Positions 1 through 64,000 of a DNA stretch of 64,000 nucleotides are shown here, one piece after another (position 1 is the stretch's first letter; each line of letters begins with the position of its first letter). A model generated the notes under the pieces. It was given only the letters and a program-made list of their open reading frames with translations, was not told where the DNA came from and ran no database searches. The DNA comes from Croceibacterium sp. TMG7-5b_MA50 (GTDB taxonomy: Bacteria > Pseudomonadota > Alphaproteobacteria > Sphingomonadales > Sphingomonadaceae). The position numbers and the translations under genes were made by a program. The stretch is taken from assembly GCF_039830145.1 (NCBI RefSeq), contig NZ_CP156082.1:1878001-1942000 (forward strand). The letters run 5' to 3'.

Positions 1-228
1 CACCGACTTCAGATTGCGCGGCGGCAGCGTAATCAGCAGCCGGCGCGAGACGCCGCGGTGAACCTGGTCAAGCTGGTGCGATATAGCATCATGGTGCCAG
101 TTGCTGAGGAGATTGGCCCCGCCATGGATCTTGGGAAAAGCGCCGATCAGGAACGAGCCGAAGTCGCGGCGCTGTAGTTCCTCGATGAAGGCCTCGGCGT
201 TGCCGATGCCGGGCGGGAGCGGGCTCAT
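1..228 (-). CDS. Phage terminase large subunit, N-terminal part
   Basis: The first 76 codons of a packaging ATPase-nuclease are present; the rest lies beyond the left edge. The N-terminal half of such proteins docks the prohead and hydrolyses ATP to pump DNA. Residues 62-76 (RRLLITLPPRNLKSV) match the strand and P-loop-like segment of phage and prophage TerL proteins, where PPRxxKS stands in for a Walker A motif. The ATG at 228 overlaps the stop of the upstream DUF5681 gene by 4 bp (ATGA), so the two are probably translationally coupled. The nuclease domain is not visible, so completeness is unknown. Confidence 0.8.
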   Translation of the reverse strand, partial: MSPLPPGIGNAEAFIEELQRRDFGSFLIGAFPKIHGGANLLSNWHHDAISHQLDQVHRGVSRRLLITLPPRNLKSV

Positions 229-677
229 GCCCGCCTGTCCCCATCCGCGTCGTCGTGCTCGTCGCCTCCTGCCGCTGGCAACGGCTCGGCCGCATTGCCC
301 TCGGCCGCGTGGCCGGTGAGGAACTGCTCCAGGATCAGGGCCTCCGTATCGGACAGGCGGCGCTCAGCGGGCCGCTCGTCTTCAAAGCCTTCTGCCTGGA
401 TGACGAGGGAGAGGAGCTTGTCGGCGGCCGCCACATTGCCCTTCGCCGCCTTGGCAGCGAGCGCCTTGATGATCAGGCGGCGCTTGCGCAGCCGCCGTGG
501 CCGGCCGTTCTCCGTCACAGTCACATATTCATCGAGCTCGGACTTCAGCTCCGCCTTCAACCCTCGCGCTCCGCGGGGACGACCCTTGGGGTTGCCGGAA
601 ACGCCCGGCTGGAACCGGCTGTGCCGGGGCGGCTTGCCGTAGCCAACCTCGTAGCCGTCCTCGCGATCATCAGCCAC
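225..677 (-). CDS. DUF5681 domain protein, phage-associated
   Basis: A 150-residue basic protein. Residues 10-40 carry the DUF5681 signature: GYGKPPRHSRFQPGVSG followed by NPKGRPRGARG. The family is typically found beside phage terminase and may have a small-terminase or DNA-binding role, which is inference. I chose the GTG at 677 because GGGGAGG sits about six bases upstream and the resulting protein begins directly before the domain. An upstream ATG at 737 would add 20 low-complexity residues. The GTG overlaps the stop of the methyltransferase gene by 8 bp, and the stop overlaps the terminase start by 4 bp. Confidence 0.8.
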   Translation of the reverse strand: MADDREDGYEVGYGKPPRHSRFQPGVSGNPKGRPRGARGLKAELKSELDEYVTVTENGRPRRLRKRRLIIKALAAKAAKGNVAAADKLLSLVIQAEGFEDERPAERRLSDTEALILEQFLTGHAAEGNAAEPLPAAGGDEHDDADGDRRA

Positions 678-1977
678 GCGCCGCCTCCCCGCTGGCGCGG
701 GCGGCCGCAACTTCCTCGAAGCTGCGCCCATCGGCATGCTGCGGCTGTAGCCCCGTCGCTTGCGTCAGCCGGCGGAGCGCCACATCGACATAGAGCGGAT
801 CGAGTTCGATCGCGGCACCGCGCCGCCGGGTCCGGTGCGCTGCAAGGAGCGTGGTCCCCGAGCCACTGAACGGGTCGAGGATCAGGTCACCGTGATTCGA
901 GCAGTCAAGTATGGCATCGGCCACCAGCGCGACCGGCTTCACGGTGGGGTGATCAGCGAGGTCCTGCGCGCGGCCCTTGCGGAAGGTGTTGGCGCCGGCG
1001 ACCTCCCACACATTGGTGCGGTACCGGCCCTTCTCACCGAGCCCGAAATTGTTGATGTGCTTGCCGGTCCCCGACTTGAACACGGATACGAGCTCATGGC
1101 GTGAACGGTAGAAGGTGCCCATGCCGGCATTGTTCTTGACCCAGACCACCAGCTGCTTGAACTCGGTATAGACACCGTCGCCAGCATCAAACACCTCGCG
1201 CAGGTGGCGCCAGTCCATGCAATGATAGTGGATCGAACCCGCTACGGAGAACCGGGCGCACAGGCGGAATACCACCCGCAGGAACCCAGTGAACTCGGCC
1301 GGGCTCATCTCGCCGGCCGCTTCGAGGAACTCGCGGTGCTGCACCGCGCCCAGCCCGGAGACGTGACCGGCGATCGGCACGTTATAGGGCGGATCGCTGA
1401 ACACCATAGTGGCGCGTTCGTCCACGAGCAGCGCCTCGTAGCTGGCCGCATCCCGCGAGTTGCCGCAGTACAATCTGTGCTCACCGATCAACCACAGGTC
1501 GCCGGTGCGCGACACGGCCACGGCATCGGCCATGGGCAGTTCGACCGGCGGCTCGGGCTCGTCGGTCGTGACCCCGAGATCCAGATCGCCGAGCGAGAAG
1601 CCGGTAACATCGAGATCGTAGTCCTGTTCGAAGAGGAAAGTGAGCTCACCCTTGAGCGCCTCGTCATCCCAATCCGACAGCTCGGCCAGGCGATTGTCTG
1701 CCAGCGCAAAGGCTCGGCGATCGGCTTCGCTGACGAACCTGACGCGGATCACCGGCACCAGCTCGAGCCCGCGCAGGAGCGCTGCCTGTCGGCGGCCGAC
1801 GCCCGCGGCGATAACGCCTTGGTCATCGATGATGATGGGGACGATAAAGCCGACCCGGTCGATTGCCCGCGCGATCTGCTCGATCTGCTTGCCGCTGTGC
1901 TTGCGGGCATGGGTCGACGCCACCTGCAGGGTGGCGGGATCGACCATCTCGATCCGGGGGTGGTTCAGGCCGTGCAT
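670..1977 (-). CDS. ParB-domain DNA methyltransferase (N4/N6 type)
   Basis: A 435-residue orphan DNA methylase. Residues 5-105 form a ParB/sulfiredoxin-like N-terminal domain (GVIAAGVGRRQAALLRG). The catalytic DPPY is at 195-198 and the SAM-binding DPFSGSGTT lies near 370, giving the beta-class order of catalytic motif, target-recognition region, then SAM motif. It would transfer a methyl group to the exocyclic amine of adenine or cytosine. No restriction enzyme is adjacent, so a phage anti-restriction or regulatory role is more likely than a restriction-modification system. The start at 1977 follows GAGGAG seven bases upstream. It lies in a packaging module with DUF5681 and terminase genes. 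Confidence 0.85.
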   Translation of the reverse strand: MHGLNHPRIEMVDPATLQVASTHARKHSGKQIEQIARAIDRVGFIVPIIIDDQGVIAAGVGRRQAALLRGLELVPVIRVRFVSEADRRAFALADNRLAELSDWDDEALKGELTFLFEQDYDLDVTGFSLGDLDLGVTTDEPEPPVELPMADAVAVSRTGDLWLIGEHRLYCGNSRDAASYEALLVDERATMVFSDPPYNVPIAGHVSGLGAVQHREFLEAAGEMSPAEFTGFLRVVFRLCARFSVAGSIHYHCMDWRHLREVFDAGDGVYTEFKQLVVWVKNNAGMGTFYRSRHELVSVFKSGTGKHINNFGLGEKGRYRTNVWEVAGANTFRKGRAQDLADHPTVKPVALVADAILDCSNHGDLILDPFSGSGTTLLAAHRTRRRGAAIELDPLYVDVALRRLTQATGLQPQHADGRSFEEVAAARASGEAARG

Positions 1978-2029
1978 GATCTGCTCCTCACAAGGGGAGC
2001 GAGCCAGTTACGGCACGGACGAAGGCAGC

Positions 2030-2749
2030 TTAAGAAGAATAAATCGGCGTTATCGGCACGAATTGCTCCACGCGGTAGCCTGGTCCGGGAACAGGCAGCC
2101 CGGTCTCAGGATCAATGCTGCCGCTTTCGAAGGGGAAGAAGTCCTCGAAGCGCTTGCCCTTCACCGCCCCGGTTGCGTGCGCATCCTTCACGATGTTCGC
2201 CATCGCTGTGAGCGTAGCGCGCTGGTCAACTGCGTGGAATATCTGCAGCAGCACTTGGTCTATCGGTGGGGCGAAGCCAGGCTCGTACGCACCATCCTTC
2301 ACAATCCTGGCGCGCAGATCGCTCCCGCAAGTCTGTCGATAGAGCGCCATGAATGCGTGCAGATGCAAGCGAAGCAGGTAATTCGCTGGCCGGCCGCGTT
2401 GGGGCGCGAGCTCCTTCACCAGCTCGGACGCAGCTTGCCTGACATCTTCGCCCTCCAGTTTGGGAGCCAGAGGATCGCGGGCGCTGGCCAGCTGGAGCCC
2501 ACGGTGGTTGATCGCCAGCTCGAGAGCGGGATTGATGCGCGTGCGTTTGGAGCGCCGCCGAGACCGCGGGTTCAGCTGTCGCTCTGCGTCTGCTAGCGAC
2601 TCGTTGAAGGTGGGCCTGCCCTGCTGTGCCGTGAACGCAGCGGCGAAACTCCTCTGCAAATAGTGCAGGCGACCTCAGAACTGCGCCCCGAGGCGAGCCT
2701 CTCGCTGCTCCGGAGTCTCCGAGATTGCCGTGGCCGGCAAAACGGCCAT
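2030..2749 (-). pseudogene. Hypothetical phage-module gene interrupted by an in-frame TGA
   Basis: The ATG at 2749 has an excellent ribosome binding site (AGGAGGTGA, five bases away) and opens a frame of 24 codons (MAVLPATAISETPEQREARL and four more). The frame meets TGA at 2675-2677 and then continues unbroken in the same frame for 215 codons to 2030. The distal part (LQRSFAAAFTAQQGRPTF, later ALELAINHRGLQLASA) looks like genuine protein, but its only early start is a TTG at 2659 without a convincing ribosome site. A TGG-to-TGA nonsense change fits best; readthrough or a sequencing error is possible. I do not recognise the product. Its position before the methyltransferase suggests a phage function. 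Confidence 0.6.
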
Positions 2750-3140
2750 CGTAATCACCTCCTCGTGCCAATTAAGTGTTGCTGTGAGCGGCTGCTAGCT
2801 GCCTGCTTTCTAATCCTAGATCCCTGTTAACCGGGCTAGGGAATTTGCCGTGAGAACCGCACTTTCTCGGGGATAGCGCCTCACCGTTGCGTCCAAACCT
2901 GGCCCGAAATCTCGACCTTCTCTGTTTGTACCCTGCAAAACAGCGATATGCATGCGAGACGGGTTCGCTCCAGACTGCAAGCCGCACCATGGAACATCGG
3001 ACAGCCCTCACTTTGACCTGCACGCGGGCCACCGTCGTTTCGGCAGGCCGTAGGCTGAGCCACAGTGCCGCGCCACATCTTGCTTGTCCTAAACAGCTCG
3101 CGCGCTTGTGCTCATTCGTCCGCCATATTGCGCGCGCAAG
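2750..3140. other. Intergenic region at the edge of the phage module
   Basis: These 391 bases lie between the phage-module gene at 2749 and the stop of the DUF1501 gene at 3141. Base composition is visibly more AT-rich than the flanks. Short reading frames exist on both strands, but none has a ribosome site or recognisable protein. Both neighbours are on the minus strand, so the promoter of the phage module should lie here. I see no tRNA, direct repeat or integrase remnant that would mark an attachment site. Confidence 0.5.
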
Positions 3141-4307
3141 TCAGGCTGCCACCAACCCTGCGATCGCCCGCTCGCCGGTGGCGTTGGGGAACAGTCCGGG
3201 CATCGCCTGCTCCGGTTCGATGCCATATGCCCCGGCAACGGCACCGGCTATCAGCGCATCGAGCCGCATGGTGGGCCTGAGATCGCGCTCCTCGTACAGC
3301 TGACCTGGCGCAAGGCCCGGCCAATCGGCCAGCACGCGCCCGCCGGCGACCCGCCCGCCCAACAGCATCGCCGCGCTTGCCGTACCGTGATCGGTGCCGC
3401 CGGTGCCGTTGACCGCCACCGTGCGGCCGAACTCCGTGGCGATCAGCACGATCGTGTCGGCCCATGCCGGACCAAGACCTTCGCGCAACGCCGCCACCAG
3501 CGCGTCCAGCCCGCGCAGATTGGCTGCCAACCGCCCCTTCTGCTGGGCATGGGTATCCCACCCGCCGGTCTCGATCATGGCGATCCGCGCGCCGTCCGCC
3601 GGCTGCAGCAGCCGCGCCGCCAGCGCGCCGGTCGCGGCGGCGTTGCGGCCATTGTCGCCCGCAAGATCGCCGGTCAGTTCGCGCGTGGACAGCGCCTCGC
3701 TCCACAGCCCGTGCAACTGGCTGTCGCCTTCGTACAGCATGGCGACACGCGCCAGCAGGTCGTCCGATGCATCAGGCAGCGCCGACGGGGCGTAGCTCGC
3801 CACCGGCTGCGGGCCACGCAGCGCCAGCGGAACCGTTGCGGTGATCGCGATCGCGCGCGCCTGTTCCTCCGGCAACAACGCCAGCATCCGGTTCAGCCAG
3901 CCGTCCTTCAACTGGTAGGCACTGGCCCCGCCGGTCTCCAGCACGTTCTGCCCGTCGAAGTGCGATCGTTCGCGGTAAGGACTCGCGACAGCCTGCGCCA
4001 GCAGCGCCTGTCCTTCGCCATACAGGGTGGACACGGTGCCGAGCGCCGGGTGCAGCGCGAACATGCCGTCCAGCTTCGGCGCCGCCAGCAACTCCTCCGC
4101 CAAGGCGCCGCGATGCCCGGCATAGGCCGGGTCACCAGTCGGGGCGACGATGTGCAGCCCGTCTGCGGCGCCCCGCTGTATGATGAATACGAAGCGCCGG
4201 TCGGTCGCCGCGCGGGCGAATGCCATGCGCGGCGCAACTCCCATGGCGAGTGCGGTGGCGCCGGCGCTGACGAGCATGGTTCTACGATCAAGGGTCGTGG
4301 GGATCAT
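3141..4307 (-). CDS. DUF1501 family exported protein
   Basis: A 388-residue protein with a Tat-type leader: an Arg-Arg pair (LDRRTMLVSAG) followed by a hydrophobic run and an Ala-rich cleavage region near residue 32. The body matches DUF1501 proteins, which have a sulfatase/alkaline phosphatase-like fold and unknown substrates; RERSHFDGQNVLETGG near 125 and an IATEFGRTVAVNG segment near 300 are typical. It starts four bases after the DUF1800 stop, forming the DUF1800-DUF1501 operon seen in many proteobacteria and planctomycetes. Function is unassigned; export to the periplasm is inferred from the leader. Confidence 0.85.
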   Translation of the reverse strand: MIPTTLDRRTMLVSAGATALAMGVAPRMAFARAATDRRFVFIIQRGAADGLHIVAPTGDPAYAGHRGALAEELLAAPKLDGMFALHPALGTVSTLYGEGQALLAQAVASPYRERSHFDGQNVLETGGASAYQLKDGWLNRMLALLPEEQARAIAITATVPLALRGPQPVASYAPSALPDASDDLLARVAMLYEGDSQLHGLWSEALSTRELTGDLAGDNGRNAAATGALAARLLQPADGARIAMIETGGWDTHAQQKGRLAANLRGLDALVAALREGLGPAWADTIVLIATEFGRTVAVNGTGGTDHGTASAAMLLGGRVAGGRVLADWPGLAPGQLYEERDLRPTMRLDALIAGAVAGAYGIEPEQAMPGLFPNATGERAIAGLVAA

Positions 4308-4311
4308 CGGA

Positions 4312-5706
4312 CTATCTCCGCATCATCTCGGGCGCGACCAGCAGCAGCGCCACGGCCTGGCTGCCGCTTTCGGCGCGCGCGATCGCCTGCGCGGTGGCGG
4401 GCGAGAGGGCATCGGGGAACAGGCTGGCGGCGAGCGCGCGCGCATCCGGCTCACCGGCGCGGGAAGCCAGCCGCTCGGCCGCCTCCACCCGGCGCATGAT
4501 CGCGTCCGGCCCGGCCCAGCTCGGTGCCAGATCGTCATATCCGACCGGCTGCCCCGGCCGCCAAACCGGCTGGCCCAGTTGCGTCATCAGCCCCGCCATC
4601 GCGCGCGGCTGCACCTCGCCGATACCCAGCGCGCGATGGGTGCCGATCGCCCATTCCCAAGGGTTGCGGAACTTGGCTGGCGCGGGTGTCCATGCTTCCG
4701 GACTGGCAACCAGCGCGCGGTATATCGTGGGCAGATCGCCCCCACTCGCCGTCCAAGCCGCCTCCAGCCGGTCCACCATTGGTCCGGGGGGCGTGTCGCC
4801 GGCGAAATGCCGCGCCAGCTTGGTGGCGAGATGACGGGCGGTGGCGGGGTGCGCGGCGAGGTCCGCCAGCACTGCCTGCCCCTGCTCCTCGCCACCGGCG
4901 GCATAGCCCTTGTCCATGATCGTGCGCCCGCCCGGCTGGTGGATTCGGCCGTCGAACATAAAGCTACCCGGCTCCGCTTCGCGCTGCCGCGCACCGCCAC
5001 GGCGGGCCAGACCGCCAACCGTCCAGCCGGTCAGCGCGCGCGCCAGTTCGGTCACATCCGCCTGGGTATATCCGGTGCGCACGCCCAGCGTGTGCAATTC
5101 CATGATTTCGCGCGCGAGATTCTCGTTCAACCCACGCTGGCGCTGGCGTCCCGCCGCACGCTGCCCCGCCGGGCTGTCGGGACCGACGGACTGCGCCTGA
5201 TCCAGATAGAGCAGCATCGCCGGGTGCCGCTCCACCGCATTCAGCATGTCGCCAAAGCGGCCCAGCAGATGCGGGCGCACCGCCTCGAACTCCAACGGGC
5301 CGGCGAGGCCGTTCAGCTCCAGCCGGTCGGCGGAGACCGCGAAGTGATTGGCCCAGAAATGCACCAGCCGCTCCGCAAACGGCGCGGGGCTGGTCAGGGC
5401 GGCATTGGTGCGCGCCGCGACGGCAGCCGCGTAATCGCCCCGCGCGTCCTGCGCCGCCTCCCGCCGCGCAGCCATCTGCGCGCTGCGATCATCGCCCGCC
5501 TGGCCGCGCAATTCACGCTGGCGGGAACGGAAGTCAGCAATGTTGCGTGCGGCATCGGCGCTGCCGGGCGCGGCGGCGATGGCCGGCGGGCGGGGGTCAT
5601 AAAGGTCAAGCTGGTCGATCAGCCATTGGCGTGGATTAGCCGGCGGAGCCTGGCCCGGGATGGCACCCAGGCCGAAACGATTGAGGGCAATACTGGCCTC
5701 GCTCAT
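4312..5706 (-). CDS. DUF1800 family protein
   Basis: A 464-residue helical protein of the DUF1800 family. It shows the conserved N-terminal LNRFGLGA, the central HFWANHFAVSADR block and NENLAREIMELHTLGV near 205. The start at 5706 is supported by GGAGG a few bases upstream; an upstream start at 5724 would add six residues and bury that site. It is the first gene of a two-gene operon with the DUF1501 protein, which begins four bases after its stop. The biochemical role is unknown. The two families co-occur widely, which suggests a joint function, probably in the envelope. Confidence 0.85.
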   Translation of the reverse strand: MSEASIALNRFGLGAIPGQAPPANPRQWLIDQLDLYDPRPPAIAAAPGSADAARNIADFRSRQRELRGQAGDDRSAQMAARREAAQDARGDYAAAVAARTNAALTSPAPFAERLVHFWANHFAVSADRLELNGLAGPLEFEAVRPHLLGRFGDMLNAVERHPAMLLYLDQAQSVGPDSPAGQRAAGRQRQRGLNENLAREIMELHTLGVRTGYTQADVTELARALTGWTVGGLARRGGARQREAEPGSFMFDGRIHQPGGRTIMDKGYAAGGEEQGQAVLADLAAHPATARHLATKLARHFAGDTPPGPMVDRLEAAWTASGGDLPTIYRALVASPEAWTPAPAKFRNPWEWAIGTHRALGIGEVQPRAMAGLMTQLGQPVWRPGQPVGYDDLAPSWAGPDAIMRRVEAAERLASRAGEPDARALAASLFPDALSPATAQAIARAESGSQAVALLLVAPEMMRR

Positions 5707-5806
5707 GCGCGAACCTCCTTCCACCGCCCGGTCAAGCCAGATCGGCGTGCTGCTCTCCTTCCCGCTCTCCGTCTACGCCGCCCAATGTGAACCCAGCCTG
5801 CCGATG

Positions 5807-6919
<1,113 letters not shown>

Positions 6920-6947
6920 GGGGCAGGTCCTTCCAAAGTGCTGCCCC
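6920..6947 (-). promoter_or_regulatory. Leader hairpin with ribosome site in its loop, before frmA
   Basis: On the minus strand GGGGCAG (6947-6941) and CTGCCCC (6926-6920) form a perfect 7-bp stem ending one base before the ATG at 6919. The 14-base loop contains GGAAGGA, the probable ribosome binding site. A palindrome here could equally be a DNA operator. The structure is seen directly; a regulatory role is inference. Confidence 0.4.
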
Positions 6948-7048
6948 GCGGGTACCCCCGCGCCGCGCCCCTCGCAAGCACGTCACCCGGACACTTGTGC
7001 CGCGCCCGCCGTTTACCCTGCCGACACAGATAGTTGGCGGAGCGAGAG

Positions 7049-8062
7049 ATGCAGGATTACGAGACCACGCGCCGCACGGTGCTGGGCGGCACGGTGCTGG
7101 GGCTGGCGGCGGGCGCGATGGGTGCGGGCCCGGCTGCGGCGCAGGAAGGCGGCGCACCGGGGTCGGGCGGGGCCGGGCAGCGCCGGCTGCGGGATCCCCG
7201 CAACGCCTATACCCGCGAACCCTTCCCCGAACAGAAGCAGGAGTGGCCCGGCCTGGCCAGCCAGATGACGCCCCGCCCCGATCATGGGGAGACCAGCTAT
7301 CGCGGTTCGGGCAAGCTGACGGGGCGCCGCGCGCTGATCACCGGCGGCGACAGCGGCATCGGCCGGGCCGCCGCCATCGCTTTCGCCCGCGAAGGGGCAG
7401 ACGTCGCCATCAACTACTACCCGACGGAGGAGCCCGATGCGCAGGAGGTCAAGCAGCTGATCGAGCAGGCGGGCCGCAAGGCGGTGCTGCTGCCCGCCGA
7501 CATCCGCACGCTGGCCGCATGCGAGCAGACGGTGGCCAAGGCGATCGAGGCGCTGGGCGGGCTCGACATCCTGGTAAACAACGCCGCCTACCAGCAAAGC
7601 AAGGCCGACATCCTGGAGATCAGCGACGAGCAGTTCGTCCGCACCTACGAGACGAACATCTTCCACACCTTCCGCTTCAGCAAGGCGGCGATCCCGTCCA
7701 TGCCGCCCGGTGCCGTCATCATCAACACGATCAGCCAGAACTCCTACGACCCGGAAGAGGAGATGATCGATTATGCCAGTACCAAGGCGGCGATCCAGAA
7801 CCTGACGCGCGGCATGGCCAAGCAATTGGCGAAGAAGGGCATCCGGGTGAACGCGGTCAGCCCCGGCCCTATCTGGACCCCGCTGCAGGTCGCGGGCGGG
7901 CAGCTGCCGGGAACGATGGGCGAGTTCGGGCAGGACACGCCGCTGGGCCGCGCGGGGCAGCCGGCCGAACTGGGCGCGCTGTATGTCGCGCTGGCCAGCG
8001 ACGAGACGACCTTCTCCACCGGCACCGCCGTCGGCGCGCACGGGGGCAGCGGCAACCCTTGA
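7049..8062 (+). CDS. Short-chain dehydrogenase/reductase with Tat-like leader
   Basis: A 337-residue SDR. The nucleotide-binding TGGDSGIGRAAA lies near 100, NNAAY near 180 and the catalytic YASTKAA near 240, as in the extended bacterial SDRs related to YghA and YhdN-type stress dehydrogenases. The N-terminus (TTRRTVLGG, a hydrophobic stretch, then PAAAQ) looks like a Tat signal, which is unusual for an NAD(P)-dependent enzyme. About 55 further residues precede the Rossmann fold, as in other members of this subgroup. I chose the ATG at 7049 over the TTG at 7034. It is transcribed alone, divergently from frmA. The substrate is unknown. Confidence 0.8.
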   Translation: MQDYETTRRTVLGGTVLGLAAGAMGAGPAAAQEGGAPGSGGAGQRRLRDPRNAYTREPFPEQKQEWPGLASQMTPRPDHGETSYRGSGKLTGRRALITGGDSGIGRAAAIAFAREGADVAINYYPTEEPDAQEVKQLIEQAGRKAVLLPADIRTLAACEQTVAKAIEALGGLDILVNNAAYQQSKADILEISDEQFVRTYETNIFHTFRFSKAAIPSMPPGAVIINTISQNSYDPEEEMIDYASTKAAIQNLTRGMAKQLAKKGIRVNAVSPGPIWTPLQVAGGQLPGTMGEFGQDTPLGRAGQPAELGALYVALASDETTFSTGTAVGAHGGSGNP

Positions 8063-8114
8063 GCCCGGGCGGCGCAGGATGCATGGGCGATCCCGTTGTT
8101 GAAGGGGATTGCCC

Positions 8115-9092
8115 ATGACCGCCGAACCCGCATTGCTGCTGATCGATGCCGGCGGCACCATCGCCTCCGTGCCGGACGACCACGGCGTGCTGGTCGGCCG
8201 CGAAGGCAGCGCCGGCCTCACCGCCGCGCTGCCGCCGGTGCCGTATCGGCTGACGGAGCGGCAGGCCTATGCCGGCCTCAGCGAGGACATGGCCTTGGCC
8301 GACGCGCTGCGGATCGCCGACATGGTCGCCGTGGCGGAACGGGAGGGCCTGGCTGGCGTGGTGGTGGCGCACGGCACCGACACGATGGAGGATGTCGCCT
8401 TCCTCATCGACCTGCTGCATCCCGGCGCGATCCCGGTGGTGTTCACCGGCGCGCAGCGGGCGCCCGGTGCGCCCGGGGCGGACGGGATGGCCAACCTGCT
8501 GGATGCCCTCGCCGTGGCGGCGCATCCGGCGGCGCGCGGCATCGGCAGCGCGATCGTGTTCGGAGGGCGCATCCTGTCCGCGCCCGTTGCCATGAAGCTG
8601 GACAGCAGTGGGCCGGAGGCGTTCGGCCCGCAAGGCGCCGCCATCGGCCGGGTGGACGAATATGGCGTCCGGCTGGAACTGCTGCCCCGCCGCCGTCCGC
8701 CCTTCGATCCGGTCACGCCCGAACCGGAGGTGGAGATCGTCGCCCTGGGCCTTGGCAGCGGCGGGCGGCAGGTGGACCTGCTCGTGCAGGCGGGCGTGCG
8801 CGGCATCGTCGTGCAGGGCTTCGGGCGGGGCAACGTACCCGGCGAAGTGCTGCCCGCGCTAGAACGCGCCAAAGCGGCGGGCGTGCTGCTGGGCATTGCC
8901 ACCCATTGCATCGGCGGCGGCACCGCGCCGTCCTATGCCTCCGGCGCCGCGCTGGCCCGACTGGGCGCGGTACCCGCCGGGCTGCTCAGCGCCCGCAAGC
9001 TGCGGCTGCTGCTGGCCGTGGCGCTGGGCGATGGACGCCCGGCTGCCGAGGCGGAGCGGCTGGCGCGTGATTGGCTGGCGCCGCAGGCCTAG
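8115..9092 (+). CDS. L-asparaginase family protein
   Basis: A 325-residue amidohydrolase converting L-asparagine to aspartate and ammonia. The two catalytic threonine motifs are present: DAGGTIAS near residue 12 and AHGTDTMEDVAF near 88. GAQRAPGAPGADG near 115 is also conserved in the family. There is no signal peptide, so it is probably cytoplasmic. The ATG at 8115 follows AAGGGG, while the TTG at 8109 is less likely. It ends convergently with the PepSY gene, overlapping it by 4 bp. Specificity for asparagine over glutamine cannot be decided from sequence. Confidence 0.88.
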   Translation: MTAEPALLLIDAGGTIASVPDDHGVLVGREGSAGLTAALPPVPYRLTERQAYAGLSEDMALADALRIADMVAVAEREGLAGVVVAHGTDTMEDVAFLIDLLHPGAIPVVFTGAQRAPGAPGADGMANLLDALAVAAHPAARGIGSAIVFGGRILSAPVAMKLDSSGPEAFGPQGAAIGRVDEYGVRLELLPRRRPPFDPVTPEPEVEIVALGLGSGGRQVDLLVQAGVRGIVVQGFGRGNVPGEVLPALERAKAAGVLLGIATHCIGGGTAPSYASGAALARLGAVPAGLLSARKLRLLLAVALGDGRPAAEAERLARDWLAPQA

Positions 9093-10474
9093 CCCGTCCG
9101 CAGGCCCAGGAAGCGGCTGGCCCGGGCGGACCGGCGCAGCACGCTTTGTTCCAGCGCCACCAGCACCGCCAGGCTTATCCCGAACAGCGGCACCACGAAG
9201 CCGAGCAGCACCGTCAGCGCCACCAGCGCCCAGCTATGGCGCAGCTGCCCCTGCGGCGGCGGCGCGCCCAGTCTGCCGGTGGGCCGCCGCCGCCACCACA
9301 GGACGAGGCCGGCCACCGCCATGAGTGACAGGCCGGCTACCACCGCCAGGCCCAGCAACTGGTTGGCCCAGCCGAACAGCGCGCCTTCATGGATGGCGAT
9401 GCCATAGCCGACCGCGCGGTCGATCGGGTGCCGGTCGGCGAAATCGAGCCTGCCGACGACCTGCCCGGCGGTGCCGTCCACCTCCACCGCGTCACGCAAG
9501 GGGCGATTGACGGAATTGCTGGCCGCCCGCCAGATCATGCTGCCGGCCTCCGCCGGGGGAGTGACATGGACGGGGCCGGCGAGATCCAGCCCGGCCACCG
9601 CCGGCACCACCTGGTCGAGCTGCGCCAGCGCTGCGGGCGCGGCAGGCTGCACCATCCCGTGATGCGCGTGATCGTCCGCCCGTGCGCCACGCGCCGCGCG
9701 GTCCAGCGCGGCGCGGCTGGCGGCCTCCGCCGCGGAGCCTTGCGACCAGTCCACCGGCCCGGCGCTCTGTCCCGTGACCTGCCGCACATGTGCTAGGTAA
9801 TCGCTCCAGCTCAGCGCCCAGGGCAGGCCCGACAGGATCAGGAACGCGGCGGCGAGTGACAGCCAGACGCCCGTCACCGCGTGCAGGTCGCGCCACACGA
9901 TCCGCCCGCGTGCGGTCAGCCGGGGCCACAGCACGCCGGCCCAGCCCTTGCGCCCGCGCGGCCACCACAGGAACAGGCCGGACAGCAGCAGAATCACCGT
10001 CCAGCTCGCCGCCAGTTCCACCAGAGCGGAGCCGGGGCGACCCGCCTTCAGCTCCCCATGCAGGCGCGCGATGAAGCGCATCAGCCGCGCCTCCTCCGCC
10101 ACCCGGTACAGCACGGCGCCGGTCGCGGGGTGGAGGTAGACCCGCGTCTCCACCGCGCCCACGCCCACGATCACGCGCTGCGCGTCGTCCGGTTCGTCGG
10201 GCAGGATGAAGCTGTGCAGCACCGACCCCGGCACCGCGCCTTCCGCCCGCAGCGCCAGTTCGGATGGCGGCAGGCGCGGCCCCTCCAGCCGGAGCGTGTC
10301 GTATGGCCGGTCCAGCCACGCCTCGATCTGCGGTTTGAACAGGTAGATCGCGCCGGTGGCGGACAGCCACAGGATGAACGGCGCGGCGAACAGGCCGGCA
10401 TAGAAGTGCCAGCGCCACACGGTGGCATACCAGCGTTCCGCGCGCATGGGCGCGCGCTCGGACGGGGAGGACAT
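9089..10474 (-). CDS. PepSY-associated transmembrane protein
   Basis: A protein of about 461 residues with four or more membrane segments: WHFYAGLFAAPFILWLSA near the start, a pair around LFLWWPRG and LAAAFLILSGLPWALSW, and two near the C-terminus. PepSY-type periplasmic regions lie between them (GAVLYRVAEE; EVDGTAGQVVGRLDF). A His cluster (DDHAHHGM) is present in the second loop. Relatives are often linked to siderophore uptake or ferric-reductase functions, but the role is unproven. The start is uncertain: ATG 10474 is used here, with GTG 10504 and ATG 10447 as alternatives. The DUF2946-like gene upstream is probably co-transcribed. Confidence 0.8.
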   Translation of the reverse strand: MSSPSERAPMRAERWYATVWRWHFYAGLFAAPFILWLSATGAIYLFKPQIEAWLDRPYDTLRLEGPRLPPSELALRAEGAVPGSVLHSFILPDEPDDAQRVIVGVGAVETRVYLHPATGAVLYRVAEEARLMRFIARLHGELKAGRPGSALVELAASWTVILLLSGLFLWWPRGRKGWAGVLWPRLTARGRIVWRDLHAVTGVWLSLAAAFLILSGLPWALSWSDYLAHVRQVTGQSAGPVDWSQGSAAEAASRAALDRAARGARADDHAHHGMVQPAAPAALAQLDQVVPAVAGLDLAGPVHVTPPAEAGSMIWRAASNSVNRPLRDAVEVDGTAGQVVGRLDFADRHPIDRAVGYGIAIHEGALFGWANQLLGLAVVAGLSLMAVAGLVLWWRRRPTGRLGAPPPQGQLRHSWALVALTVLLGFVVPLFGISLAVLVALEQSVLRRSARASRFLGLRTG

Positions 10475-10528
10475 GAGAAAGCGATCCACTACTGACGGGA
10501 ACACGGGCCGCGCACCGGCGGCAGGCGG

Positions 10529-10945
10529 TCAGTGGTGGGGCGGGGGTCCGGTGGCGGGCGGTGGCGGGGCGGCGAGGCCGCGGCCGATCATCACGGATCG
10601 CGGCAGCGGCGGCACACCCATGTCCGGGAACGATGCGTCTGACAGCGCGACGGGCGGCGATGGCAGCAAAGCGGCGGATGGCAACGCGGCATGGGGGCAG
10701 GTCTTGCCGTCCGCATCATCGGCGCCGTCATCGTCCAGCGCCGCCGCCAGCAGGCTGTTCGCGGCCGCCAGTGCCTGCTCCCGCGCTTGACCGTGCAATC
10801 CGGCGGAGCACAGCGTGATCGTCACGCCGGCGGCGGAGGCTCGCGGCATCCACCCGCGCGGCACAGCAACGCCCGCCAGCACGGCCAGCAGCAGGAGCAC
10901 CAGCCCGCTACGCCGCACCACGCCAAGGATCGCTCCGTGCCCCAT
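10529..10945 (-). CDS. DUF2946-like exported protein
   Basis: A 138-residue protein with an N-terminal hydrophobic segment (GLVLLLLAVLAGVAV) followed by the RGWMPRASAAGVTITLCSAG block characteristic of DUF2946-type proteins. The middle is acidic (DDDGADDADGKTCPH) and the C-terminus is Pro-rich with two terminal histidines. Such small proteins often accompany TonB receptors or PepSY proteins in metal-related loci, and here a PepSY gene lies 54 bases downstream. Metal handling is inference. The family assignment rests on one conserved block. Confidence 0.65.
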   Translation of the reverse strand: MGHGAILGVVRRSGLVLLLLAVLAGVAVPRGWMPRASAAGVTITLCSAGLHGQAREQALAAANSLLAAALDDDGADDADGKTCPHAALPSAALLPSPPVALSDASFPDMGVPPLPRSVMIGRGLAAPPPPATGPPPHH

Positions 10946-10969
10946 CGATCGGTGGTCTAGCCGGTGCTG

Positions 10970-11434
10970 CTACGCCTGACCATCCACCGGGCGGCAGCGT
11001 TGCAACCCGGTGCGGCGGCACTGCGCCACCAGCTCGCCGCGCTGGTTGAAGGCCCGGTGCGCGAAGGTGACGATACCCTGATCCGGCCGCGACCTGCTGG
11101 GCCTCAGTTCCAGCACCTCCGTCTCGATCCGCAGCGTGTCCCCGACGAACACTGGCCGCGGGAACCGCACCTCGTCCCATCCTAGATTGGCGACCGCGGT
11201 GCCCAGCGTCGTGTCGCCGACCGACACGCCCACCATCAGCCCCAGCACGAACACCGAATTGACCAGCACCTGCCCGAACTCGGTACCCGCCATGTATTCC
11301 GCATCGAGGTGCAATTGGGCGGGATTGTGCGTCAGGGTGGAGAACAGCAGGTTGTCCGTCTCCGTCACGGTGCGGCGGATCGGGTGGGCGAAGACCTGCC
11401 CCACCGCCAGTTCGTCGAACCACAGGCCCGCCAT
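10970..11434 (-). CDS. MaoC-like hot-dog fold dehydratase
   Basis: A 154-residue single hot-dog protein of the MaoC family, which hydrates or dehydrates enoyl-CoA-type thioesters. The hydratase region is visible as [18 protein letters not shown] near residues 34-50, with [17 protein letters not shown] further on, as in mesaconyl-CoA and related hydratases. It has no signal peptide. It is transcribed divergently from the I78 inhibitor lipoprotein gene. The exact substrate cannot be read from the sequence. Confidence 0.82.
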
Positions 11435-11523
11435 TGTCTCGCCTCCATCTCCCGTGCCAAGGCGTTAGCCTGGGGGGAGCGGGCGCGCCACCCATGCGTT
11501 GCCGCTGCCAAAGGAGAACGATC

Positions 11524-11832
11524 ATGACCAACCGGCTGCCGCTGATCCTGCTTGCCGCCCTGTCGCTGACCGGCTGCAAGGCGCACTGGGACAATGTGCG
11601 CGAGGAAATGGCCCATACGCGGGACGATCCCGCCTGCGATGCCAGCGGGGTGCAGGGGCTGATCGGCCAGAAGGTCGACACCGCCATGGGCGAACGCCTG
11701 CGCAAGGGGACCCGTGCGAAGGACCTGCGCTGGGCGCCGCCGAACTCCGCCCTGACGATGGATTACCGGCCCGACCGGCTGACCGTCGCCTATGACGAGG
11801 ATATGGCCATCACGCAGATCACCTGTGGCTGA
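11524..11832 (+). CDS. Peptidase inhibitor I78 family lipoprotein
   Basis: A 102-residue lipoprotein. The leader ends in the lipobox LSLTGC (Cys near 16). The C-terminal part (CDASGVQGLIGQKVD, then SALTMDYRPDRLTVAYDE and a terminal CG) matches family I78 protease inhibitors. The ATG at 11524 follows AAAGGAGA; an upstream start at 11434 is less likely. The protein is probably anchored in the envelope, where it may inhibit serine proteases. Its stop overlaps the start of the next gene by 8 bp. Confidence 0.85.
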   Translation: MTNRLPLILLAALSLTGCKAHWDNVREEMAHTRDDPACDASGVQGLIGQKVDTAMGERLRKGTRAKDLRWAPPNSALTMDYRPDRLTVAYDEDMAITQITCG

Positions 11833-12862
11833 CAGAAGCGGGGTCGGCATCTGGCGGCAGGGCGCCGTCGGGCGCATCCGGCTGGCGCGCGGCGGGGCGC
11901 TGAACGCCCTTACTCCGGCGATGGTCGCGGCGATGACGGCGGCGCTGCTGGAATGGTGGGATGACGATACGCTCGGCACCATCATCCTGGATCACGACCC
12001 GGCCCATCGTGGCTTCTGCGCCGGGGGCGACGTCGCCTGGATGCGGCGGCAATTGCTGGCGGGTGAGCGGGCGGAGGTGCGGCGGTTCTTCCGCGACGAG
12101 TACCGCCTGAACCACCTGCTGCACACCTGTCCCAAGCGGCTCGTCTGCTTCATGGACGGGCCAACGATGGGCGGCGGCGTGGGTCTGGCGCTGCCGTGCC
12201 TGTACCGCATCGCCACCGAGAACACGGCTCTCGCCATGCCGGAAGGATCGATCGGCCTGTTCCCCGATGTCGGCACCGGCTGGTACCTGCCGCGCCTGCC
12301 ACATCATATCGGGGCCTTCCTGGCGCTGACCGGCGCACGGCTGGACGGGGCGGAATGCCTGTGGGCTGGCCTTGCCACCCACTACCTGCCGGCGGCAGCG
12401 CTGGAGGACGCGATCGCCGCGATCACCGCCGATCCCGACGCGATAGAGGATGTGCTGGAACGCCTTGCCGCCGAACCCCCGCCCGCGCGGCTGGCGGGCA
12501 ATGCCGAGAAGATCGAGCGGCTGTTCGCCGGCAGGTCGCTCACCGCGATCCGCGCCGCACTGGCGGCGGACGACAGCCGCTGGGCCGGGAAGGAACTGGC
12601 GGCAGTGGATGCGCGGTGCCCCACCAGCGCCGCGGTCGCGCTGCGGCTGTTCGCCACGCAGGTGCCGGACTTCGCCGCGCAGATGGCGCAAGACTACCGG
12701 ATCGCCATCCGCATGATCGACCGCCCCGACTTTGCGGAGGGCGTGCGCGCGGTGCTGGTGGACAAGGAAGGGGAGCCGCTCTGGCAACCTCCGCCGAACG
12801 CGGCGGAGCTGGAAGCGCTGTTCGCGCCGCTGGCTGACGGGGCGGAGTGGACGCCGCTGTAG
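11825..12862 (+). CDS. 3-hydroxyisobutyryl-CoA hydrolase (crotonase superfamily)
   Basis: A 345-residue crotonase-fold protein. The oxyanion-hole segments FCAGGDVAWMRR and GPTMGGGVGLAL are present, with PEGSIGLFPDVGTGWYLPRL, which distinguishes hydroxyisobutyryl-CoA hydrolases from ordinary enoyl-CoA hydratases. It would release 3-hydroxyisobutyrate in valine degradation. I prefer the GTG at 11825, which overlaps the preceding stop within GTGGCTGA, over the TTG-type start further upstream. The rest of the valine pathway is not adjacent. Confidence 0.85.
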   Translation: MADRSGVGIWRQGAVGRIRLARGGALNALTPAMVAAMTAALLEWWDDDTLGTIILDHDPAHRGFCAGGDVAWMRRQLLAGERAEVRRFFRDEYRLNHLLHTCPKRLVCFMDGPTMGGGVGLALPCLYRIATENTALAMPEGSIGLFPDVGTGWYLPRLPHHIGAFLALTGARLDGAECLWAGLATHYLPAAALEDAIAAITADPDAIEDVLERLAAEPPPARLAGNAEKIERLFAGRSLTAIRAALAADDSRWAGKELAAVDARCPTSAAVALRLFATQVPDFAAQMAQDYRIAIRMIDRPDFAEGVRAVLVDKEGEPLWQPPPNAAELEALFAPLADGAEWTPL

Positions 12863-12900
12863 CGCCCTTGCCCGCCCCCAAGAAAATCTGCCCTGCCCGC

Positions 12901-12927
12901 CCGCTTGTGCAACGGCTGCGCAAGCGG
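12901..12927 (+). promoter_or_regulatory. Hairpin in the cysD leader
   Basis: CCGCTTGTGC (12901-12910) pairs with GCGCAAGCGG (12918-12927) over ten positions, including one G-U pair, around a seven-base loop. The stem ends 16 bases before the cysD ATG. No T-run follows, so it is not a typical terminator for the preceding gene. It could affect ribosome access or be bound by a sulfur regulator. The structure is seen directly; the role is inference. Confidence 0.35.
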
Positions 12928-12943
12928 CACTTCGCGCCCCGAT

Positions 12944-13846
12944 ATGCACCGCCTGACGCACCTCCAGCGGCTTGAGGCCGAATCGATCCACATCATGCGC
13001 GAGGTCGTGGCGGAGGCGCAGCGACCGGTGATGCTGTATTCCATCGGCAAGGACAGCGCGGTGATGCTCCACCTCGCCCGCAAGGCCTTCCACCCCGCGC
13101 CCCCGCCCTTCCCGCTGCTGCATGTCGACACGACGTGGAAATTCCGCGCCATGTACGCCATGCGCGAACGCGCGGCGGACGCGGCGGGCATGCAATTGCT
13201 GGTGCACCACAACCCGGAGGCGATGGAGCGCGGCATCAACCCGTTCGACCACGGCCCGCTGCATACCGACATGTGGAAGACGCAGGGGCTGAAGCAGGCG
13301 CTCGACAAATATGGGTTCGACGCGGCCTTCGGCGGCGCCCGCCGGGACGAGGAGAAGTCCAGGGCGAAGGAGCGCATCTTCTCCTTCCGCACGGCGAACC
13401 ATGGCTGGGATCCCAAGAACCAGCGGCCGGAACTGTGGAACCTCTACAATGCGCGCAAGCACCGGGGCGAGAGCATCCGGGTGTTTCCGCTCAGCAACTG
13501 GACCGAGCTCGACATCTGGCAGTACATCATGGCTGAAGGGATCGACATCGTTCCCCTCTACCTCGCCGAACCGCGCCCCACGGTGGAGCGTGACGGCATG
13601 CTGCTGATGGTGGATGACGACCGCTTCCCGCTACTGCCGGGGGAGGAGCCGGTGATGCGTTCCGTCAGGTTCCGCACGCTCGGCTGCTACCCGCTGACGG
13701 GCGCGGTCGAGAGCGGGGCCGCGACGCTGCCGGAGGTCGTGCAGGAGATGCTGCTGACCACCACCAGCGAACGGCAGGGCCGCGCCATCGACAAGGACGA
13801 AGGCGGCGCCGGCATGGAGAAGAAGAAGCAGGAGGGGTATTTCTGA
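12944..13846 (+). CDS. cysD: Sulfate adenylyltransferase subunit 2
   Basis: The 300-residue catalytic subunit of ATP sulfurylase, which with CysN forms adenosine 5'-phosphosulfate from sulfate and ATP. The PP-loop motif is [18 protein letters not shown] near 35-52. [19 protein letters not shown] near 130 and the C-terminal KKKQEGYF are typical. The ATG at 12944 gives the usual N-terminus; an earlier start at 12905 would add 13 residues. Its stop overlaps the cysNC ATG by one base (TGATG), indicating tight coupling. Confidence 0.96.
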
Positions 13847-15783
13847 TGGCCACCCTCCCCGACGAGACCCGCGCCTACACCCCCGACGCCCTGATCGCGG
13901 AGGATATCGGCGCCTACCTGCAGCAGCACCAGAACAAGGGGCTGCTGCGGTTCATCACCTGCGGCAGCGTGGATGACGGCAAGTCCACGCTGATCGGCCG
14001 CCTGCTATACGACAGCAAGATGATCTTCGAGGATCAGCTCGCCGCGCTGGAGGCGGACAGCGCGCGTGTCGGCACGCAGGGGCGGGAGATCGACTTCGCC
14101 CTGCTGGTGGATGGCCTCGCGGCGGAGCGCGAGCAGGGCATCACCATCGATGTCGCCTACCGCTTCTTCTCCACGGAACGGCGCAAGTTCATCGTCGCCG
14201 ATACGCCGGGGCACGAACAATACACCCGCAACATGGTGACCGGCGCCTCCACCGCCGACCTGGCGGTGATCCTGGTCGATGCGCGCAAGGGCGTGCTGGT
14301 GCAGACGCGGCGCCATTCCTTCCTGTGCCAGCTGCTGGGCATCCGTCATCTGGTGCTGGCGGTGAACAAGATGGACCTGGTCAGGTACGATCAGCCCACC
14401 TTCGACGCGATCGTCGCCGATTACCGCGCCTTTGCCGCCAGCATCGGGGTGGAACAGTTCACCGCCATCCCGCTGAGCGGGTTCAGGGGCGACAACATCA
14501 CCGCTGCCCCCTCCGCCAACACGCCGTGGTATGCCGGGCCCAGCCTGATGCACCACCTGGAAACGGTCGAGGTCGGCAACGATGTGGCGCAGGAACGCGC
14601 CTTCCGCATGCCGGTGCAATGGGTCAACCGGCCCAATCTCGACTTCCGCGGCTTCGCCGGGCAGATCGCCAGCGGCGTGGTGCGTCCGGGTGACGCGGTG
14701 CGGATCGTGCCCTCGGGCCGCACCACCACGATCAAGGCGATCGAGACCTTCGATGGCCCGCTGGACCAGGCGGTCGCTGGCCAGTCGGTCACGCTGACGC
14801 TGGCGGACGAGGTCGATTGCAGCCGCGGCGACGTGATCGCCGCGGCGGAGCATCCGCCCGAAGCGGCCGAGCAGTTCAAGGCCAGCATCGTGTGGATGGG
14901 GGAGGAGGCGATGATCCCCGGCCGCGCTTACTGGCTGAAGCTTGGCACGCAGATGGTCAGCGCCAGCGTCGCCGCCCCCCGTTACGAGATCGACGTGAAC
15001 ACGCTGGAACATCTGGCCAGCCCCACGCTGTCGTTGAACGGCATCGGCGTGGCGGAGGTCACGGCCGACCGGCCGCTGGTGTTCGAACCCTATGCCGACA
15101 GCCGGGCGCTGGGTGGCTTCATCCTGATCGACAAGCTGACCAACGCGACCGTCGCCGCCGGCCTGTTGCAGAACGCGCTGCGCCGCGCGCAGAACATCCA
15201 CTGGCAGGCGCTGGACGTGGATCGCCACGCCCATGCCGCGCTGAAGGGGCAACAGCCGCAGGTGCTGTGGTTCACCGGCCTGTCGGGCAGCGGCAAGTCG
15301 ACCATCGCCAATCTGGTCGAAAAGAAGCTCCACGCCGCCGGGCGCCACACCTTCCTGCTGGATGGCGACAACATCCGCCACGGGCTGAACAAGGATCTGG
15401 GCTTCAGCGAGGTCGACCGGATCGAGAACATCCGCCGCGTGGGCGAGGTCGCCAAGCTGATGACCGATGCCGGGCTGATCGTGCTGACCGCCTTCATCAG
15501 CCCCTTCCGGGCGGAGCGGGAGCTGGTGCGCGGCCTGATCCCCGATGGCGAGTTCCTGGAAATCTTCGTCGACACCCCGCTGGAAGTCGCCGAGGCGCGG
15601 GATACCAAGGGGCTGTACCGTCAGGCACGGGAGGGCAAGCTGCCCAATTTCACCGGCATCTCCAGCCCGTACGAGGCGCCCGAGCGGCCGGAACTGCGCA
15701 TCGACACCACCCGTATCACGCCCGAACAGGCGGCGGAGATGATCGTCGCGCGGGTGCTGGGCGAATGGAGCCCGGTTCTTTGA
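13846..15783 (+). CDS. cysNC: Bifunctional sulfate adenylyltransferase subunit 1 / adenylylsulfate kinase
   Basis: A 645-residue fusion. Residues 1-440 are the CysN GTPase, with [17 protein letters not shown] near 39, [12 protein letters not shown] near 121 and NKMDL near 175; it drives APS formation with CysD. Residues 450-645 are APS kinase (CysC), with P-loop GLSGSGKST near 478 and [15 protein letters not shown] near 506, making PAPS. The fusion is normal in many alphaproteobacteria and channels APS directly. It overlaps cysD by one base and cysQ at its 3' end. Confidence 0.96.
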
Positions 15784-16574
15784 CCCCGGACCTTGCCGCC
15801 GACGCCGAACTCGCCGCGAAGCTCGCCCGTGCGGCGGGGCGCATCCTGCTCGAAGTGCGCGGCTGCGATCTGCTGGGCGGCAAGCCGCTGGGCGGCGCCG
15901 GGGACAAGGTGGCGAACACCTGGCTGGTGGAAACGCTGCGATCCCTGCGGCCGGATGACGGCCTGCTGTCGGAAGAGACGAAGGACACGCCCGACCGCCT
16001 GACGAAGGATCGGGTATGGATCGTCGATCCGGTGGACGGCACCCGTGAATTCGGGGAGTCCCGCTGGGACTGGGCGGTGCATGTAGGGCTGGCGGTGAAC
16101 GGCGTCGCTGCGGCGGGTGCGGTGGCCCTGCCCGATTGCACCGGGCCGGAATGCGAGAACGGCCGCGGCCTGGTCTTCTCCTCCCACGCACCCGTACCGC
16201 TGCCTGCCGCGCAGGCCGTTCCGCGCATGGTCGTCAGCCGCACCCGCCCCGCGCCCGAGGCGCTGGCCGTCGCCGAGGCGATCGGGGCTGAGCTGGTGCC
16301 CATGGGCAGCGCCGGGGCGAAAGCCATGGCGGTGGTGCGTGGGCAGGCGGAGATTTACCTCCATTCGGGCGGGCAGTACGAATGGGACAATTGCGCCCCC
16401 GTCGCCGTGGCACAGGCCCACGGTCTGCACTGTTCGCGGATCGACGGCAGGCCGTTGCACTACAACAATCAGGACACCTGGTTGCCCGACCTGCTGATCT
16501 GCCGCCCCGAATGGGCGGACCGGGTGCTGGAGATCGTGGCCGGGCTGGCGCTTACGCCGTCCACGGCCCGGTAA
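15765..16574 (+). CDS. cysQ: 3'(2'),5'-bisphosphate nucleotidase
   Basis: A protein of about 269 residues in the inositol monophosphatase-like phosphatase family. It hydrolyses PAP, the inhibitory by-product of PAPS use, to AMP and phosphate. Metal-binding motifs are LSEETKD near 70 and [12 protein letters not shown] near 88, with [16 protein letters not shown] near 210. The start is ambiguous: the ATG at 15765 lies inside cysNC, while a TTG at 15780 would give a 4-bp overlap and an N-terminus closer to homologues. It completes the cysD-cysNC-cysQ operon. Its end overlaps the convergent phosphatase gene by 23 bp. Confidence 0.9.
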
Positions 16575-17883
16575 TCGCCACCGTCTTGGCCGGGCTGTAG
16601 AAGTTCACGAACAGCGTTCGCCCATCCGGGCTGAAGCAGGCGCCGGCCAGCTCGGTCTGTTCGCGCAGGAACGCGATGGGGTAGGCTTGCCCGTCCGGCG
16701 TGATGCCGCGCAGGTGGTTGGCGACCACATCCGTGTACTGGTCCTCGCACACCACCAGATGGCCATTGGGCCCGACCGTCAGGTTGTCGCCGTAATCGAA
16801 CTGGTCCTTGCTCTCGCTTTCGAAGAACAGGTCCAGCGTGTCGCTGGTCCCATCCGCCGACGGACGCAGGCGGAAGATCTGCCCCAGGCCGGCCGCGCCG
16901 CCGCTGGTGCAGCAGAAGAACAGCTCGCCCTCGCCCATGTGGATGCCCTCTCCCCGTGCGAAGATCGCCGCGCCGGCGGCAGCGCCGCGATGGCGCAGAT
17001 CGTCCTGCGGGCTTTCCACATTGTCGAGGTCGATCCAGCGCACGGCGCGGGCCTGCCCGCGCACGGCACCGGTCCGCCCTTCCCAGTTGCGCGTGTCGGC
17101 CGGCCCGTCGACCAGCGCCAGCGCCTGCAACTGCCCGCCATCGGCCAGCTTGCCGCGCGTGGTGGGGACGAAGCGGTACAGCAGGCTGTCCTTCACATCT
17201 TCCGTCAGGTAGACGAAGCCGGTCGCCGGATCGACCGCCGCCGCCTCGTGATTGAAGCGGCCCATGGCCTTCAGCGGCACCGGATCGACCAGCCCCGTGG
17301 CATTGGCCGGCACTTCGAACACCCAGCCATGGTCCTGGTTGATCTTGCCGTCGGCGCGCGCGACGTTCTCCTCGCAGGTCAGCCAGCTGCCCCACGGCGT
17401 GATGCCGCCCGCGCAATTTCGGATCGTGCCCGCCAGGCTGCGGTGCTGGCCCTGCAATTCCAGCGTCGCGGCATCCAGCACCAGCGTCGTCGTCCCGCCC
17501 GGCAGTGGCACCAGGCTGCGCGCCTGCGTGTCGAAGGCCGGCCCGGCCACGCCGCCGCCATCATTGGTCGGCATCAATTCGTGGTTTCGCACCAGCGCGA
17601 TGCGGCCATTGCCGAGGTCGAAACAGCCCATGCCGTCCGCCCGGTCGGGCACGGTGAAGCCGTCGTCCATCGTGTCGCCCAGGCTGGAGATCACCCGATA
17701 GGTGAAGCCCCGTGGCAGATCGAGCAGCCCCGCCGGATCGGGCTGCAACGGACCGTAGCTGAAGCCGGCACCGGGCGCGGTCGTTGCACTCAGCGGCACC
17801 CGCATGCAGCCGCTGGCTGCCAGCGCGGCAAAGGCGCTGCCGGTAGCGGCAAGGAAGCGGCGGCGATCGGCGGCGAAGGTCAT
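16552..17883 (-). CDS. PhoX-family (DUF839) exported phosphatase
   Basis: A 443-residue protein with a twin-arginine leader (DRRRFLAATGSAFAALAASGC) that also contains a possible lipobox ending at Cys 26. The body matches DUF839/PhoX alkaline phosphatases, which are calcium- and iron-dependent: RNHELMPTND near 100, NCAGGITPWGSWLTCEEN near 170 and FNHEAAAVDP near 215. It probably removes phosphate from organic esters in the periplasm. The start at 17883 places the Arg pair close to the N-terminus; the frame is open for 68 more codons upstream, but these look non-coding. It lies 91 bases after ligD. I see no convincing PHO box before it. Confidence 0.82.
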   Translation of the reverse strand: MTFAADRRRFLAATGSAFAALAASGCMRVPLSATTAPGAGFSYGPLQPDPAGLLDLPRGFTYRVISSLGDTMDDGFTVPDRADGMGCFDLGNGRIALVRNHELMPTNDGGGVAGPAFDTQARSLVPLPGGTTTLVLDAATLELQGQHRSLAGTIRNCAGGITPWGSWLTCEENVARADGKINQDHGWVFEVPANATGLVDPVPLKAMGRFNHEAAAVDPATGFVYLTEDVKDSLLYRFVPTTRGKLADGGQLQALALVDGPADTRNWEGRTGAVRGQARAVRWIDLDNVESPQDDLRHRGAAAGAAIFARGEGIHMGEGELFFCCTSGGAAGLGQIFRLRPSADGTSDTLDLFFESESKDQFDYGDNLTVGPNGHLVVCEDQYTDVVANHLRGITPDGQAYPIAFLREQTELAGACFSPDGRTLFVNFYSPAKTVAITGPWTA

Positions 17884-17974
17884 GGCAGCATTTTTCCGTG
17901 AGATGATGTGCGACGCGAACGGTTTCGTTAGCGCGGCGCCATGAACCGGCCATGTGTCAGGATCAAGAAGCCAG

Positions 17975-20530
17975 CTAGATCTCCGGCAGCGCCTGCTCGG
18001 CAAAACCCCATCCGGCCAACGCCTTGCCCCGCGCGCGGGCGAGCAGTTGCCGCGTGTCGCCGATGCCGAACGGGTGCGCGTGGTCAAAATCCTTCAGCTC
18101 TCCCCAGGCGATCGGCACCGCCACCGGCGCACCGGCGCGGGCGCGGGCGGAATAAGGCTGCACCGCCGTGCTGCCGCGCTGGTTGCGCAGGTAATCGATG
18201 AAGATCCGGCCAACCCGCTTCGCCTTGCTGAGGTTGGCGGTGAACCGTTCAGGCTCCGCCATGCTCAGCGCCTCGGCGAAGCGCTTGCTGAAATCCTTGT
18301 GCGCGTCCCACGAATGGCCCGGCGTCAGCGGCACCACCACATGCACGCCCTTGCCGCCCGACAGCATGGCAAAGCTGGCAAGGCCGATATCGGCCAGCCG
18401 GTCACGAATGTCGGTCGCGGCCTGCTTCACGTCAGCGAAGGCCAATCCTTCGTCCGGGTCGAGGTCGAACACCATGCGGTCGGGCGCCTCGACATCGGCG
18501 ATCCGGCTGCCCCAGCCATGGAATTCGATTGTGCCCATCTGCACGCAAGCGGCGAGGCCGGCGGCATCCTCGACATACAGGTAATCCTCCGTGCTGCCGT
18601 CCTTCTCCCGGATCGGCACATGGTGGACGTGGTCGCCGAAACTGCCGCTGTCATGCTTCTGGAAGAAACACTTCTTCGCCCGGCCCTGCGGACAGCGGAC
18701 CAGACTGATCGGACGCCCTGCGGCAAAAGGCAGCAGCAGAGGGGCGATCGTGGCATAATAGTCGGCCAGCTCGCCCTTCGTCTGGCCGCTTTCGGGAAAG
18801 ATCACCCGCTCGCGGCTGGATATCCGCACCGCCTCCTCCGCCGGGGCGGGTTCGGGCGTTTCCGGCGCGACATCGGCTACCGGCTTGTCGCCGCGCAGGC
18901 CCAGGAAGCTGCCATGCCGGATCGCGCCCTCCCCAGTGAACTCGGCGAAGGCGACCTCCGCCACCAGCTCCGGCTCCACCCAGGTGACGCCGCGGCTGGC
19001 TACTCGATCCACCTCCGCCGGGGCGGTCTTGCGGGTCAGCTTCGCCATGCGGGCGGCGAGATCATCCAGCGTGGCAGCGTCGAAGCCGGTACCGACATTG
19101 CCCTTGTAGACCAGCTTGCCGCCTTCATGCTGCGCCATCAGCAGGCTGGCGAAGGGCCGCGCCTTGGCGCTCGACTTCTTCCAGCCGATGATGACAAATT
19201 CCTGCCGCCGGGTGCATTTCACCTTCACCCACGCCTTGCCCCGCGTGCTGCTGTACTTGCCGTCGATCCGCTTGGAGATGATGCCCTCCTGCCCGGCGGC
19301 GCACATCGCCGCCAACAGGTTCTCGCCCGCACCGATCACATGATCCGCCACATGGACGGGCGGCTTCGCACCGGCGAGCAGCGCCTCCAGCCGTTCCTTG
19401 CGCTCGATGTTCGTCAGGCCGGTCAGGTCCTCGCCCTCCACCCCCAGCAGGTCGAAGGCGTGGAAGCTCAGCGCATCCTTGTCGGTCTGCGCGCCGTGGC
19501 CACGCTTCAGCACCGCCTGCAGGGTGGAGAAATCGGGATTGCCGTCCTTGCCATAGGCGACGATCTCCCCATCGATCAGGCAGGGCGGCAGGTCCAGCGC
19601 CTGCAACTTGGCCACCAGCGGCCCGAACTTGTCCGTCCAGTCCAGCCCGTTGCGCGTGTACACCACCACCTGCTGCCCGGCGGCGGCGACCAGCGCACGG
19701 TAGCCGTCGAACTTGATTTCGTGCAGCCAGCCATTGCCGGTGGGCACGCTGTCCACCAGCGTGGCGAGTTGGACTTTACGGAAGGCGGGCGGCTTGCCGG
19801 TGGCCTTCCTGCGCTTCATCCCCGGCTTGACCGCTGCCTTGACCTTGCGAGCGTTACGCTTCGCCGCCTGCGTCATCTCCGCGGTGAAGGCATCGCCCTT
19901 CTTGCCCGCCAGCGAGTAGGCACCCGCCGTATCCGCGGCGATCTCCGCCATGGAGCGCCCGGTCAGCACGCTGGTGAGGCCGCGTTCCACCAGCATGTCG
20001 CCTTCCTGCGCATGGGCATCGGCGATCTTGCGCAGCAGCCAGTTCTCGCGCTTCTCCCCCGGGCGGGGCTTCAGCCGGATCAGCAGCCACTCGCCCTGCA
20101 TCCGTTCGCCGTCGATGATGAAGTGCAGGTGCCCCTCGTCCAGGTCCTTGGCACTCTTGCCCGCGATCGGCGCCCAGGTGCCGCGATCCCACAGCATCAC
20201 CGTGCCGCCGCCATATTCGCCCTTGGGGATGACGCCCTCGAACTCGGCATAGGATAGCGGATGATCCTCGGTCCGCACGGCCAGCCGCTTGTCGGCGGGA
20301 TCGGGCGAAGGGCCGCGCGTCACCGCCCAGCTTTTCAGCACGCCGTCGACCTCCAGCCGCAGATCCCAGTGGAGACGGGTGGCGTCATGCTTCTGCACAA
20401 TGAAGCGATTGCCGGTGCCGGGTGCGACTTTTCCCGAAGGTTCAGCCGTCTTTGTAAAATCGCGCTTGCGGTTGTATTCGGCCAGCAGGTCGGCGGCGGG
20501 GTCAGCCTTTTTGCGTGCCCGCGTCGCCAT
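17975..20530 (-). CDS. ligD: ATP-dependent DNA ligase LigD (NHEJ)
   Basis: An 851-residue multifunctional double-strand-break repair enzyme. The order is phosphoesterase (residues 20-190; RLHWDLRLEVDGVLKSWAV, then IPKGEYGGGTVMLWDRG), ATP-dependent ligase (about 225-530; nucleophilic Lys in EIKFDGYRAL near 273) and primase-polymerase (about 560-851; catalytic pair in VFDLDPDEG near 710). Full length and all three activities appear intact. The 3'-phosphoesterase trims ends, the polymerase fills, and the ligase seals with Ku. It starts three bases after the ku stop, so the two form an operon. Confidence 0.96.
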   Translation of the reverse strand: MATRARKKADPAADLLAEYNRKRDFTKTAEPSGKVAPGTGNRFIVQKHDATRLHWDLRLEVDGVLKSWAVTRGPSPDPADKRLAVRTEDHPLSYAEFEGVIPKGEYGGGTVMLWDRGTWAPIAGKSAKDLDEGHLHFIIDGERMQGEWLLIRLKPRPGEKRENWLLRKIADAHAQEGDMLVERGLTSVLTGRSMAEIAADTAGAYSLAGKKGDAFTAEMTQAAKRNARKVKAAVKPGMKRRKATGKPPAFRKVQLATLVDSVPTGNGWLHEIKFDGYRALVAAAGQQVVVYTRNGLDWTDKFGPLVAKLQALDLPPCLIDGEIVAYGKDGNPDFSTLQAVLKRGHGAQTDKDALSFHAFDLLGVEGEDLTGLTNIERKERLEALLAGAKPPVHVADHVIGAGENLLAAMCAAGQEGIISKRIDGKYSSTRGKAWVKVKCTRRQEFVIIGWKKSSAKARPFASLLMAQHEGGKLVYKGNVGTGFDAATLDDLAARMAKLTRKTAPAEVDRVASRGVTWVEPELVAEVAFAEFTGEGAIRHGSFLGLRGDKPVADVAPETPEPAPAEEAVRISSRERVIFPESGQTKGELADYYATIAPLLLPFAAGRPISLVRCPQGRAKKCFFQKHDSGSFGDHVHHVPIREKDGSTEDYLYVEDAAGLAACVQMGTIEFHGWGSRIADVEAPDRMVFDLDPDEGLAFADVKQAATDIRDRLADIGLASFAMLSGGKGVHVVVPLTPGHSWDAHKDFSKRFAEALSMAEPERFTANLSKAKRVGRIFIDYLRNQRGSTAVQPYSARARAGAPVAVPIAWGELKDFDHAHPFGIGDTRQLLARARGKALAGWGFAEQALPEI

Positions 20531-20533
20531 GGC

Positions 20534-21436
20534 TCAGGCGCTCTTGCGGGTGCGGGATGCGGCGGGTTTTTTCGCCGCCACCGCCGGCTTCTTGGCCGCC
20601 GCTTTCTTCGCGGCGGGCTTGGCCGGGGCCTTCTCCGCCCCGGCGCCGCTGCCGACCGATTTCTTCAGCGCCGCCATCAGGTCGATCACGTTGGACTTGC
20701 CCGATGGCTTGCCGTCATCCGGGTCCTCGACGATCCGCTTGTTGCCCTTCGCCTTGGCCTTCTTCTCGATCAGCCGCATCAACGCGTCGGCATAATTGTC
20801 GTGGAAGGTGGCGGCGTTGAAGGGCGCGGTCTTCTTGTCGATCAGCGTGGTGGCAAGGTCCAGCAACTCCGCATCGGGCTTAACATCGTCGATGTCGCTG
20901 AAGAAGGACTGCCCGCCGCGCACCTCATCGGCATAGCGCAGCGTCTCCATCAACAGGCCCTTGCCGCAGGGCTTGATGGCGACCAGCTGCTCCTTGCCGC
21001 GAATGGACAGCTGCCCCAGCGCGATCTTCTTCGCCCGGCGCAGCGCCTCGCGCAGCACGACGAACGCCTCCTCCGCCAGGTCGTCCTGCGGGGCGACGTA
21101 ATACGGCTTTTCGAAATAGAGCGGGTCGATCTCGTGCGCCTCGACGAACTGGACCAGTTCCAGCGTCTTGCGGCTCTCGATCTTGACGCTCTCGATCTCC
21201 TCGTCATCCAGCAGGACGTAATTGCCCTTGGACAACTCGTAGCCCTTGATGATCTCGTCCCGGTCGATCGGGCCGATGCCTTCGACCACCTTTTCGTAGG
21301 AGACGGGCTTGCCGCTGGGTTCGTGGATCTGGCGGAAGCTGATCTTCGACGCGGTCTTCACCGCGGAATAGACCTCCACCGGGATCGACACCAGCGCCAG
21401 ACGGATCTGGCCCTGCCAATAGGCGCGTGCTGCCAT
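20534..21436 (-). CDS. ku: Non-homologous end-joining protein Ku
   Basis: A 300-residue bacterial Ku that binds DNA ends as a ring-shaped homodimer and recruits LigD. The core starts ARAYWQGQIRLALVSIPVEV and contains KPCGKGLLMETLRYADEVRG near 170. The C-terminal 45 residues are a Lys/Ala/Pro-rich tail of repeated AKKPA-type units; such tails extend DNA contacts in other bacteria. It is coupled to ligD three bases downstream. The ATG and part of the ribosome site lie in a strong leader hairpin, described separately. Confidence 0.96.
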   Translation of the reverse strand: MAARAYWQGQIRLALVSIPVEVYSAVKTASKISFRQIHEPSGKPVSYEKVVEGIGPIDRDEIIKGYELSKGNYVLLDDEEIESVKIESRKTLELVQFVEAHEIDPLYFEKPYYVAPQDDLAEEAFVVLREALRRAKKIALGQLSIRGKEQLVAIKPCGKGLLMETLRYADEVRGGQSFFSDIDDVKPDAELLDLATTLIDKKTAPFNAATFHDNYADALMRLIEKKAKAKGNKRIVEDPDDGKPSGKSNVIDLMAALKKSVGSGAGAEKAPAKPAAKKAAAKKPAVAAKKPAASRTRKSA

Positions 21437-21472
21437 GCGCTGACCTCCTTTGCAGGCGAGTCAGCGCATGGC
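21432..21472 (-). promoter_or_regulatory. Perfect 13-bp hairpin containing the ku start codon
   Basis: On the minus strand GCCATGCGCTGAC (21472-21460) is exactly complementary to GTCAGCGCATGGC (21444-21432), with a 15-base loop. The ku ATG (21436-21434) is inside the 3' arm, and the ribosome site AAAGGAGG straddles loop and arm. In the mRNA this would hide the start codon; as DNA it is a 41-bp interrupted palindrome over the start. The sequence is unambiguous; regulation is inference. Confidence 0.6.
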
Positions 21473-21497
21473 GCGGTGAATCGTTTCCGTCAGCCGA

Positions 21498-22520
21498 TCA
21501 GAGGCCCAGCGCCGCCCTGATCGCAGCCCACGACACCAGCTTGAAGTTCTGCGCCGCGGGCTGGTTGTGCCCGTCCTGCGCGATGAACAAGCCCTCCGGA
21601 TAAGCCGGGCCGAAATCGCCGGCGATCACCTCCAGTCCGTCCGTTTCCTCGCTGCCGCCGATCGTGCCGGGCACCACGGCGAAGCGGCCGGTCGGCGCCA
21701 TGTCGGGCAGGCGGAACAGGGCATAGGCATTGTCGCCCTGGCTGCTGGCGACCAGCCAGCCGCCATTTGCGTCTTCCGGCACCAGGCCCAAGCCTTCGAC
21801 ATCGGCGACGAGGTAGCGATTGTCGACCGCGGCGACCATCTCGCCCGTCCCTGCGCCGGAACGGAAGCGCCAGATGCCGGCATCCTCCTCCCCCACATAC
21901 AGCGTGCCGTCGCGATGATCGACCACGCAGCCTTCGGGCTGGGTCGCGACCTTCAGCGTGCGCAGATTCTCCGCCGTCAGCGTGGCGCCCAGCGTGATCC
22001 GCTGTTCGTAGATCGCGCCTTCCTTCACCGGGCTGTAGATCAGCAGCGTACCATCGCGGCCGGTGGCGCACATGCCATAAGCCTCCCCCGCGCCGACCGG
22101 GAGGATCGCCAGCTGGGTCAGGGTGGCCGTTGCGGGATCGAGGCGGAACAGCTGCGCCTTGGCCGCGGTCACGTCGTTGCGGTCGCTGGCGATGACGATG
22201 ATGCCCTGCTGCCCCATGTCTACCAGGTCGACATTGTTGACCCGGCCGCTATCCGTGAAGCTGCGGATCGCCCCATCCAGGCCATAGACATACAGGCCCG
22301 CCTTCTTGTCGGTCGCCACGATCAGGCTGGCGGCGGGGTTCGCCGCATTGCGCCAGATCGCCGGATCGTCCGCCGCGTCGGCATTGTTGGTGCCGACGGG
22401 CGCGGTCTCGCCTGTCGCGGTGACGGGCACCGGCGGCAGGCCGGTGATCGCCGGCGTCGTTGCGCAGGCCCCGGCCAGCATGGGCAGCAGCCCGGCGGCA
22501 AACAACGGCAATACCCGCAT
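21498..22520 (-). CDS. Beta-propeller phytase, lipoprotein
   Basis: A 340-residue calcium-dependent 3-phytase of the six-bladed propeller type, which releases phosphate from inositol hexakisphosphate. The leader ends with lipobox LAGAC (Cys near 19). Family motifs include DAADDPAIWRN near 48, ATDKKAGLYVYGLDG near 70 and QPEGCVVDHRDGTLYVGEED near 190-210. It overlaps the upstream TonB-receptor gene by one base group (TGATG), so release and uptake functions are translated together. It is probably anchored in the outer membrane or periplasm. Confidence 0.9.
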   Translation of the reverse strand: MRVLPLFAAGLLPMLAGACATTPAITGLPPVPVTATGETAPVGTNNADAADDPAIWRNAANPAASLIVATDKKAGLYVYGLDGAIRSFTDSGRVNNVDLVDMGQQGIIVIASDRNDVTAAKAQLFRLDPATATLTQLAILPVGAGEAYGMCATGRDGTLLIYSPVKEGAIYEQRITLGATLTAENLRTLKVATQPEGCVVDHRDGTLYVGEEDAGIWRFRSGAGTGEMVAAVDNRYLVADVEGLGLVPEDANGGWLVASSQGDNAYALFRLPDMAPTGRFAVVPGTIGGSEETDGLEVIAGDFGPAYPEGLFIAQDGHNQPAAQNFKLVSWAAIRAALGL

Positions 22521-25336
22521 CAGAAGCTCACCCGCATGCCGGCCTTCATGGTCCAGTTGTATTCCTCGTACTGCAGCAGGTTACGCCGCTGGGCGACGTT
22601 GTTGTAGGCGAAGTACTTGGCGTTGTTGATGTTGATCCAGTCATAGAACAGCTGGATGCGGTCGCTTGCGCGGTAGCGGACGGTCAGGTCCACCTGGAAG
22701 TGGTTGTCGACGATGCGATCCTCCTCCGCCGTGGCGCCCAGCTCGTCCAGGTACTTGTCGCGGTACGTTCCCGCCAAGCGGAAGGAGACCGGCCCCTTGT
22801 CGTAGCCGAGCGCGGCGTTGAAGGTGTGGCGGCTCGTCGACGGCAGCGTGATCTGCCGCAGATTGGCCGGATCGCCATCCACCGGCACGTCGCCGGTCGC
22901 GTCCGTCCAGGTATAGTTCAACTGCGTGATCAGGCCGTCCAGCGCACCGGGCAGCATGGTCCATTGCTGCGCGAAGCCGACCTCCACGCCATAGATCGTG
23001 GCGCTGTCGCCGTTGATCGGCAGCGTCGCCTCGTCCACCGGTACGCCGGCATATTCGGTTTCCTGGATCAGCGTGTCGACGATGTAGTCCTTAACGTCCT
23101 TGTAGAAACCAGCCACCGTCAGCGCGCCGTTGCTGGTCATGTACCATTCGGCGGAGGCATCGAAGTTCCATGCGCGATACGGGCGCAGGTTGGGATTGCC
23201 GAACTCGCCCTCGCGCTCGCCGCCATCCGATTCCTCGATCACGAACCGGGGCGCCAGTTGCGCCAGGCCCGGCCGCACCAGCGAGCGGTAGCCCGCGGCG
23301 CGCAGCACCAGGTCTTCGCTGGCTTCGAACCGTACGTTCAGGCTGGGCAGCCACTGGTCGTAATCGCGCTGGAACAGCACGGGGGCCACGGTCACGGTAT
23401 CCTCGTCCTCGCCCTCGATCAGGGTGACGGTGTTGCCGCGGATGACGTTGTCGGTCCGTTCGTAGCGGACACCGCCGATCACGCGCAGCGTGTCGCTGTC
23501 CCACCGCCCCAGCAGGTAACCGGCGGCGATATCCTCCTTGATGGAGTAATCGGACGCCGCACTGTCTAACGCGGTATCGACCGGCTCCACCTCGAATGCG
23601 TCGTTGTTCGCCGCCAGGAAGCGGCGCGGCGACAGCTTGTCGACCACCGGCCCCATGTCGACCAGGCGGTAGGTCTGCCGGCCACCGAAATCGGCGAGCG
23701 TGATGTCCGCCCCTTCGATATGGGTGGTGTTGTTGTTGTACCGCTTGTCGCGCCAGCGCATCTTGCCGCCCGCCTGCACGGTGAAGCTGCCGCCCGCCAT
23801 GGGGAAGCTGCGGGCGACGTCCAGCCGCCCGGCCCATTCGGTATCCTCCGCATCGGACAGGCTGGTGATCTGCACCTCGTCCAGTTCGTAGGACGAAGGG
23901 TCGAGGGCGTCGTTCGGCCCGGCAGCGATCGAATAGATCGGCACGCGCACGTCGCTGTAGTCGGCGTTCACCGCCAGCCCTTCTCCGGCGTAGTCGCGGG
24001 CGAAGGTGATCGGGTCGATGGAGCCGTCCTCCAGTTCCGTCGACCGGGCCCAGCTGCCCGAATATTCAACATGCCAGGTGTCGGTGTCGGTCTCGCCGCC
24101 GACCACCACGGTGCGGACGCGCTGCGTCTCGAAGCGGTCCTTCAGGTCGCGCTCGATCGTCAGCTCATATTCGTCATCCGGGCTGGCGGCATCGCCATCG
24201 GCGAAGGTGACGCCGGTCGCGCCATTGGCGGTCACGAACGCATCACCCGTGCCGAAGATGGTACGGCGGCGGTACTCGTGATCCTCGAACTGGCTGTACA
24301 GGCCGCGGGCATACAGCGTGGTGGTGTCCGTCGCGCGCAGGTCAAGGTTCAGCGAGGCGCTGGTCCGTTCGCGCTGCACGTCGTAGTCGCGGTATTCCAG
24401 CCCTTCGGCATAGATCGCGCCGTCGTCACCCTCGACCCAGTCCTCCGCCTCGACATTGTCGCTTTCGAAGCGGCGCTGGTAATAGGACAGGCCGCCGCTA
24501 ATCCCGAAATCGGGCGTGACGCGCACGGCGAAGTCGACCGCGCCCTTGGGCGTCACTTCACCGACATAATCGTTGTAGCTCGCCTCCGCAGAGACGTTCA
24601 GCGCATCGCGACGGCGGGCGAAGGCGCTGGTCGTCTCGATATCGATGGACGCGCCGATCGTGTCGGCATCCATGTCCGGGGTCAGCGACTTGGTGATCTC
24701 CACGCTCTGGATCACATCGCTGCTGATGACGTCCAGCGCCACGCCCCGAATGTCACCCTCGGGCGAAGGCACCCGCACACCGTTCAGCGTGGTGGAGTTG
24801 AGGTTGGGGTCGAGCCCGCGGACGGAGACGAAGCGCCCCTCCCCCTGATCGTTCAGCACGTTGATGCCGGGCAGGCGGCGGATCGATTCCGCGACGTTCT
24901 GGTCGGGGAATTGCCCGATCGCGTCGCGCGTCAGCACGTCGCTGACCCGGTCGTTCTCCCGCTTGCGCGACAGGGCGCTGGCCTGGTTCGCGCCATAGCC
25001 GGTGACCAGGATCGCACGATCCGCGTTGCCCAGCGCGAAGTCGGCGCGCACGGTGCCGGTGGCCGGCACGGTCAGGGTCAGTTCCTGCGTTGGCGCGCCG
25101 ACATAGGTGGCGACCAGCGTATAGGTACCCGCGGGCACTTCACCGAAGAGGAAGGATCCGTCCGCACCCGTCACCGCCTCTCGCCCAAGCTCGGCGATGC
25201 GGATGTTCGCGGACCGCAGCGCGATCGTGTCGGTGGCGTCCGTCACCGTACCGGCGACTTCCCCGGCGATCGCCGGCGCGGCGATCAGTGCAAGGGCGAT
25301 GCTGCTGCTGGCCAGCAGCGGGCGGATAAGATGCAT
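22520..25336 (-). CDS. TonB-dependent outer-membrane receptor, phytase-linked
   Basis: A 938-residue receptor. A signal peptide (SSIALALIAAPAIA) is followed by a carboxypeptidase-like regulatory domain (about 27-105; AVTGADGSFLFGEVPAGTY), a plug (about 115-240; DQNVAESIRRLPGINVLND, RFVSVRGLDPNLNSTTLNGV) and a 22-strand barrel ending in the aromatic GMRVSF. The leading domain is typical of receptors for glycans and other large substrates in sphingomonads and Caulobacter. The overlapping phytase gene suggests import of phytate or a breakdown product. A PHO-box-like site lies 68 bases before the start. Confidence 0.93.
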   Translation of the reverse strand: MHLIRPLLASSSIALALIAAPAIAGEVAGTVTDATDTIALRSANIRIAELGREAVTGADGSFLFGEVPAGTYTLVATYVGAPTQELTLTVPATGTVRADFALGNADRAILVTGYGANQASALSRKRENDRVSDVLTRDAIGQFPDQNVAESIRRLPGINVLNDQGEGRFVSVRGLDPNLNSTTLNGVRVPSPEGDIRGVALDVISSDVIQSVEITKSLTPDMDADTIGASIDIETTSAFARRRDALNVSAEASYNDYVGEVTPKGAVDFAVRVTPDFGISGGLSYYQRRFESDNVEAEDWVEGDDGAIYAEGLEYRDYDVQRERTSASLNLDLRATDTTTLYARGLYSQFEDHEYRRRTIFGTGDAFVTANGATGVTFADGDAASPDDEYELTIERDLKDRFETQRVRTVVVGGETDTDTWHVEYSGSWARSTELEDGSIDPITFARDYAGEGLAVNADYSDVRVPIYSIAAGPNDALDPSSYELDEVQITSLSDAEDTEWAGRLDVARSFPMAGGSFTVQAGGKMRWRDKRYNNNTTHIEGADITLADFGGRQTYRLVDMGPVVDKLSPRRFLAANNDAFEVEPVDTALDSAASDYSIKEDIAAGYLLGRWDSDTLRVIGGVRYERTDNVIRGNTVTLIEGEDEDTVTVAPVLFQRDYDQWLPSLNVRFEASEDLVLRAAGYRSLVRPGLAQLAPRFVIEESDGGEREGEFGNPNLRPYRAWNFDASAEWYMTSNGALTVAGFYKDVKDYIVDTLIQETEYAGVPVDEATLPINGDSATIYGVEVGFAQQWTMLPGALDGLITQLNYTWTDATGDVPVDGDPANLRQITLPSTSRHTFNAALGYDKGPVSFRLAGTYRDKYLDELGATAEEDRIVDNHFQVDLTVRYRASDRIQLFYDWININNAKYFAYNNVAQRRNLLQYEEYNWTMKAGMRVSF

Positions 25337-25403
25337 GTGCGTGTTCCCCGATCCAATGACCGGGGCCGCTAACCAGCATCAATGACGGTTACGGGGCAGA
25401 ACC

Positions 25404-25421
25404 ATTACCGATTTATGGCAG
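25404..25421 (-). promoter_or_regulatory. Candidate PHO box before the TonB receptor-phytase operon
   Basis: The minus-strand sequence CTGCCATAAATCGGTAAT matches the classical PhoB site CTGTCATAAATCTGTCAT at 15 of 18 positions, including the spacing of the two half-sites. It lies 68 bases before the receptor ATG, in a suitable place for activation. The match is counted directly; PhoB binding is inference, supported by phytase being a phosphate-scavenging enzyme. Confidence 0.6.
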
Positions 25422-25455
25422 CGGATGGGTGTTGCTGCACTGCACCACCCATCCG
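25422..25455 (-). terminator. Hairpin after hslU
   Basis: CGGATGGGTG (25422-25431) and CACCCATCCG (25446-25455) form a perfect 10-bp stem with a 14-base loop, starting 14 bases after the hslU stop in the direction of hslU transcription. No T-run follows on the minus strand, so termination, if any, would be weak or Rho-assisted. It directly abuts the candidate PHO box and would insulate the receptor operon from hslU. Confidence 0.5.
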
Positions 25456-25468
25456 TTCCAGCGAGAGG

Positions 25469-26770
25469 TCAGAGGATGTACTTGCTGAGGTCGGCATTGC
25501 CGGCCAGCTCGCCCAGCTTCTCCGCCACATATGCCTCGTCGATGGTCACCGTCTCGCCCCGGCGATCCTCCGCCTCGAAGCTCAGCTCCTCGAACAGCTT
25601 CTCCATCACCGTCTGCAGGCGGCGGGCGCCGATGTTCTCGACGCTCTCGTTCACCTGCGCGGCGATCCGCGCGATCGCGTCCACCGCCCCCGGGGTGATC
25701 TCCACCTGCAATTCCTCGGTCCCCAGCAGGGCGCGATACTGCGACACCAGATTGGCGCGCGTGTCGGACAGGATGGCGACGAAATCCGCCTCCGTCAGCG
25801 CCTTCAGCTCGACCCGGATCGGCAGGCGGCCCTGCAATTCGGGCAGCATGTCGGCGGGCTTGGCCACATGGAACGCGCCGCTGGCGATGAACAGCACATG
25901 GTCGGTCTTCATCGGCCCATGCTTGGTCGATACGGTCGTCCCCTCGATCAGCGGCAGCAGGTCGCGCTGCACGCCTTCCCGGCTGACGGAGCCGCCGCGC
26001 ACGTCGCTGACCGCGATCTTGTCGATCTCGTCCAGGAAGACGATGCCGTTCGTCTCGGCAGCGGTGATGGCGGAGCGGGCGACATCGTCCTGGTCCATCC
26101 GCTTCTCGGACTCCTCGTCCACCAGCTTGTCCCAGGCATCGGGCACGCGCAGCTTGCGGCGCTTCATCGGCGTCTTGCCAAATGCCTTGCCCATCATGTC
26201 GCCCAGATTGATCATGCCGACGCCGCCGCCCATGCCGGGGATCTCCATCGGCATGGCGGGGGCTTCCTCCACCTCGATCTCGACCTCAACCTCGTTCATG
26301 GCGTTTTCGGTGATGCGGCGGCGGAAGCTCTCGCGCGTCGCCTCGCTGGCGCTGTCGCCGACCAGCGCGTTCAGCAGGCGCTCCATCGCGGCCTTGCTGG
26401 CGGCCTCGCGCACGGACTCACGCCGGCGCTCCTTCTCCAGCCGGATCGCCTCCTCCACCAGGTCGCGGGCGATCTGCTCCACGTCGCGGCCGACATAGCC
26501 GACTTCGGTGAACTTGGTCGCCTCCACCTTCACGAACGGGGCATCGGCCAGCTTCGCCAGTCGGCGGCTGATCTCCGTCTTGCCGCAGCCCGTGGGCCCG
26601 ATCATCAGGATGTTCTTGGGCGTAACCTCGTCGCGCAGCTCGGCCGGCAGGCGCTGGCGGCGCCAGCGATTGCGCAACGCGACGGCGACGGCGCGCTTCG
26701 CCTCCCGCTGGCCGATGATGTGTTCGTCGAGGGCGGAAACGATCGCCTTGGGCGTCAGATTGTCATTCAT
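25469..26770 (-). CDS. hslU: ATP-dependent protease ATPase subunit HslU
   Basis: A 433-residue AAA+ unfoldase that feeds substrates into the HslV peptidase. It has Walker [18 protein letters not shown] near 58-75, Walker [12 protein letters not shown] near 245 and the C-terminal LSKYIL that docks into HslV. The variable I-domain between the Walker motifs contains an acidic/Met-rich stretch ([20 protein letters not shown]). The N-terminal [20 protein letters not shown] is standard. It lies downstream of hslV but is separated from it by an oxidoreductase gene. Confidence 0.97.
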
Positions 26771-26803
26771 CGCGGGCGAAATTGGGGTGGCGCCCGACCG
26801 GGT

Positions 26804-27892
26804 TCAAGCCATGCAGGCTTGCGAGTTGACGCGGGTATGGGTGGCCATGATCCGCGCGATCCCTTCGGGCGTGGTCACCGCGTCCCACTGCCCCTGCTCC
26901 CATGTCCCGCCCAGCAGGATGCCGTCGGCCCGCGGAAACATGTATCCACCCAGCATGTAGGCATAATCGATTTCCGCCTGAGGCAGCAGCACCGCCAGCT
27001 GCCCGCGCTTGGGCCCAAGGTGCGCGTCGTCGAACAGGTGATGGCTGCCAAGCCCGGTGCAGTTGAACACCAGCCGCTCGGGCAGCGCGGCGACATCCTG
27101 CGGCGTGGCGAAGCGCCGAACCACGATGCGCCCGCCCGACGCCAGGAACTCGGCGGTGAGATAGCGCAGGAACCGGCCGACCTCGACATACATGGTCTGG
27201 TAGCGGCTGACGGGACGGCCAAACGGGCTGTCGGCGGCGGACAGCACTTCGCGCCCGGCCATGAACCGCGCCATCGTGGGGGAACTCGGCGGGCGCGTCC
27301 CCTCGTCATAGGTCGCCAGCCAGCGGACGCCGGTGTCGCTGCCGGTCAGCAATTGCCAGCGATGCCAGGTGAAGGCGCACGCCGCCTCGAACTGCGCCAG
27401 CCACGCGGCATCGACATGCTCGCGCTCGAACACGCTGGCCGGCACGATCTGCCCGCCAGCGATGTTGCTGGTGGTATCGGGCGGCAGCGCGGCGGCGTAA
27501 ATCGTCACCTGCCGCCCACGTTCCTGCGCCAGCCGTGCGGTGGTCAGGCCCGCGATCCCCGCGCCCAGCACCACCACGGCGCCTTCCCGCGCCGGCAGGC
27601 CGATCTCGGTCGCCAGACTGGCGGTTCCCCAGGACAGCGTGATCCCGCCGCCCCCATGACCGTAATTGTGGACCACCAGCGTCCCGCCCAGCGGCTCCGC
27701 CCGGACCACGAAGCCGCTGGGGCGATAGGGGCGCAGGCCCGCGATCGTGCGGATCACCCGTTCGGGCGAGACCATCACGCGCGGCAGGCAAGCCCCGCCA
27801 ACCTGCCCGGCCACAAGTGCCGGGCGAATGGTGGTGCAGCCGCCAAGCAGGCCCGCTGCGGCGAAGGCGGAAAGGAAGTGGCGCCGGTCCAT
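26804..27892 (-). CDS. FAD-dependent oxidoreductase, D-amino-acid oxidase-like, exported
   Basis: A 362-residue flavoprotein. The N-terminus MDRRHFLSAFAAAGLLGGC combines an Arg-Arg leader with a lipobox. The FAD site VVVLGAGIAGLTTARLAQERG lies near 120-140, and the C-terminal half (NCTGLGSHHLFDD, RADGILLGGTWEQGQWD) resembles D-amino acid or D-aspartate oxidases. A leading region of about 85 residues precedes the FAD fold. It would oxidatively deaminate a D-amino acid or related amine, perhaps in the periplasm. It sits between hslV and hslU, 28 and 33 bases from them. The substrate is unknown. Confidence 0.8.
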   Translation of the reverse strand: MDRRHFLSAFAAAGLLGGCTTIRPALVAGQVGGACLPRVMVSPERVIRTIAGLRPYRPSGFVVRAEPLGGTLVVHNYGHGGGGITLSWGTASLATEIGLPAREGAVVVLGAGIAGLTTARLAQERGRQVTIYAAALPPDTTSNIAGGQIVPASVFEREHVDAAWLAQFEAACAFTWHRWQLLTGSDTGVRWLATYDEGTRPPSSPTMARFMAGREVLSAADSPFGRPVSRYQTMYVEVGRFLRYLTAEFLASGGRIVVRRFATPQDVAALPERLVFNCTGLGSHHLFDDAHLGPKRGQLAVLLPQAEIDYAYMLGGYMFPRADGILLGGTWEQGQWDAVTTPEGIARIMATHTRVNSQACMA

Positions 27893-27920
27893 AGGTGGAC
27901 CAGCCTAATGCGCGCGGGCG

Positions 27921-28502
27921 TCAGCCGCCAATCGTTTCAACCGTCACCCGGTCATTGGTGAACACGCACACCTCCGCCGCGACGGCCATGGCGCGCCGGG
28001 CGATCACCTCGGCATCCTGCTCGTAGTCAGACAGCGCCCGAGCCGCGGCGAGCGCGTAATTGCCGCCGCTGCCGATCGCGGCGATCTCGCCCTCCGGCTC
28101 CAGCACGTCGCCATTGCCGGTCAGCACCAGCAGCGTATCAGCATCGGCGACGATCATCAGCGCTTCCAGGTTGCGCAGGTACTTGTCGGTGCGCCAGTCC
28201 TTGGCCAGCTCCACCGCCGCCCGCAGCAACTGGCCGCTGTGCTGCTCCAGCTTGCGCTCCAGCCGTTCGAACAGGGTGAAGGCATCGGCAGTCGCCCCGG
28301 CGAAGCCGGCGATCACCTTGGGCACACCGTCCGGCCCGGCGGCACCGATCCGGCGCACCTTGCGCGCGTTCGGCTTCATCACCGTGTTGCCCATCGACAC
28401 CTGCCCGTCGCCCGCGATCACGGTCTTGCCGTTCCGCCTGACGCCGATGATGGTGGTTCCGTGCCACTGAATCAGGCCGTGGCTTGCCCTGCTATCGTCC
28501 AT
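27921..28502 (-). CDS. hslV: ATP-dependent protease peptidase subunit HslV
   Basis: A 193-residue N-terminal nucleophile peptidase. The mature catalytic Thr lies in [21 protein letters not shown] near residue 14, so a short propeptide is removed as in other alphaproteobacteria. [14 protein letters not shown] near 140 is conserved. I chose the ATG at 28502; an ATG-equivalent at 28541 would extend the propeptide with unlike residues. It should assemble as a double hexamer capped by HslU, encoded beyond the intervening oxidoreductase gene. Confidence 0.95.
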
Positions 28503-28547
28503 GGCGCGGCATATGGGGCCACGGCCGGACGCTTCAAGCAACCTGCC

Positions 28548-29033
28548 TTACGGGCCGGTCGCGCCACCCGGCTGCTGCCCGCCCATCCCGGCCGCGCCCA
28601 CCTGGCCGATATTGCCGAACAGATCCTCCAGGAAGCTGCGGTCACGGCCGAGCGTCGGGGTAGCGGCACCATCGGGGCTCAGCCGCACGACATCGTCCAT
28701 CCCGCTCCGCTGCGCGCTGGCGACATTGCCCGCCTCGTCGAAGGTGACGGCAAGGACCGTGTGCTCCACGAAGCGCGGGTCGGTGAACGGCGCCTGCGCC
28801 GTCGTGCTGCCGATATAGTACCACACCGGCTGCCCGAACTGGCTGGTGAAGGTCGGCTGGCCCAGCGTCCGTTCGACGGACACGCGGTTGTCCACGCCCG
28901 GCTGGACCGACCCGATCAGCACCGGATCGGTGATGTAGCCGCGATGCTGACGAATGGAACTGCACCCGCCTGTCGCCAAGGCCATCGTCCCGGCCAGCGC
29001 CAGCAGCAGCCCAACCCGTGTCACACCCTGCAT
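28548..29033 (-). CDS. bamE: Outer-membrane assembly factor BamE
   Basis: A 161-residue lipoprotein with lipobox ATGGC (Cys near 24). The SmpA/OmlA fold motifs VQPGVDNRVSVERTLGQPTF and PVWYYIG are present near 45-75. It belongs to the Bam complex that folds beta-barrel proteins into the outer membrane. The alphaproteobacterial form carries a C-terminal extension, here Gly-rich (NIGQVGAAGMGG). The ATG at 29033 starts right at the signal peptide; the frame is open upstream without coding character. It is divergent from the bc1 chaperone gene. Confidence 0.9.
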   Translation of the reverse strand: MQGVTRVGLLLALAGTMALATGGCSSIRQHRGYITDPVLIGSVQPGVDNRVSVERTLGQPTFTSQFGQPVWYYIGSTTAQAPFTDPRFVEHTVLAVTFDEAGNVASAQRSGMDDVVRLSPDGAATPTLGRDRSFLEDLFGNIGQVGAAGMGGQQPGGATGP

Positions 29034-29068
29034 CGCTCGCCTTCCAACGCTTCCGTCACCAGCCCCGT

Positions 29069-29082
29069 CACCTATATAGGTG
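29069..29082. promoter_or_regulatory. 14-bp perfect palindrome between bamE and the bc1 chaperone gene
   Basis: CACCTATATAGGTG reads the same on both strands and lies in the 170-bp divergent gap, 36 bases from the bamE start. Its TATA core could serve as overlapping -10 elements for both directions, or as an operator. No further conserved site was recognised. Confidence 0.4.
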
Positions 29083-29203
29083 CCGCCTATATCGGGAAAG
29101 CGCCGGCCATAGAGGCGGGCCTGCCCTGTGGCAACACACGGGTAAACCCTGCCGTTGCGAGGCGCGCATTGAACCACCGGTGAATAGGAGGCAAAGCCGC
29201 CCG

Positions 29204-29725
29204 ATGTCCGCCCTCTCCCGCCTGTTCCGTCCCCGACCCGACCCGCGCGGGCAATTGCGGCCGCTGTGGCATCGCGTCGTGGAGGTCTCCCGCGCAGAAC
29301 GCTGGTACCGGCAGGGCGGCGTCGCCGACAGCGTCCCCGGCCGGTTCGACATGATCGCGACGATCCTGGCGCTGGTGCTGCTACGGCTGGAGGCGGCGGA
29401 TGCCCCGCCCGAACATGGCGTTCACCTGACCGAACTGTTCGTGGCCGACATGGATCGGCAATTGCGCGAGAGCGGCGTCGGCGACCTGGTCGTCGGCAAG
29501 AAGATCGGCCGCCTGGTCGCCGCGCTCGGCGGGCGGCTGGGCGCGCTGCGCGATGCCTTCGCCCCCACGGCCGATCCCGCGCTGCTGGAGGATGCGGTGC
29601 GCCGCAACGTCACCCTGAACGATGGCGCGGAGGCCACGCCGCTGGCGGATCTGCTGCGGCAGTACCACGCCGCGCTCGCCACATATTCGCCCGATACGAT
29701 CCTCGCCGCGGAGCTGCCGCAATGA
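29204..29725 (+). CDS. Ubiquinol-cytochrome c chaperone family protein
   Basis: A 173-residue protein of the CBP3/UQCC family that aids assembly of the cytochrome bc1 complex. Recognisable parts are YRQGGVADSVPGRFDMIATILALVL near 37-60, FVADMDRQLRESGVGDLVVGKKIG near 83-105 and a C-terminal LLRQYHAALA. AGGAGG lies about ten bases before the ATG. It overlaps the DUF177 gene by 4 bp (ATGA). The bamE / chaperone / DUF177 arrangement is common in alphaproteobacteria. Confidence 0.88.
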   Translation: MSALSRLFRPRPDPRGQLRPLWHRVVEVSRAERWYRQGGVADSVPGRFDMIATILALVLLRLEAADAPPEHGVHLTELFVADMDRQLRESGVGDLVVGKKIGRLVAALGGRLGALRDAFAPTADPALLEDAVRRNVTLNDGAEATPLADLLRQYHAALATYSPDTILAAELPQ

Positions 29726-30231
29726 CCGACGCGCCCGAACTGTCCCGCATCATCGACCGCCGCCACCTGACCGCCCGCCCGGTGCGGGTCGAGGCGGATG
29801 CTGACGAGCGCAAGCGGCTGGCCACCCGCTTCGGCCTGGTCGCCGTCGACCGGCTGGAGGCGGAGCTGGCCCTGGTGGCCGAAGGGGAGCGGGTCACCGC
29901 CACCGGCCGCCTCACCGCTGCCATCGTGCAAAGCTGCGCGGTCTCCGGTGACGACCTGCCGGCGACGATCGACGAGAAGCTGACGCTGGTCTTCGTGCCC
30001 GAGCAGCCGATCGAGGCGGAGGAGGTCGAACTGGAAGAGGCCGAGTTGGACGAGATCGCCTATACCGGCACCACCTTCGACTTGGGGGAAGCGATGGCGC
30101 AGAGCCTGGCGCTGGCGATCGACCCCTATGCCTGCGGGCCGGAAGCCGATCGCGTGCGGGAGGAGGCGGGCCTCAACCAGCCGGGTGCGGGTGGACCGTT
30201 CGCGGCGCTGGCGCAGCTGCGGAAGAACTGA
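29722..30231 (+). CDS. DUF177 (YceD-like) protein
   Basis: A 169-residue member of the YceD family, whose bacterial and plant members are linked to 23S rRNA accumulation and ribosome biogenesis. TGRLTAAIVQSCAVSGDDL near 75-92, a strongly acidic stretch (EAEEVELEEAELDE) and DPYACGPEADRVR near 135 are conserved; GGPFAALAQLRKN closes it. It is coupled to the chaperone gene through ATGA. plsX, often found next, is absent here. The 3' end overlaps the convergent DUF1440-like gene by 59 bp. Confidence 0.88.
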   Translation: MTDAPELSRIIDRRHLTARPVRVEADADERKRLATRFGLVAVDRLEAELALVAEGERVTATGRLTAAIVQSCAVSGDDLPATIDEKLTLVFVPEQPIEAEEVELEEAELDEIAYTGTTFDLGEAMAQSLALAIDPYACGPEADRVREEAGLNQPGAGGPFAALAQLRKN

Positions 30232-31294
30232 GCGCCGCGTTCCGGGCCGCCTCCAGCCGCTGCTGCCGCGCCTCCCGCCGGCGCTTCAGCACGGCGAAGC
30301 CGGTGATCGCCGCGGTTCCGGCCAGGCACATCGTATCCTCCACCACGCCGACAGGCAGGTCGCGCCCCAATGCGCGGGAGGCGAAGGCGCGCACGCGGTA
30401 GCCGAGGTACGCCCCGGCAACCGCACCCGCCGCGCCGATCAGCGCCGCCTGCGTCCGCTCCTCCGGCCGGGCGATCGCCGCCGCCGACAGGGCCGCGCCC
30501 GCCATTCGCCCGCCGATCGCCATCGGGTCGGTCCGGTCGGGCGTGCCCGGCTGCACATCGACGTAATATTCCGCCGCCGCGCCGATCGTGAACAGGCCGG
30601 CGGTCAGCGGATGCGCCAGGAAGGCGAGACGGCTGCCGTCCAGCTTCAGCGCGCCACTCGCCGCCGCCAGGCTGACGATGGCCGGCGGCGTCATCGTGCG
30701 CTGGCCATTGGCCATGCCCAATGCGAAGGGCAACGCGGCCTCCTCCAGCGGCAGGGGCGTGTAGTCGCGGCTCTCGGCCGCATCGGGCCGATCGCGTAGT
30801 GCCCGGCGCACCGCCTCCGTCGCCATGCCGAACACGACGTGGGACAGGTAGGCATAGGCGTGGGTGCGCAGGCTGTAATGCCAGGCCGGCCGGGCAAGCC
30901 CGGTCAGCGGCACGGCCAATTGGTCGATCAGCGTGGCGCTGGCGATCCCGAACAGCGCGCCGCGTCCGGCGGTCGCAGGACGATACCGCTCCGCCAGCAG
31001 GCCGTACACGGCCCCGGTCAGCCCGCCGATCACGTAATGCACAGCGCTGCCGGCGGCGGCCCGATCGCGCTTGGGCACGTCGCTGCCGCTCACCAGCCGG
31101 GCGACGATATTGGCCGCCTTCTCCGGTGCGGGCGTCTGGTCGCCGTGATCGGGGCCCGACGGCTGGAACAGCGGGATCACCGCGCTCTGGAACCGGTCCA
31201 TGGCCCACGACGCGGCGAGGCCCGCCGCGAGGCCGCCGGCCGTACCGCGCATGTCGTCCAGCGCGCGGGGTGCCGGGATGGGATTGCTGGCCAT
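30173..31294 (-). CDS. DUF1440 (YagU-like) / DUF4126-like membrane protein
   Basis: A 373-residue membrane protein. The first half (AAGLAASWAMDRFQSAVIP, then AVHYVIGGLTGAVYGLLAE and SHVVFGMATEAVRR) resembles YagU-type inner-membrane proteins; the second half (ALGMANGQRTMTPPAIVSLA, later GAVAGAYLGYRVR) resembles DUF4126-like proteins. A fusion of two small membrane modules is inferred. The ATG at 31294 follows AGGAG. The end is Pro- and His-rich (RTVHPHPAG) and overlaps the DUF177 gene on the other strand by 59 bp. Function is unknown. Confidence 0.72.
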   Translation of the reverse strand: MASNPIPAPRALDDMRGTAGGLAAGLAASWAMDRFQSAVIPLFQPSGPDHGDQTPAPEKAANIVARLVSGSDVPKRDRAAAGSAVHYVIGGLTGAVYGLLAERYRPATAGRGALFGIASATLIDQLAVPLTGLARPAWHYSLRTHAYAYLSHVVFGMATEAVRRALRDRPDAAESRDYTPLPLEEAALPFALGMANGQRTMTPPAIVSLAAASGALKLDGSRLAFLAHPLTAGLFTIGAAAEYYVDVQPGTPDRTDPMAIGGRMAGAALSAAAIARPEERTQAALIGAAGAVAGAYLGYRVRAFASRALGRDLPVGVVEDTMCLAGTAAITGFAVLKRRREARQQRLEAARNAALSSSAAAPAPRTVHPHPAG

Positions 31295-31356
31295 GGGAGA
31301 ACTCCTGCTGTGTGGCCTGTCTACCCGGCGGAGAGGCGGCGGTTCCGCCGCCATTC

Positions 31357-31392
31357 AAACAAGAAAGGGCGGCACCCTCGCGGATGCCGCCC
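31357..31392 (-). terminator. Intrinsic terminator after the 63-residue gene
   Basis: On the minus strand GGGCGGCA and TGCCGCCC form an 8-bp perfect stem with a 10-base loop, followed by TTTCTTGTTT. It lies 30 bases after the stop of the small gene at 31423 and before the DUF1440-like gene, so the two genes are probably separate transcripts. Confidence 0.8.
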
Positions 31393-31422
31393 AGTCCTGT
31401 ATTGCGCGGATGGCAGGTGCGA

Positions 31423-31614
31423 TCAGCGCTTCTTGCCCATCTGGCTGGCGGCATAGCCACCCAGGGCCAGCGCCACCAGCTTGAACGGACCGACGCGCCG
31501 GAGCAGCGGAACCGCCAGCGCGCCGACCAGTGCACCACCGGTGCCGCCGATCCCGCCACGCGCCTTTTCCGCCACCCGCGCGCCGATCGCGGCGCCAATC
31601 ATCTTGCCGATCAT
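31423..31614 (-). CDS. Small Gly/Ala-rich membrane-associated protein
   Basis: A 63-residue protein starting MIGKMIGAAIGARVAEKARG, with a second hydrophobic segment near 42-57 (PFKLVALALGGYAAS) and a basic end (MGKKR). It resembles small glycine-rich proteins common in sphingomonads, but I know no assigned function. The ATG at 31614 follows AAGGAGA. It has its own terminator and a possible general-stress promoter, so it looks like a monocistronic unit. Confidence 0.75.
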   Translation of the reverse strand: MIGKMIGAAIGARVAEKARGGIGGTGGALVGALAVPLLRRVGPFKLVALALGGYAASQMGKKR

Positions 31615-31643
31615 GCACAGATCTCCTTCGATTACCTGTGGCA

Positions 31644-31668
31644 AGCGCGGGCCGTGGCGTTTGGTTCC
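31644..31668 (-). promoter_or_regulatory. Possible EcfG-type general stress promoter
   Basis: The minus strand reads GGAAC, 16 bases, then CGCT, close to the alphaproteobacterial EcfG consensus GGAAC-N16/17-CGTT, with one mismatch in the -10 box. It ends 30 bases before the ATG of the small gene at 31614. With only nine informative positions, a chance match is possible. Confidence 0.35.
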
Positions 31669-31686
31669 GGCAGGATGCGTGATGCC

Positions 31687-32697
31687 TCAGCGCCGCAGCA
31701 GCGCGGCCTCGCACTGATCCATCAGCGATTGCATGATCGTGGCCACCGGCTCCTCCTGCGTGACCATGCCGACGGATTGCCCGGCCATCAGGCTGCCATT
31801 CTCCACATCGCCGTCGATCACCGCGCGGCGCAGCGCACCGGCCCAGTAATGTTCGATCTGCAATTGTGCCTCGGCCATCTCCAGCGCCTCGGAGTCGAGT
31901 TGCCCGGCAACCTCGCGCTGCTTGGCGGTGAACAGCTCCGTCCCCTTGTTGCGCAGCGCCCGCACCGGGATCACCGGCAGGCGGGCATCCACCTGCACAC
32001 TCGCCACCGCATCGCGCGCGCCGGCGCGGAAAAACGCCTTCTTGAACGCAGGATGCGCGATGCTCTCGCTCGCGCAGGCGAACCGGGTGCCGAGCTGCAC
32101 GCCGACGGCGCCCATCTCCAGATAGCCGGCGATCGCCTCGCCCCGGCCGATCCCGCCGGCGACGAACACCAGGTGATCCTCGGCCAGCGCGGGCAGGAAT
32201 TCCTGCGCCAGCACGCTGGTGGACACGGGGCCGATATGGCCGCCCGCCTCCATCCCCTCGATCACCAGCGCATCGCCGCCGCTGCGCAGCAGCTTCTTGG
32301 CCAGGGCCAGCGTGGGCGCGAATACGATCACCTTGCCGCCGAAGGCCTTGATCGCCTCCACGCTGCCCTTGGGCGGAATGCCGCCCGCCAGCACGACGTG
32401 GCCGACCTGATGGCGACCGCAGACCGCGATCAGGTCGGTCAGCTGCGGGTGCATGGTGATGAGGTTCACGCCGAACGGCTTGTCGGTCAGCGCCTTGGTC
32501 GCGGTGATCTCCGCATCCAGCAGGTCCGGGCTCATCGCCCCGCAGGCGATCACGCCGAAGCCGCCGGCATTGCTGATCGCGGACACCAGGTTGCGTTCCG
32601 ACACCCAGCTCATCGCCCCGCACAACACCGCGTGTTCGGTGCCCAGGAACGCGGCCCCGCGGCGCATCAGCGCATGGGATTTGGGATAGGCGGACAT
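31687..32697 (-). CDS. Nitronate monooxygenase family flavoprotein
   Basis: A 336-residue FMN-dependent TIM-barrel protein of the 2-nitropropane dioxygenase family, which oxidises alkyl nitronates to carbonyls and nitrite. Visible motifs are GAMSWVSERNLVSAISNAGGFGVIA near 26-50 and EGMEAGGHIGP near 150. FVAGGIGRGEAIAGYLEMGAVGVQLGTRF near 180-208 corresponds to the phosphate-binding loops. The ATG at 32697 follows GAGGTC. It is divergent from the enoyl-CoA hydratase gene. Some relatives act as enoyl reductases, so the substrate is not certain. Confidence 0.87.
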   Translation of the reverse strand: MSAYPKSHALMRRGAAFLGTEHAVLCGAMSWVSERNLVSAISNAGGFGVIACGAMSPDLLDAEITATKALTDKPFGVNLITMHPQLTDLIAVCGRHQVGHVVLAGGIPPKGSVEAIKAFGGKVIVFAPTLALAKKLLRSGGDALVIEGMEAGGHIGPVSTSVLAQEFLPALAEDHLVFVAGGIGRGEAIAGYLEMGAVGVQLGTRFACASESIAHPAFKKAFFRAGARDAVASVQVDARLPVIPVRALRNKGTELFTAKQREVAGQLDSEALEMAEAQLQIEHYWAGALRRAVIDGDVENGSLMAGQSVGMVTQEEPVATIMQSLMDQCEAALLRR

Positions 32698-32768
32698 GAT
32701 TTGACCTCGACACAAGGAAGCCGCGCGCCTTAGGCAGACGCGGCGCACAGGGCAAGGAGAAGGCAGCG

Positions 32769-33551
32769 ATGGCCGATTACCGCACGATCAAGGTCGCGAC
32801 CGACGGTGCCGTCACGATGGTCACGCTGAACCGGCCGGAGGCGCTGAACGCGCTCTCCTCCGCCGTGCTGGAAGACCTGATCGCCGCCTTCACCGCGTTC
32901 GAGGCAGACGATACGCAGCGCTGCGCGGTCGTGACCGGCGAAGGCAAGGCGTTCGCCGCCGGCGCCGACATCAAGGAACTGGCCGCGACCTCCGCCGCGC
33001 AGTTCTACGCCAGCGACGGTCTGTCCCGCTGGCAAAGCCATCTCGTGCGCGCCACGCGCAAGCCGTGGATCGCCGCGGTCAACGGCTTCGCACTGGGTGG
33101 CGGGTGCGAGCTGGCGATGATGGCAGATCTGATCATTGCCGCCGACAGCGCGAAGTTCGGCCAGCCGGAGATCAAGCTGGGCACCATTCCTGGCATGGGT
33201 GGCACCCAGCGGCTGACCCGCGCGGTGGGACAGGCCAAAGCCATGGAACTGATCCTGACCGGCCGGATGATGGATGCGGCAGAAGCGGAAGCCGCCGGGC
33301 TGGTCGCCCGCGTGGTGCCCGCGGCGGAGCTGATGGACAATGCGCTGGAGACCGCCCGCACCATCGCCGCCATGCCCCCGCTGGCGGTGCTGGCGGCCAA
33401 GGAAACCGTCCACGCCGCCGCCAACCTGCCGCTGGAGGACGGCCTGGTGCTGGAACGCCGCCTCTTCCACCTGCTGGCCGGAACGGAGGATAAGGCGGAA
33501 GGCATGGCCGCCTTCATCGAGAAGCGCAGCGCGAAGTGGCAGGGGCGGTAG
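32769..33551 (+). CDS. Enoyl-CoA hydratase
   Basis: A 260-residue crotonase. FAAGADIKEL near 60 and GGGCELAMMADLIIAADSAKFGQPEIKLG near 110-138 hold the oxyanion hole and catalytic glutamates, followed by GTIPGMGGTQRL. It hydrates 2-trans-enoyl-CoA in beta-oxidation or amino-acid degradation and resembles EchA/PaaF-type enzymes. The ATG at 32769 follows AAGGAGA. No other fatty-acid gene is adjacent, so the pathway is not fixed. Confidence 0.92.
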   Translation: MADYRTIKVATDGAVTMVTLNRPEALNALSSAVLEDLIAAFTAFEADDTQRCAVVTGEGKAFAAGADIKELAATSAAQFYASDGLSRWQSHLVRATRKPWIAAVNGFALGGGCELAMMADLIIAADSAKFGQPEIKLGTIPGMGGTQRLTRAVGQAKAMELILTGRMMDAAEAEAAGLVARVVPAAELMDNALETARTIAAMPPLAVLAAKETVHAAANLPLEDGLVLERRLFHLLAGTEDKAEGMAAFIEKRSAKWQGR

Positions 33552-33703
33552 GCTTGCACCTCCTCCCTCGCCGGGGAGCTTGACGCCCACAATCGGGTTA
33601 AGGCTGTCCTACATTCTGCAGTGCTGACATAGCAGGCCGATGCCGCGCTATCCCCTCTCCACGCCTGTTGTCACCCGCCGACTGCCGCGTCATCCCGGCG
33701 TCA

Positions 33704-33732
33704 GGGAGGTGTAAACTTAGTGTCAACTTCCG
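33704..33732 (-). repeat. Dispersed repeat, copy 1
   Basis: The minus strand begins CGGAAGTTGACACTAAGTTT and continues to 33704. It differs at one base out of 29 from the plus-strand segment 56967-56995. Each copy contains AAGTTGACAC twice, separated by one T. This copy lies in the 208-base gap between the convergent enoyl-CoA hydratase and phosphomannose isomerase genes; nothing else was recognised in that gap. Confidence 0.75.
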
Positions 33733-33759
33733 GCGTAAGTGGCCGGTTTGCGACGATTA

Positions 33760-34563
33760 TTACGCCAGCGGCTGCGTGATCAGGCAGCTGCCATCCGCAG
33801 CGAAGCGAACCGCCTCGATCGACGATGCCAGCGCGCAGCCGCCCGGCTCCACGCTCTCGCCATCAACCACCGCCACGCCTGCGCGCGGGATCACCAGCAA
33901 GGGGCCCGAATACCGTGCGCCCGTCGCCGCGTCTGGGGTGCCATCCACCCGGTCCACCCGGAAGTGCGGCCCATCCACCAGCGCCACGTCGCCATGGTCG
34001 GGCAGATGCAGCCGGTTGGCAGGATCGTGCACTCCGGCCTGCGCCACTGCCACGCCATCGTCCAGGTGCAGCTCACGCGGGCGGCCGTAATCGTACAGGC
34101 GGTAGGTGATGTCGCTGTTCTGCTGAACCTCGATGATCGAGACCCCGCCGCCGATCGCGTGCACCGTGTTGGCGGGGATGTAGAAAAAGTCGCCCGCCTT
34201 CACCTGGTGCCAGACCATCTTCTGCTCGATGGAACCGTCTTCCGAAGCCGCCCGCAACTCGTCATCGCTCAGCTGGTGATCGAAGCCGATACCCAGTGTC
34301 GCGCCCTCGTCGGCATCGATCACCAGCCAGCATTCCTCCTTGCCCTGCTGGCCCAGGCCCATGGCCTGCGTCTGCGTGTCGGAGGGGTGGACCTGGATCG
34401 ACAGCTTCTCGCCGGCGAAAATGTACTTCACCAATAGCTGCGGCAGCTCGGCTGGCGGGTCGAACCAGATCTCCCCGATGCGCTTGCCCTCGGGCGCGGT
34501 GAACGGCGCGGGCAGCGTGTCCATGCCCCAGGGCTTCTCGACCGTCTTGGTGGGCAGCAGCAT
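33760..34563 (-). CDS. Mannose-6-phosphate isomerase, class I
   Basis: A 267-residue zinc enzyme of the short bacterial type, interconverting mannose-6-phosphate and fructose-6-phosphate. LSIQVHPSDTQTQAMG near 52 and GKEECWLVIDADEGA near 73 carry metal ligands. PANTVHAIGGGVSIIEVQQNSD near 140-160 matches the cupin core. The ATG at 34563 gives KPWGMDTLPAPF near the start. It lies 17 bases downstream of the GH130 gene, on the same strand, and may channel mannose from a mannoside to central metabolism or the reverse. Confidence 0.88.
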   Translation of the reverse strand: MLLPTKTVEKPWGMDTLPAPFTAPEGKRIGEIWFDPPAELPQLLVKYIFAGEKLSIQVHPSDTQTQAMGLGQQGKEECWLVIDADEGATLGIGFDHQLSDDELRAASEDGSIEQKMVWHQVKAGDFFYIPANTVHAIGGGVSIIEVQQNSDITYRLYDYGRPRELHLDDGVAVAQAGVHDPANRLHLPDHGDVALVDGPHFRVDRVDGTPDAATGARYSGPLLVIPRAGVAVVDGESVEPGGCALASSIEAVRFAADGSCLITQPLA

Positions 34564-34580
34564 CCTCGTCCCTGTTCTCG

Positions 34581-35897
34581 TCAGCGCATCAAGCGCAGCA
34601 GTTCGTCGATCTCGACCGTGGCGAAGCCGACCGCGCTGTCGGAGATGCCGTAGGGGATCAGCAGCCGCTCCCCCACTTGCAGCGCGCCACAGGTATAGAC
34701 CACGTTCGGGACATAGCCCGACCGGTCTGCATCCACCGCCGTCAGCACCGGCTCCGGCGTGCGGCCGATCACCTTGCCGGGATCGTCGAGGTCCAGCAGC
34801 GCTGCGCCCAGGCTGTACTTGCGCATCGCGCCCACGCCATGGGTGAACAGCAGCCAGCCGGCATCGGTGCGGATCGGGCTGCCGCAATTGCCGATCTGGA
34901 TGAACTCCCACGGATATTTGGGCTCCATCAGCAGCGTGCCCTCGTCATCCCAGCGGTCTAGCCGGTCCGACTTCAGCAGGAACAGGTTCTTGCCATCTTG
35001 CCGGCTGACCATGGCGTACTGCCCGCCAATCTTCTCGGGAAACAGCGCCATGCCCTTGTTCCGGGCGGCGCGGCCCTGGATGGGTTCCAGCAGGAACCGG
35101 CGGAAATCGCCGGTGCGCAGCAGTTCCGACCGGATCGAACTGCCGGAATAGGCGGTGTAGGTCCCGATCCATTCGTACTCGCCGCCGCCATGGTCGAACC
35201 GGACCATGCGCAGGTCTTCCAGCCCGTTGCGCTGCTGTTCGGTGATGGGGAAGATCACCGTGTTGCTGAGGCTGGAGTCGGAATGCCGATGGACAGTGAC
35301 GCCCGCGTCGCTGTCGCTCAGCGTCGCATCGTCAAGCTCCACGCTGGTGGCGAAGGTACTCTGCGGCCAGAGGCTGAAGCGGCCGTCCGTTTCCACGATC
35401 CCTTCGCGAAAGGCGATGGAGCTGATGTGCCCTTCCCCGACGGCGCGCAGTGTCATGACGAAGCGGCAGGCGCCATCGACCATGCCGGACTGGTCCGGAT
35501 GCGGAACGATGGACGGGTTCATCAATGCCGCCGCGGCATAGGTGTATTCGTGGCAGAAATAGGCGCCGACCAGACGCCTGCGGGCGAGCGAGAAGTCGCA
35601 GCACTGTTCCGGCAAGGTCTGCTGCACGTCGGCGAAGCGTTCCTCGAACATCTTCTCCGTCTGCCAGTGCCGCGCCACGAAGTCGCGACGGACGCGGGCA
35701 TATTCCGCATCGACCTCCGCATCCGAAAGCGCGGCGATATCCTGGACCAGCTTCAGCGCACGCCCGCCCGGGGCGTTCCATGCCGACCAGCCGAGATGGA
35801 AGGGCCGTAGCACGACCCGCGAGGGGTCGGCATGCAGGCGCTCATCCAGGATTTGCAAAGGACTGTTCTGCCAGCCGCCCTCGAAACCCACACTCAT
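34581..35897 (-). CDS. GH130-family glycoside phosphorylase-like protein
   Basis: A protein of about 438 residues with the five-bladed propeller pattern of GH130. Supporting segments are NPSIVPHPDQSG near 123, LEDLRMVRFDHGGGEYEWIGTY near 230 and IGNCGSPIRTDAGWLLFTHGVG near 335. GH130 enzymes phosphorolyse or build beta-mannosides. The start is uncertain: ATG 35897, ATG 35912 or GTG 35891, the last having the best-spaced ribosome site (GGGAG). All overlap the end of the glycosyltransferase gene by 50-71 bp. With the neighbouring isomerase it suggests metabolism of a mannose polymer. Confidence 0.78.
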   Translation of the reverse strand: MSVGFEGGWQNSPLQILDERLHADPSRVVLRPFHLGWSAWNAPGGRALKLVQDIAALSDAEVDAEYARVRRDFVARHWQTEKMFEERFADVQQTLPEQCCDFSLARRRLVGAYFCHEYTYAAAALMNPSIVPHPDQSGMVDGACRFVMTLRAVGEGHISSIAFREGIVETDGRFSLWPQSTFATSVELDDATLSDSDAGVTVHRHSDSSLSNTVIFPITEQQRNGLEDLRMVRFDHGGGEYEWIGTYTAYSGSSIRSELLRTGDFRRFLLEPIQGRAARNKGMALFPEKIGGQYAMVSRQDGKNLFLLKSDRLDRWDDEGTLLMEPKYPWEFIQIGNCGSPIRTDAGWLLFTHGVGAMRKYSLGAALLDLDDPGKVIGRTPEPVLTAVDADRSGYVPNVVYTCGALQVGERLLIPYGISDSAVGFATVEIDELLRLMR

Positions 35898-38211
35898 CTC
35901 CCGTCGAATCACGCAATTCCGCTCCGGCCAGCGCTAGAACGGAATAATGGGCCAATTGGAAGGCGAGGATCGATTCCGCCCCGCAATTGGCGTTGGCGCC
36001 GCGCGGGTTGATCCCGTCACGGCAGCGTCCGCTGGCAAGGTCGGCCAGCACCGCGCCGCGATCATTGGCGCCGAAGAACCAATTCCAGGCGCACCGGGCA
36101 TGATCGATCCACTTGCCATCCCCGGTGGCGGTATAGGCCGATCGCGCCGCTTCGATCGCGGCCTGCGCCTCCAGCGGTTGCTGGTCGAACGGCAGGTGGC
36201 CGTGCTCCGTCCCGAAGGTGTCCGATCCGATCGGTCGGAAATGACCGCTGGCGGCGATCTGCTGTCCCGCGATCCATTCCAGCGTTTCCACGCCATCGGC
36301 CGTCCAGGCGGGGCTTTCCAGCAGCAGGCCAGCCTCGATCAGGGCCTGAGACAGGCGCGGATTGTCGTAGCCGAGCACGGTCTCGAACCACGCCCAGTCC
36401 GGTCGGCGCGCGCCGCCCAGCAGGCGGTGCAGGAAGTCGGCACCGGCGGCCAGCGCCTCCCGCGAGGCGCCGTGATCCGGCCGCGCCCGCAGCGAACATG
36501 CGGCACCCAGCATGGTGAAGGCGATCGCCCGCGGACTGCCGAGAGCGCGCATATGCGGCAGCGCGGTGTCGAACATCCACAACGCCCATTCGCGCATGTC
36601 GGCGGTAGGCGCATGCTCCAGCGTGTGGCCCAGGGCCCATAGCGCACGGCCGTTCGAATCCTCCGATCCTGCATCTTCGCACCAGCTCCGGTCGAAGCGC
36701 ATGAAGTTGCGGAACAGTCCGATGTCGGGGTTCCATGCGTGATGCATGAAGCTGCCGTAGGTCATCGACCAGCGCAGTTGTTCCGCCCCATCCAGCCCCT
36801 CGGCGACATTCATCAGCATCAGGGCGCGGGCATTGTCGTCCAGACAATAGCCGTGGCGGCGATCGGGCACGATGCCGATCGCATGCTGGAACATGCCGGT
36901 CCCGTCGCTCATCTGCAGCACACCCGACAGACCGGGCGTGGCAGTGGCAGGCGGGATGCGGCCGACGGGTGCAACCGCCGCCTCCACCAAGGCCGCGGCG
37001 CCATCGGCGAAGCGGGGCCAGATCGTCTCCCGCCCACGGGCATAGGCGCGGCGCTGCAGTGCCAGCAGCTCTTCCGGCGCGTCCAGCAGGCGGTTGACGG
37101 CGTTGGCGATGGCCGGTGCGCTGCCAGGTTCGATCAGGACGCCGGCATCATCGGCCAGCAGCTCCCGCGCATGCAGGTATGGCGTCGACACCACCGCCTT
37201 GCCCAGCGCGACCGCGTAGCTGAGCGTGCCGGATGTCGATTGCTGCAAGCCGGGATACGGCGTGACGTAGATGTCGCACGCCTCCAGCTGATCGAGCAGC
37301 TCGTCGTTGTCGAGGAAGCGATTGTCCCACACGATGTGGTCGGCAACGCCCAGTTCGGTGGCGAGGGCGACCAGTCGCTCACGATAAGCCTCGCCTTCCC
37401 GTGCCACCAGGTTTGGATGCGTGGCACCGACAATGCGGTAGACTATCTCCGGATGCCGTCCGGTGATGGCGGGCAGTGCCTCGATCACCTTCTCCAGCCC
37501 CTTGCCCGGTCCGAGCAGGCCAAAGGTCATCATCACCTTGCGTCCGTCCAGGCCAAGCTGCTGCTTGAAGGCGCGATTGCGGCCGAACGGGCGATCGGGC
37601 GCGCCATGGGGGATGACCTGCAGCAATTCGTGCGGCGCGCCATAGATGCGCGCCAGCAGGTCGCGCGAATGGCTGCTCATCACCATGATGCGGCTGGCCC
37701 GCGCAATCAGATGCGTCAGGATCGCCCGTTGCCGCTGCCCCGGATCGGCCAGCACGGTGTGCGGCGTCAGGATCAGCGGTGCGGCGATCCGGTCGACAAA
37801 GGCGCTGACCATCTCGCCATCGACGCCGCCGAATATGCCGTATTCGTGCTGCAGCCATACCGCATCCACGCCGCTCTCGTTGATGCGCCGCGCCGCGCGG
37901 GCATAACTGGCGGGATCGTTGCGATCGATGGTACCGCCGATGCCCGTATATGCCAACGGACTTTCCGGATCGTCCAGCGCCCAGACATCGACCTGGATGC
38001 GCGGGTGAAATTCACCCAGCTTGTCGAATACATCGCTGGTGAAGGTGGCAATGCCGCACTTGCGCGGCACGAAATTGCCGACAAGCGCGATGCGCCGGAC
38101 CGGACGCCGACCCGACGTCAGCATCCCGTCCGCATCCGCCCGCCCCGCGGCACGCGGAGCGGAGAAGATCGACTGAACCTGTCCGCCAGGCAGGTGCTGC
38201 TGATCACCCAT
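35842..38211 (-). CDS. GT4 glycosyltransferase fused to an (alpha/alpha)6 toroid domain
   Basis: A 789-residue protein. Residues 45-400 are a GT4/GT-B transferase: VGNFVPRKCGIATFTSDV near 45, LTPHTVLADPGQRQR and FGLLGPGKGLEKVIEALP, and YPGLQQSTSGTLSYAVALGKAVVSTPY with its donor-binding region near 340. Residues 420-789 form a helical glycosidase-like toroid (GYCLDDNARALMLMNVAEG; EDSNGRALWALGHTLEHAP). Such fusions occur beside GH130 and probably act on mannosyl glycans. The ATG at 38211 is preferred over an upstream frame extension. It heads a three-gene unit with GH130 and the isomerase. Confidence 0.82.
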   Translation of the reverse strand: MGDQQHLPGGQVQSIFSAPRAAGRADADGMLTSGRRPVRRIALVGNFVPRKCGIATFTSDVFDKLGEFHPRIQVDVWALDDPESPLAYTGIGGTIDRNDPASYARAARRINESGVDAVWLQHEYGIFGGVDGEMVSAFVDRIAAPLILTPHTVLADPGQRQRAILTHLIARASRIMVMSSHSRDLLARIYGAPHELLQVIPHGAPDRPFGRNRAFKQQLGLDGRKVMMTFGLLGPGKGLEKVIEALPAITGRHPEIVYRIVGATHPNLVAREGEAYRERLVALATELGVADHIVWDNRFLDNDELLDQLEACDIYVTPYPGLQQSTSGTLSYAVALGKAVVSTPYLHARELLADDAGVLIEPGSAPAIANAVNRLLDAPEELLALQRRAYARGRETIWPRFADGAAALVEAAVAPVGRIPPATATPGLSGVLQMSDGTGMFQHAIGIVPDRRHGYCLDDNARALMLMNVAEGLDGAEQLRWSMTYGSFMHHAWNPDIGLFRNFMRFDRSWCEDAGSEDSNGRALWALGHTLEHAPTADMREWALWMFDTALPHMRALGSPRAIAFTMLGAACSLRARPDHGASREALAAGADFLHRLLGGARRPDWAWFETVLGYDNPRLSQALIEAGLLLESPAWTADGVETLEWIAGQQIAASGHFRPIGSDTFGTEHGHLPFDQQPLEAQAAIEAARSAYTATGDGKWIDHARCAWNWFFGANDRGAVLADLASGRCRDGINPRGANANCGAESILAFQLAHYSVLALAGAELRDSTGDECGFRGRLAEQSFANPG

Positions 38212-38515
38212 GCTCGCAATAATCCTCGAACCCCTTGCACTGTCCCGGCTTCCCACCTCCGCCAGAGGGTTTATGCTGCATCGCACCACAGACCTTCTGC
38301 TGGATCAAGAACGTTGCACCGGGAATGGCGACAACAAACTGCCAACACATGCAAAATAGCGATCAGATCGCGCCGGAGGCTCTTTCGCAGCCGCACAATC
38401 ATCTCTTGATTAACGCAACCGTCAGCAAAGCCATTCGGTTCCTGTAGGCTGGCGCAGCTTACGCCCACCTGCCAGTGTGGCGGGGCTGACCGCAAGATTC
38501 GCCAAAGGACCCGCC
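38212..38515. promoter_or_regulatory. Divergent promoter region
   Basis: These 304 bases separate the glycosyltransferase start (38211, minus) from the propeller-protein start (38516, plus) and must hold promoters for both. The centre is AT-richer than the flanks. A 13-base near-perfect palindrome GCGATCAGATCGC lies at 38359-38371. I could not assign -35/-10 boxes with confidence, and no coding frame has a ribosome site. Confidence 0.45.
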
Positions 38516-39697
38516 ATGCTGCGTCGCATCCTGCCGATCACCGCCTTGCTCGCCGCCTCGCCTGCAATGGCCGACACGCTGGTGCCGATCGCCGCGGAGA
38601 GACTGAACGATGCGGTGCCGTTCCCCACGTTCCAGGCTGACGCCAGCTGGCCCCGGGTGCCGGACGACCTGATGATCGGGCAGGTACCGGGCGTCGCGGT
38701 GGCGCCGGACGACACGATCTGGGTGCTGACGCGCCCCGGATCGCTCACCGCCACGGATGTCGGGCTGGAGACGGACCCGCCGCAGGCGCTCGGCTGCTGT
38801 CGTCGAACAGGCCACCTGCTGCGCTTCGACCAGGATGGCAGGCTGATCGCACAATGGGACGGCACCAGCGATGCGCCGGTGATCGACGGCGTGTCGCAAT
38901 GGCCCGAAAACGTCCACGGGCTGCACGTCGACAAGCAGGGCACGCTGTGGATCGGCGGCAATGGCGAGGGCGACCACGTCATCGTCAACTATACGCCCGA
39001 CGGCAAGTTCATCCGCCAGATCGGCCGGCGCGGCGTGACGGAGGGCAATCTGTCGCAGACCGCGCTTGGCAACCCGACCGATGTGAACGCCGATGGGGCC
39101 AGCGTGCTGGTGTCGGACGGCTACATCAACAAGCGGGTGATCGGCTTTTCGCCCGGCAATCTCGACTTCGTCGGCTTGATGGGTGCTTACGGCCGCCCGC
39201 CTTCCGCTCCCGTGCGAGAGGGCGCCTTTGACCAGAGCCAGGCGACCTCCACTGGTGATGGTGGCCCCAATCCGGCCAGCGAAAGCTTCGGCGACATCGT
39301 CCACTGCGTCGTCCGCGGGCCTGACAGCACGCTGTATGTCTGCGACCGGCGCAACAATCGGGTGCAGCTGTTCCGCGAAGGAGAGGACGGCGCGGTCGAG
39401 TTCGTGCAGGATATCGTGATCGGCGACGGCACCGGCGGCACGCGTACGGCCACCGATGTCGGCTTCAGCCCCGACGGCACCTATGTCTATGTCGCCGACA
39501 TGATGAACGGGCGCATCTGGGTCCTGCTGCGCGCCACGCACGAGGTCCTGGGCTGGATGGGCAAGAACGGCCGCTATCCGGGGGAATTCATCTGGCTGCA
39601 TAGCCTGGACGTGGACAGCCAGGGCAACATCTACACAGCGGAAGTCTCGACCGGCCGCCGCGTACAGCGCTTCGTGTTCACCGGACTCGCGGACTGA
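38516..39697 (+). CDS. Exported NHL-type beta-propeller protein
   Basis: A 393-residue protein with signal peptide MLRRILPITALLAASPAMA. The body contains repeated NHL-like blades, such as VAVAPDDTIWVLTR, LHVDKQGTLWIGG, VGFSPDGTYVYVADMMNGRIWVL and LDVDSQGNIYTAEVSTGRRVQRF. Resemblance to peptidylamidoglycolate-lyase-like and other six-bladed propellers is clear, but no catalytic residues can be assigned. The ATG at 38516 follows AAAGGA; a frame extension to 38477 adds 13 residues ahead of the signal. It is transcribed alone. Confidence 0.8.
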   Translation: MLRRILPITALLAASPAMADTLVPIAAERLNDAVPFPTFQADASWPRVPDDLMIGQVPGVAVAPDDTIWVLTRPGSLTATDVGLETDPPQALGCCRRTGHLLRFDQDGRLIAQWDGTSDAPVIDGVSQWPENVHGLHVDKQGTLWIGGNGEGDHVIVNYTPDGKFIRQIGRRGVTEGNLSQTALGNPTDVNADGASVLVSDGYINKRVIGFSPGNLDFVGLMGAYGRPPSAPVREGAFDQSQATSTGDGGPNPASESFGDIVHCVVRGPDSTLYVCDRRNNRVQLFREGEDGAVEFVQDIVIGDGTGGTRTATDVGFSPDGTYVYVADMMNGRIWVLLRATHEVLGWMGKNGRYPGEFIWLHSLDVDSQGNIYTAEVSTGRRVQRFVFTGLAD

Positions 39698-39701
39698 GCC
39701 G

Positions 39702-40463
39702 CTATTCCGCCGCCGTCGCCCATGGGCGGGAACGACGCGCGGTGCGGACCATCTCCTCCACCCAGCGATTCAGCAGCGTCTTGTAGATCTGGCGATGTTC
39801 GGGCGTACGCATCGCGTGATCGGCGCCGCGGATCACCCGGTGACTGAGCGAACTCGCCCGCTGGAACGCACCCATATATGACGCGATTGCAGTATGCGGG
39901 ACATGGTTGTCGAATTCGGATTCGACGATCAGCGCATCCCCCTCGAACTCCGCGCAGGCATGCAGCGCCCGGTCGCGCCGCGGGGTCTGGAACCGGTTGC
40001 GGTATGCCCATACCTTCTGCTTGTCGAGCAGCGCCTTGGGCGTCTTCCAGTCCTTGTCGGGATAGAGCGCCGGGACGCGCAGCGCCAGCCAGCGGACCGG
40101 CCGCTGCGCCGTCAACAGGGTGGACAGGTAAGCGCCGTAACTGACGCCGATCACCCCGATCGCCCGCCGGTCCACCAGCGGATGGGAGACGAGGTGATCA
40201 TAGGCCGCGATCACGTCCTGCAAGCCATCTTCGCGCGTGACCTCGCTCTTGGCGGCATCACTGGCCGAATGGCCGCGTAGATCGAAGGTGAAGCACAGAC
40301 AGCCCAGGCGCGCGATATCCTCCGCGCAATCGAGGTCATCCTCCTGCTTGCCGCCCCAGCCATGCACGAACAGGAAGCCGGGGATCAGCATGTCGGGGGT
40401 CAGCAGCGTCCCCCGCAGATGCTGGTCGGCAATGCGAAAATCGACTGGGCCTTCCTCGATCAT
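39702..40463 (-). CDS. Alpha/beta hydrolase
   Basis: A 253-residue serine hydrolase of the dienelactone hydrolase/prolyl-oligopeptidase-like group. The oxyanion region is FLFVHGWGGKQEDD near 30, the nucleophile elbow GVSYGAYLST near 105, and the late Asp and His are in VESEFDNHVPH near 180 and RGADHAMRTPEH near 215. No signal peptide is present. The ATG at 40463 overlaps the stop of the DUF3182 gene by 4 bp, so the two are coupled. The substrate is unknown; an ester or amide made by the partner is an attractive guess. Confidence 0.85.
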   Translation of the reverse strand: MIEEGPVDFRIADQHLRGTLLTPDMLIPGFLFVHGWGGKQEDDLDCAEDIARLGCLCFTFDLRGHSASDAAKSEVTREDGLQDVIAAYDHLVSHPLVDRRAIGVIGVSYGAYLSTLLTAQRPVRWLALRVPALYPDKDWKTPKALLDKQKVWAYRNRFQTPRRDRALHACAEFEGDALIVESEFDNHVPHTAIASYMGAFQRASSLSHRVIRGADHAMRTPEHRQIYKTLLNRWVEEMVRTARRSRPWATAAE

Positions 40464-41614
40464 GCGATGCGCTGTGCCCACTTCGCCATCCGGCCGACAT
40501 GGGGATCGATACCGTTGAAATACACGGTGGCGCCATCGGGTATCACGGCCTCGCCATGGACCTCCACCGTGGCGGTGGTGACGCAAGTTAGAGTCGGATC
40601 GGCGGCGAAGGCCTCCATCGCCGCGAGCTCCGCCCCGCTCGCCCCGCCGGCGCGCCATGATTGCTCCAGCAGCGCGACGCGCCGGATGCCGAGTGCATCT
40701 GTACCTTCGATCACGTCATAATTGCGGCGGGAGAGGCACAGGCCGGGATAGACCTCCTGCGCAACGCGGTCGAACTGCGCCGCCTGAGCTACGACGTGGC
40801 GGATCAGCGGATCGGGCGCCGCGTCGAGCAGCGTGGCCAGGTCGCCCGGCACTGCATGCAATTCACTGCCGCCATAGACCTCCTCGCCATGGCGGTTGGT
40901 GGTGAGGCTCTGCGTACCCCAGTAGCTGATCCGGTGTTGGCCAATGATGGCCACGCCCACAGAGTAGGTCACGACGTCCGTCAGGTTCTCCTCCAGACAA
41001 AGGCCATATTCAGCCAGCTCGTCCGGGTCATGCGCGGCGACCACAGCCGCAAGATCACCGGCATTCTCCACCACCACCTGCCCGACGCCGGCCTTGCCGC
41101 GCACCGGCTTGACCCGAACGGGTCCACGCGCGAGCAGCCGCTCCCCCGCGATCGCCGCGTCGGCGGCGTCGAACACGGTGAAGCCGCACAACACCGCCTC
41201 GTGGATCGCAAGCGTCATGGCGTCGGACCAACCGGTGGGACGGGTCGCGGCGGGCGAGACCAGACCATGCGTGATGGCCTTGGTCCCGGCGAACGGAAAA
41301 GGCACGACCCCACCAAAGAAACGCTTAGGATCGCGCAGCTGGAGCGCATGGCCCTCCTCGGCCTCCAGCGTATCGGCAGGCACCAGGTACAGCGCACCCG
41401 CCGCGCCATCCGCCGGATAATGCCGACCCACGAACGGGACGCCCAGCAGGCTGGCAATCCGGGTTGACAGCACCTCAAGGGTGTCATGCTCATGGGTGCC
41501 CGGATTGGACCGACTGGCGATGGGCAGCATTGCCAAGCCGACGACGCCTTCCGGATGGATCGAGGCGCGGGGCTGCAATACGCCACCGGTGGCGTGGAAC
41601 GCATCGGGGATCAT
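40460..41614 (-). CDS. DUF3182 family, ATP-grasp-like protein
   Basis: A 384-residue protein matching DUF3182. It has an ATP-grasp-like layout: LLARGPVRVKPVRGKAGVGQVVV near 165-187 resembles the nucleotide-binding lysine region, and LAEYGLCLEENL near 205 and SRRNYDVIEGTD near 300 resemble later elements. I see no signal peptide. The family has no assigned reaction; ATP-dependent ligation of a carboxylate is inferred from the fold. The ATG at 41614 follows GGAG. It is coupled to the downstream alpha/beta hydrolase by a 4-bp overlap. Confidence 0.72.
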   Translation of the reverse strand: MIPDAFHATGGVLQPRASIHPEGVVGLAMLPIASRSNPGTHEHDTLEVLSTRIASLLGVPFVGRHYPADGAAGALYLVPADTLEAEEGHALQLRDPKRFFGGVVPFPFAGTKAITHGLVSPAATRPTGWSDAMTLAIHEAVLCGFTVFDAADAAIAGERLLARGPVRVKPVRGKAGVGQVVVENAGDLAAVVAAHDPDELAEYGLCLEENLTDVVTYSVGVAIIGQHRISYWGTQSLTTNRHGEEVYGGSELHAVPGDLATLLDAAPDPLIRHVVAQAAQFDRVAQEVYPGLCLSRRNYDVIEGTDALGIRRVALLEQSWRAGGASGAELAAMEAFAADPTLTCVTTATVEVHGEAVIPDGATVYFNGIDPHVGRMAKWAQRIA

Positions 41615-41726
41615 GGCATCTCCTACCAATCAACACCCTGCAAACGATCGGGTGCGCAATTGGCACCCGATCGGCAAACAATGCTGGGACGAGGCGGGCC
41701 GCAGGCCGATCGCCCGTGCCGTGCCG

Positions 41727-44315
<2,589 letters not shown>

Positions 44316-44326
44316 TCACCCACGCC

Positions 44327-45031
44327 ATGATGATGACGCTGATCGTGGTGCTGGTCGTCTCCGGCGCCCTGCTCGCCGGCGCGGCATGGGGCCTGTTCGG
44401 CCGGCTGCACGAACGCACCGAAGGCTTCCTGGTCGCGCTGGCCGGCGGGGCGCTGCTACTGTCCGCCGTCAGCGAGCTGATCGTCCCCTCGATTGAGAGA
44501 GGCAGCCTGTGGAGCGCCACGCTGGGCGTCGCGGCGGGGGCGATCGTCTTCACCCTGGCCGATTACTGGATCGACGTGAAGTGGGGACGGGAGTCAGGTG
44601 GCGGGCTGCTCGCCGCAATCACGCTGGACGGCATGCCGGAGAACCTGGCGCTGGGCGTGGCCCTGATCGGCGCCGGCGCGCCGGAGGTTGCGGCGCTCGC
44701 CGGATCGATCCTGCTGTCCAACCTGCCCGAAGCGGCCGGCAGCGCGCGGCAGATGGCAGACGATGGACGATCCAAGGGGCGCGTGCTGGCGCTGTGGGGC
44801 GCGACGGCGGTGCTGCTCTCGCTCTGCACCATCGGCGGCTATACCCTGCTGGAGACTGCGGGCGAGGAGGTGCTGGCGACGATCCGCTGCTTCGCCGCCG
44901 GCGCGGTGATCGCCAGCCTGGCGGTCGAGGTCTTCCCGCAAGCCTATCGCGAGGATCGCCATTGGTCGGGCGTGGCAACGGCGATCGGCGTGATCCTGGC
45001 CCTGGCGCTCGACACCATGTCTAACGGGTGA
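44327..45031 (+). CDS. ZIP-like membrane protein
   Basis: A 234-residue protein with about seven membrane segments, resembling the ZIP metal permease fold. The expected metal motif HxxPEGxA is altered: TLDGMPENLALG near 108 and LLSNLPEAAGSA near 137 keep the Pro-Glu pairs but lack the histidines. Metal transport is therefore uncertain. Three consecutive ATG codons begin at 44327. It is divergent from gyrB and followed by a hairpin that belongs to the next, opposite-strand small gene. Confidence 0.7.
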   Translation: MMMTLIVVLVVSGALLAGAAWGLFGRLHERTEGFLVALAGGALLLSAVSELIVPSIERGSLWSATLGVAAGAIVFTLADYWIDVKWGRESGGGLLAAITLDGMPENLALGVALIGAGAPEVAALAGSILLSNLPEAAGSARQMADDGRSKGRVLALWGATAVLLSLCTIGGYTLLETAGEEVLATIRCFAAGAVIASLAVEVFPQAYREDRHWSGVATAIGVILALALDTMSNG

Positions 45032-45040
45032 GGCGCATAC

Positions 45041-45070
45041 GAAAACGGCCGCCCCTGTTGGGGCGGCCGT
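45041..45070 (-). terminator. Strong intrinsic terminator of the 27-residue gene
   Basis: ACGGCCGCCCC (45045-45055) and GGGGCGGCCGT (45060-45070) form a perfect 11-bp stem with a four-base loop. On the minus strand it is followed by TTTTC, the expected orientation for stopping the small gene that ends at 45099. It may also reduce readthrough from the ZIP-like gene, which ends 13 bases before the stem on the other strand. Confidence 0.85.
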
Positions 45071-45098
45071 CGTCCGCATCAAGTTGCGACTAAGTCGC

Positions 45099-45182
45099 TC
45101 AGTGCGGCCACATCATCGGGTGACGATGCGCACCGGCGCTGGTGATGTAGGCAACAAGCATGCGCTTCAGAAACTTGGTCAT
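45099..45182 (-). CDS. 27-residue small protein
   Basis: A short frame starting MTKFLKRMLVAYITSAGAHR and ending HPMMWPH, too short for usual gene calling. AGGAGG lies seven bases before the ATG, a leader hairpin (45203-45229) precedes it, and a strong terminator follows 29 bases after the stop. The peptide has a basic start, a short hydrophobic centre (MLVAYITSAGA) and a His/Trp-rich end, suggesting membrane or metal interaction. I recognise no family. The complete leader-ORF-terminator layout makes a real gene or a dual-function RNA likely. Confidence 0.65.
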   Translation of the reverse strand: MTKFLKRMLVAYITSAGAHRHPMMWPH

Positions 45183-45202
45183 GATACTACCTCCTGCGAA
45201 AT

Positions 45203-45229
45203 GATGCCGCGGCTGTTACCGCTGGCATC
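45203..45229 (-). promoter_or_regulatory. Leader hairpin of the 27-residue gene
   Basis: On the minus strand GATGCC-A-GCGG pairs with CCGC-GGCATC, ten base pairs with one bulged A and a six-base loop. It ends about ten bases before the AGGAGG ribosome site. It may stabilise the transcript or control translation; this is inference. Confidence 0.45.
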
Positions 45230-45340
45230 TTGCTGTTTGCTAGCCAACCCGATCGATCCCGCGATCAGGCGAAGCGTTGTCTCTCGATCGTCTATCTGGC
45301 GCAGGGGACACGAATACTCAAATGCGAAGAGGCGCACGCC

Positions 45341-45359
45341 TGTTGCAAGCTTTGCAACA
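45341..45359. promoter_or_regulatory. 19-bp inverted repeat upstream of guaA
   Basis: TGTTGCAA-GCT-TTGCAACA is a perfect palindrome with eight-base arms, the size and symmetry of a dimeric repressor site. It lies 101 bases before the guaA ATG and about 160 bases before the divergent 27-residue gene, so it could serve either. The regulator is unknown. Confidence 0.5.
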
Positions 45360-45459
45360 CCTTTGCGTGACAGTACGTAAGGCGGCGTTCACGACGTTTG
45401 CATTTGGTGGCGCGGCGGTGCTGGACAGCGGCGCCGCACTCCGCCTAACCGCTGCCGCC

Positions 45460-47040
45460 ATGACCAGCATCGCCGACTCCCAGCCCGATACCATCCTGAT
45501 CGTCGATTTCGGCAGCCAGGTGACCCAGCTGATCGCCCGTCGCGTGCGCGAGGCCGGCGTCTACTCCGAGATCGCCCCCTTTACGCAGGCGGAGGAGGCG
45601 TTCCACCGGCTGGACCCAAAGGGCATCATCCTGTCTGGCAGCCCGGCCAGCGTCCCGGCGGATGGCAGCCCGCGCGCACCGCAGGTGCTGTTCGATAGCG
45701 GCCTGCCGATCCTGGGCATTTGCTACGGCCAGCAGGTGATGACGCATCAACTCGGTGGAGAAGTCCGGCCGGGTCACGAGACCGGCGAAGGTGGTGAATT
45801 CGGCCGCGCATTCCTGACCGTCACCGAACCCTGCGTCCTGTTCGACGGGCTGTGGCAGGTGGGTGAACGGCACCAGGTGTGGATGAGCCACGGCGACAAG
45901 GTCACCCGCTTCGCCCCCGGCTTCCGCATCGTCGCCACCAGCGACGGGGCGCCTTTCGCGCTCATCGCCGATGATGAGCGGCGCTATTACGGCACGCAGT
46001 TCCATCCGGAGGTGTTCCACACACCCGATGGCGCGCGCCTACTCGCCAACTTCGTGCGCCATGTCTGCGGCCTTGCCGGCGACTGGACCATGGCGGAGTT
46101 CCGCCGCGCCAAGATCGAGGAGATCCGCGCGCAGGTGGGCGATGCCCGCGTGATCTGCGGCCTGTCTGGCGGTGTCGATTCGGCGGTGGCGGCAGTGCTG
46201 ATCCACGAGGCGATCGGCGACCAGCTTACCTGCGTGTTCGTCGACCACGGCCTGCTGCGGCAGGGCGAAGCGGAACAGGTCGTCGGGCTGTTCCGGGGTC
46301 ATTACAACATCCCGCTGGTCCATGTGGATGCGGAGGCGCAGTTCATGGACGGCCTCGCCGGCGTCACCGACCCGGAGGCCAAGCGCAAGTTCATCGGCAA
46401 GACCTTCATCGACGTGTTCGATGCAGAGGCCAAGAAGATCGGCGGGGCCGATTTCCTGGCGCAGGGCACGCTCTACCCCGACGTGATCGAATCGGTCAGC
46501 TTCACCGGTGGCCCATCGGTGACGATCAAGAGCCACCACAATGTCGGCGGCCTGCCCGAACGCATGAACATGGCGCTGGTCGAACCCTTGCGCGAGCTTT
46601 TCAAGGACGAGGTGCGCGAACTGGGCAAGGAGCTGGGTCTGCCGCCCGCCTTTGTCGGCCGTCATCCCTTCCCCGGCCCTGGCCTCGCCATCCGCATTCC
46701 GGGCGAAGTGACGAAGGAGCGCTGCGACATCCTGCGCAAGGCCGACGCCATCTACCTGGAGGAGATCCGCGCCGCCGGGCTGTACGATGCAATCTGGCAG
46801 GCGTTCGCCGTACTGTTGCCGGTCAAGACCGTGGGCGTGATGGGCGACAGCCGAACCTACGACAATGTCTGCGCCTTGCGAGCCGTAACCAGCACTGACG
46901 GGATGACCGCCGACGTATACCCCTTCGACGGCCAGTTCCTGAGCCGGGTATCGACCCGCATCGTCAACGAGGTGCGCGGCATCAATCGCGTGGTCTACGA
47001 CTACACCAGCAAGCCGCCCGGCACGATCGAGTGGGAGTGA
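45460..47040 (+). CDS. guaA: GMP synthase (glutamine-hydrolysing)
   Basis: A 526-residue enzyme making GMP from XMP, ATP and glutamine. The N-terminal class I amidotransferase has nucleophile Cys 88 in [13 protein letters not shown] and the catalytic His and Glu in [11 protein letters not shown] near 180. The ATP pyrophosphatase P-loop is [18 protein letters not shown] near 235. The C-terminal dimerisation domain ends KPPGTIEWE. The ATG at 45460 is preferred; the frame is open upstream but passes through the operator-like palindrome. It is transcribed alone. Confidence 0.97.
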
Positions 47041-47041
47041 T

Positions 47042-47083
47042 CCCGACGGCGATCAAGCCCGCCCTGCGCTAGTCGCCGACGGG
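47042..47083. terminator. Hairpin between convergent guaA and amidohydrolase genes
   Basis: CCCGACGGCGA (47042-47052) and TCGCCGACGGG (47073-47083) pair at ten of eleven positions, with a central A-A mismatch and a 20-base loop. No clear T-run follows in either direction, and one arm lies in the end of the amidohydrolase gene. A bidirectional terminator is possible but weakly supported. Confidence 0.3.
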
Positions 47084-47932
47084 CGCCGCCGCCTCCAGAC
47101 CAAGCAGGCGCCTGGCATTGCCGGACCGGATTAGTCCGATCTCGTCCTTTTCCAGACCCAGTTGCTCCAGCGCGGCGATGTTCGCCGCGAGCGAGTATTG
47201 CGGGTAGTCCGAACCCAGCAGCACGTTGCGGATACCCACATTGCGCAGCGTCCACACGAATTCGTCCGCTACCGGGGAGCCGGCGACCAGCGTCACGATG
47301 GCGGACGGGTCGAAATGGATATTATCGCCGACCAGTCCGTCAGCCGTACGGGCCGCCGCCAACACGTTCCAGAAGCGGAAGTTCATGCCGCCGATGTGGG
47401 CGAAGATGAACCGGGTGCGCGGGTTCGCCAGCGCCAGGTTGAACAGCTTCTCGCTATCGCCGGGCAGGATATTCGCATTGTCGAACAGCACGATCAGGTC
47501 CAGCTGCCCGGCCTGTTGAACGACGGCTTGCGTGCGCGGATCGGTCACTTCGAACCGCTGGGTATGGGGGTGCAGCTTCAGGATGCGGGCACCGCGCGCC
47601 GCCACGCGCGTCAGTTCCTGCAGCGCTGCATCGCCGTCATATGGATGCACCGTGACGACCGGGATCATGCCGGGATGCCGGCCTGCAAGGTCCAGGATCG
47701 AATCGTTGGCTGCTCGGATCGCCGCCGGATCGCTCGCTGGCGCGCCATTCGGGCCACCGAACCACATCGCGGCATAGCGCGGTCCATCTGCCTCGCCTTC
47801 CAACGACGCTTCGTAGGCGTCCAGCGACGCCTCCCCATCGTGCAGGTGGACATGCACGTCGAAGGCCGGCGCCTCAGCCATCGCCGGTGCGGCGATAAGC
47901 GACAGCGCGGGGACGAACAGCAACGATCTCAT
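47069..47932 (-). CDS. Exported amidohydrolase family protein
   Basis: A 287-residue TIM-barrel hydrolase of the amidohydrolase_2 (ACMSD-like) group. It has signal peptide MRSLLFVPALSLIAAPAMA, then DVHVHLHDGEASLDAYE with the metal-binding HxH, ARILKLHPHTQRFE near 140, FIFAHIGGMNFRFWNVL near 195 and LLGSDYPQYS near 250, containing the late Asp. It would hydrolyse or decarboxylate an unknown substrate in the periplasm. The ATG at 47932 starts the signal peptide. It follows the DJ-1-like gene by 22 bases on the same strand. Confidence 0.82.
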   Translation of the reverse strand: MRSLLFVPALSLIAAPAMAEAPAFDVHVHLHDGEASLDAYEASLEGEADGPRYAAMWFGGPNGAPASDPAAIRAANDSILDLAGRHPGMIPVVTVHPYDGDAALQELTRVAARGARILKLHPHTQRFEVTDPRTQAVVQQAGQLDLIVLFDNANILPGDSEKLFNLALANPRTRFIFAHIGGMNFRFWNVLAAARTADGLVGDNIHFDPSAIVTLVAGSPVADEFVWTLRNVGIRNVLLGSDYPQYSLAANIAALEQLGLEKDEIGLIRSGNARRLLGLEAAAPVGD

Positions 47933-47954
47933 CGACGATTTCGCATCATGTCCG

Positions 47955-48686
47955 TCAGCCCACGGCGAACGAGTCATTGTCCGGATCGTCGTTCCAGGCG
48001 TATTCGGCGCGGGCCGCCGCCTCCACCGCGGTGGGGCGATCATAGAGCTGCTCGACCAGCGCCAGCGCCATGTCCGTCCCTGCCGACACGCCGGAGGAGG
48101 TGATGTACTTGCCATCCACCACCCAGCGCGCACGCCCCTGCCATGCGACCTTGTCGGACTGGCCGCGCACCCAGTCGAACGCCCGCTTGTTGGTGGTTGC
48201 TCGCCGACCGTCCAGCACGCCGGCCCGCGCCAGGATCGCCGCGCCCGTACAGACGGAGGTAGTCCAGGTGGTGCCCACATCCTGCCGCCGCACAAAATCG
48301 AGCAGGCGCGCATCATCCACCAGCCGCCGCGTTCCCATTCCGCCCGGCACCATCAGGACGTCGAACTGCGGGGCCGAGGCGAATGCATGATCGGGTACGA
48401 TCTGCGTACCCTGCGTGGAGCGAACGGGGCCACCATCGGCCGAAACCATTGCGATGCCGTGATCGGGCAGCCGCGCCCACATCTGCACGGGTCCGAACAC
48501 GTCCAGCGTCTCGAACCCGTCGAACAGCGCGATGCCGATCCGGCGAGCTTTGGCGGCACCCTCCGCCGTTTCGCTCACCACCTGCGATTGTGCCCTTGCC
48601 GGCACGGCGGCCAGCCCGGTCAGCGCCGTTACCGCCGCGGCCGACCGGATCATGCCCCGGCGCGAATACTCGTCAGCGATCGACAT
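47955..48686 (-). CDS. DJ-1/PfpI family protein with export signal
   Basis: A 243-residue class I glutamine-amidotransferase-like protein. A leader (SRRGMIRSAAAVTALTGLAAVPARAQ) with paired arginines suggests Tat export. The domain begins IGIALFDGFETLDVFGPVQMWA near 52, and the nucleophile Cys is in WTTSVCTGAAILARAG near 145. Relatives include isonitrile hydratase and AraC-type regulators, but no DNA-binding domain is present. The ATG at 48686 is preferred. It precedes the exported amidohydrolase gene, perhaps in one transcript. Confidence 0.8.
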   Translation of the reverse strand: MSIADEYSRRGMIRSAAAVTALTGLAAVPARAQSQVVSETAEGAAKARRIGIALFDGFETLDVFGPVQMWARLPDHGIAMVSADGGPVRSTQGTQIVPDHAFASAPQFDVLMVPGGMGTRRLVDDARLLDFVRRQDVGTTWTTSVCTGAAILARAGVLDGRRATTNKRAFDWVRGQSDKVAWQGRARWVVDGKYITSSGVSAGTDMALALVEQLYDRPTAVEAAARAEYAWNDDPDNDSFAVG

Positions 48687-48770
48687 GGGCCCTATTCCTT
48701 GCTGCGCATGCAATGTGCAGATGCAGCGTAACGCAAAGAAAAGGGGAGCGGGAGTCCGCTCTGCAGGCTC

Positions 48771-49442
48771 TCAGCCGCGCTGCGCGAACCACAAGGTATG
48801 TTGCGGCCCCTTGCCGTTCTCCCGCGCTCGCACGCGCTGCTCTTCCACCTGAAAACCCGCGCGGCCCAGCCGGCGGGTGAAGGCGGGATCAGGTGCGGCC
48901 GACCACACGGCCAGGATGCCGCCCGGGCGGAGCGCCCGGCGGGCGGCGGCCAAGCCGTCCGGCGTGTAGAGCACGTCATTGTCCGGCCGGGTCAGCCCAT
49001 CGGGGCCGTTGTCCACGTCCAGCAGGATCGCGTCGTACTCCACACGCGCCGTAGCGATCGTCCAGCCGACATCCACCATGCGCAGGTCCACTCGCGGATC
49101 GTCCAGGCAGCCGTCGGCAAGGTCCTGCATCGGCCCACGCGCCCAGTCGATGATGCCGGGCACCAGCTCCGCGACTACTGCCTTGCCACTTGTGCCCAGG
49201 CGGGCGAGCACGGCGCGCAAGGTAAAGCCCATGCCGTACCCGCCGATCAGCACCGCCGCACCAGGCGGATTGCCCAGCCGGTCCAGCGTCATGGTCGCGA
49301 GCGCCTTTTCCGACCCGCTCATCCGGCTGCTCATCAGCTCGTTACGTTCGAGCATGATGATGAAGTCGCGCCCGTGACGGATCAGCCGGAGCGGCGGGCC
49401 ACCCGGCACCTCCGCCACGCCGATCTCCTCGCGCGGGATCAC
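48771..49442 (-). CDS. Spermidine synthase-like protein
   Basis: A 223-residue SAM-dependent methyltransferase-fold protein of the spermine/spermidine synthase superfamily. VLIGGYGMGFTLRAVLARLG near 64-83 is the SAM-type binding loop, and YDAILLDVDNGPDGL near 135 a later acidic motif. The usual polyamine-binding residues are not evident, so aminopropyl transfer is doubtful. The ATG at 49442 overlaps the stop of the Lys-rich gene by 4 bp. Confidence 0.75.
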   Translation of the reverse strand: MIPREEIGVAEVPGGPPLRLIRHGRDFIIMLERNELMSSRMSGSEKALATMTLDRLGNPPGAAVLIGGYGMGFTLRAVLARLGTSGKAVVAELVPGIIDWARGPMQDLADGCLDDPRVDLRMVDVGWTIATARVEYDAILLDVDNGPDGLTRPDNDVLYTPDGLAAARRALRPGGILAVWSAAPDPAFTRRLGRAGFQVEEQRVRARENGKGPQHTLWFAQRG

Positions 49443-49765
49443 TTCTTGCGGGCTTTTCTCGCGGCGTAGCGCGCGTCGCGCGCGGCCTTCAATTCCTCGG
49501 CCGTCTTCTTGGGCTTGGGCGCATTGGCCTTGGCCCGCTCTTCCTTGGCGGCCTGCTTTGCGGCCTTTTCCTCGGCCAGCTTCTGCTGGCGGGCCGCGCG
49601 CTTCTCAGCCTCGGCAGCTTCCTTCGCCTCGGCCGCCTCACGCTGCTTGGCGAGCGTCTCCGGGTCGATCGGCGCCTTGTTGCGCAGCTTTTCCAGCGCG
49701 CTTTCCTTGGCCGCACGCGAGGCGGCGGCACGATCCTGAAAATCGGGGGCCTTGAAACCGGCCAT
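49439..49765 (-). CDS. Lys/Ala-rich coiled-coil protein (DUF6481-like)
   Basis: A 108-residue, highly charged helical protein. The conserved head is MAGFKAPDFQDRAAASRAAK. The rest is Ala/Lys/Glu-rich coiled coil (EAAEAEKRAARQQKLAEEKA) with a basic tail ending RKARKK. It matches the small family annotated DUF6481 in sphingomonads, whose function is unknown; nucleic-acid binding through the basic tail is a guess. The ATG follows AGGAG. Its stop overlaps the spermidine synthase-like start by 4 bp. Confidence 0.78.
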   Translation of the reverse strand: MAGFKAPDFQDRAAASRAAKESALEKLRNKAPIDPETLAKQREAAEAKEAAEAEKRAARQQKLAEEKAAKQAAKEERAKANAPKPKKTAEELKAARDARYAARKARKK

Positions 49766-49859
49766 GTACTATCTGCTCCTGTTCATGCCGACCTGATCGG
49801 TCGTCGCGGGCGCCCGTAACAGAAAGGATCGGGCATTGCTGCCCCCTAAGTAACGGCGG

Positions 49860-50432
49860 CTACCAGGCGAAACCCTGTTCCACGGCCCGCCGTTCCGCCG
49901 CCGTGCTGGTCCGATCCAGCGCGGCATTGCGGTGCGGAAAGCGACCGAAGCGGGCAATCATGCGATAATGGTCTATGGCAAAGGCCCGGTTCTCTGTCCG
50001 GCCAAGCGCGGTGAAGTAGCGAACGGACAGCAGCTGATCTGCGATCTGTTCGCTATGCATCAGCGGCATAGCCAGGAACATGCGCTGTTCGGGCCGCAGC
50101 GGGCGGTCGAACCCGCGCGCCAGTGCCCCGTGCGTTACCCGCCGCGCCAGCGGGTCGAAGGCGAAAGCCGTTGCGGTGCCGCGGAACAGGTTGCGCGGCA
50201 CTTGATCGAATAGCAGCACGGCGGCGAGCGCGGTGTGCGGATCGGTCAGGAAGCTTTCAGGCGGCTGCGTCCATAGCGCCGCCAGATCTTGCGCGAAGCG
50301 GTGATGCAGTTCCGCATCCACCGCTTCGCTGGACCCGAACCATTGCGCGGGGTTCAGGCGGCGGAACCAGAAATGCTCCAGCTCCGCCGCCCAGCGCCGC
50401 TGCGCCCGGCAAACTCTATGATCGGCCTTCAT
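49860..50432 (-). CDS. DUF924 family protein
   Basis: A 190-residue helical protein of the DUF924 (YpeB-like) family. Conserved segments are EHFWFRRLNPAQWFGSS near 17-33, LLFDQVPRNLFRGTATAFAFDP near 76-97, FLAMPLMHSEQ near 120 and ARFGRFPHRNAALDR near 160. The fold resembles a TPR-like helical bundle; function is unknown. The ATG at 50432 overlaps the preceding gene's end by 17 bp; an upstream start at 50453 would overlap more. Confidence 0.85.
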   Translation of the reverse strand: MKADHRVCRAQRRWAAELEHFWFRRLNPAQWFGSSEAVDAELHHRFAQDLAALWTQPPESFLTDPHTALAAVLLFDQVPRNLFRGTATAFAFDPLARRVTHGALARGFDRPLRPEQRMFLAMPLMHSEQIADQLLSVRYFTALGRTENRAFAIDHYRMIARFGRFPHRNAALDRTSTAAERRAVEQGFAW

Positions 50433-50847
50433 CCGGCTTGGTGTAGGGGACAAAGCCTTCGATGGCCACGATGCCGCTCAGAATACCGCTGTTCCGGTCG
50501 ACCGTCTGGCGGATATCCTGCTTGCAAAGCTGCCCGCCGGAAAATCGCTGGATCAGCACGATGTCGTTCGGCCCCAGTACGGATGGATCGATCGGCCGCG
50601 CGACATAGATCGTGCCGCCGCCGTCATAGACGAATCCGACGCCTTCGATCGTATCCAGCCGGTTGGCATTGGGGGCGTAGATGCAGCTGACCGGCTCCCC
50701 GGCGATGCGGCCCGCCAGCCGTTCGGCTAGGCGCGCCTCGTTACGCGCGACGCGGCTGTTCGGCTCGGGAGCGTCCTGTGCCGCGGCGGGCAGAACGCCG
50801 ATCCCCACGGCCAGGGCAGCGGCGGCAATCAGATGAGGGAAACGCAT
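50416..50847 (-). CDS. Exported hypothetical protein
   Basis: A 143-residue protein with signal peptide MRFPHLIAAAALAVGIGVLP ending near residue 24. The mature part has one Cys pair (CIYAPNANR near 55 and QLCKQD near 108) and segments such as GVGFVYDGGGTIYVARP. I do not recognise a characterised family; similar exported proteins occur in sphingomonads. It may start at 50847 or three codons earlier at 50856. It overlaps the DUF924 gene at its 3' end. Confidence 0.75.
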   Translation of the reverse strand: MRFPHLIAAAALAVGIGVLPAAAQDAPEPNSRVARNEARLAERLAGRIAGEPVSCIYAPNANRLDTIEGVGFVYDGGGTIYVARPIDPSVLGPNDIVLIQRFSGGQLCKQDIRQTVDRNSGILSGIVAIEGFVPYTKPDEGRS

Positions 50848-50936
50848 CGAACTCACACTCCGTTTGACAGGAGAATTAGCGGTTCTTGCGTTAACCCGTG
50901 CTGACCCGGTTTGGTGCCCCGATCCGCATCAGCGGA

Positions 50937-51218
50937 TCAGCGTGCGATGGGGGTGGGGTCCAGCCCTGGCCCGGTTTCCACCAGATCGCCGGGCTGCACC
51001 TCGTGCCGGTCACGTTCCTCCGCCGCGGGACCGTCCGCCAGGATGAAACGCCGGTCGCAATAACCGCAATCGACGAAGCCCTTCTCGTCGATTTGCATGT
51101 AGACCCGCGGATGGCCGAGCGAGGCGGAACGGAAGTTCGGGCCAGAACGGATGTCGCCCGATCCGTCGCACCACACACGGCGGGTTTCCACGATCGTCGT
51201 TTCGGGTGCGTTGTCCAT
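50937..51218 (-). CDS. CHCC-type zinc-finger protein (NDUFS6-like)
   Basis: A 93-residue protein with the zf-CHCC pattern Cys17, His36, Cys51 and Cys54 (VWCDGSG, GHPRVYM, VDCGYCDRRF). This matches the C-terminal domain of the complex I accessory subunit NDUFS6, common in alphaproteobacteria. It probably binds one zinc and may help complex I assembly. The frame is open far upstream, but the ATG at 51218 starts immediately before the conserved region. It is divergent from the ABC ATPase gene. Confidence 0.88.
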   Translation of the reverse strand: MDNAPETTIVETRRVWCDGSGDIRSGPNFRSASLGHPRVYMQIDEKGFVDCGYCDRRFILADGPAAEERDRHEVQPGDLVETGPGLDPTPIAR

Positions 51219-51315
51219 GGGGCAGGTCGCATATCGTGCGGCGGGGATCGTTTCAATCCGCAACATTGCCGCGGCGCCGTTGCAATGCACGCGGCGCTCC
51301 GCCACATCGCCACCC

Positions 51316-52260
51316 ATGCCAGATCCCGCCGCGATCGAGATCCGCGATCTCGCCAAGACCTATGCCGCGCAGAAGAACCAGCCGGCGAAGCACGCGCTGC
51401 AGGGCGTCAGCCTGGACGTGCCCGCCGGCGGCATCTTCGGCCTGCTCGGACCCAACGGGGCGGGCAAGTCGACCATGATCAACATCATGGCGGGCCTCGT
51501 GAACAAGACCGACGGCACCGTGCGCATCTGGGGCCACGACATCGACCACGACCACCGCAACGCGAAGCTGTCGATCGGCATCGTTCCGCAGGAAATCGTG
51601 TTCGACCCCTTCTTCACCCCGTTCGAGGTGCTGGAGAACCAGGCCGGCATGTATGGCGTCGCGACGACGCTCCGCCGGTCGGAGGCACTGCTGCGCGCGG
51701 TCCACCTTGCGGACAAGCGCAACGCCTATGCCCGGTCCCTGTCAGGCGGCATGAAGCGCCGGCTCCTGATCGCCAAGGCGATGGTCCATGCCCCGCCCGT
51801 GCTGGTGCTGGACGAACCGACGGCCGGCGTAGACGTCGAATTGCGTCGGCAATTATGGGAATTGGTGGGCGAGCTCAATGCCGGCGGCGTGACAGTGGTG
51901 CTGACGACGCACTACTTGGAGGAGGCGGAGCAATTGTGCGACCGCATTGCCATCATCAACCACGGCCAGCTCGTCACCAATCAGCCCACCCGCGAACTGA
52001 TCGCCATGGCGCGGGACAAGATTGTGCGCGTCACGGTGGAAAGCGACATCACCGCCCCGCCCGCCGATCCGCTGCTGGGCAAGGCGCAACTGATCGACCC
52101 GCGCACGCTGGAGATCACCTATGACCGCGACAAGACCAGCGCCGGGCAGGTGCTGGCGATCTTGCAGCGCGAAGGCTACTCCATCCAGGACGTGACCACG
52201 CGCGAGGCTGACCTGGAGGATGTGTTCGTGCAGCTGACCATGCAGCGCGCGGCAGCGTAG
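51316..52260 (+). CDS. ABC transporter ATP-binding protein, YadG-like
   Basis: A 314-residue ATPase subunit of an export-type ABC transporter. Walker A GPNGAGKS lies at 45-52, the Q-loop in IGIVPQEIVFDP near 90, the signature in RSLSGGMKRRLLIAKAM near 140, Walker B in VLVLDEPTAGVD near 162 and the switch His in TTHYLEEAE near 198. An additional C-terminal domain of about 80 residues follows, as in YadG-type proteins. The partner permease normally encoded next is missing; a 564-base gap follows. Confidence 0.9.
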   Translation: MPDPAAIEIRDLAKTYAAQKNQPAKHALQGVSLDVPAGGIFGLLGPNGAGKSTMINIMAGLVNKTDGTVRIWGHDIDHDHRNAKLSIGIVPQEIVFDPFFTPFEVLENQAGMYGVATTLRRSEALLRAVHLADKRNAYARSLSGGMKRRLLIAKAMVHAPPVLVLDEPTAGVDVELRRQLWELVGELNAGGVTVVLTTHYLEEAEQLCDRIAIINHGQLVTNQPTRELIAMARDKIVRVTVESDITAPPADPLLGKAQLIDPRTLEITYDRDKTSAGQVLAILQREGYSIQDVTTREADLEDVFVQLTMQRAAA

Positions 52261-52824
52261 CGATTGGGGCGTTAGCGTTCCGCTTACGGGTCCGTGCCAT
52301 TTTGGCCGGGTGACGGAGCGACGTTTCCTCGCGGGCCTGTTCGGCCTGCCGGTGCTGGCGGCAGCGGTGCTGATCGCCTAGCTTACACCACGCTATGTGC
52401 CGAGCGATAGTTTGATCAGTGCGGCCGCGTCCACCACCTCCACCGAGATTGCACAGCGGCGAATCCTCGCAAGCTTCGTGCGGCGCTGCCGCATCTCATT
52501 CGGCCGAACCCCACTCTGGTTGAACCGCCCCGTGACATTGTATTCGTGGGAGAACGATGTCGGCTTGCTTGCAAGAACGGTGATCGCCTGTAGTCCAGGA
52601 GCGCCATGCACGATCACCGCTACGGCGCTGCTGGCTCCGCTTCTGCCGTCGCATCTGGACGGCAGGCCGCTGCCAAGGCGTGTCTTTGGCTGCGGTCGGG
52701 CGACGCCCGATTGGCGCAGACGGTCTGACATTCGTTCATGAGTCTGCATGCGGGCGGGCAATGGCTGTCGACTGAACATCCATCAGCTTGCGAAGGACCT
52801 GTTGCGGGCCCATGAGCCTGCCCC
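52261..52824. other. 564-base gap without a supported gene
   Basis: A 23-codon frame (GTG 52310 to TAG 52381) encodes a hydrophobic peptide, MTERRFLAGLFGLPVLAAAV plus three residues, but lacks a ribosome site. Overlapping frames of 114 codons (plus, 52397-52741) and 128 codons (minus, 52393-52779) compete for the rest, and neither resembles a known protein. Base composition from about 52390 to 52620 is less GC-rich than the flanks. This may be the scar of a lost permease gene. Confidence 0.4.
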
Positions 52825-54417
52825 ATGGCAGACCCCCGGCACGAACACGACGTCCTCATCATCGGCTCCGGCGCGGCAGGGCTGACCGCGGCGCTCTCGC
52901 TCGCGGGTCATTGCCGCGTGCTGGTGCTGGCCAAGGGGCCGCTCACCAGCGGGTCGACCGCCTGGGCGCAGGGCGGCATCGCCGCGGTGTTGGATGCCGG
53001 CGACACGTTCGAGAACCATGTGCGCGACACCATGGTGGCGGGCGCCGGGCTCAACCGGCGCGAGACCGTCGAATATGTCATCGCACAGGCCCCTGCCGCG
53101 ATCGACCGGCTGTGCGACCTGGGCGTTCCGTTCAATCGCGAGGAAGGCGAACTGCACCTGACGCGGGAGGGGGGCCATTCGCACCGCCGCATCGTGCATG
53201 TCGCCGACGCCACAGGCTGGGCGGTGCAGGCAGCGCTGCTGAAGGCGGCGGAGGAGCACCCCAATATCACCCTCCTGCCCGATCGCACCTGCATCGACCT
53301 CATCACTGGGCGGCATGAGGAACGGTATTCTGGATCGGGCCGCGTCTGGGGTGTCTACGCGCTGGACGCGTCTACGGGCGAGGTGGAGGCGCATGTCGCC
53401 CGCGCGACCATATTGGCGAGCGGCGGGGCGGGGCGCGTCTACCGCTTCTCCACAGCGCCCAGCGGCGCCACCGGTGATGGCATCGCGATGGCCTGGCGCG
53501 CGGGTGCGCGCGTCTCCAACATGGAGATGATGCAGTTTCATCCGACCTGCCTCTACAATCTGGAGGTCAAGAACTTCCTCATCACCGAAGCCGTGCGCGG
53601 CGAAGGCGGGCGGCTGATCAATCCGCGCACCGGCAAGCGCTTCATGGAGTTCTACGATTCGGAGCGAATGGAACTGGCCCCACGCGACGTGGTCGCCCGC
53701 GCCATCGATGCGGAGATCAAGCGCTTCGGCCTCGATTACGTCCATCTCGACATCAGCCACATGCCGGCGGACTTCGTGCGCGAACACTTCCCCAACATCC
53801 ATGACAAGCTGCTGGGCTTGGGCATCGACATGACCACGCAGCCGATCCCGGTCGTGCCGGCGCAGCATTACACCTGCGGCGGCGTGCTGATCGACCTCGA
53901 CGGCCGCACCGACCTGCCGGGCCTGTATGCCGCCGGCGAGTGCACCGAAAGCGGGCTACACGGCGCCAATCGCCTGGCCAGCAATTCGCTGCTGGAATGC
54001 TTCGTCTTCGGGGAGGCTGCGGCGCAGGACATCATCGCCCGCTGGGACAGCTTCGATGCCCCGCCCTCAATCCGACCTTGGGATGCCAGCCGCGTGACCG
54101 ATTCGGACGAGGAGGTCGTCATCAAGCAGAACTGGACGGAGATTCGCCGGTTCATGTGGAACTATGTCGGTATTGTGCGCACCACCAAGCGGCTGGAGCG
54201 CGCCGCACACCGAATCACCCTGCTGACAGGTGAGGTGGAGGATTATTACGGCCACTTCCGCGTGACGACCGATCTCATCGAACTCCGCAATCTGCTGCAA
54301 TGCGCCGACCTGATCGTCCGATCGGCCCTGAAACGGCGCGAGAGCCGCGGACTGCACTTCACGCTCGACTATCCGGAGATGGCGGCGGAGGCGGTCGACA
54401 CCGTGCTGGTGCCCTGA
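52825..54417 (+). CDS. nadB: L-aspartate oxidase
   Basis: A 530-residue flavoprotein oxidising L-aspartate to iminoaspartate for NAD synthesis. FAD-binding LIIGSGAAGLTAALSLAGH lies near 11-29, GSTAWAQGGIAA near 44, and the active-site region RGEGGRLINPRTGKRFME near 260. ECTESGLHGANRLASNSLLE near 375 distinguishes NadB from succinate dehydrogenase. nadA and nadC are not adjacent. The ATG at 52825 gives the normal N-terminus. Confidence 0.95.
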   Translation: MADPRHEHDVLIIGSGAAGLTAALSLAGHCRVLVLAKGPLTSGSTAWAQGGIAAVLDAGDTFENHVRDTMVAGAGLNRRETVEYVIAQAPAAIDRLCDLGVPFNREEGELHLTREGGHSHRRIVHVADATGWAVQAALLKAAEEHPNITLLPDRTCIDLITGRHEERYSGSGRVWGVYALDASTGEVEAHVARATILASGGAGRVYRFSTAPSGATGDGIAMAWRAGARVSNMEMMQFHPTCLYNLEVKNFLITEAVRGEGGRLINPRTGKRFMEFYDSERMELAPRDVVARAIDAEIKRFGLDYVHLDISHMPADFVREHFPNIHDKLLGLGIDMTTQPIPVVPAQHYTCGGVLIDLDGRTDLPGLYAAGECTESGLHGANRLASNSLLECFVFGEAAAQDIIARWDSFDAPPSIRPWDASRVTDSDEEVVIKQNWTEIRRFMWNYVGIVRTTKRLERAAHRITLLTGEVEDYYGHFRVTTDLIELRNLLQCADLIVRSALKRRESRGLHFTLDYPEMAAEAVDTVLVP

Positions 54418-54418
54418 C

Positions 54419-54622
54419 CTAACCGGGCGGCAGGCGGGTCAGCCCGCGTTCCACCACCCGCTCCTGCGCATCGGCCATGTCCTCGGCGCCATCGGTGTCG
54501 GCATCCTCCTCGATCGCGGACCGCGATGTGCCACGCTGCTCCTTGTCACTTTCGCTCTCTGATCCGCCATCACGCGCCAAGTCATCGGCGGTCACCTTGC
54601 TGTTCACCTTGGGGGGCTGCAT
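54419..54622 (-). CDS. Small acidic hypothetical protein
   Basis: A 67-residue, strongly acidic protein (MQPPKVNSKVTADDLARDGG, then SESESDKEQRGTSRSAIEED). The ATG at 54622 has AAGGAG about eight bases upstream. The frame is open for hundreds of codons upstream through nrdA and rnpB, which hides this short gene. The composition suggests a disordered protein; similar acidic peptides occur in sphingomonads, function unknown. It ends one base after the nadB stop on the opposite strand. Confidence 0.65.
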   Translation of the reverse strand: MQPPKVNSKVTADDLARDGGSESESDKEQRGTSRSAIEEDADTDGAEDMADAQERVVERGLTRLPPG

Positions 54623-54982
54623 CGGCCTGCTCCTTGTCCTGCCAGGGGAACGCGCAGGGTGCGCAAAGGGCGCGAAAAAATACCTGAAAGGCGCTTGCGC
54701 TCGCCGCCAGCCAAGGAAATCCGCCGCGTCGCGCTGTGTTGGTCGGGCCGGACACTCCCGTTCTGCCGGGGATACCCACAACCCACCTATTGCGCCGCGA
54801 TTCGCTCGCGGCCACAAGGGGTTGTGGTCTGCACGGCGCGCCCCGATTTGGGGACTGCCGCAGGCCAACGGAACAAACCGGGGATGAGTATCTTTCGGGA
54901 GGGTGCCTGCAAGGGTTAGGCTGGATGCTCCGGCCGACTCATGTGGCGCCCGCATCAGGGCGGCAGCACAGGATCGACCGAT
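54623..54982. promoter_or_regulatory. nrdA upstream region
   Basis: These 360 bases separate the divergent acidic gene and nrdA. They contain a nested inverted repeat at 54776-54827, a short hairpin CCCC-GATTT-GGGG at 54841-54853 and an 11-codon frame (54883-54918) without a ribosome site. I see no NrdR box or cobalamin box. Promoters for both genes must lie here. Confidence 0.45.
54776..54827 (+). promoter_or_regulatory. Nested inverted repeats in the nrdA leader
   Basis: CCACAACCC (54776-54784) pairs with GGGTTGTGG (54819-54827) over nine bases, enclosing GCCGCGA-TTCGC-TCGCGGC (54794-54812), a seven-base-pair hairpin. The two coaxial helices make a 52-base element 155 bases before nrdA. 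It could be a structured RNA on either strand or a DNA operator. No known riboswitch core was recognised. Confidence 0.45.
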
Positions 54983-56947
54983 ATGGATTTCAGGAACGAC
55001 GAGGCAGCCATGGGTGCGGCAGGCGGCAACGACGGTGCGGTGATGGAACGGACGGTGGACGAGCGCGCGCTTGCGGGCGCGGCGCTGGCGATGGCAGCCG
55101 CCACCACGAAGCAGCCGGAAGATTCCAAGACCATCAATGCGCGCCGCTTCACCATCCCGACCGATCCGTCGCGCGATGCGCTGCTGACGGAATTCGGCAA
55201 GGACACGCTGACCGACCGCTACCTGCTGCCGGGTGAAAGTTACCAGGATCTGTTCGCCCGCGTGGCTGATGCCTATTCGGATGACGAGGCGCATGCCCGG
55301 CGCATCTACGACTACATCTCCAAGCTGTGGTTCATGCCAGCCACCCCCGTCCTCTCGAACGGTGGCACCGGGCGCGGTCTGCCGATCTCCTGCTACCTGA
55401 ACTCCGTGCCCGACAGCCTGGAAGGGATCGTCGGCACCTGGAACGAGAATGTCTGGCTTGCCAGCCGGGGCGGCGGGATCGGCACGTATTGGGGCAATGT
55501 CCGCGGCATCGGGGAGCCGGTGGGCCTGAACGGCAAGACCAGCGGCATCATCCCCTTCGTCCGTGTGATGGACAGCCTGACGCTGGCAATCAGCCAGGGC
55601 AGCCTGCGCCGCGGCTCGGCCGCCTGCTACCTCGACGTCTCCCACCCGGAGATCGAGGAGTTCCTGGAGATCAGGAAGCCGTCGGGTGACTTCAACCGCA
55701 AGGCGCTGAACCTGCATCATGGCGTGCTGCTGACGGACGAGTTCATGGAAGCGGTGCGCGCCGGGGCCGAGTTCCAGCTGCGCAGCCCCAAGGACGGATC
55801 GGTGCGCAACACCATTGATGCGCGCAGCCTGTTCCAGAAGCTGGTGGAGACCCGCCTGCAGACAGGGGAGCCCTACATCGTCTTCGCCGACACGGTGAAC
55901 CGGATGATGCCGCGCCACCACCGCGAACTGGGCCTGAAGGTGTCGACATCGAACCTGTGTTCGGAGATCACGCTGCCGACCGGGCGCGATCACCTGGGCA
56001 ACGACCGCACCGCCGTGTGCTGCCTCTCCTCGCTCAACCTGGAGACGTGGGACGAGTGGCAGGGCGACAAGACCTTCATCGAGGACGTGATGCGCTTCCT
56101 CGACAACGTGCTGCAGGACTATATCGACCGCGCACCGGAGGAGATGGCGCGGGCCCGCTATTCCGCGATGCGCGAGCGCAGCGTCGGCATGGGGGTGATG
56201 GGCTTCCACTCCTTCCTGCAGAAGAAGAACATCGCCTTCGAAAGCGCGATGGCGAAGGCGTGGAACCTCAAGATGTTCCAGCACATCAATGCCAAGGCGA
56301 ACGAGGCGTCGATGTTCCTGGCCAAGGAACGCGGCCCCTGCCCCGATGCGGAGGATGTCGGCGTGATGGAGCGGTTCAGCTGCAAGATGGCGATCGCGCC
56401 GACTGCGTCGATCTCCATCATCTGTGGCGGCACCAGCGCGTGCATTGAGCCGATCCCGGCCAACATCTACACCCACAAGACGCTGTCGGGCAGCTTCGTG
56501 GTCAAGAACCCGTATCTGGAACGGGTGCTGCAGGCCAAGAGCAAGGACTCGGCCGCCGTGTGGAACTCCATCCTGGAGAAAGGCGGATCGGTCCAGCACC
56601 TCGATTTCCTTACGATCGAGGAGAAGGCTACCTTCAAGACCAGCTTCGAGATCGACCAGCGCTGGCTGCTGGAATTTGCCGCCGATCGTACGCCCTTCAT
56701 CGACCAGGCGCAGAGCCTGAACCTCTACATCCCGGCGGACGTGGACAAGTGGGATCTGATGATGCTGCACTTCCAGGCGTGGGAGAAGGGCATCAAGTCG
56801 CTGTACTACCTGCGGTCCAAGAGCGTGCAGCGCGCCGGCTTCGCGGGCAGCGGCGGGGTGGAGGCGGACAACACGCCCGACCCTGCCGTGTTCGAGATGG
56901 GCGCCAACGGGCAGACCGATTACGAGGAATGCCTCGCCTGCCAGTGA
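54983..56947 (+). CDS. nrdA: Ribonucleoside-diphosphate reductase alpha subunit
   Basis: A 654-residue catalytic subunit reducing ribonucleotides to deoxyribonucleotides. Active-site cysteines are in PISCYLNSVPDSLEG near 142, NLCSEITLPTG near 325 and AVCCLSSLNLETW near 345. The barrel motif MAIAPTASISIICGGTSACIEP near 468-490 and the C-terminal redox pair ECLACQ are intact. The ATG at 54983 is preferred over 54941. No nrdB follows; an inverted-repeat element and rnpB come next, so the radical-generating beta subunit must be encoded elsewhere. Confidence 0.92.
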   Translation: MDFRNDEAAMGAAGGNDGAVMERTVDERALAGAALAMAAATTKQPEDSKTINARRFTIPTDPSRDALLTEFGKDTLTDRYLLPGESYQDLFARVADAYSDDEAHARRIYDYISKLWFMPATPVLSNGGTGRGLPISCYLNSVPDSLEGIVGTWNENVWLASRGGGIGTYWGNVRGIGEPVGLNGKTSGIIPFVRVMDSLTLAISQGSLRRGSAACYLDVSHPEIEEFLEIRKPSGDFNRKALNLHHGVLLTDEFMEAVRAGAEFQLRSPKDGSVRNTIDARSLFQKLVETRLQTGEPYIVFADTVNRMMPRHHRELGLKVSTSNLCSEITLPTGRDHLGNDRTAVCCLSSLNLETWDEWQGDKTFIEDVMRFLDNVLQDYIDRAPEEMARARYSAMRERSVGMGVMGFHSFLQKKNIAFESAMAKAWNLKMFQHINAKANEASMFLAKERGPCPDAEDVGVMERFSCKMAIAPTASISIICGGTSACIEPIPANIYTHKTLSGSFVVKNPYLERVLQAKSKDSAAVWNSILEKGGSVQHLDFLTIEEKATFKTSFEIDQRWLLEFAADRTPFIDQAQSLNLYIPADVDKWDLMMLHFQAWEKGIKSLYYLRSKSVQRAGFAGSGGVEADNTPDPAVFEMGANGQTDYEECLACQ

Positions 56948-56966
56948 CGTCGGGCATCGGAACCGG

Positions 56967-56995
56967 CGGAAGTTGACACTAAGTTGACACCTCCC
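56967..56995 (+). repeat. Dispersed repeat, copy 2
   Basis: It begins CGGAAGTTGACACTAAGTTG and matches the minus strand of 33704-33732 at 28 of 29 bases. A further TGACGC follows both copies after a short indel. It starts 19 bases after the nrdA stop. The paired AAGTTGACAC units inside it give an 11-base tandem repeat. Confidence 0.75.
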
Positions 56996-57002
56996 CTGTG
57001 AC

Positions 57003-57054
57003 GCTCTCCGCTTCAGTTTGCCCGCGTTCAGGTGGGCAAGCTGAAGATGATTCG
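57003..57054 (+). terminator. Long hairpin after nrdA
   Basis: CTTCAGTTTGCCC (57011-57023) pairs with GGGCAAGCTGAAG (57034-57046) over 13 positions, including one G-U pair, with a ten-base loop. The stem can extend outward through CTCTC and GAGAG after an internal bulge. It lies between nrdA and rnpB. No T-run follows, so it may be a processing or stability element rather than a simple terminator. Confidence 0.45.
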
Positions 57055-57165
57055 AGAGTGCTGGCGCGGTGGTACATGGGCCGGGTTGAGCCATGCGCGG
57101 GCCGTGTAGGAAAGCCGTTTGTGCGGCCGCCTCTTGCCCTGGGCCCCGCCCCGTGCTGAAAGCCG

Positions 57166-57578
57166 GGTGCCAGGGGGCTGGGCAGCCGCGGCGCTGATGC
57201 GTCGAGGAAAGTCCGGGCTCCACGAAACAAGGGTGGCGGGTAACGCCCGCCCACGCCTGCCGGTCCGCCGGCCGGCGTGAGGGACAGTGCCACAGAGAGC
57301 AGACCGCCGATGACGCCGATTCCCTGAGTCGGTGTACAGGCAAGGGTGAAAGGGTGCGGCAAAAGCGCACCGGGGCTGCCGGCAACGGCGCCCGCGACGG
57401 CAAACCCCACCCGGAGCAAGACCGAATAGGGGTCTCGCGCCTGTTCGCAGGCAGGGGTGTTTCGCCCTGAGAGGCCCGGGTTGGTTGCTAGAGCGCGCCG
57501 GGCAACCGGCCGCCCAGATGAATGGCTGCCCCTCGTTTTTTACGAGGACAGAACCCGGCTTACAGGCCCCCTGGCACC
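57166..57578 (+). ncRNA. rnpB: RNase P RNA, bacterial type A
   Basis: The catalytic RNA that cleaves 5' leaders from pre-tRNA. Universally conserved segments are present in order: GAGGAAAGTCCGGGCTCCA near 57204, ACAGTGCCACAGAGAGCAGA near 57284, GGGTGAAAGGGTGCGGCAAA near 57345, GAGCAAGACCGAATAGGGG near 57414, and ACAGAACCCGGCTTACAG near the end. Both ends pair to form helix P1: GGTGCCAGGGGGC at 57166-57178 with GCCCCCTGGCACC at 57566-57578. These ends set the boundaries, about 413 nt. Coding frames across it are spurious. Confidence 0.95.
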
Positions 57579-57601
57579 AGCCGTGGCGACAAATTGCTCC
57601 T

Positions 57602-57631
57602 GGTCGGAACAAGCCCGACCTGTTTCTAATT
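57602..57631 (+). terminator. Putative rnpB terminator
   Basis: GGTCGG and CCGACC (57602-57620) form a six-base stem with a seven-base loop, followed by TGTTTCTAATT. It starts 24 bases after the mature 3' end of rnpB. The tail overlaps a palindrome, TGTTTC-TAATT-GAAACA (57621-57637), which could also be an operator for the polysaccharide genes. Confidence 0.6.
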
Positions 57632-57772
57632 GAAACAAGCCTATCACACCCAGCGTCGATGCGTTCTGCTACTCGTAACTCTATGTTAGGCGACGGGCAC
57701 TAACTTGCTGCGAGCCGTTCGATAATTCCGGCGAACAGCTTGGTCACGCCATCAGGGCGGGAGAACACGGAC

Positions 57773-58654
57773 ATGCAGCCTGGCATTCAGACGATTGTCG
57801 AACCGGCATGCCGAGCATCCGTGGCAGCCTGCCCGCCGGCCATCCGCGGCGAGGCGCTGTCCGGTGCCGGTGCCTGGGTGCGCACGCCGGCGGCGAATGA
57901 CCTGCTTTATCCGATCCGCCGTATCCTGGACGTGGATGTCGCCGTGTTGCAGCAGGCCGATGCGATCGCGCTGGTCCAGCAGGCGGTCGCGCAGCAGAGT
58001 GGCGCCGTATTCGCCTTCTGCAACGCGCATACCGCCAACCTGGCGCGGAGCGATGCGGCGCTGCGGACGGCGCTGGCGCAGGCGACCGTGTTCAATGATG
58101 GGATCGGCGTCGATCTTGCCAGCGAGCTGCTGTACCACACGCCCTTCCCCGACAATCTCAACGGTACCGACCTGACGCCGACCCTGCTGGCCAGCCTGCC
58201 CGCCGGTACGCCGGTGTTCCTGCTGGGCAGCGCGCCCGGCGTGGCGGAGAAGGCCGGCGCGCTGCTGGCGGACCATCACGGCATCACCGTCGCCGGCACG
58301 TATCACGGCTTCTTCGCCGAGGCGGACGAGGCTGCCCTGGCGGAGCGCATCAGGGCATCCGGCGCCCAGTTGGTGATCGCGGCGATGGGCAATCCGCGGC
58401 AGGAAGTGTGGGCGACGCGCAATGCCAAGCAGCTTGGCATGCCGGTCCTGTGCGTCGGTGCCTTTCTCGACTTCACCGCCCGGGTGGTCAGCCGTGCGCC
58501 GGCCGTCGTGCGGCGGCTGCGGCTTGAGTGGACCTGGCGCCTGCTGTTAGAACCACAGCGCATGGCGCGTCGTTACCTGGTCGGCAATGCCACCTTCCTG
58601 CTGGCGGTGCGGCAGCAGCGCGGCGCGCTGCGCCATGCGGCGATGGCGACCTGA
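57773..58654 (+). CDS. WecG/TagA/CpsF family glycosyltransferase
   Basis: A 293-residue GT26 transferase that adds a sugar to a lipid-linked acceptor early in exopolysaccharide assembly. Family motifs are FCNAHTANLARSDAALR near 82, FNDGIGVDLASELL near 107, NLNGTDLTPTLLASLP near 128 and AAMGNPRQEVWATRNAKQL near 200. GAFLDFTARVVSRAP near 225 follows. The ATG at 57773 is preferred. It is the first gene of a polysaccharide cluster and is followed after eight bases by a GT4 gene. The sugar is not predictable. Confidence 0.9.
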   Translation: MQPGIQTIVEPACRASVAACPPAIRGEALSGAGAWVRTPAANDLLYPIRRILDVDVAVLQQADAIALVQQAVAQQSGAVFAFCNAHTANLARSDAALRTALAQATVFNDGIGVDLASELLYHTPFPDNLNGTDLTPTLLASLPAGTPVFLLGSAPGVAEKAGALLADHHGITVAGTYHGFFAEADEAALAERIRASGAQLVIAAMGNPRQEVWATRNAKQLGMPVLCVGAFLDFTARVVSRAPAVVRRLRLEWTWRLLLEPQRMARRYLVGNATFLLAVRQQRGALRHAAMAT

Positions 58655-58662
58655 GCGCCACC

Positions 58663-59745
58663 ATGCACGTCCTGATCCTGGGCGGGTCGCCGCGCCATTT
58701 CGGCGGGGTGGAAACCTTCTGCAGCCGCGCGATCGCCGCGCTGGGCGAACACGCGCCTGACATCGATGCCCGGCACGGCGGCACCTACACCGCGTATCTG
58801 CGCCCCCGGACGCTGCCCCAGATGGTGCGCGGCATGGTCGACGTGGTGCGTTTCCGGGCGGAGGGCGGCGGGCTGGTCTGGCTGCAATGGGTCAACCTGC
58901 CCGACCTCGCCTACATCCTGCTCGCCCGCATGCTGGGCCTGCGGGTGCTGGTGACGCCGCATCTGGGCAGCAATTGGCGGTCGCAGCGCAGCGGCCTGCT
59001 GCGTGGGCTCAGCCGCTGGTTGCTGGGCCGGGCACATGCCATCGCCCTGCTCGCGCCCACGCAGGCCGAGGAAGTGGCCCTGCCGGCGAACGTGGCGCAG
59101 ACGGCGATCACCACTTTCCTGCCGGCCGCGATCCTGGCGCCCATGGCGACCCCCACGCATGACGGGCCGCTGCGACTGCTGCATGCCGCGCGCCTGTCAC
59201 GCGAAAAGGGATCGTTCCGCGCGGTCGAGGTCGCCGCCGGGCTGAAGGAGCGCAGGGTGCCCTTCACGCTGGAGATCGCCGGCAGCGCGGACGAGAACAC
59301 CTTTGCCGCCCTGCGCCGGTCGATCGCCGAAGCCGGGCTGGAGGCGGAGGTCACGCTGACCGGCTGGATCGATCCCGACCGGCTGAGTGACCGGCTGCGC
59401 CAGTCGGACGTGCTGGTGCATCTGTCCACCATCGATTCCTACCCCCTGATCGTGCTGGAGGCGCTGGCCTGCGGCATGTTCCCGCTGGTGCTGGACCTGG
59501 CCGGCGCGCGCGACATCGTCGGCCGGTTCGACGGCGTCGTCGTGCCGCAGGACGATGCGGTGCCCGGCGCGGTCGACGCACTGGCCGCGACTTCGACGGA
59601 GGAACTGCGCGCGCGCGGACGGGCGCAGATGCAGCCGCTGCGCGACCGGCTGGGCTGGCCCGCGGCGACGGCGCAACTGGCCGGGTCACTGCGCGAAACG
59701 GCCAGGGCCGCGCCGCAGCGCCTGCCCGCACCGTCACGCGCCTGA
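58663..59745 (+). CDS. GT4-family glycosyltransferase
   Basis: A 360-residue GT-B transferase. The N-terminal acceptor domain starts MHVLILGGSPRHFGGVETF. The donor half has LLHAARLSREKGSFRAVEVA near 188, VTLTGWIDPDRLSDRL near 233 and the conserved STIDSYPLIVLEALACG near 258-274 (the usual ExxxxxxxE-type region). The start at 58663 is immediately before the Rossmann strand; a longer frame from 58528 overlaps the previous gene. It lies inside the polysaccharide cluster and probably extends the repeat unit. Confidence 0.88.
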   Translation: MHVLILGGSPRHFGGVETFCSRAIAALGEHAPDIDARHGGTYTAYLRPRTLPQMVRGMVDVVRFRAEGGGLVWLQWVNLPDLAYILLARMLGLRVLVTPHLGSNWRSQRSGLLRGLSRWLLGRAHAIALLAPTQAEEVALPANVAQTAITTFLPAAILAPMATPTHDGPLRLLHAARLSREKGSFRAVEVAAGLKERRVPFTLEIAGSADENTFAALRRSIAEAGLEAEVTLTGWIDPDRLSDRLRQSDVLVHLSTIDSYPLIVLEALACGMFPLVLDLAGARDIVGRFDGVVVPQDDAVPGAVDALAATSTEELRARGRAQMQPLRDRLGWPAATAQLAGSLRETARAAPQRLPAPSRA

Positions 59746-59809
59746 ACACACGCGATCATGAGCGGAACGCCGGCATCCATCCGGCAGCACGAGCAGGCAG
59801 AAGAGGTTC

Positions 59810-60919
59810 ATGCCGTCGATGACTAAGCTGGTTCACCTGCAAAGCCTGCGCGCGGTTGCCGCGTCCGCCGTGGTGGCGACGCATGCGCTGGAATATCCCG
59901 TGCGGCGCGGGCTGCTGGATCCCGACGCCTACCGCCTCGCCTGGGCAGTGGGCTGGTTGGGCGTCGCCGTGTTCTTCGTCATCAGCGGCCTAATCATGTG
60001 GGGCAGCGCGGCGGGCCAGTTCGGTTCGGCCGAGTCCGCCCGCCGCTTCGCCACCCGGCGGATCGTGCGCGTGGTGCCGATGTACTGGCTGGCGACGATC
60101 CCCTTCGCGTTCGCCTTGCTGGCCCGGGGCGAGGCGCTGACCACCGACATGCTGGTGCGATCGCTGCTCTTCATCCCCTATGCGGCCCCCGGCATGGAGG
60201 CGGCGCGCCCGATCGTGGGCCAGGGCTGGACGCTGAATTACGAGATGCTGTTCTATGGCGTGTTCACGCTGGCGCTGCTGTGTCGCCCGCGTGTCGGCCT
60301 TGCGCTGGTGCTGGGCACCTTCCCGATGCTGGTGGCGGTGCGGTCGTTTGTCTGGCCGTTGATCCCCTACGCCGATCCGGTCAGCCCGCTGCCGTTCTGG
60401 ACCGATCCGATCACGCTGCTGTTCGTTGCCGGCGTGCTGCTGGGCCTCGCCCGCCAGCATGCCGCCCGCTGGCACACGGTACCGCATCCCGCGGCCGCGA
60501 GCATCGCGGTACTGGCGGGCGCCGTGGCGCTGTTCCTGGCGAGCGGCGCGAGTTTTCCGTTGCAGATCGGCTGGCAGGCGCTGTTCGCCATCGCCGCGGT
60601 CGCATGCGTCTGGCTGTGCTCCAGCACTGCGGGCCATCGCTGGCCGCGCGTCGGAACCGGGGCGGAAGCGCTGGGGGATGCTTCCTACAGCACGTACCTG
60701 TTCCACCCGCTGATGCTGATGGTGATGTATGCGGTGTGGGAACGCACCCCGCTTGCCGCCCTTCCGCCCGTAATCGGCACGGCGCTGTTCGTGGCGGCGG
60801 CGCTGGTCGCGTGCAATATCGGCGGCTGGGTGATCTTCCGCACGGTGGAACGCCCGCTGACCCGCAAGCTGGCCGATCTTACCGGCCGGCGCCGCCCCGT
60901 CCTGCCGGTCGCGGCTTAG
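59810..60919 (+). CDS. Acyltransferase 3 family membrane protein
   Basis: A 369-residue protein with about ten membrane helices. Typical features are LQSLRAVAASAVVATHALEY near 10-29 with the catalytic His, WLGVAVFFVISGLIMW near 49, RRIVRVVPMYWLATIPFAF near 82 and the conserved SYSTYLFHPLML near 305. Such enzymes O-acylate exported polysaccharides. ATG 59810 or 59819 may be the start. It fits between transferase and flippase genes of the cluster. Confidence 0.9.
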   Translation: MPSMTKLVHLQSLRAVAASAVVATHALEYPVRRGLLDPDAYRLAWAVGWLGVAVFFVISGLIMWGSAAGQFGSAESARRFATRRIVRVVPMYWLATIPFAFALLARGEALTTDMLVRSLLFIPYAAPGMEAARPIVGQGWTLNYEMLFYGVFTLALLCRPRVGLALVLGTFPMLVAVRSFVWPLIPYADPVSPLPFWTDPITLLFVAGVLLGLARQHAARWHTVPHPAAASIAVLAGAVALFLASGASFPLQIGWQALFAIAAVACVWLCSSTAGHRWPRVGTGAEALGDASYSTYLFHPLMLMVMYAVWERTPLAALPPVIGTALFVAAALVACNIGGWVIFRTVERPLTRKLADLTGRRRPVLPVAA

Positions 60920-60928
60920 GCGCGGGGA

Positions 60929-62185
60929 CTAGCTGCGCCGCGCCGCCAGCCAGCGCCGGGCATACAGCCAGGTCCACGCCAGGTAGACCGCCGCGCCCGC
61001 GACCACGCCGGCGATCGACCACAGCGTGCCGGCAGTCACCAGCAGCAGCGTCACCGCCGCCACGCTGGCGATGCCTGACCAGACGCTCGCCATCGCCAGG
61101 TCGCGGAACTCGCCCGCCGCCTGCAGCAGGGTCGATTCGGGCGTCTGCAGCAGCCGCAGCAGCGCGAACAAGGCCCACAACGCGGACGCCCCCATCAGGA
61201 AGTCGAGCGGGTAGGCCGGCGGGAACAGCAGCCGGGGCGCCGCCACGAACAGCAGCACGCCCGCCGCCACTGTACCCGCCCACAGCGCCAGCAGCGCCAG
61301 CCGGAACACCAGCAGCGACCGGCCGAGCGATGCGGGCGTCGCGCCCGAGCCGATCGCCCGCGCCAATTGCGGCCGCTCGAAATCGGTGAGCGCGTTCTGC
61401 GCCACGTTGACTGGGCGCAGCAGCAGCGCGCTCGCCGCGATCGGCGCATAGGCGGCGGCGCCGGCCAGCGCCGCCACCAGGTAGACATGCGCATTGGCGG
61501 TCGCCTCCGTCGTGCCCACGCCAAGCAGCGCCCAGCGCGACTGCCCCTGCCAGATCGGGCGGTAACGGCCGAGCAGCCCGCCCTCTCCCCAGCGCAATTG
61601 GCTGAGGTAATGGGTGCCGAACGGCAGCAGGCCGGCGACGGCGCCGGTCAGCAGCGCCAGGTAGCAGGCGAGCTCCAGATCGAGGCCAAGCCCCCAGCCC
61701 GCGCCCAGCAGCGCGACGCCGACACTGGCGCTGTAGGCGAGGTCGGACGCGACCGTGCGCAATTGCTGCCCATGGACATAGGCAAAGGCGCGGCCGAACC
61801 AGCGCAGCAGCGATACCCCGCCGAACAAGGCGAAGATCGCGGCGGCGGCCGGCGGCAGGTCCAACGCCCAGCCCAGGCCCGCGAACACCGGCACCGCCGC
61901 CAGCGCGCCGCGGGCGTTGCCCTGCAGCAACGTCGCCTCCCCCGATGCGCGCGCGGCCGGGTCGTCCTGCGTCAGGAACACGGGCAATGGCGCGCACAGC
62001 AAGGCGGACCAGATGCCCCAACCCAGTTGCACCACGACCAACAGAGCGGAAAAGCTGCCAAAGGCGGCGGGGGACAACAGCTGCAACAGTGCCAGTGACA
62101 GCCCGAAATGCGTCACCGCCACCGCGACCGGCCCCGCCGCCGCCAGGGCATAACGGACGGGCTTCAGATCCAGCCAGTGCTTCAC
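60929..62185 (-). CDS. Polysaccharide flippase-like membrane protein
   Basis: A 418-residue protein with about twelve predicted membrane helices and no soluble domain, in the MATE/Wzx-like (MOP) superfamily. The N-terminus (AGPVAVAVTHFGLSLALLQL) and the paired-helix pattern (LAAARRS tail excluded) are typical. It would move a lipid-linked repeat unit across the inner membrane. It is coupled by 4 bp (ATGA) to the upstream ligase/polymerase gene on the minus strand and converges with the acyltransferase gene. Confidence 0.8.
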   Translation of the reverse strand: MKHWLDLKPVRYALAAAGPVAVAVTHFGLSLALLQLLSPAAFGSFSALLVVVQLGWGIWSALLCAPLPVFLTQDDPAARASGEATLLQGNARGALAAVPVFAGLGWALDLPPAAAAIFALFGGVSLLRWFGRAFAYVHGQQLRTVASDLAYSASVGVALLGAGWGLGLDLELACYLALLTGAVAGLLPFGTHYLSQLRWGEGGLLGRYRPIWQGQSRWALLGVGTTEATANAHVYLVAALAGAAAYAPIAASALLLRPVNVAQNALTDFERPQLARAIGSGATPASLGRSLLVFRLALLALWAGTVAAGVLLFVAAPRLLFPPAYPLDFLMGASALWALFALLRLLQTPESTLLQAAGEFRDLAMASVWSGIASVAAVTLLLVTAGTLWSIAGVVAGAAVYLAWTWLYARRWLAARRS

Positions 62186-63540
62186 GCCGGACGCGGGTCC
62201 GTGGCGGGCGGCGCGGTCCGCGCGCGGCGCCGGTAGGATGCCGGTCGCTCCTCCGCATGCGGGCGGGTGAGCTGGCGGATGCAGGCGATCGCCAGCAGGA
62301 TCGCCACCTGCCCCGGGTGATCGGGGACCAGGATGCTGGACTCGGTTAGGTTATGGCACAGCGCGAAGACCAGCAGGGCCAGGCACAGGCCTGCCAGGGT
62401 CCGGTCGCGGGCCGGGCTCAGCAGCAATCGGCCGATCGGCAGGACGAACAGCACCAGCAGGGCCAGCACCGCCCCGACAATGCCGATCTCCATCAGCAGG
62501 TCGAGATAGCCGTTATGCCCTTCCGCGATCATCCGGGTGATCCATGGGGAACTGGTGTAATCGTAGATGGGCGAGGTCGGCCCCACGTTCCAAACCGAGC
62601 CGTAGCCGGCGCCAAGCCACGGACGATCCCCGATCGCGGCGACCAGCACCCGCCAGATCTGGATGCGGCCGGTGAAGGCGGACAGGCTGCTGTCGAGCTC
62701 ATCCAGCCATGGCGGCACAAGGTACCAGGCGGCCAGGGTCACGGCCACCAGGACGATTGCCAGCGCCGGCAGCAGCAATGGGCGCAGCTGCGGACGGTAG
62801 AGCTGGAACAGCGCCCCCGCCAAAAGGCCCACGCCGACCAGCGCGATCGAGGTCTTCGACCGGGTGCCCAGCAGGAACACGGCGGCGAGCACGATGAAGC
62901 CGAAGCGCAGCAGCAGGCCCAGGCGCCCCACGCCGAAGCACAGCAACAGCAGCGTGGTGGCGGTCAGCAGGCCCGCGCCGTTCTTTTCCGGCATGACCCC
63001 GCGCCACGCGCCGACGATCGAGTCGTCCAGGATCGCACCGCGCAGCCGGTGGATCGCGCCGGGATGGACCGCCACCGCCGCCAGGTTCGCCAGTAGCAGG
63101 CCAAGCGCGACATACAGCACCACCGCCAGCGCGCGATCCGGGCCGAGATCATCAACGGTGCGATGGACCAGCCACACGACCACAATGGCGAGAATCAGCC
63201 GCCGCACACCCACCTGCGGCGCGACCGACCAGGTCATGCTGGCCGCGCACCAGGCGAGCAGCAGGAGCAGCGGCACGCCCATCGCCAGCAGCCGGTCCGG
63301 CTTGTTGAGAGGGTCGGCGCACACCAGCATGATGGCGACGCCCGCCAGGTAGAGCAGCTGCCGCGTGGTGTTCCCCGCGCCGGTGAAGTCGCCGACGAAC
63401 AGGACGTCGCCCGGCAGCAGGTTCAGTCGGGTGGCGCTGATGAACATGATCCCGCCCAGCACCAGCATGGCCAGGAACTGCCGCAGATCCTGCGGCTGGA
63501 GGCGGCGCCAGGCGCGCAGGTCGGGTCCGTGCATAGCCAT
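62182..63540 (-). CDS. O-antigen ligase / Wzy-like polymerase
   Basis: A 452-residue protein with ten or more membrane helices and a large periplasmic loop near residues 300-350, the Wzy_C (PF04932) pattern. GTRSKTSIALVGVGLLAG near 245 and the loop GRIQIWRVLVAAIGDRPWLGAGYG near 298-321 are characteristic of the family. GHNGYLDLLMEIGIVG near 345 is also conserved. It would polymerise repeat units or attach them to lipid. The ATG at 63540 or 63534 starts it; longer frames are not coding-like. It overlaps the flippase gene by 4 bp. Confidence 0.87.
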   Translation of the reverse strand: MAMHGPDLRAWRRLQPQDLRQFLAMLVLGGIMFISATRLNLLPGDVLFVGDFTGAGNTTRQLLYLAGVAIMLVCADPLNKPDRLLAMGVPLLLLLAWCAASMTWSVAPQVGVRRLILAIVVVWLVHRTVDDLGPDRALAVVLYVALGLLLANLAAVAVHPGAIHRLRGAILDDSIVGAWRGVMPEKNGAGLLTATTLLLLCFGVGRLGLLLRFGFIVLAAVFLLGTRSKTSIALVGVGLLAGALFQLYRPQLRPLLLPALAIVLVAVTLAAWYLVPPWLDELDSSLSAFTGRIQIWRVLVAAIGDRPWLGAGYGSVWNVGPTSPIYDYTSSPWITRMIAEGHNGYLDLLMEIGIVGAVLALLVLFVLPIGRLLLSPARDRTLAGLCLALLVFALCHNLTESSILVPDHPGQVAILLAIACIRQLTRPHAEERPASYRRRARTAPPATDPRPA

Positions 63541-63607
63541 CGCGCGTAGCACCGGGGCGCGGGAGCGACAATCTGCCGCCACCGCCCCCAATGGACCTGT
63601 CTCGTTC

Positions 63608-64000
63608 TCAGCCGAGCAGCAGGTCGCCCGCGCCAAGCTGCAGATTGGCCTCCAGCTGTGCGACGGCCACGCCGGCGGCGCCGCCCGGCCCGTCACTGTC
63701 GAACAGCACCAGCCCGCTCGCGGCATCGTAGACCAGGCCAGAATTGCCCGCCATCCGCGCCTCGCCCGATCCCAGTTCCAGCACCAGCTTGTCCTGCCCG
63801 GCCTTGAACCCGATGACCGTCAGGATGTCGTCCGCGCCGAAATCGGTCACATGGAAGATGTCGGTGCCGTGGCTGGCAGTCACGGTATCGCGGCCGCCGC
63901 CGGTGAACAGCTCGTTATGGCCCACGCCCAGTTGCAGCGTATCGTCGCCGCCGGTCCCATGATAGGTGCGGCCGGTCAGATGCCAGCGTGCATCGTAATC
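63608..64000 (-). CDS. C-terminal part of an RTX-type calcium-binding protein
   Basis: The last 130 residues of a larger protein that continues beyond the right edge. HGTGGDDTLQLGVGHNELF and GGGRDTVTASHGTDIFHVTD are degenerate Gly-Asp-rich nonapeptide repeats. They are followed by DILTVIGFKAGQDKLVLELG, the region found before the C-terminal type I secretion signal. Calcium probably folds it outside the cell. It could be a polysaccharide lyase, epimerase or adhesin; the catalytic part is not visible. It is near the polysaccharide genes on the same strand. Confidence 0.75.
   Translation of the reverse strand, partial: DYDARWHLTGRTYHGTGGDDTLQLGVGHNELFTGGGRDTVTASHGTDIFHVTDFGADDILTVIGFKAGQDKLVLELGSGEARMAGNSGLVYDAASGLVLFDSDGPGGAAGVAVAQLEANLQLGAGDLLLG

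Follow-up and report, generated by a model that had tools for sequence, protein, structure and literature searches.

A putative micropeptide family beside guaA in the Sphingomonadaceae and its promoter element in common with the alpha-r8 small RNA

The 64,000-nucleotide stretch of Croceibacterium sp. TMG7-5b_MA50 DNA analyzed here (the window) very probably contains a micropeptide gene of 27 codons, divergent from guaA. The frame is judged to be a gene because homologous frames exist in related genomes and because selection acts on it at the codon level. The reading we favor, with a probability of about 0.6, is that the product is a new micropeptide which is co-regulated with the alpha-r8 sRNA and which is most likely cationic, amphipathic and located at the inner side of the membrane. 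A preliminary description of this DNA had already proposed the peptide; the promoter element, the putative shared regulon and the synteny with guaA go beyond it.

The locus comprises the following features:

45319..45357, minus strand: composite promoter element of 39 bp, TTGC-N7-GCAA-N14-TTCGCATTTG, also kept at the loci of the two closest orthologues
45316..45321, minus strand: putative -35 sequence TTGAGT, which overlaps the element at its end and was assigned from its distance to the -10-like block, compared over 42 copies
45293..45298, minus strand: putative -10 sequence CAGATA, with a 17-bp spacer (CARATA in three orthologues)
45203..45229, minus strand: leader hairpin of 11 pairs with one bulged base, from sequence and fold
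45190..45195, minus strand: Shine-Dalgarno sequence AGGAGG, from sequence
ATG at 45182, TGA ending at 45099, minus strand: 27-codon gene, MTKFLKRMLVAYITSAGAHRHPMMWPH, with homologous frames and purifying selection
45041..45070 (stem 45070-45045), minus strand: GC-rich, intrinsic-terminator-like stem of 11-12 bp with the tail TTTTC, from sequence and fold
45460..47040, plus strand: guaA (GMP synthase; Pfam GMP_synt_C and GATase), the divergent neighbor that marks the syntenic locus
44291-45031, plus strand: ZIP-like transporter gene, convergent with the peptide gene (weak Pfam match, below cut-off)

The peptide gene and its homologues

According to the preliminary description, a leader hairpin was followed within 190 bases by AGGAGG, then by a frame of 27 codons and a terminator stem, and all four were found in that order on the minus strand between 45229 and 45041. 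The terminator had been described as carrying a T-run; the GC-rich stem was confirmed but its tail has only four T, and the consensus scan, which needs five, accordingly did not list it, nor did it list a sigma-70 promoter at the peptide unit. The extent of 190 bases proved too short, as the promoter element lies further upstream and implies a longer RNA. We infer a start near 45286, which would add about 57 nt of leader and give an RNA of about 245 nt.

Homologous peptide frames were found in at least 25 genomes from eight genera of the window's family. NCBI taxonomy places Croceibacterium in the Erythrobacteraceae (Sphingomonadales); the wider family sampled here is, as we take it, the Sphingomonadaceae of GTDB. 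At E ≤ 0.01, profile A2 had matches in at least 24 of the 397 genomes of the family, a small share of it, one of them (G174) being doubtful, and a pattern rule applied to 80 guaA-upstream regions lacking an earlier match yielded two further members (L069 and L070); the total of 25 leaves out G174, a partial match, and includes these two. The genus is represented by four further genomes: two have homologous frames, at 89% and 81% identity, and no peptide match was obtained in G003 (77% complete) and G004 (90% complete). Another genus carries a frame at 42% identity. A single match was found in the window's own genome (3.24 Mb, two contigs).

The two homologues from the same genus, the 42% relative and two extra copies described below have the same length, an SD-like stretch and a GC-rich stem after the stop codon. 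Across the 26 homologous loci, a purine-rich stretch precedes the start in most cases and is weak in a few (e.g., L060). Most of the homologues are also followed by a comparable GC-rich stem, none being seen for L025 and L062. The frames are 26 to 29 codons long, with one of 23, and the consensus reads M-x2-F-x-K-R-x4-Y-x3-A-G-x-Y-P-x-P-M-x-W. All 23 distinct sequences have M1, and nearly all have K6, P22 and W25. The end of the peptide had been called rich in His and Trp; it is His-rich only in the three closest orthologues, while P-x2-W is widely kept.

Selection was assessed in seven close pairs (190 codons), which were chosen by hand and are possibly not fully independent. These showed 31 synonymous and 11 non-synonymous changed codons (pN/pS 0.11), with 8, 4 and 35 differences at the first, second and third codon positions, respectively (Fisher p = 4e-14, from rounded counts). 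Change in the alternative frames of the same pairs was mostly non-synonymous, with the exception of the antisense frame whose third positions coincide with those of the gene, which gave 29 vs 14 but is interrupted by stops. The bias was weaker in the window's own trio, where the synonymous/non-synonymous counts of changed codons were 5/3, 2/5 and 6/5 and pN/pS was about 0.17, 0.43 and 0.20; only the first of these pairs is among the seven. A search in relatives and a comparison of synonymous with non-synonymous change had both been proposed earlier as checks on the peptide, and between them, homologous frames and codon-level selection strongly support the small protein. The refuting outcome named there, close relatives that lack the frame, did not come about in two of the four other genomes of the genus.

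A class-level profile search of 385 genomes gave no credible homologue outside the sampled family of bacteria. Four genomes matched, of which two are family members, and the other two matches, which sit in frames of 495 and 527 codons, were taken as chance. Seven of 246 genomes matched in an order-wide sample, G044, G496 and G514 being taken as chance, and a pattern scan of the collection gave ten matches, of which L148, L154 and L155, from other groups, were treated likewise. A first profile at E ≤ 0.1 had matched 47 of 397 genomes, with the weak matches mostly noise; L005-L009, L012, L014-L018, L020, L029, L034, L046, L049 and L051 were dropped on reading, and L010, L011, L036-L039, L041, L042, L045, L047, L052 and L063 were also left out of the homologue set. 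A plasmid search with one homologue other than the window's peptide found no match. No family was returned by Pfam for six members, by NCBIfam for three, or by PHROGs and PADLOC for two, and two matches in a PDB profile search were discarded as being at chance level. The literature search, whose coverage of subscription journals is poor, found no paper on the peptide, the locus or the element. With database scans that cover few members, the peptide appears to belong to a micropeptide family that was undescribed before.

The position beside guaA is shared by the homologues. In all 13 peptide genomes checked by coordinates, guaA is adjacent and divergent; L069 and L070, which complete the 13, were themselves found starting from guaA. 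In all 11 members in which both genes were located, the peptide and guaA are divergent and no more than about 1.6 kb apart, and guaA reading frames are visible beside the peptide in several of the remaining 12. By eye, L040 and L065 also have a frame similar to the ZIP-like gene of the window.

In Croceibacterium ferulae (G001), short contigs carry two additional, diverged copies (L157:13012-13092, plus strand, and L158:915-995, minus strand), comprising peptide, leader, terminator and a degenerate element with two mismatches. The frames near them look plasmid- or DnaE2-like, by eye only.

The promoter element and what it precedes

Alignment of the three closest loci revealed two conserved blocks that precede the start codon by roughly 150 bases, and comparison over all loci gave the full element TTGC-N7-GCAA-N14-TTCGCA-N-TTG. 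When the inner gap was left free between 10 and 15, it was 14 in all 41 listed matches, which came from 19 of 20 member genomes. Exact copies are present in 197 of 298 family genomes and in 68 of 96 genera, while the reversed pattern used as a control had a match in one genome among those viewed. In 80 further guaA regions, searched with up to two mismatches, the element lay on the guaA-divergent strand in 27 and on the other strand in none, and the reversed pattern was absent. The window's genome holds the exact copy at the peptide and one further copy with one mismatch.

In 42 aligned copies a CATAT-like block follows at a fixed distance, with A at its second position in 38. TTGC, GCAA and TTCGCA are invariant in these copies by construction of the search; the inner TTGC at positions 22-25 is partly kept (T 34, T 17, G 28 and C 23 of 42). 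TTGC-N7-GCAA forms a T-N11-A dyad, centered about -64 from the inferred RNA start. An upstream T-N11-A dyad together with an activation site near -35 is the typical geometry of LysR-type activation.

The element precedes the peptide directly or stands before the gene upstream of it, and it also precedes other genes. Among 72 distinct exact copies, a non-random sample made up of those with enough sequence in the collected loci, 34 lie before the alpha-r8/MmgR (suhB) sRNA (29 assigned by sequence string and five by Rfam), nine before the peptide, 10 before urcA-like genes, and 11 before a second family of 27-residue peptides; eight are unassigned. One of these eight, L068, has a UrcA-like frame downstream. 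The suhB family RF00519 scored above its gathering threshold in five of 12 and five of 13 loci tested, including one in the window's genome (L205). That alpha-r8 sRNA (L205:1399-1475, minus strand) lies between the element copy with one mismatch and a CDC48-family AAA ATPase gene, and the order of element, sRNA and ATPase gene is similar in several relatives. The ATPase is regarded as a neighbor rather than a demonstrated target of the element, since the alpha-r8 sRNA, which ends in its own terminator, intervenes.

A C/U-rich, anti-SD-like motif was found in 18 of 41 element-driven leaders lacking the first alpha-r8 string, compared with four of 41 upstream controls. Seven of the 18 are alpha-r8 variants, which leaves 11 of 34. 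Folded alone, the leaders of L169, L171, L188 and L180 present the motif (CCTCTCC) in a hairpin loop. Similar C/U-rich stretches are seen in the leaders of L044, L033, L218 and L219.

In Caulobacter, SisA, an alpha-r8 RNA, is reported to act through a 10-mer with an anti-SD signature and to be countered by a sponge RNA upon carbon depletion, and the promoters of the four siblings SisA-D reportedly have no common motif (PMC12559287). In this bacterial family, by contrast, the alpha-r8/MmgR sRNA (RF00519) and the peptide have the 39-bp element in common, although the peptide locus is no alpha-r8 RNA: RF00519 (41 bits) gave no match there in the window or in L001. In S. meliloti, mmgR is reported to be bound and repressed by PhaR, whose motif has GC-N3-GC (PMC12542648). 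Compared by eye with that motif, the element has the spacing GC-N7-GC and does not contain the PhaR/AniA palindrome YGCR-N-YGCR, and PhaR was rejected as the regulator.

UrcA-like genes (TIGR04433) stand near the peptide and behind the same element, while the peptide itself does not match TIGR04433 and the window's locus has no urcA. In Caulobacter crescentus, urcA is reported to encode a periplasmic protein and to be strongly induced by uranium, and the published Caulobacter motif, CATTAC-N6-TTAA, differs from the element described here (PMC8963506). Copies of the element downstream of the peptide in long stems (L033, L060) had prompted us to consider it as the terminator of a lost urcA; this was set aside because of its fixed spacing and its position before the alpha-r8 RNA, and also because no extended stem was seen by eye in C. 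ferulae.

Proposed role and alternative explanations

One regulator binding tandem TTGC/GCAA dyads, in a LysR-type geometry, might co-control a small regulon of the peptide, urcA-like genes, the second 27-residue family and the alpha-r8/MmgR sRNA. The RNA would begin near 45286 and be translated, and its 5' hairpin may stabilize or tune the message. With less certainty, residues 2 to 16 or so would form a cationic amphipathic helix that lies along the cytoplasmic membrane at its inner side, the conserved P-x2-W tail might serve as an interface or partner-docking element, and the peptide could modulate an envelope protein when a nutrient or envelope change switches the alpha-r8 regulon on.

The middle of the peptide had been described as hydrophobic and is better called amphipathic, residues 1-16 having a mean Eisenberg hydrophobicity of 0.17 and a moment of 0.41. 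Over the first 16 residues in the 26 loci the moment ranges from 0.35 to 0.70, so that the window's value is modest, these being raw values read without a null distribution; net charge ranges from +1 to +4. A surface-bound amphipathic peptide is hence plausible, and a classical single-pass membrane protein less so. SpoVM of Bacillus subtilis, with 26 amino acids and an amphipathic, membrane-surface design, is similar in length and make but comes from a different phylum and context. In the alphaproteobacterium Rhodobacter, CcaF1/DUF1127 proteins are short, basic and tied to anti-SD-type sRNAs. The peptide is likewise short and basic, and it has no DUF1127 match, as Pfam returned nothing for the six members scanned.

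The transcript might instead serve chiefly as a regulatory RNA that is controlled in the same way as the alpha-r8 sRNA and yields the peptide as a second product, which is the dual-function RNA that the preliminary description had offered as an option. This would agree with the strong folding of the 205-nt peptide region, which beat 200 of 200 dinucleotide shuffles (z -5.44, with -5.34 in a second calculation), with the promoter element held in common with the alpha-r8 sRNA, and with the anti-SD-like motifs of element-driven leaders outside the window. However, the window's own leader (L175) lacks the C/U-rich motif, Rfam found no match at the peptide locus in the window or L001, and the hairpin diverges greatly in sequence between genera while the peptide is conserved. 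The hairpin is indeed kept in three species, where 33 of 33 cells are paired, but with two double-sided changes, a result equaled by 98 of 500 shuffles, the covariation is no better than chance. We regard a dual-function RNA as unlikely. Elsewhere in the window, an ordinary class A RNase P RNA (RF00010) is located at 57170-57578 on the plus strand.

Still less probable in our judgment is a type I toxin, i.e., a small membrane-active peptide silenced by an antisense RNA or by leader structure. Its size, its cationic amphipathic N-terminus and the additional diverged pair of copies on C. ferulae short contigs would suit such a toxin, but the window's genome gave one match only, the gene keeps its synteny beside a housekeeping gene, and the promoter type is common to urcA-like genes and an sRNA. 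Nor was an antisense promoter listed, in a weak scan that missed the proposed promoter too. That the frame arose by chance within a conserved regulatory or terminator region is very unlikely given the codon selection in the seven pairs and the length and protein profile conserved across genera, even though 27 codons are few and the window's own trio shows weak selection. Least credible is a leader peptide that attenuates a downstream gene. A terminator-like stem does stand directly after the short frame; yet the conserved tail has no run of one amino acid, and this reading was rejected since the next gene is convergent (plus strand, 44291-45031), which leaves nothing to attenuate in the window.

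The guaA-divergent region and the second 27-residue family

A UrcA-like gene lies upstream on the peptide strand, within 260 nt, in 15 of 26 homologous loci, and a hydrophobic peptide of 27 residues in six of 26 (one read in a longer frame); neither is found upstream of the window's peptide, its two orthologues or the pair of extra copies. When four of the UrcA-like neighbors were scored against TIGR04433 (25 bits), three passed (68.7, 60.7 and 64.3) and one fell below (19.8).

A hydrophobicity rule applied to the guaA-divergent strand of 80 regions (L067-L146) returned 16 short frames, of which 14 are exactly 27 residues long and the other two 31, while the opposite strand gave three entries of other lengths in two regions. 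Among the 27-residue frames, that of L133 does not resemble the others. At even odds, in our estimate, the guaA-divergent region is a micropeptide locus at which two unrelated families, one amphipathic with P-x2-W and one hydrophobic and both nearly always of exactly 27 residues, would be placed together with UrcA under one tandem-dyad promoter, which would also drive the alpha-r8 sRNA. If this is true, a single regulator would tie a set of membrane micropeptides to anti-SD control at the post-transcriptional level. The element connects the UrcA family and two micropeptide families with a regulatory RNA that is already known, which makes the regulon testable, and naming the regulator or the partner of the peptide would help to explain the action of alpha-r8 RNAs and of UrcA proteins.

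Peptides of the second family (like MRTTASQFLAFLAAASISSLMLGAAIA) are hydrophobic, nearly always exactly 27 residues long and often found behind the same element, and they resemble a signal peptide that lacks the mature protein behind it. Further loci of this family are L048, L050, L061, L062, L065, L176 and L201.
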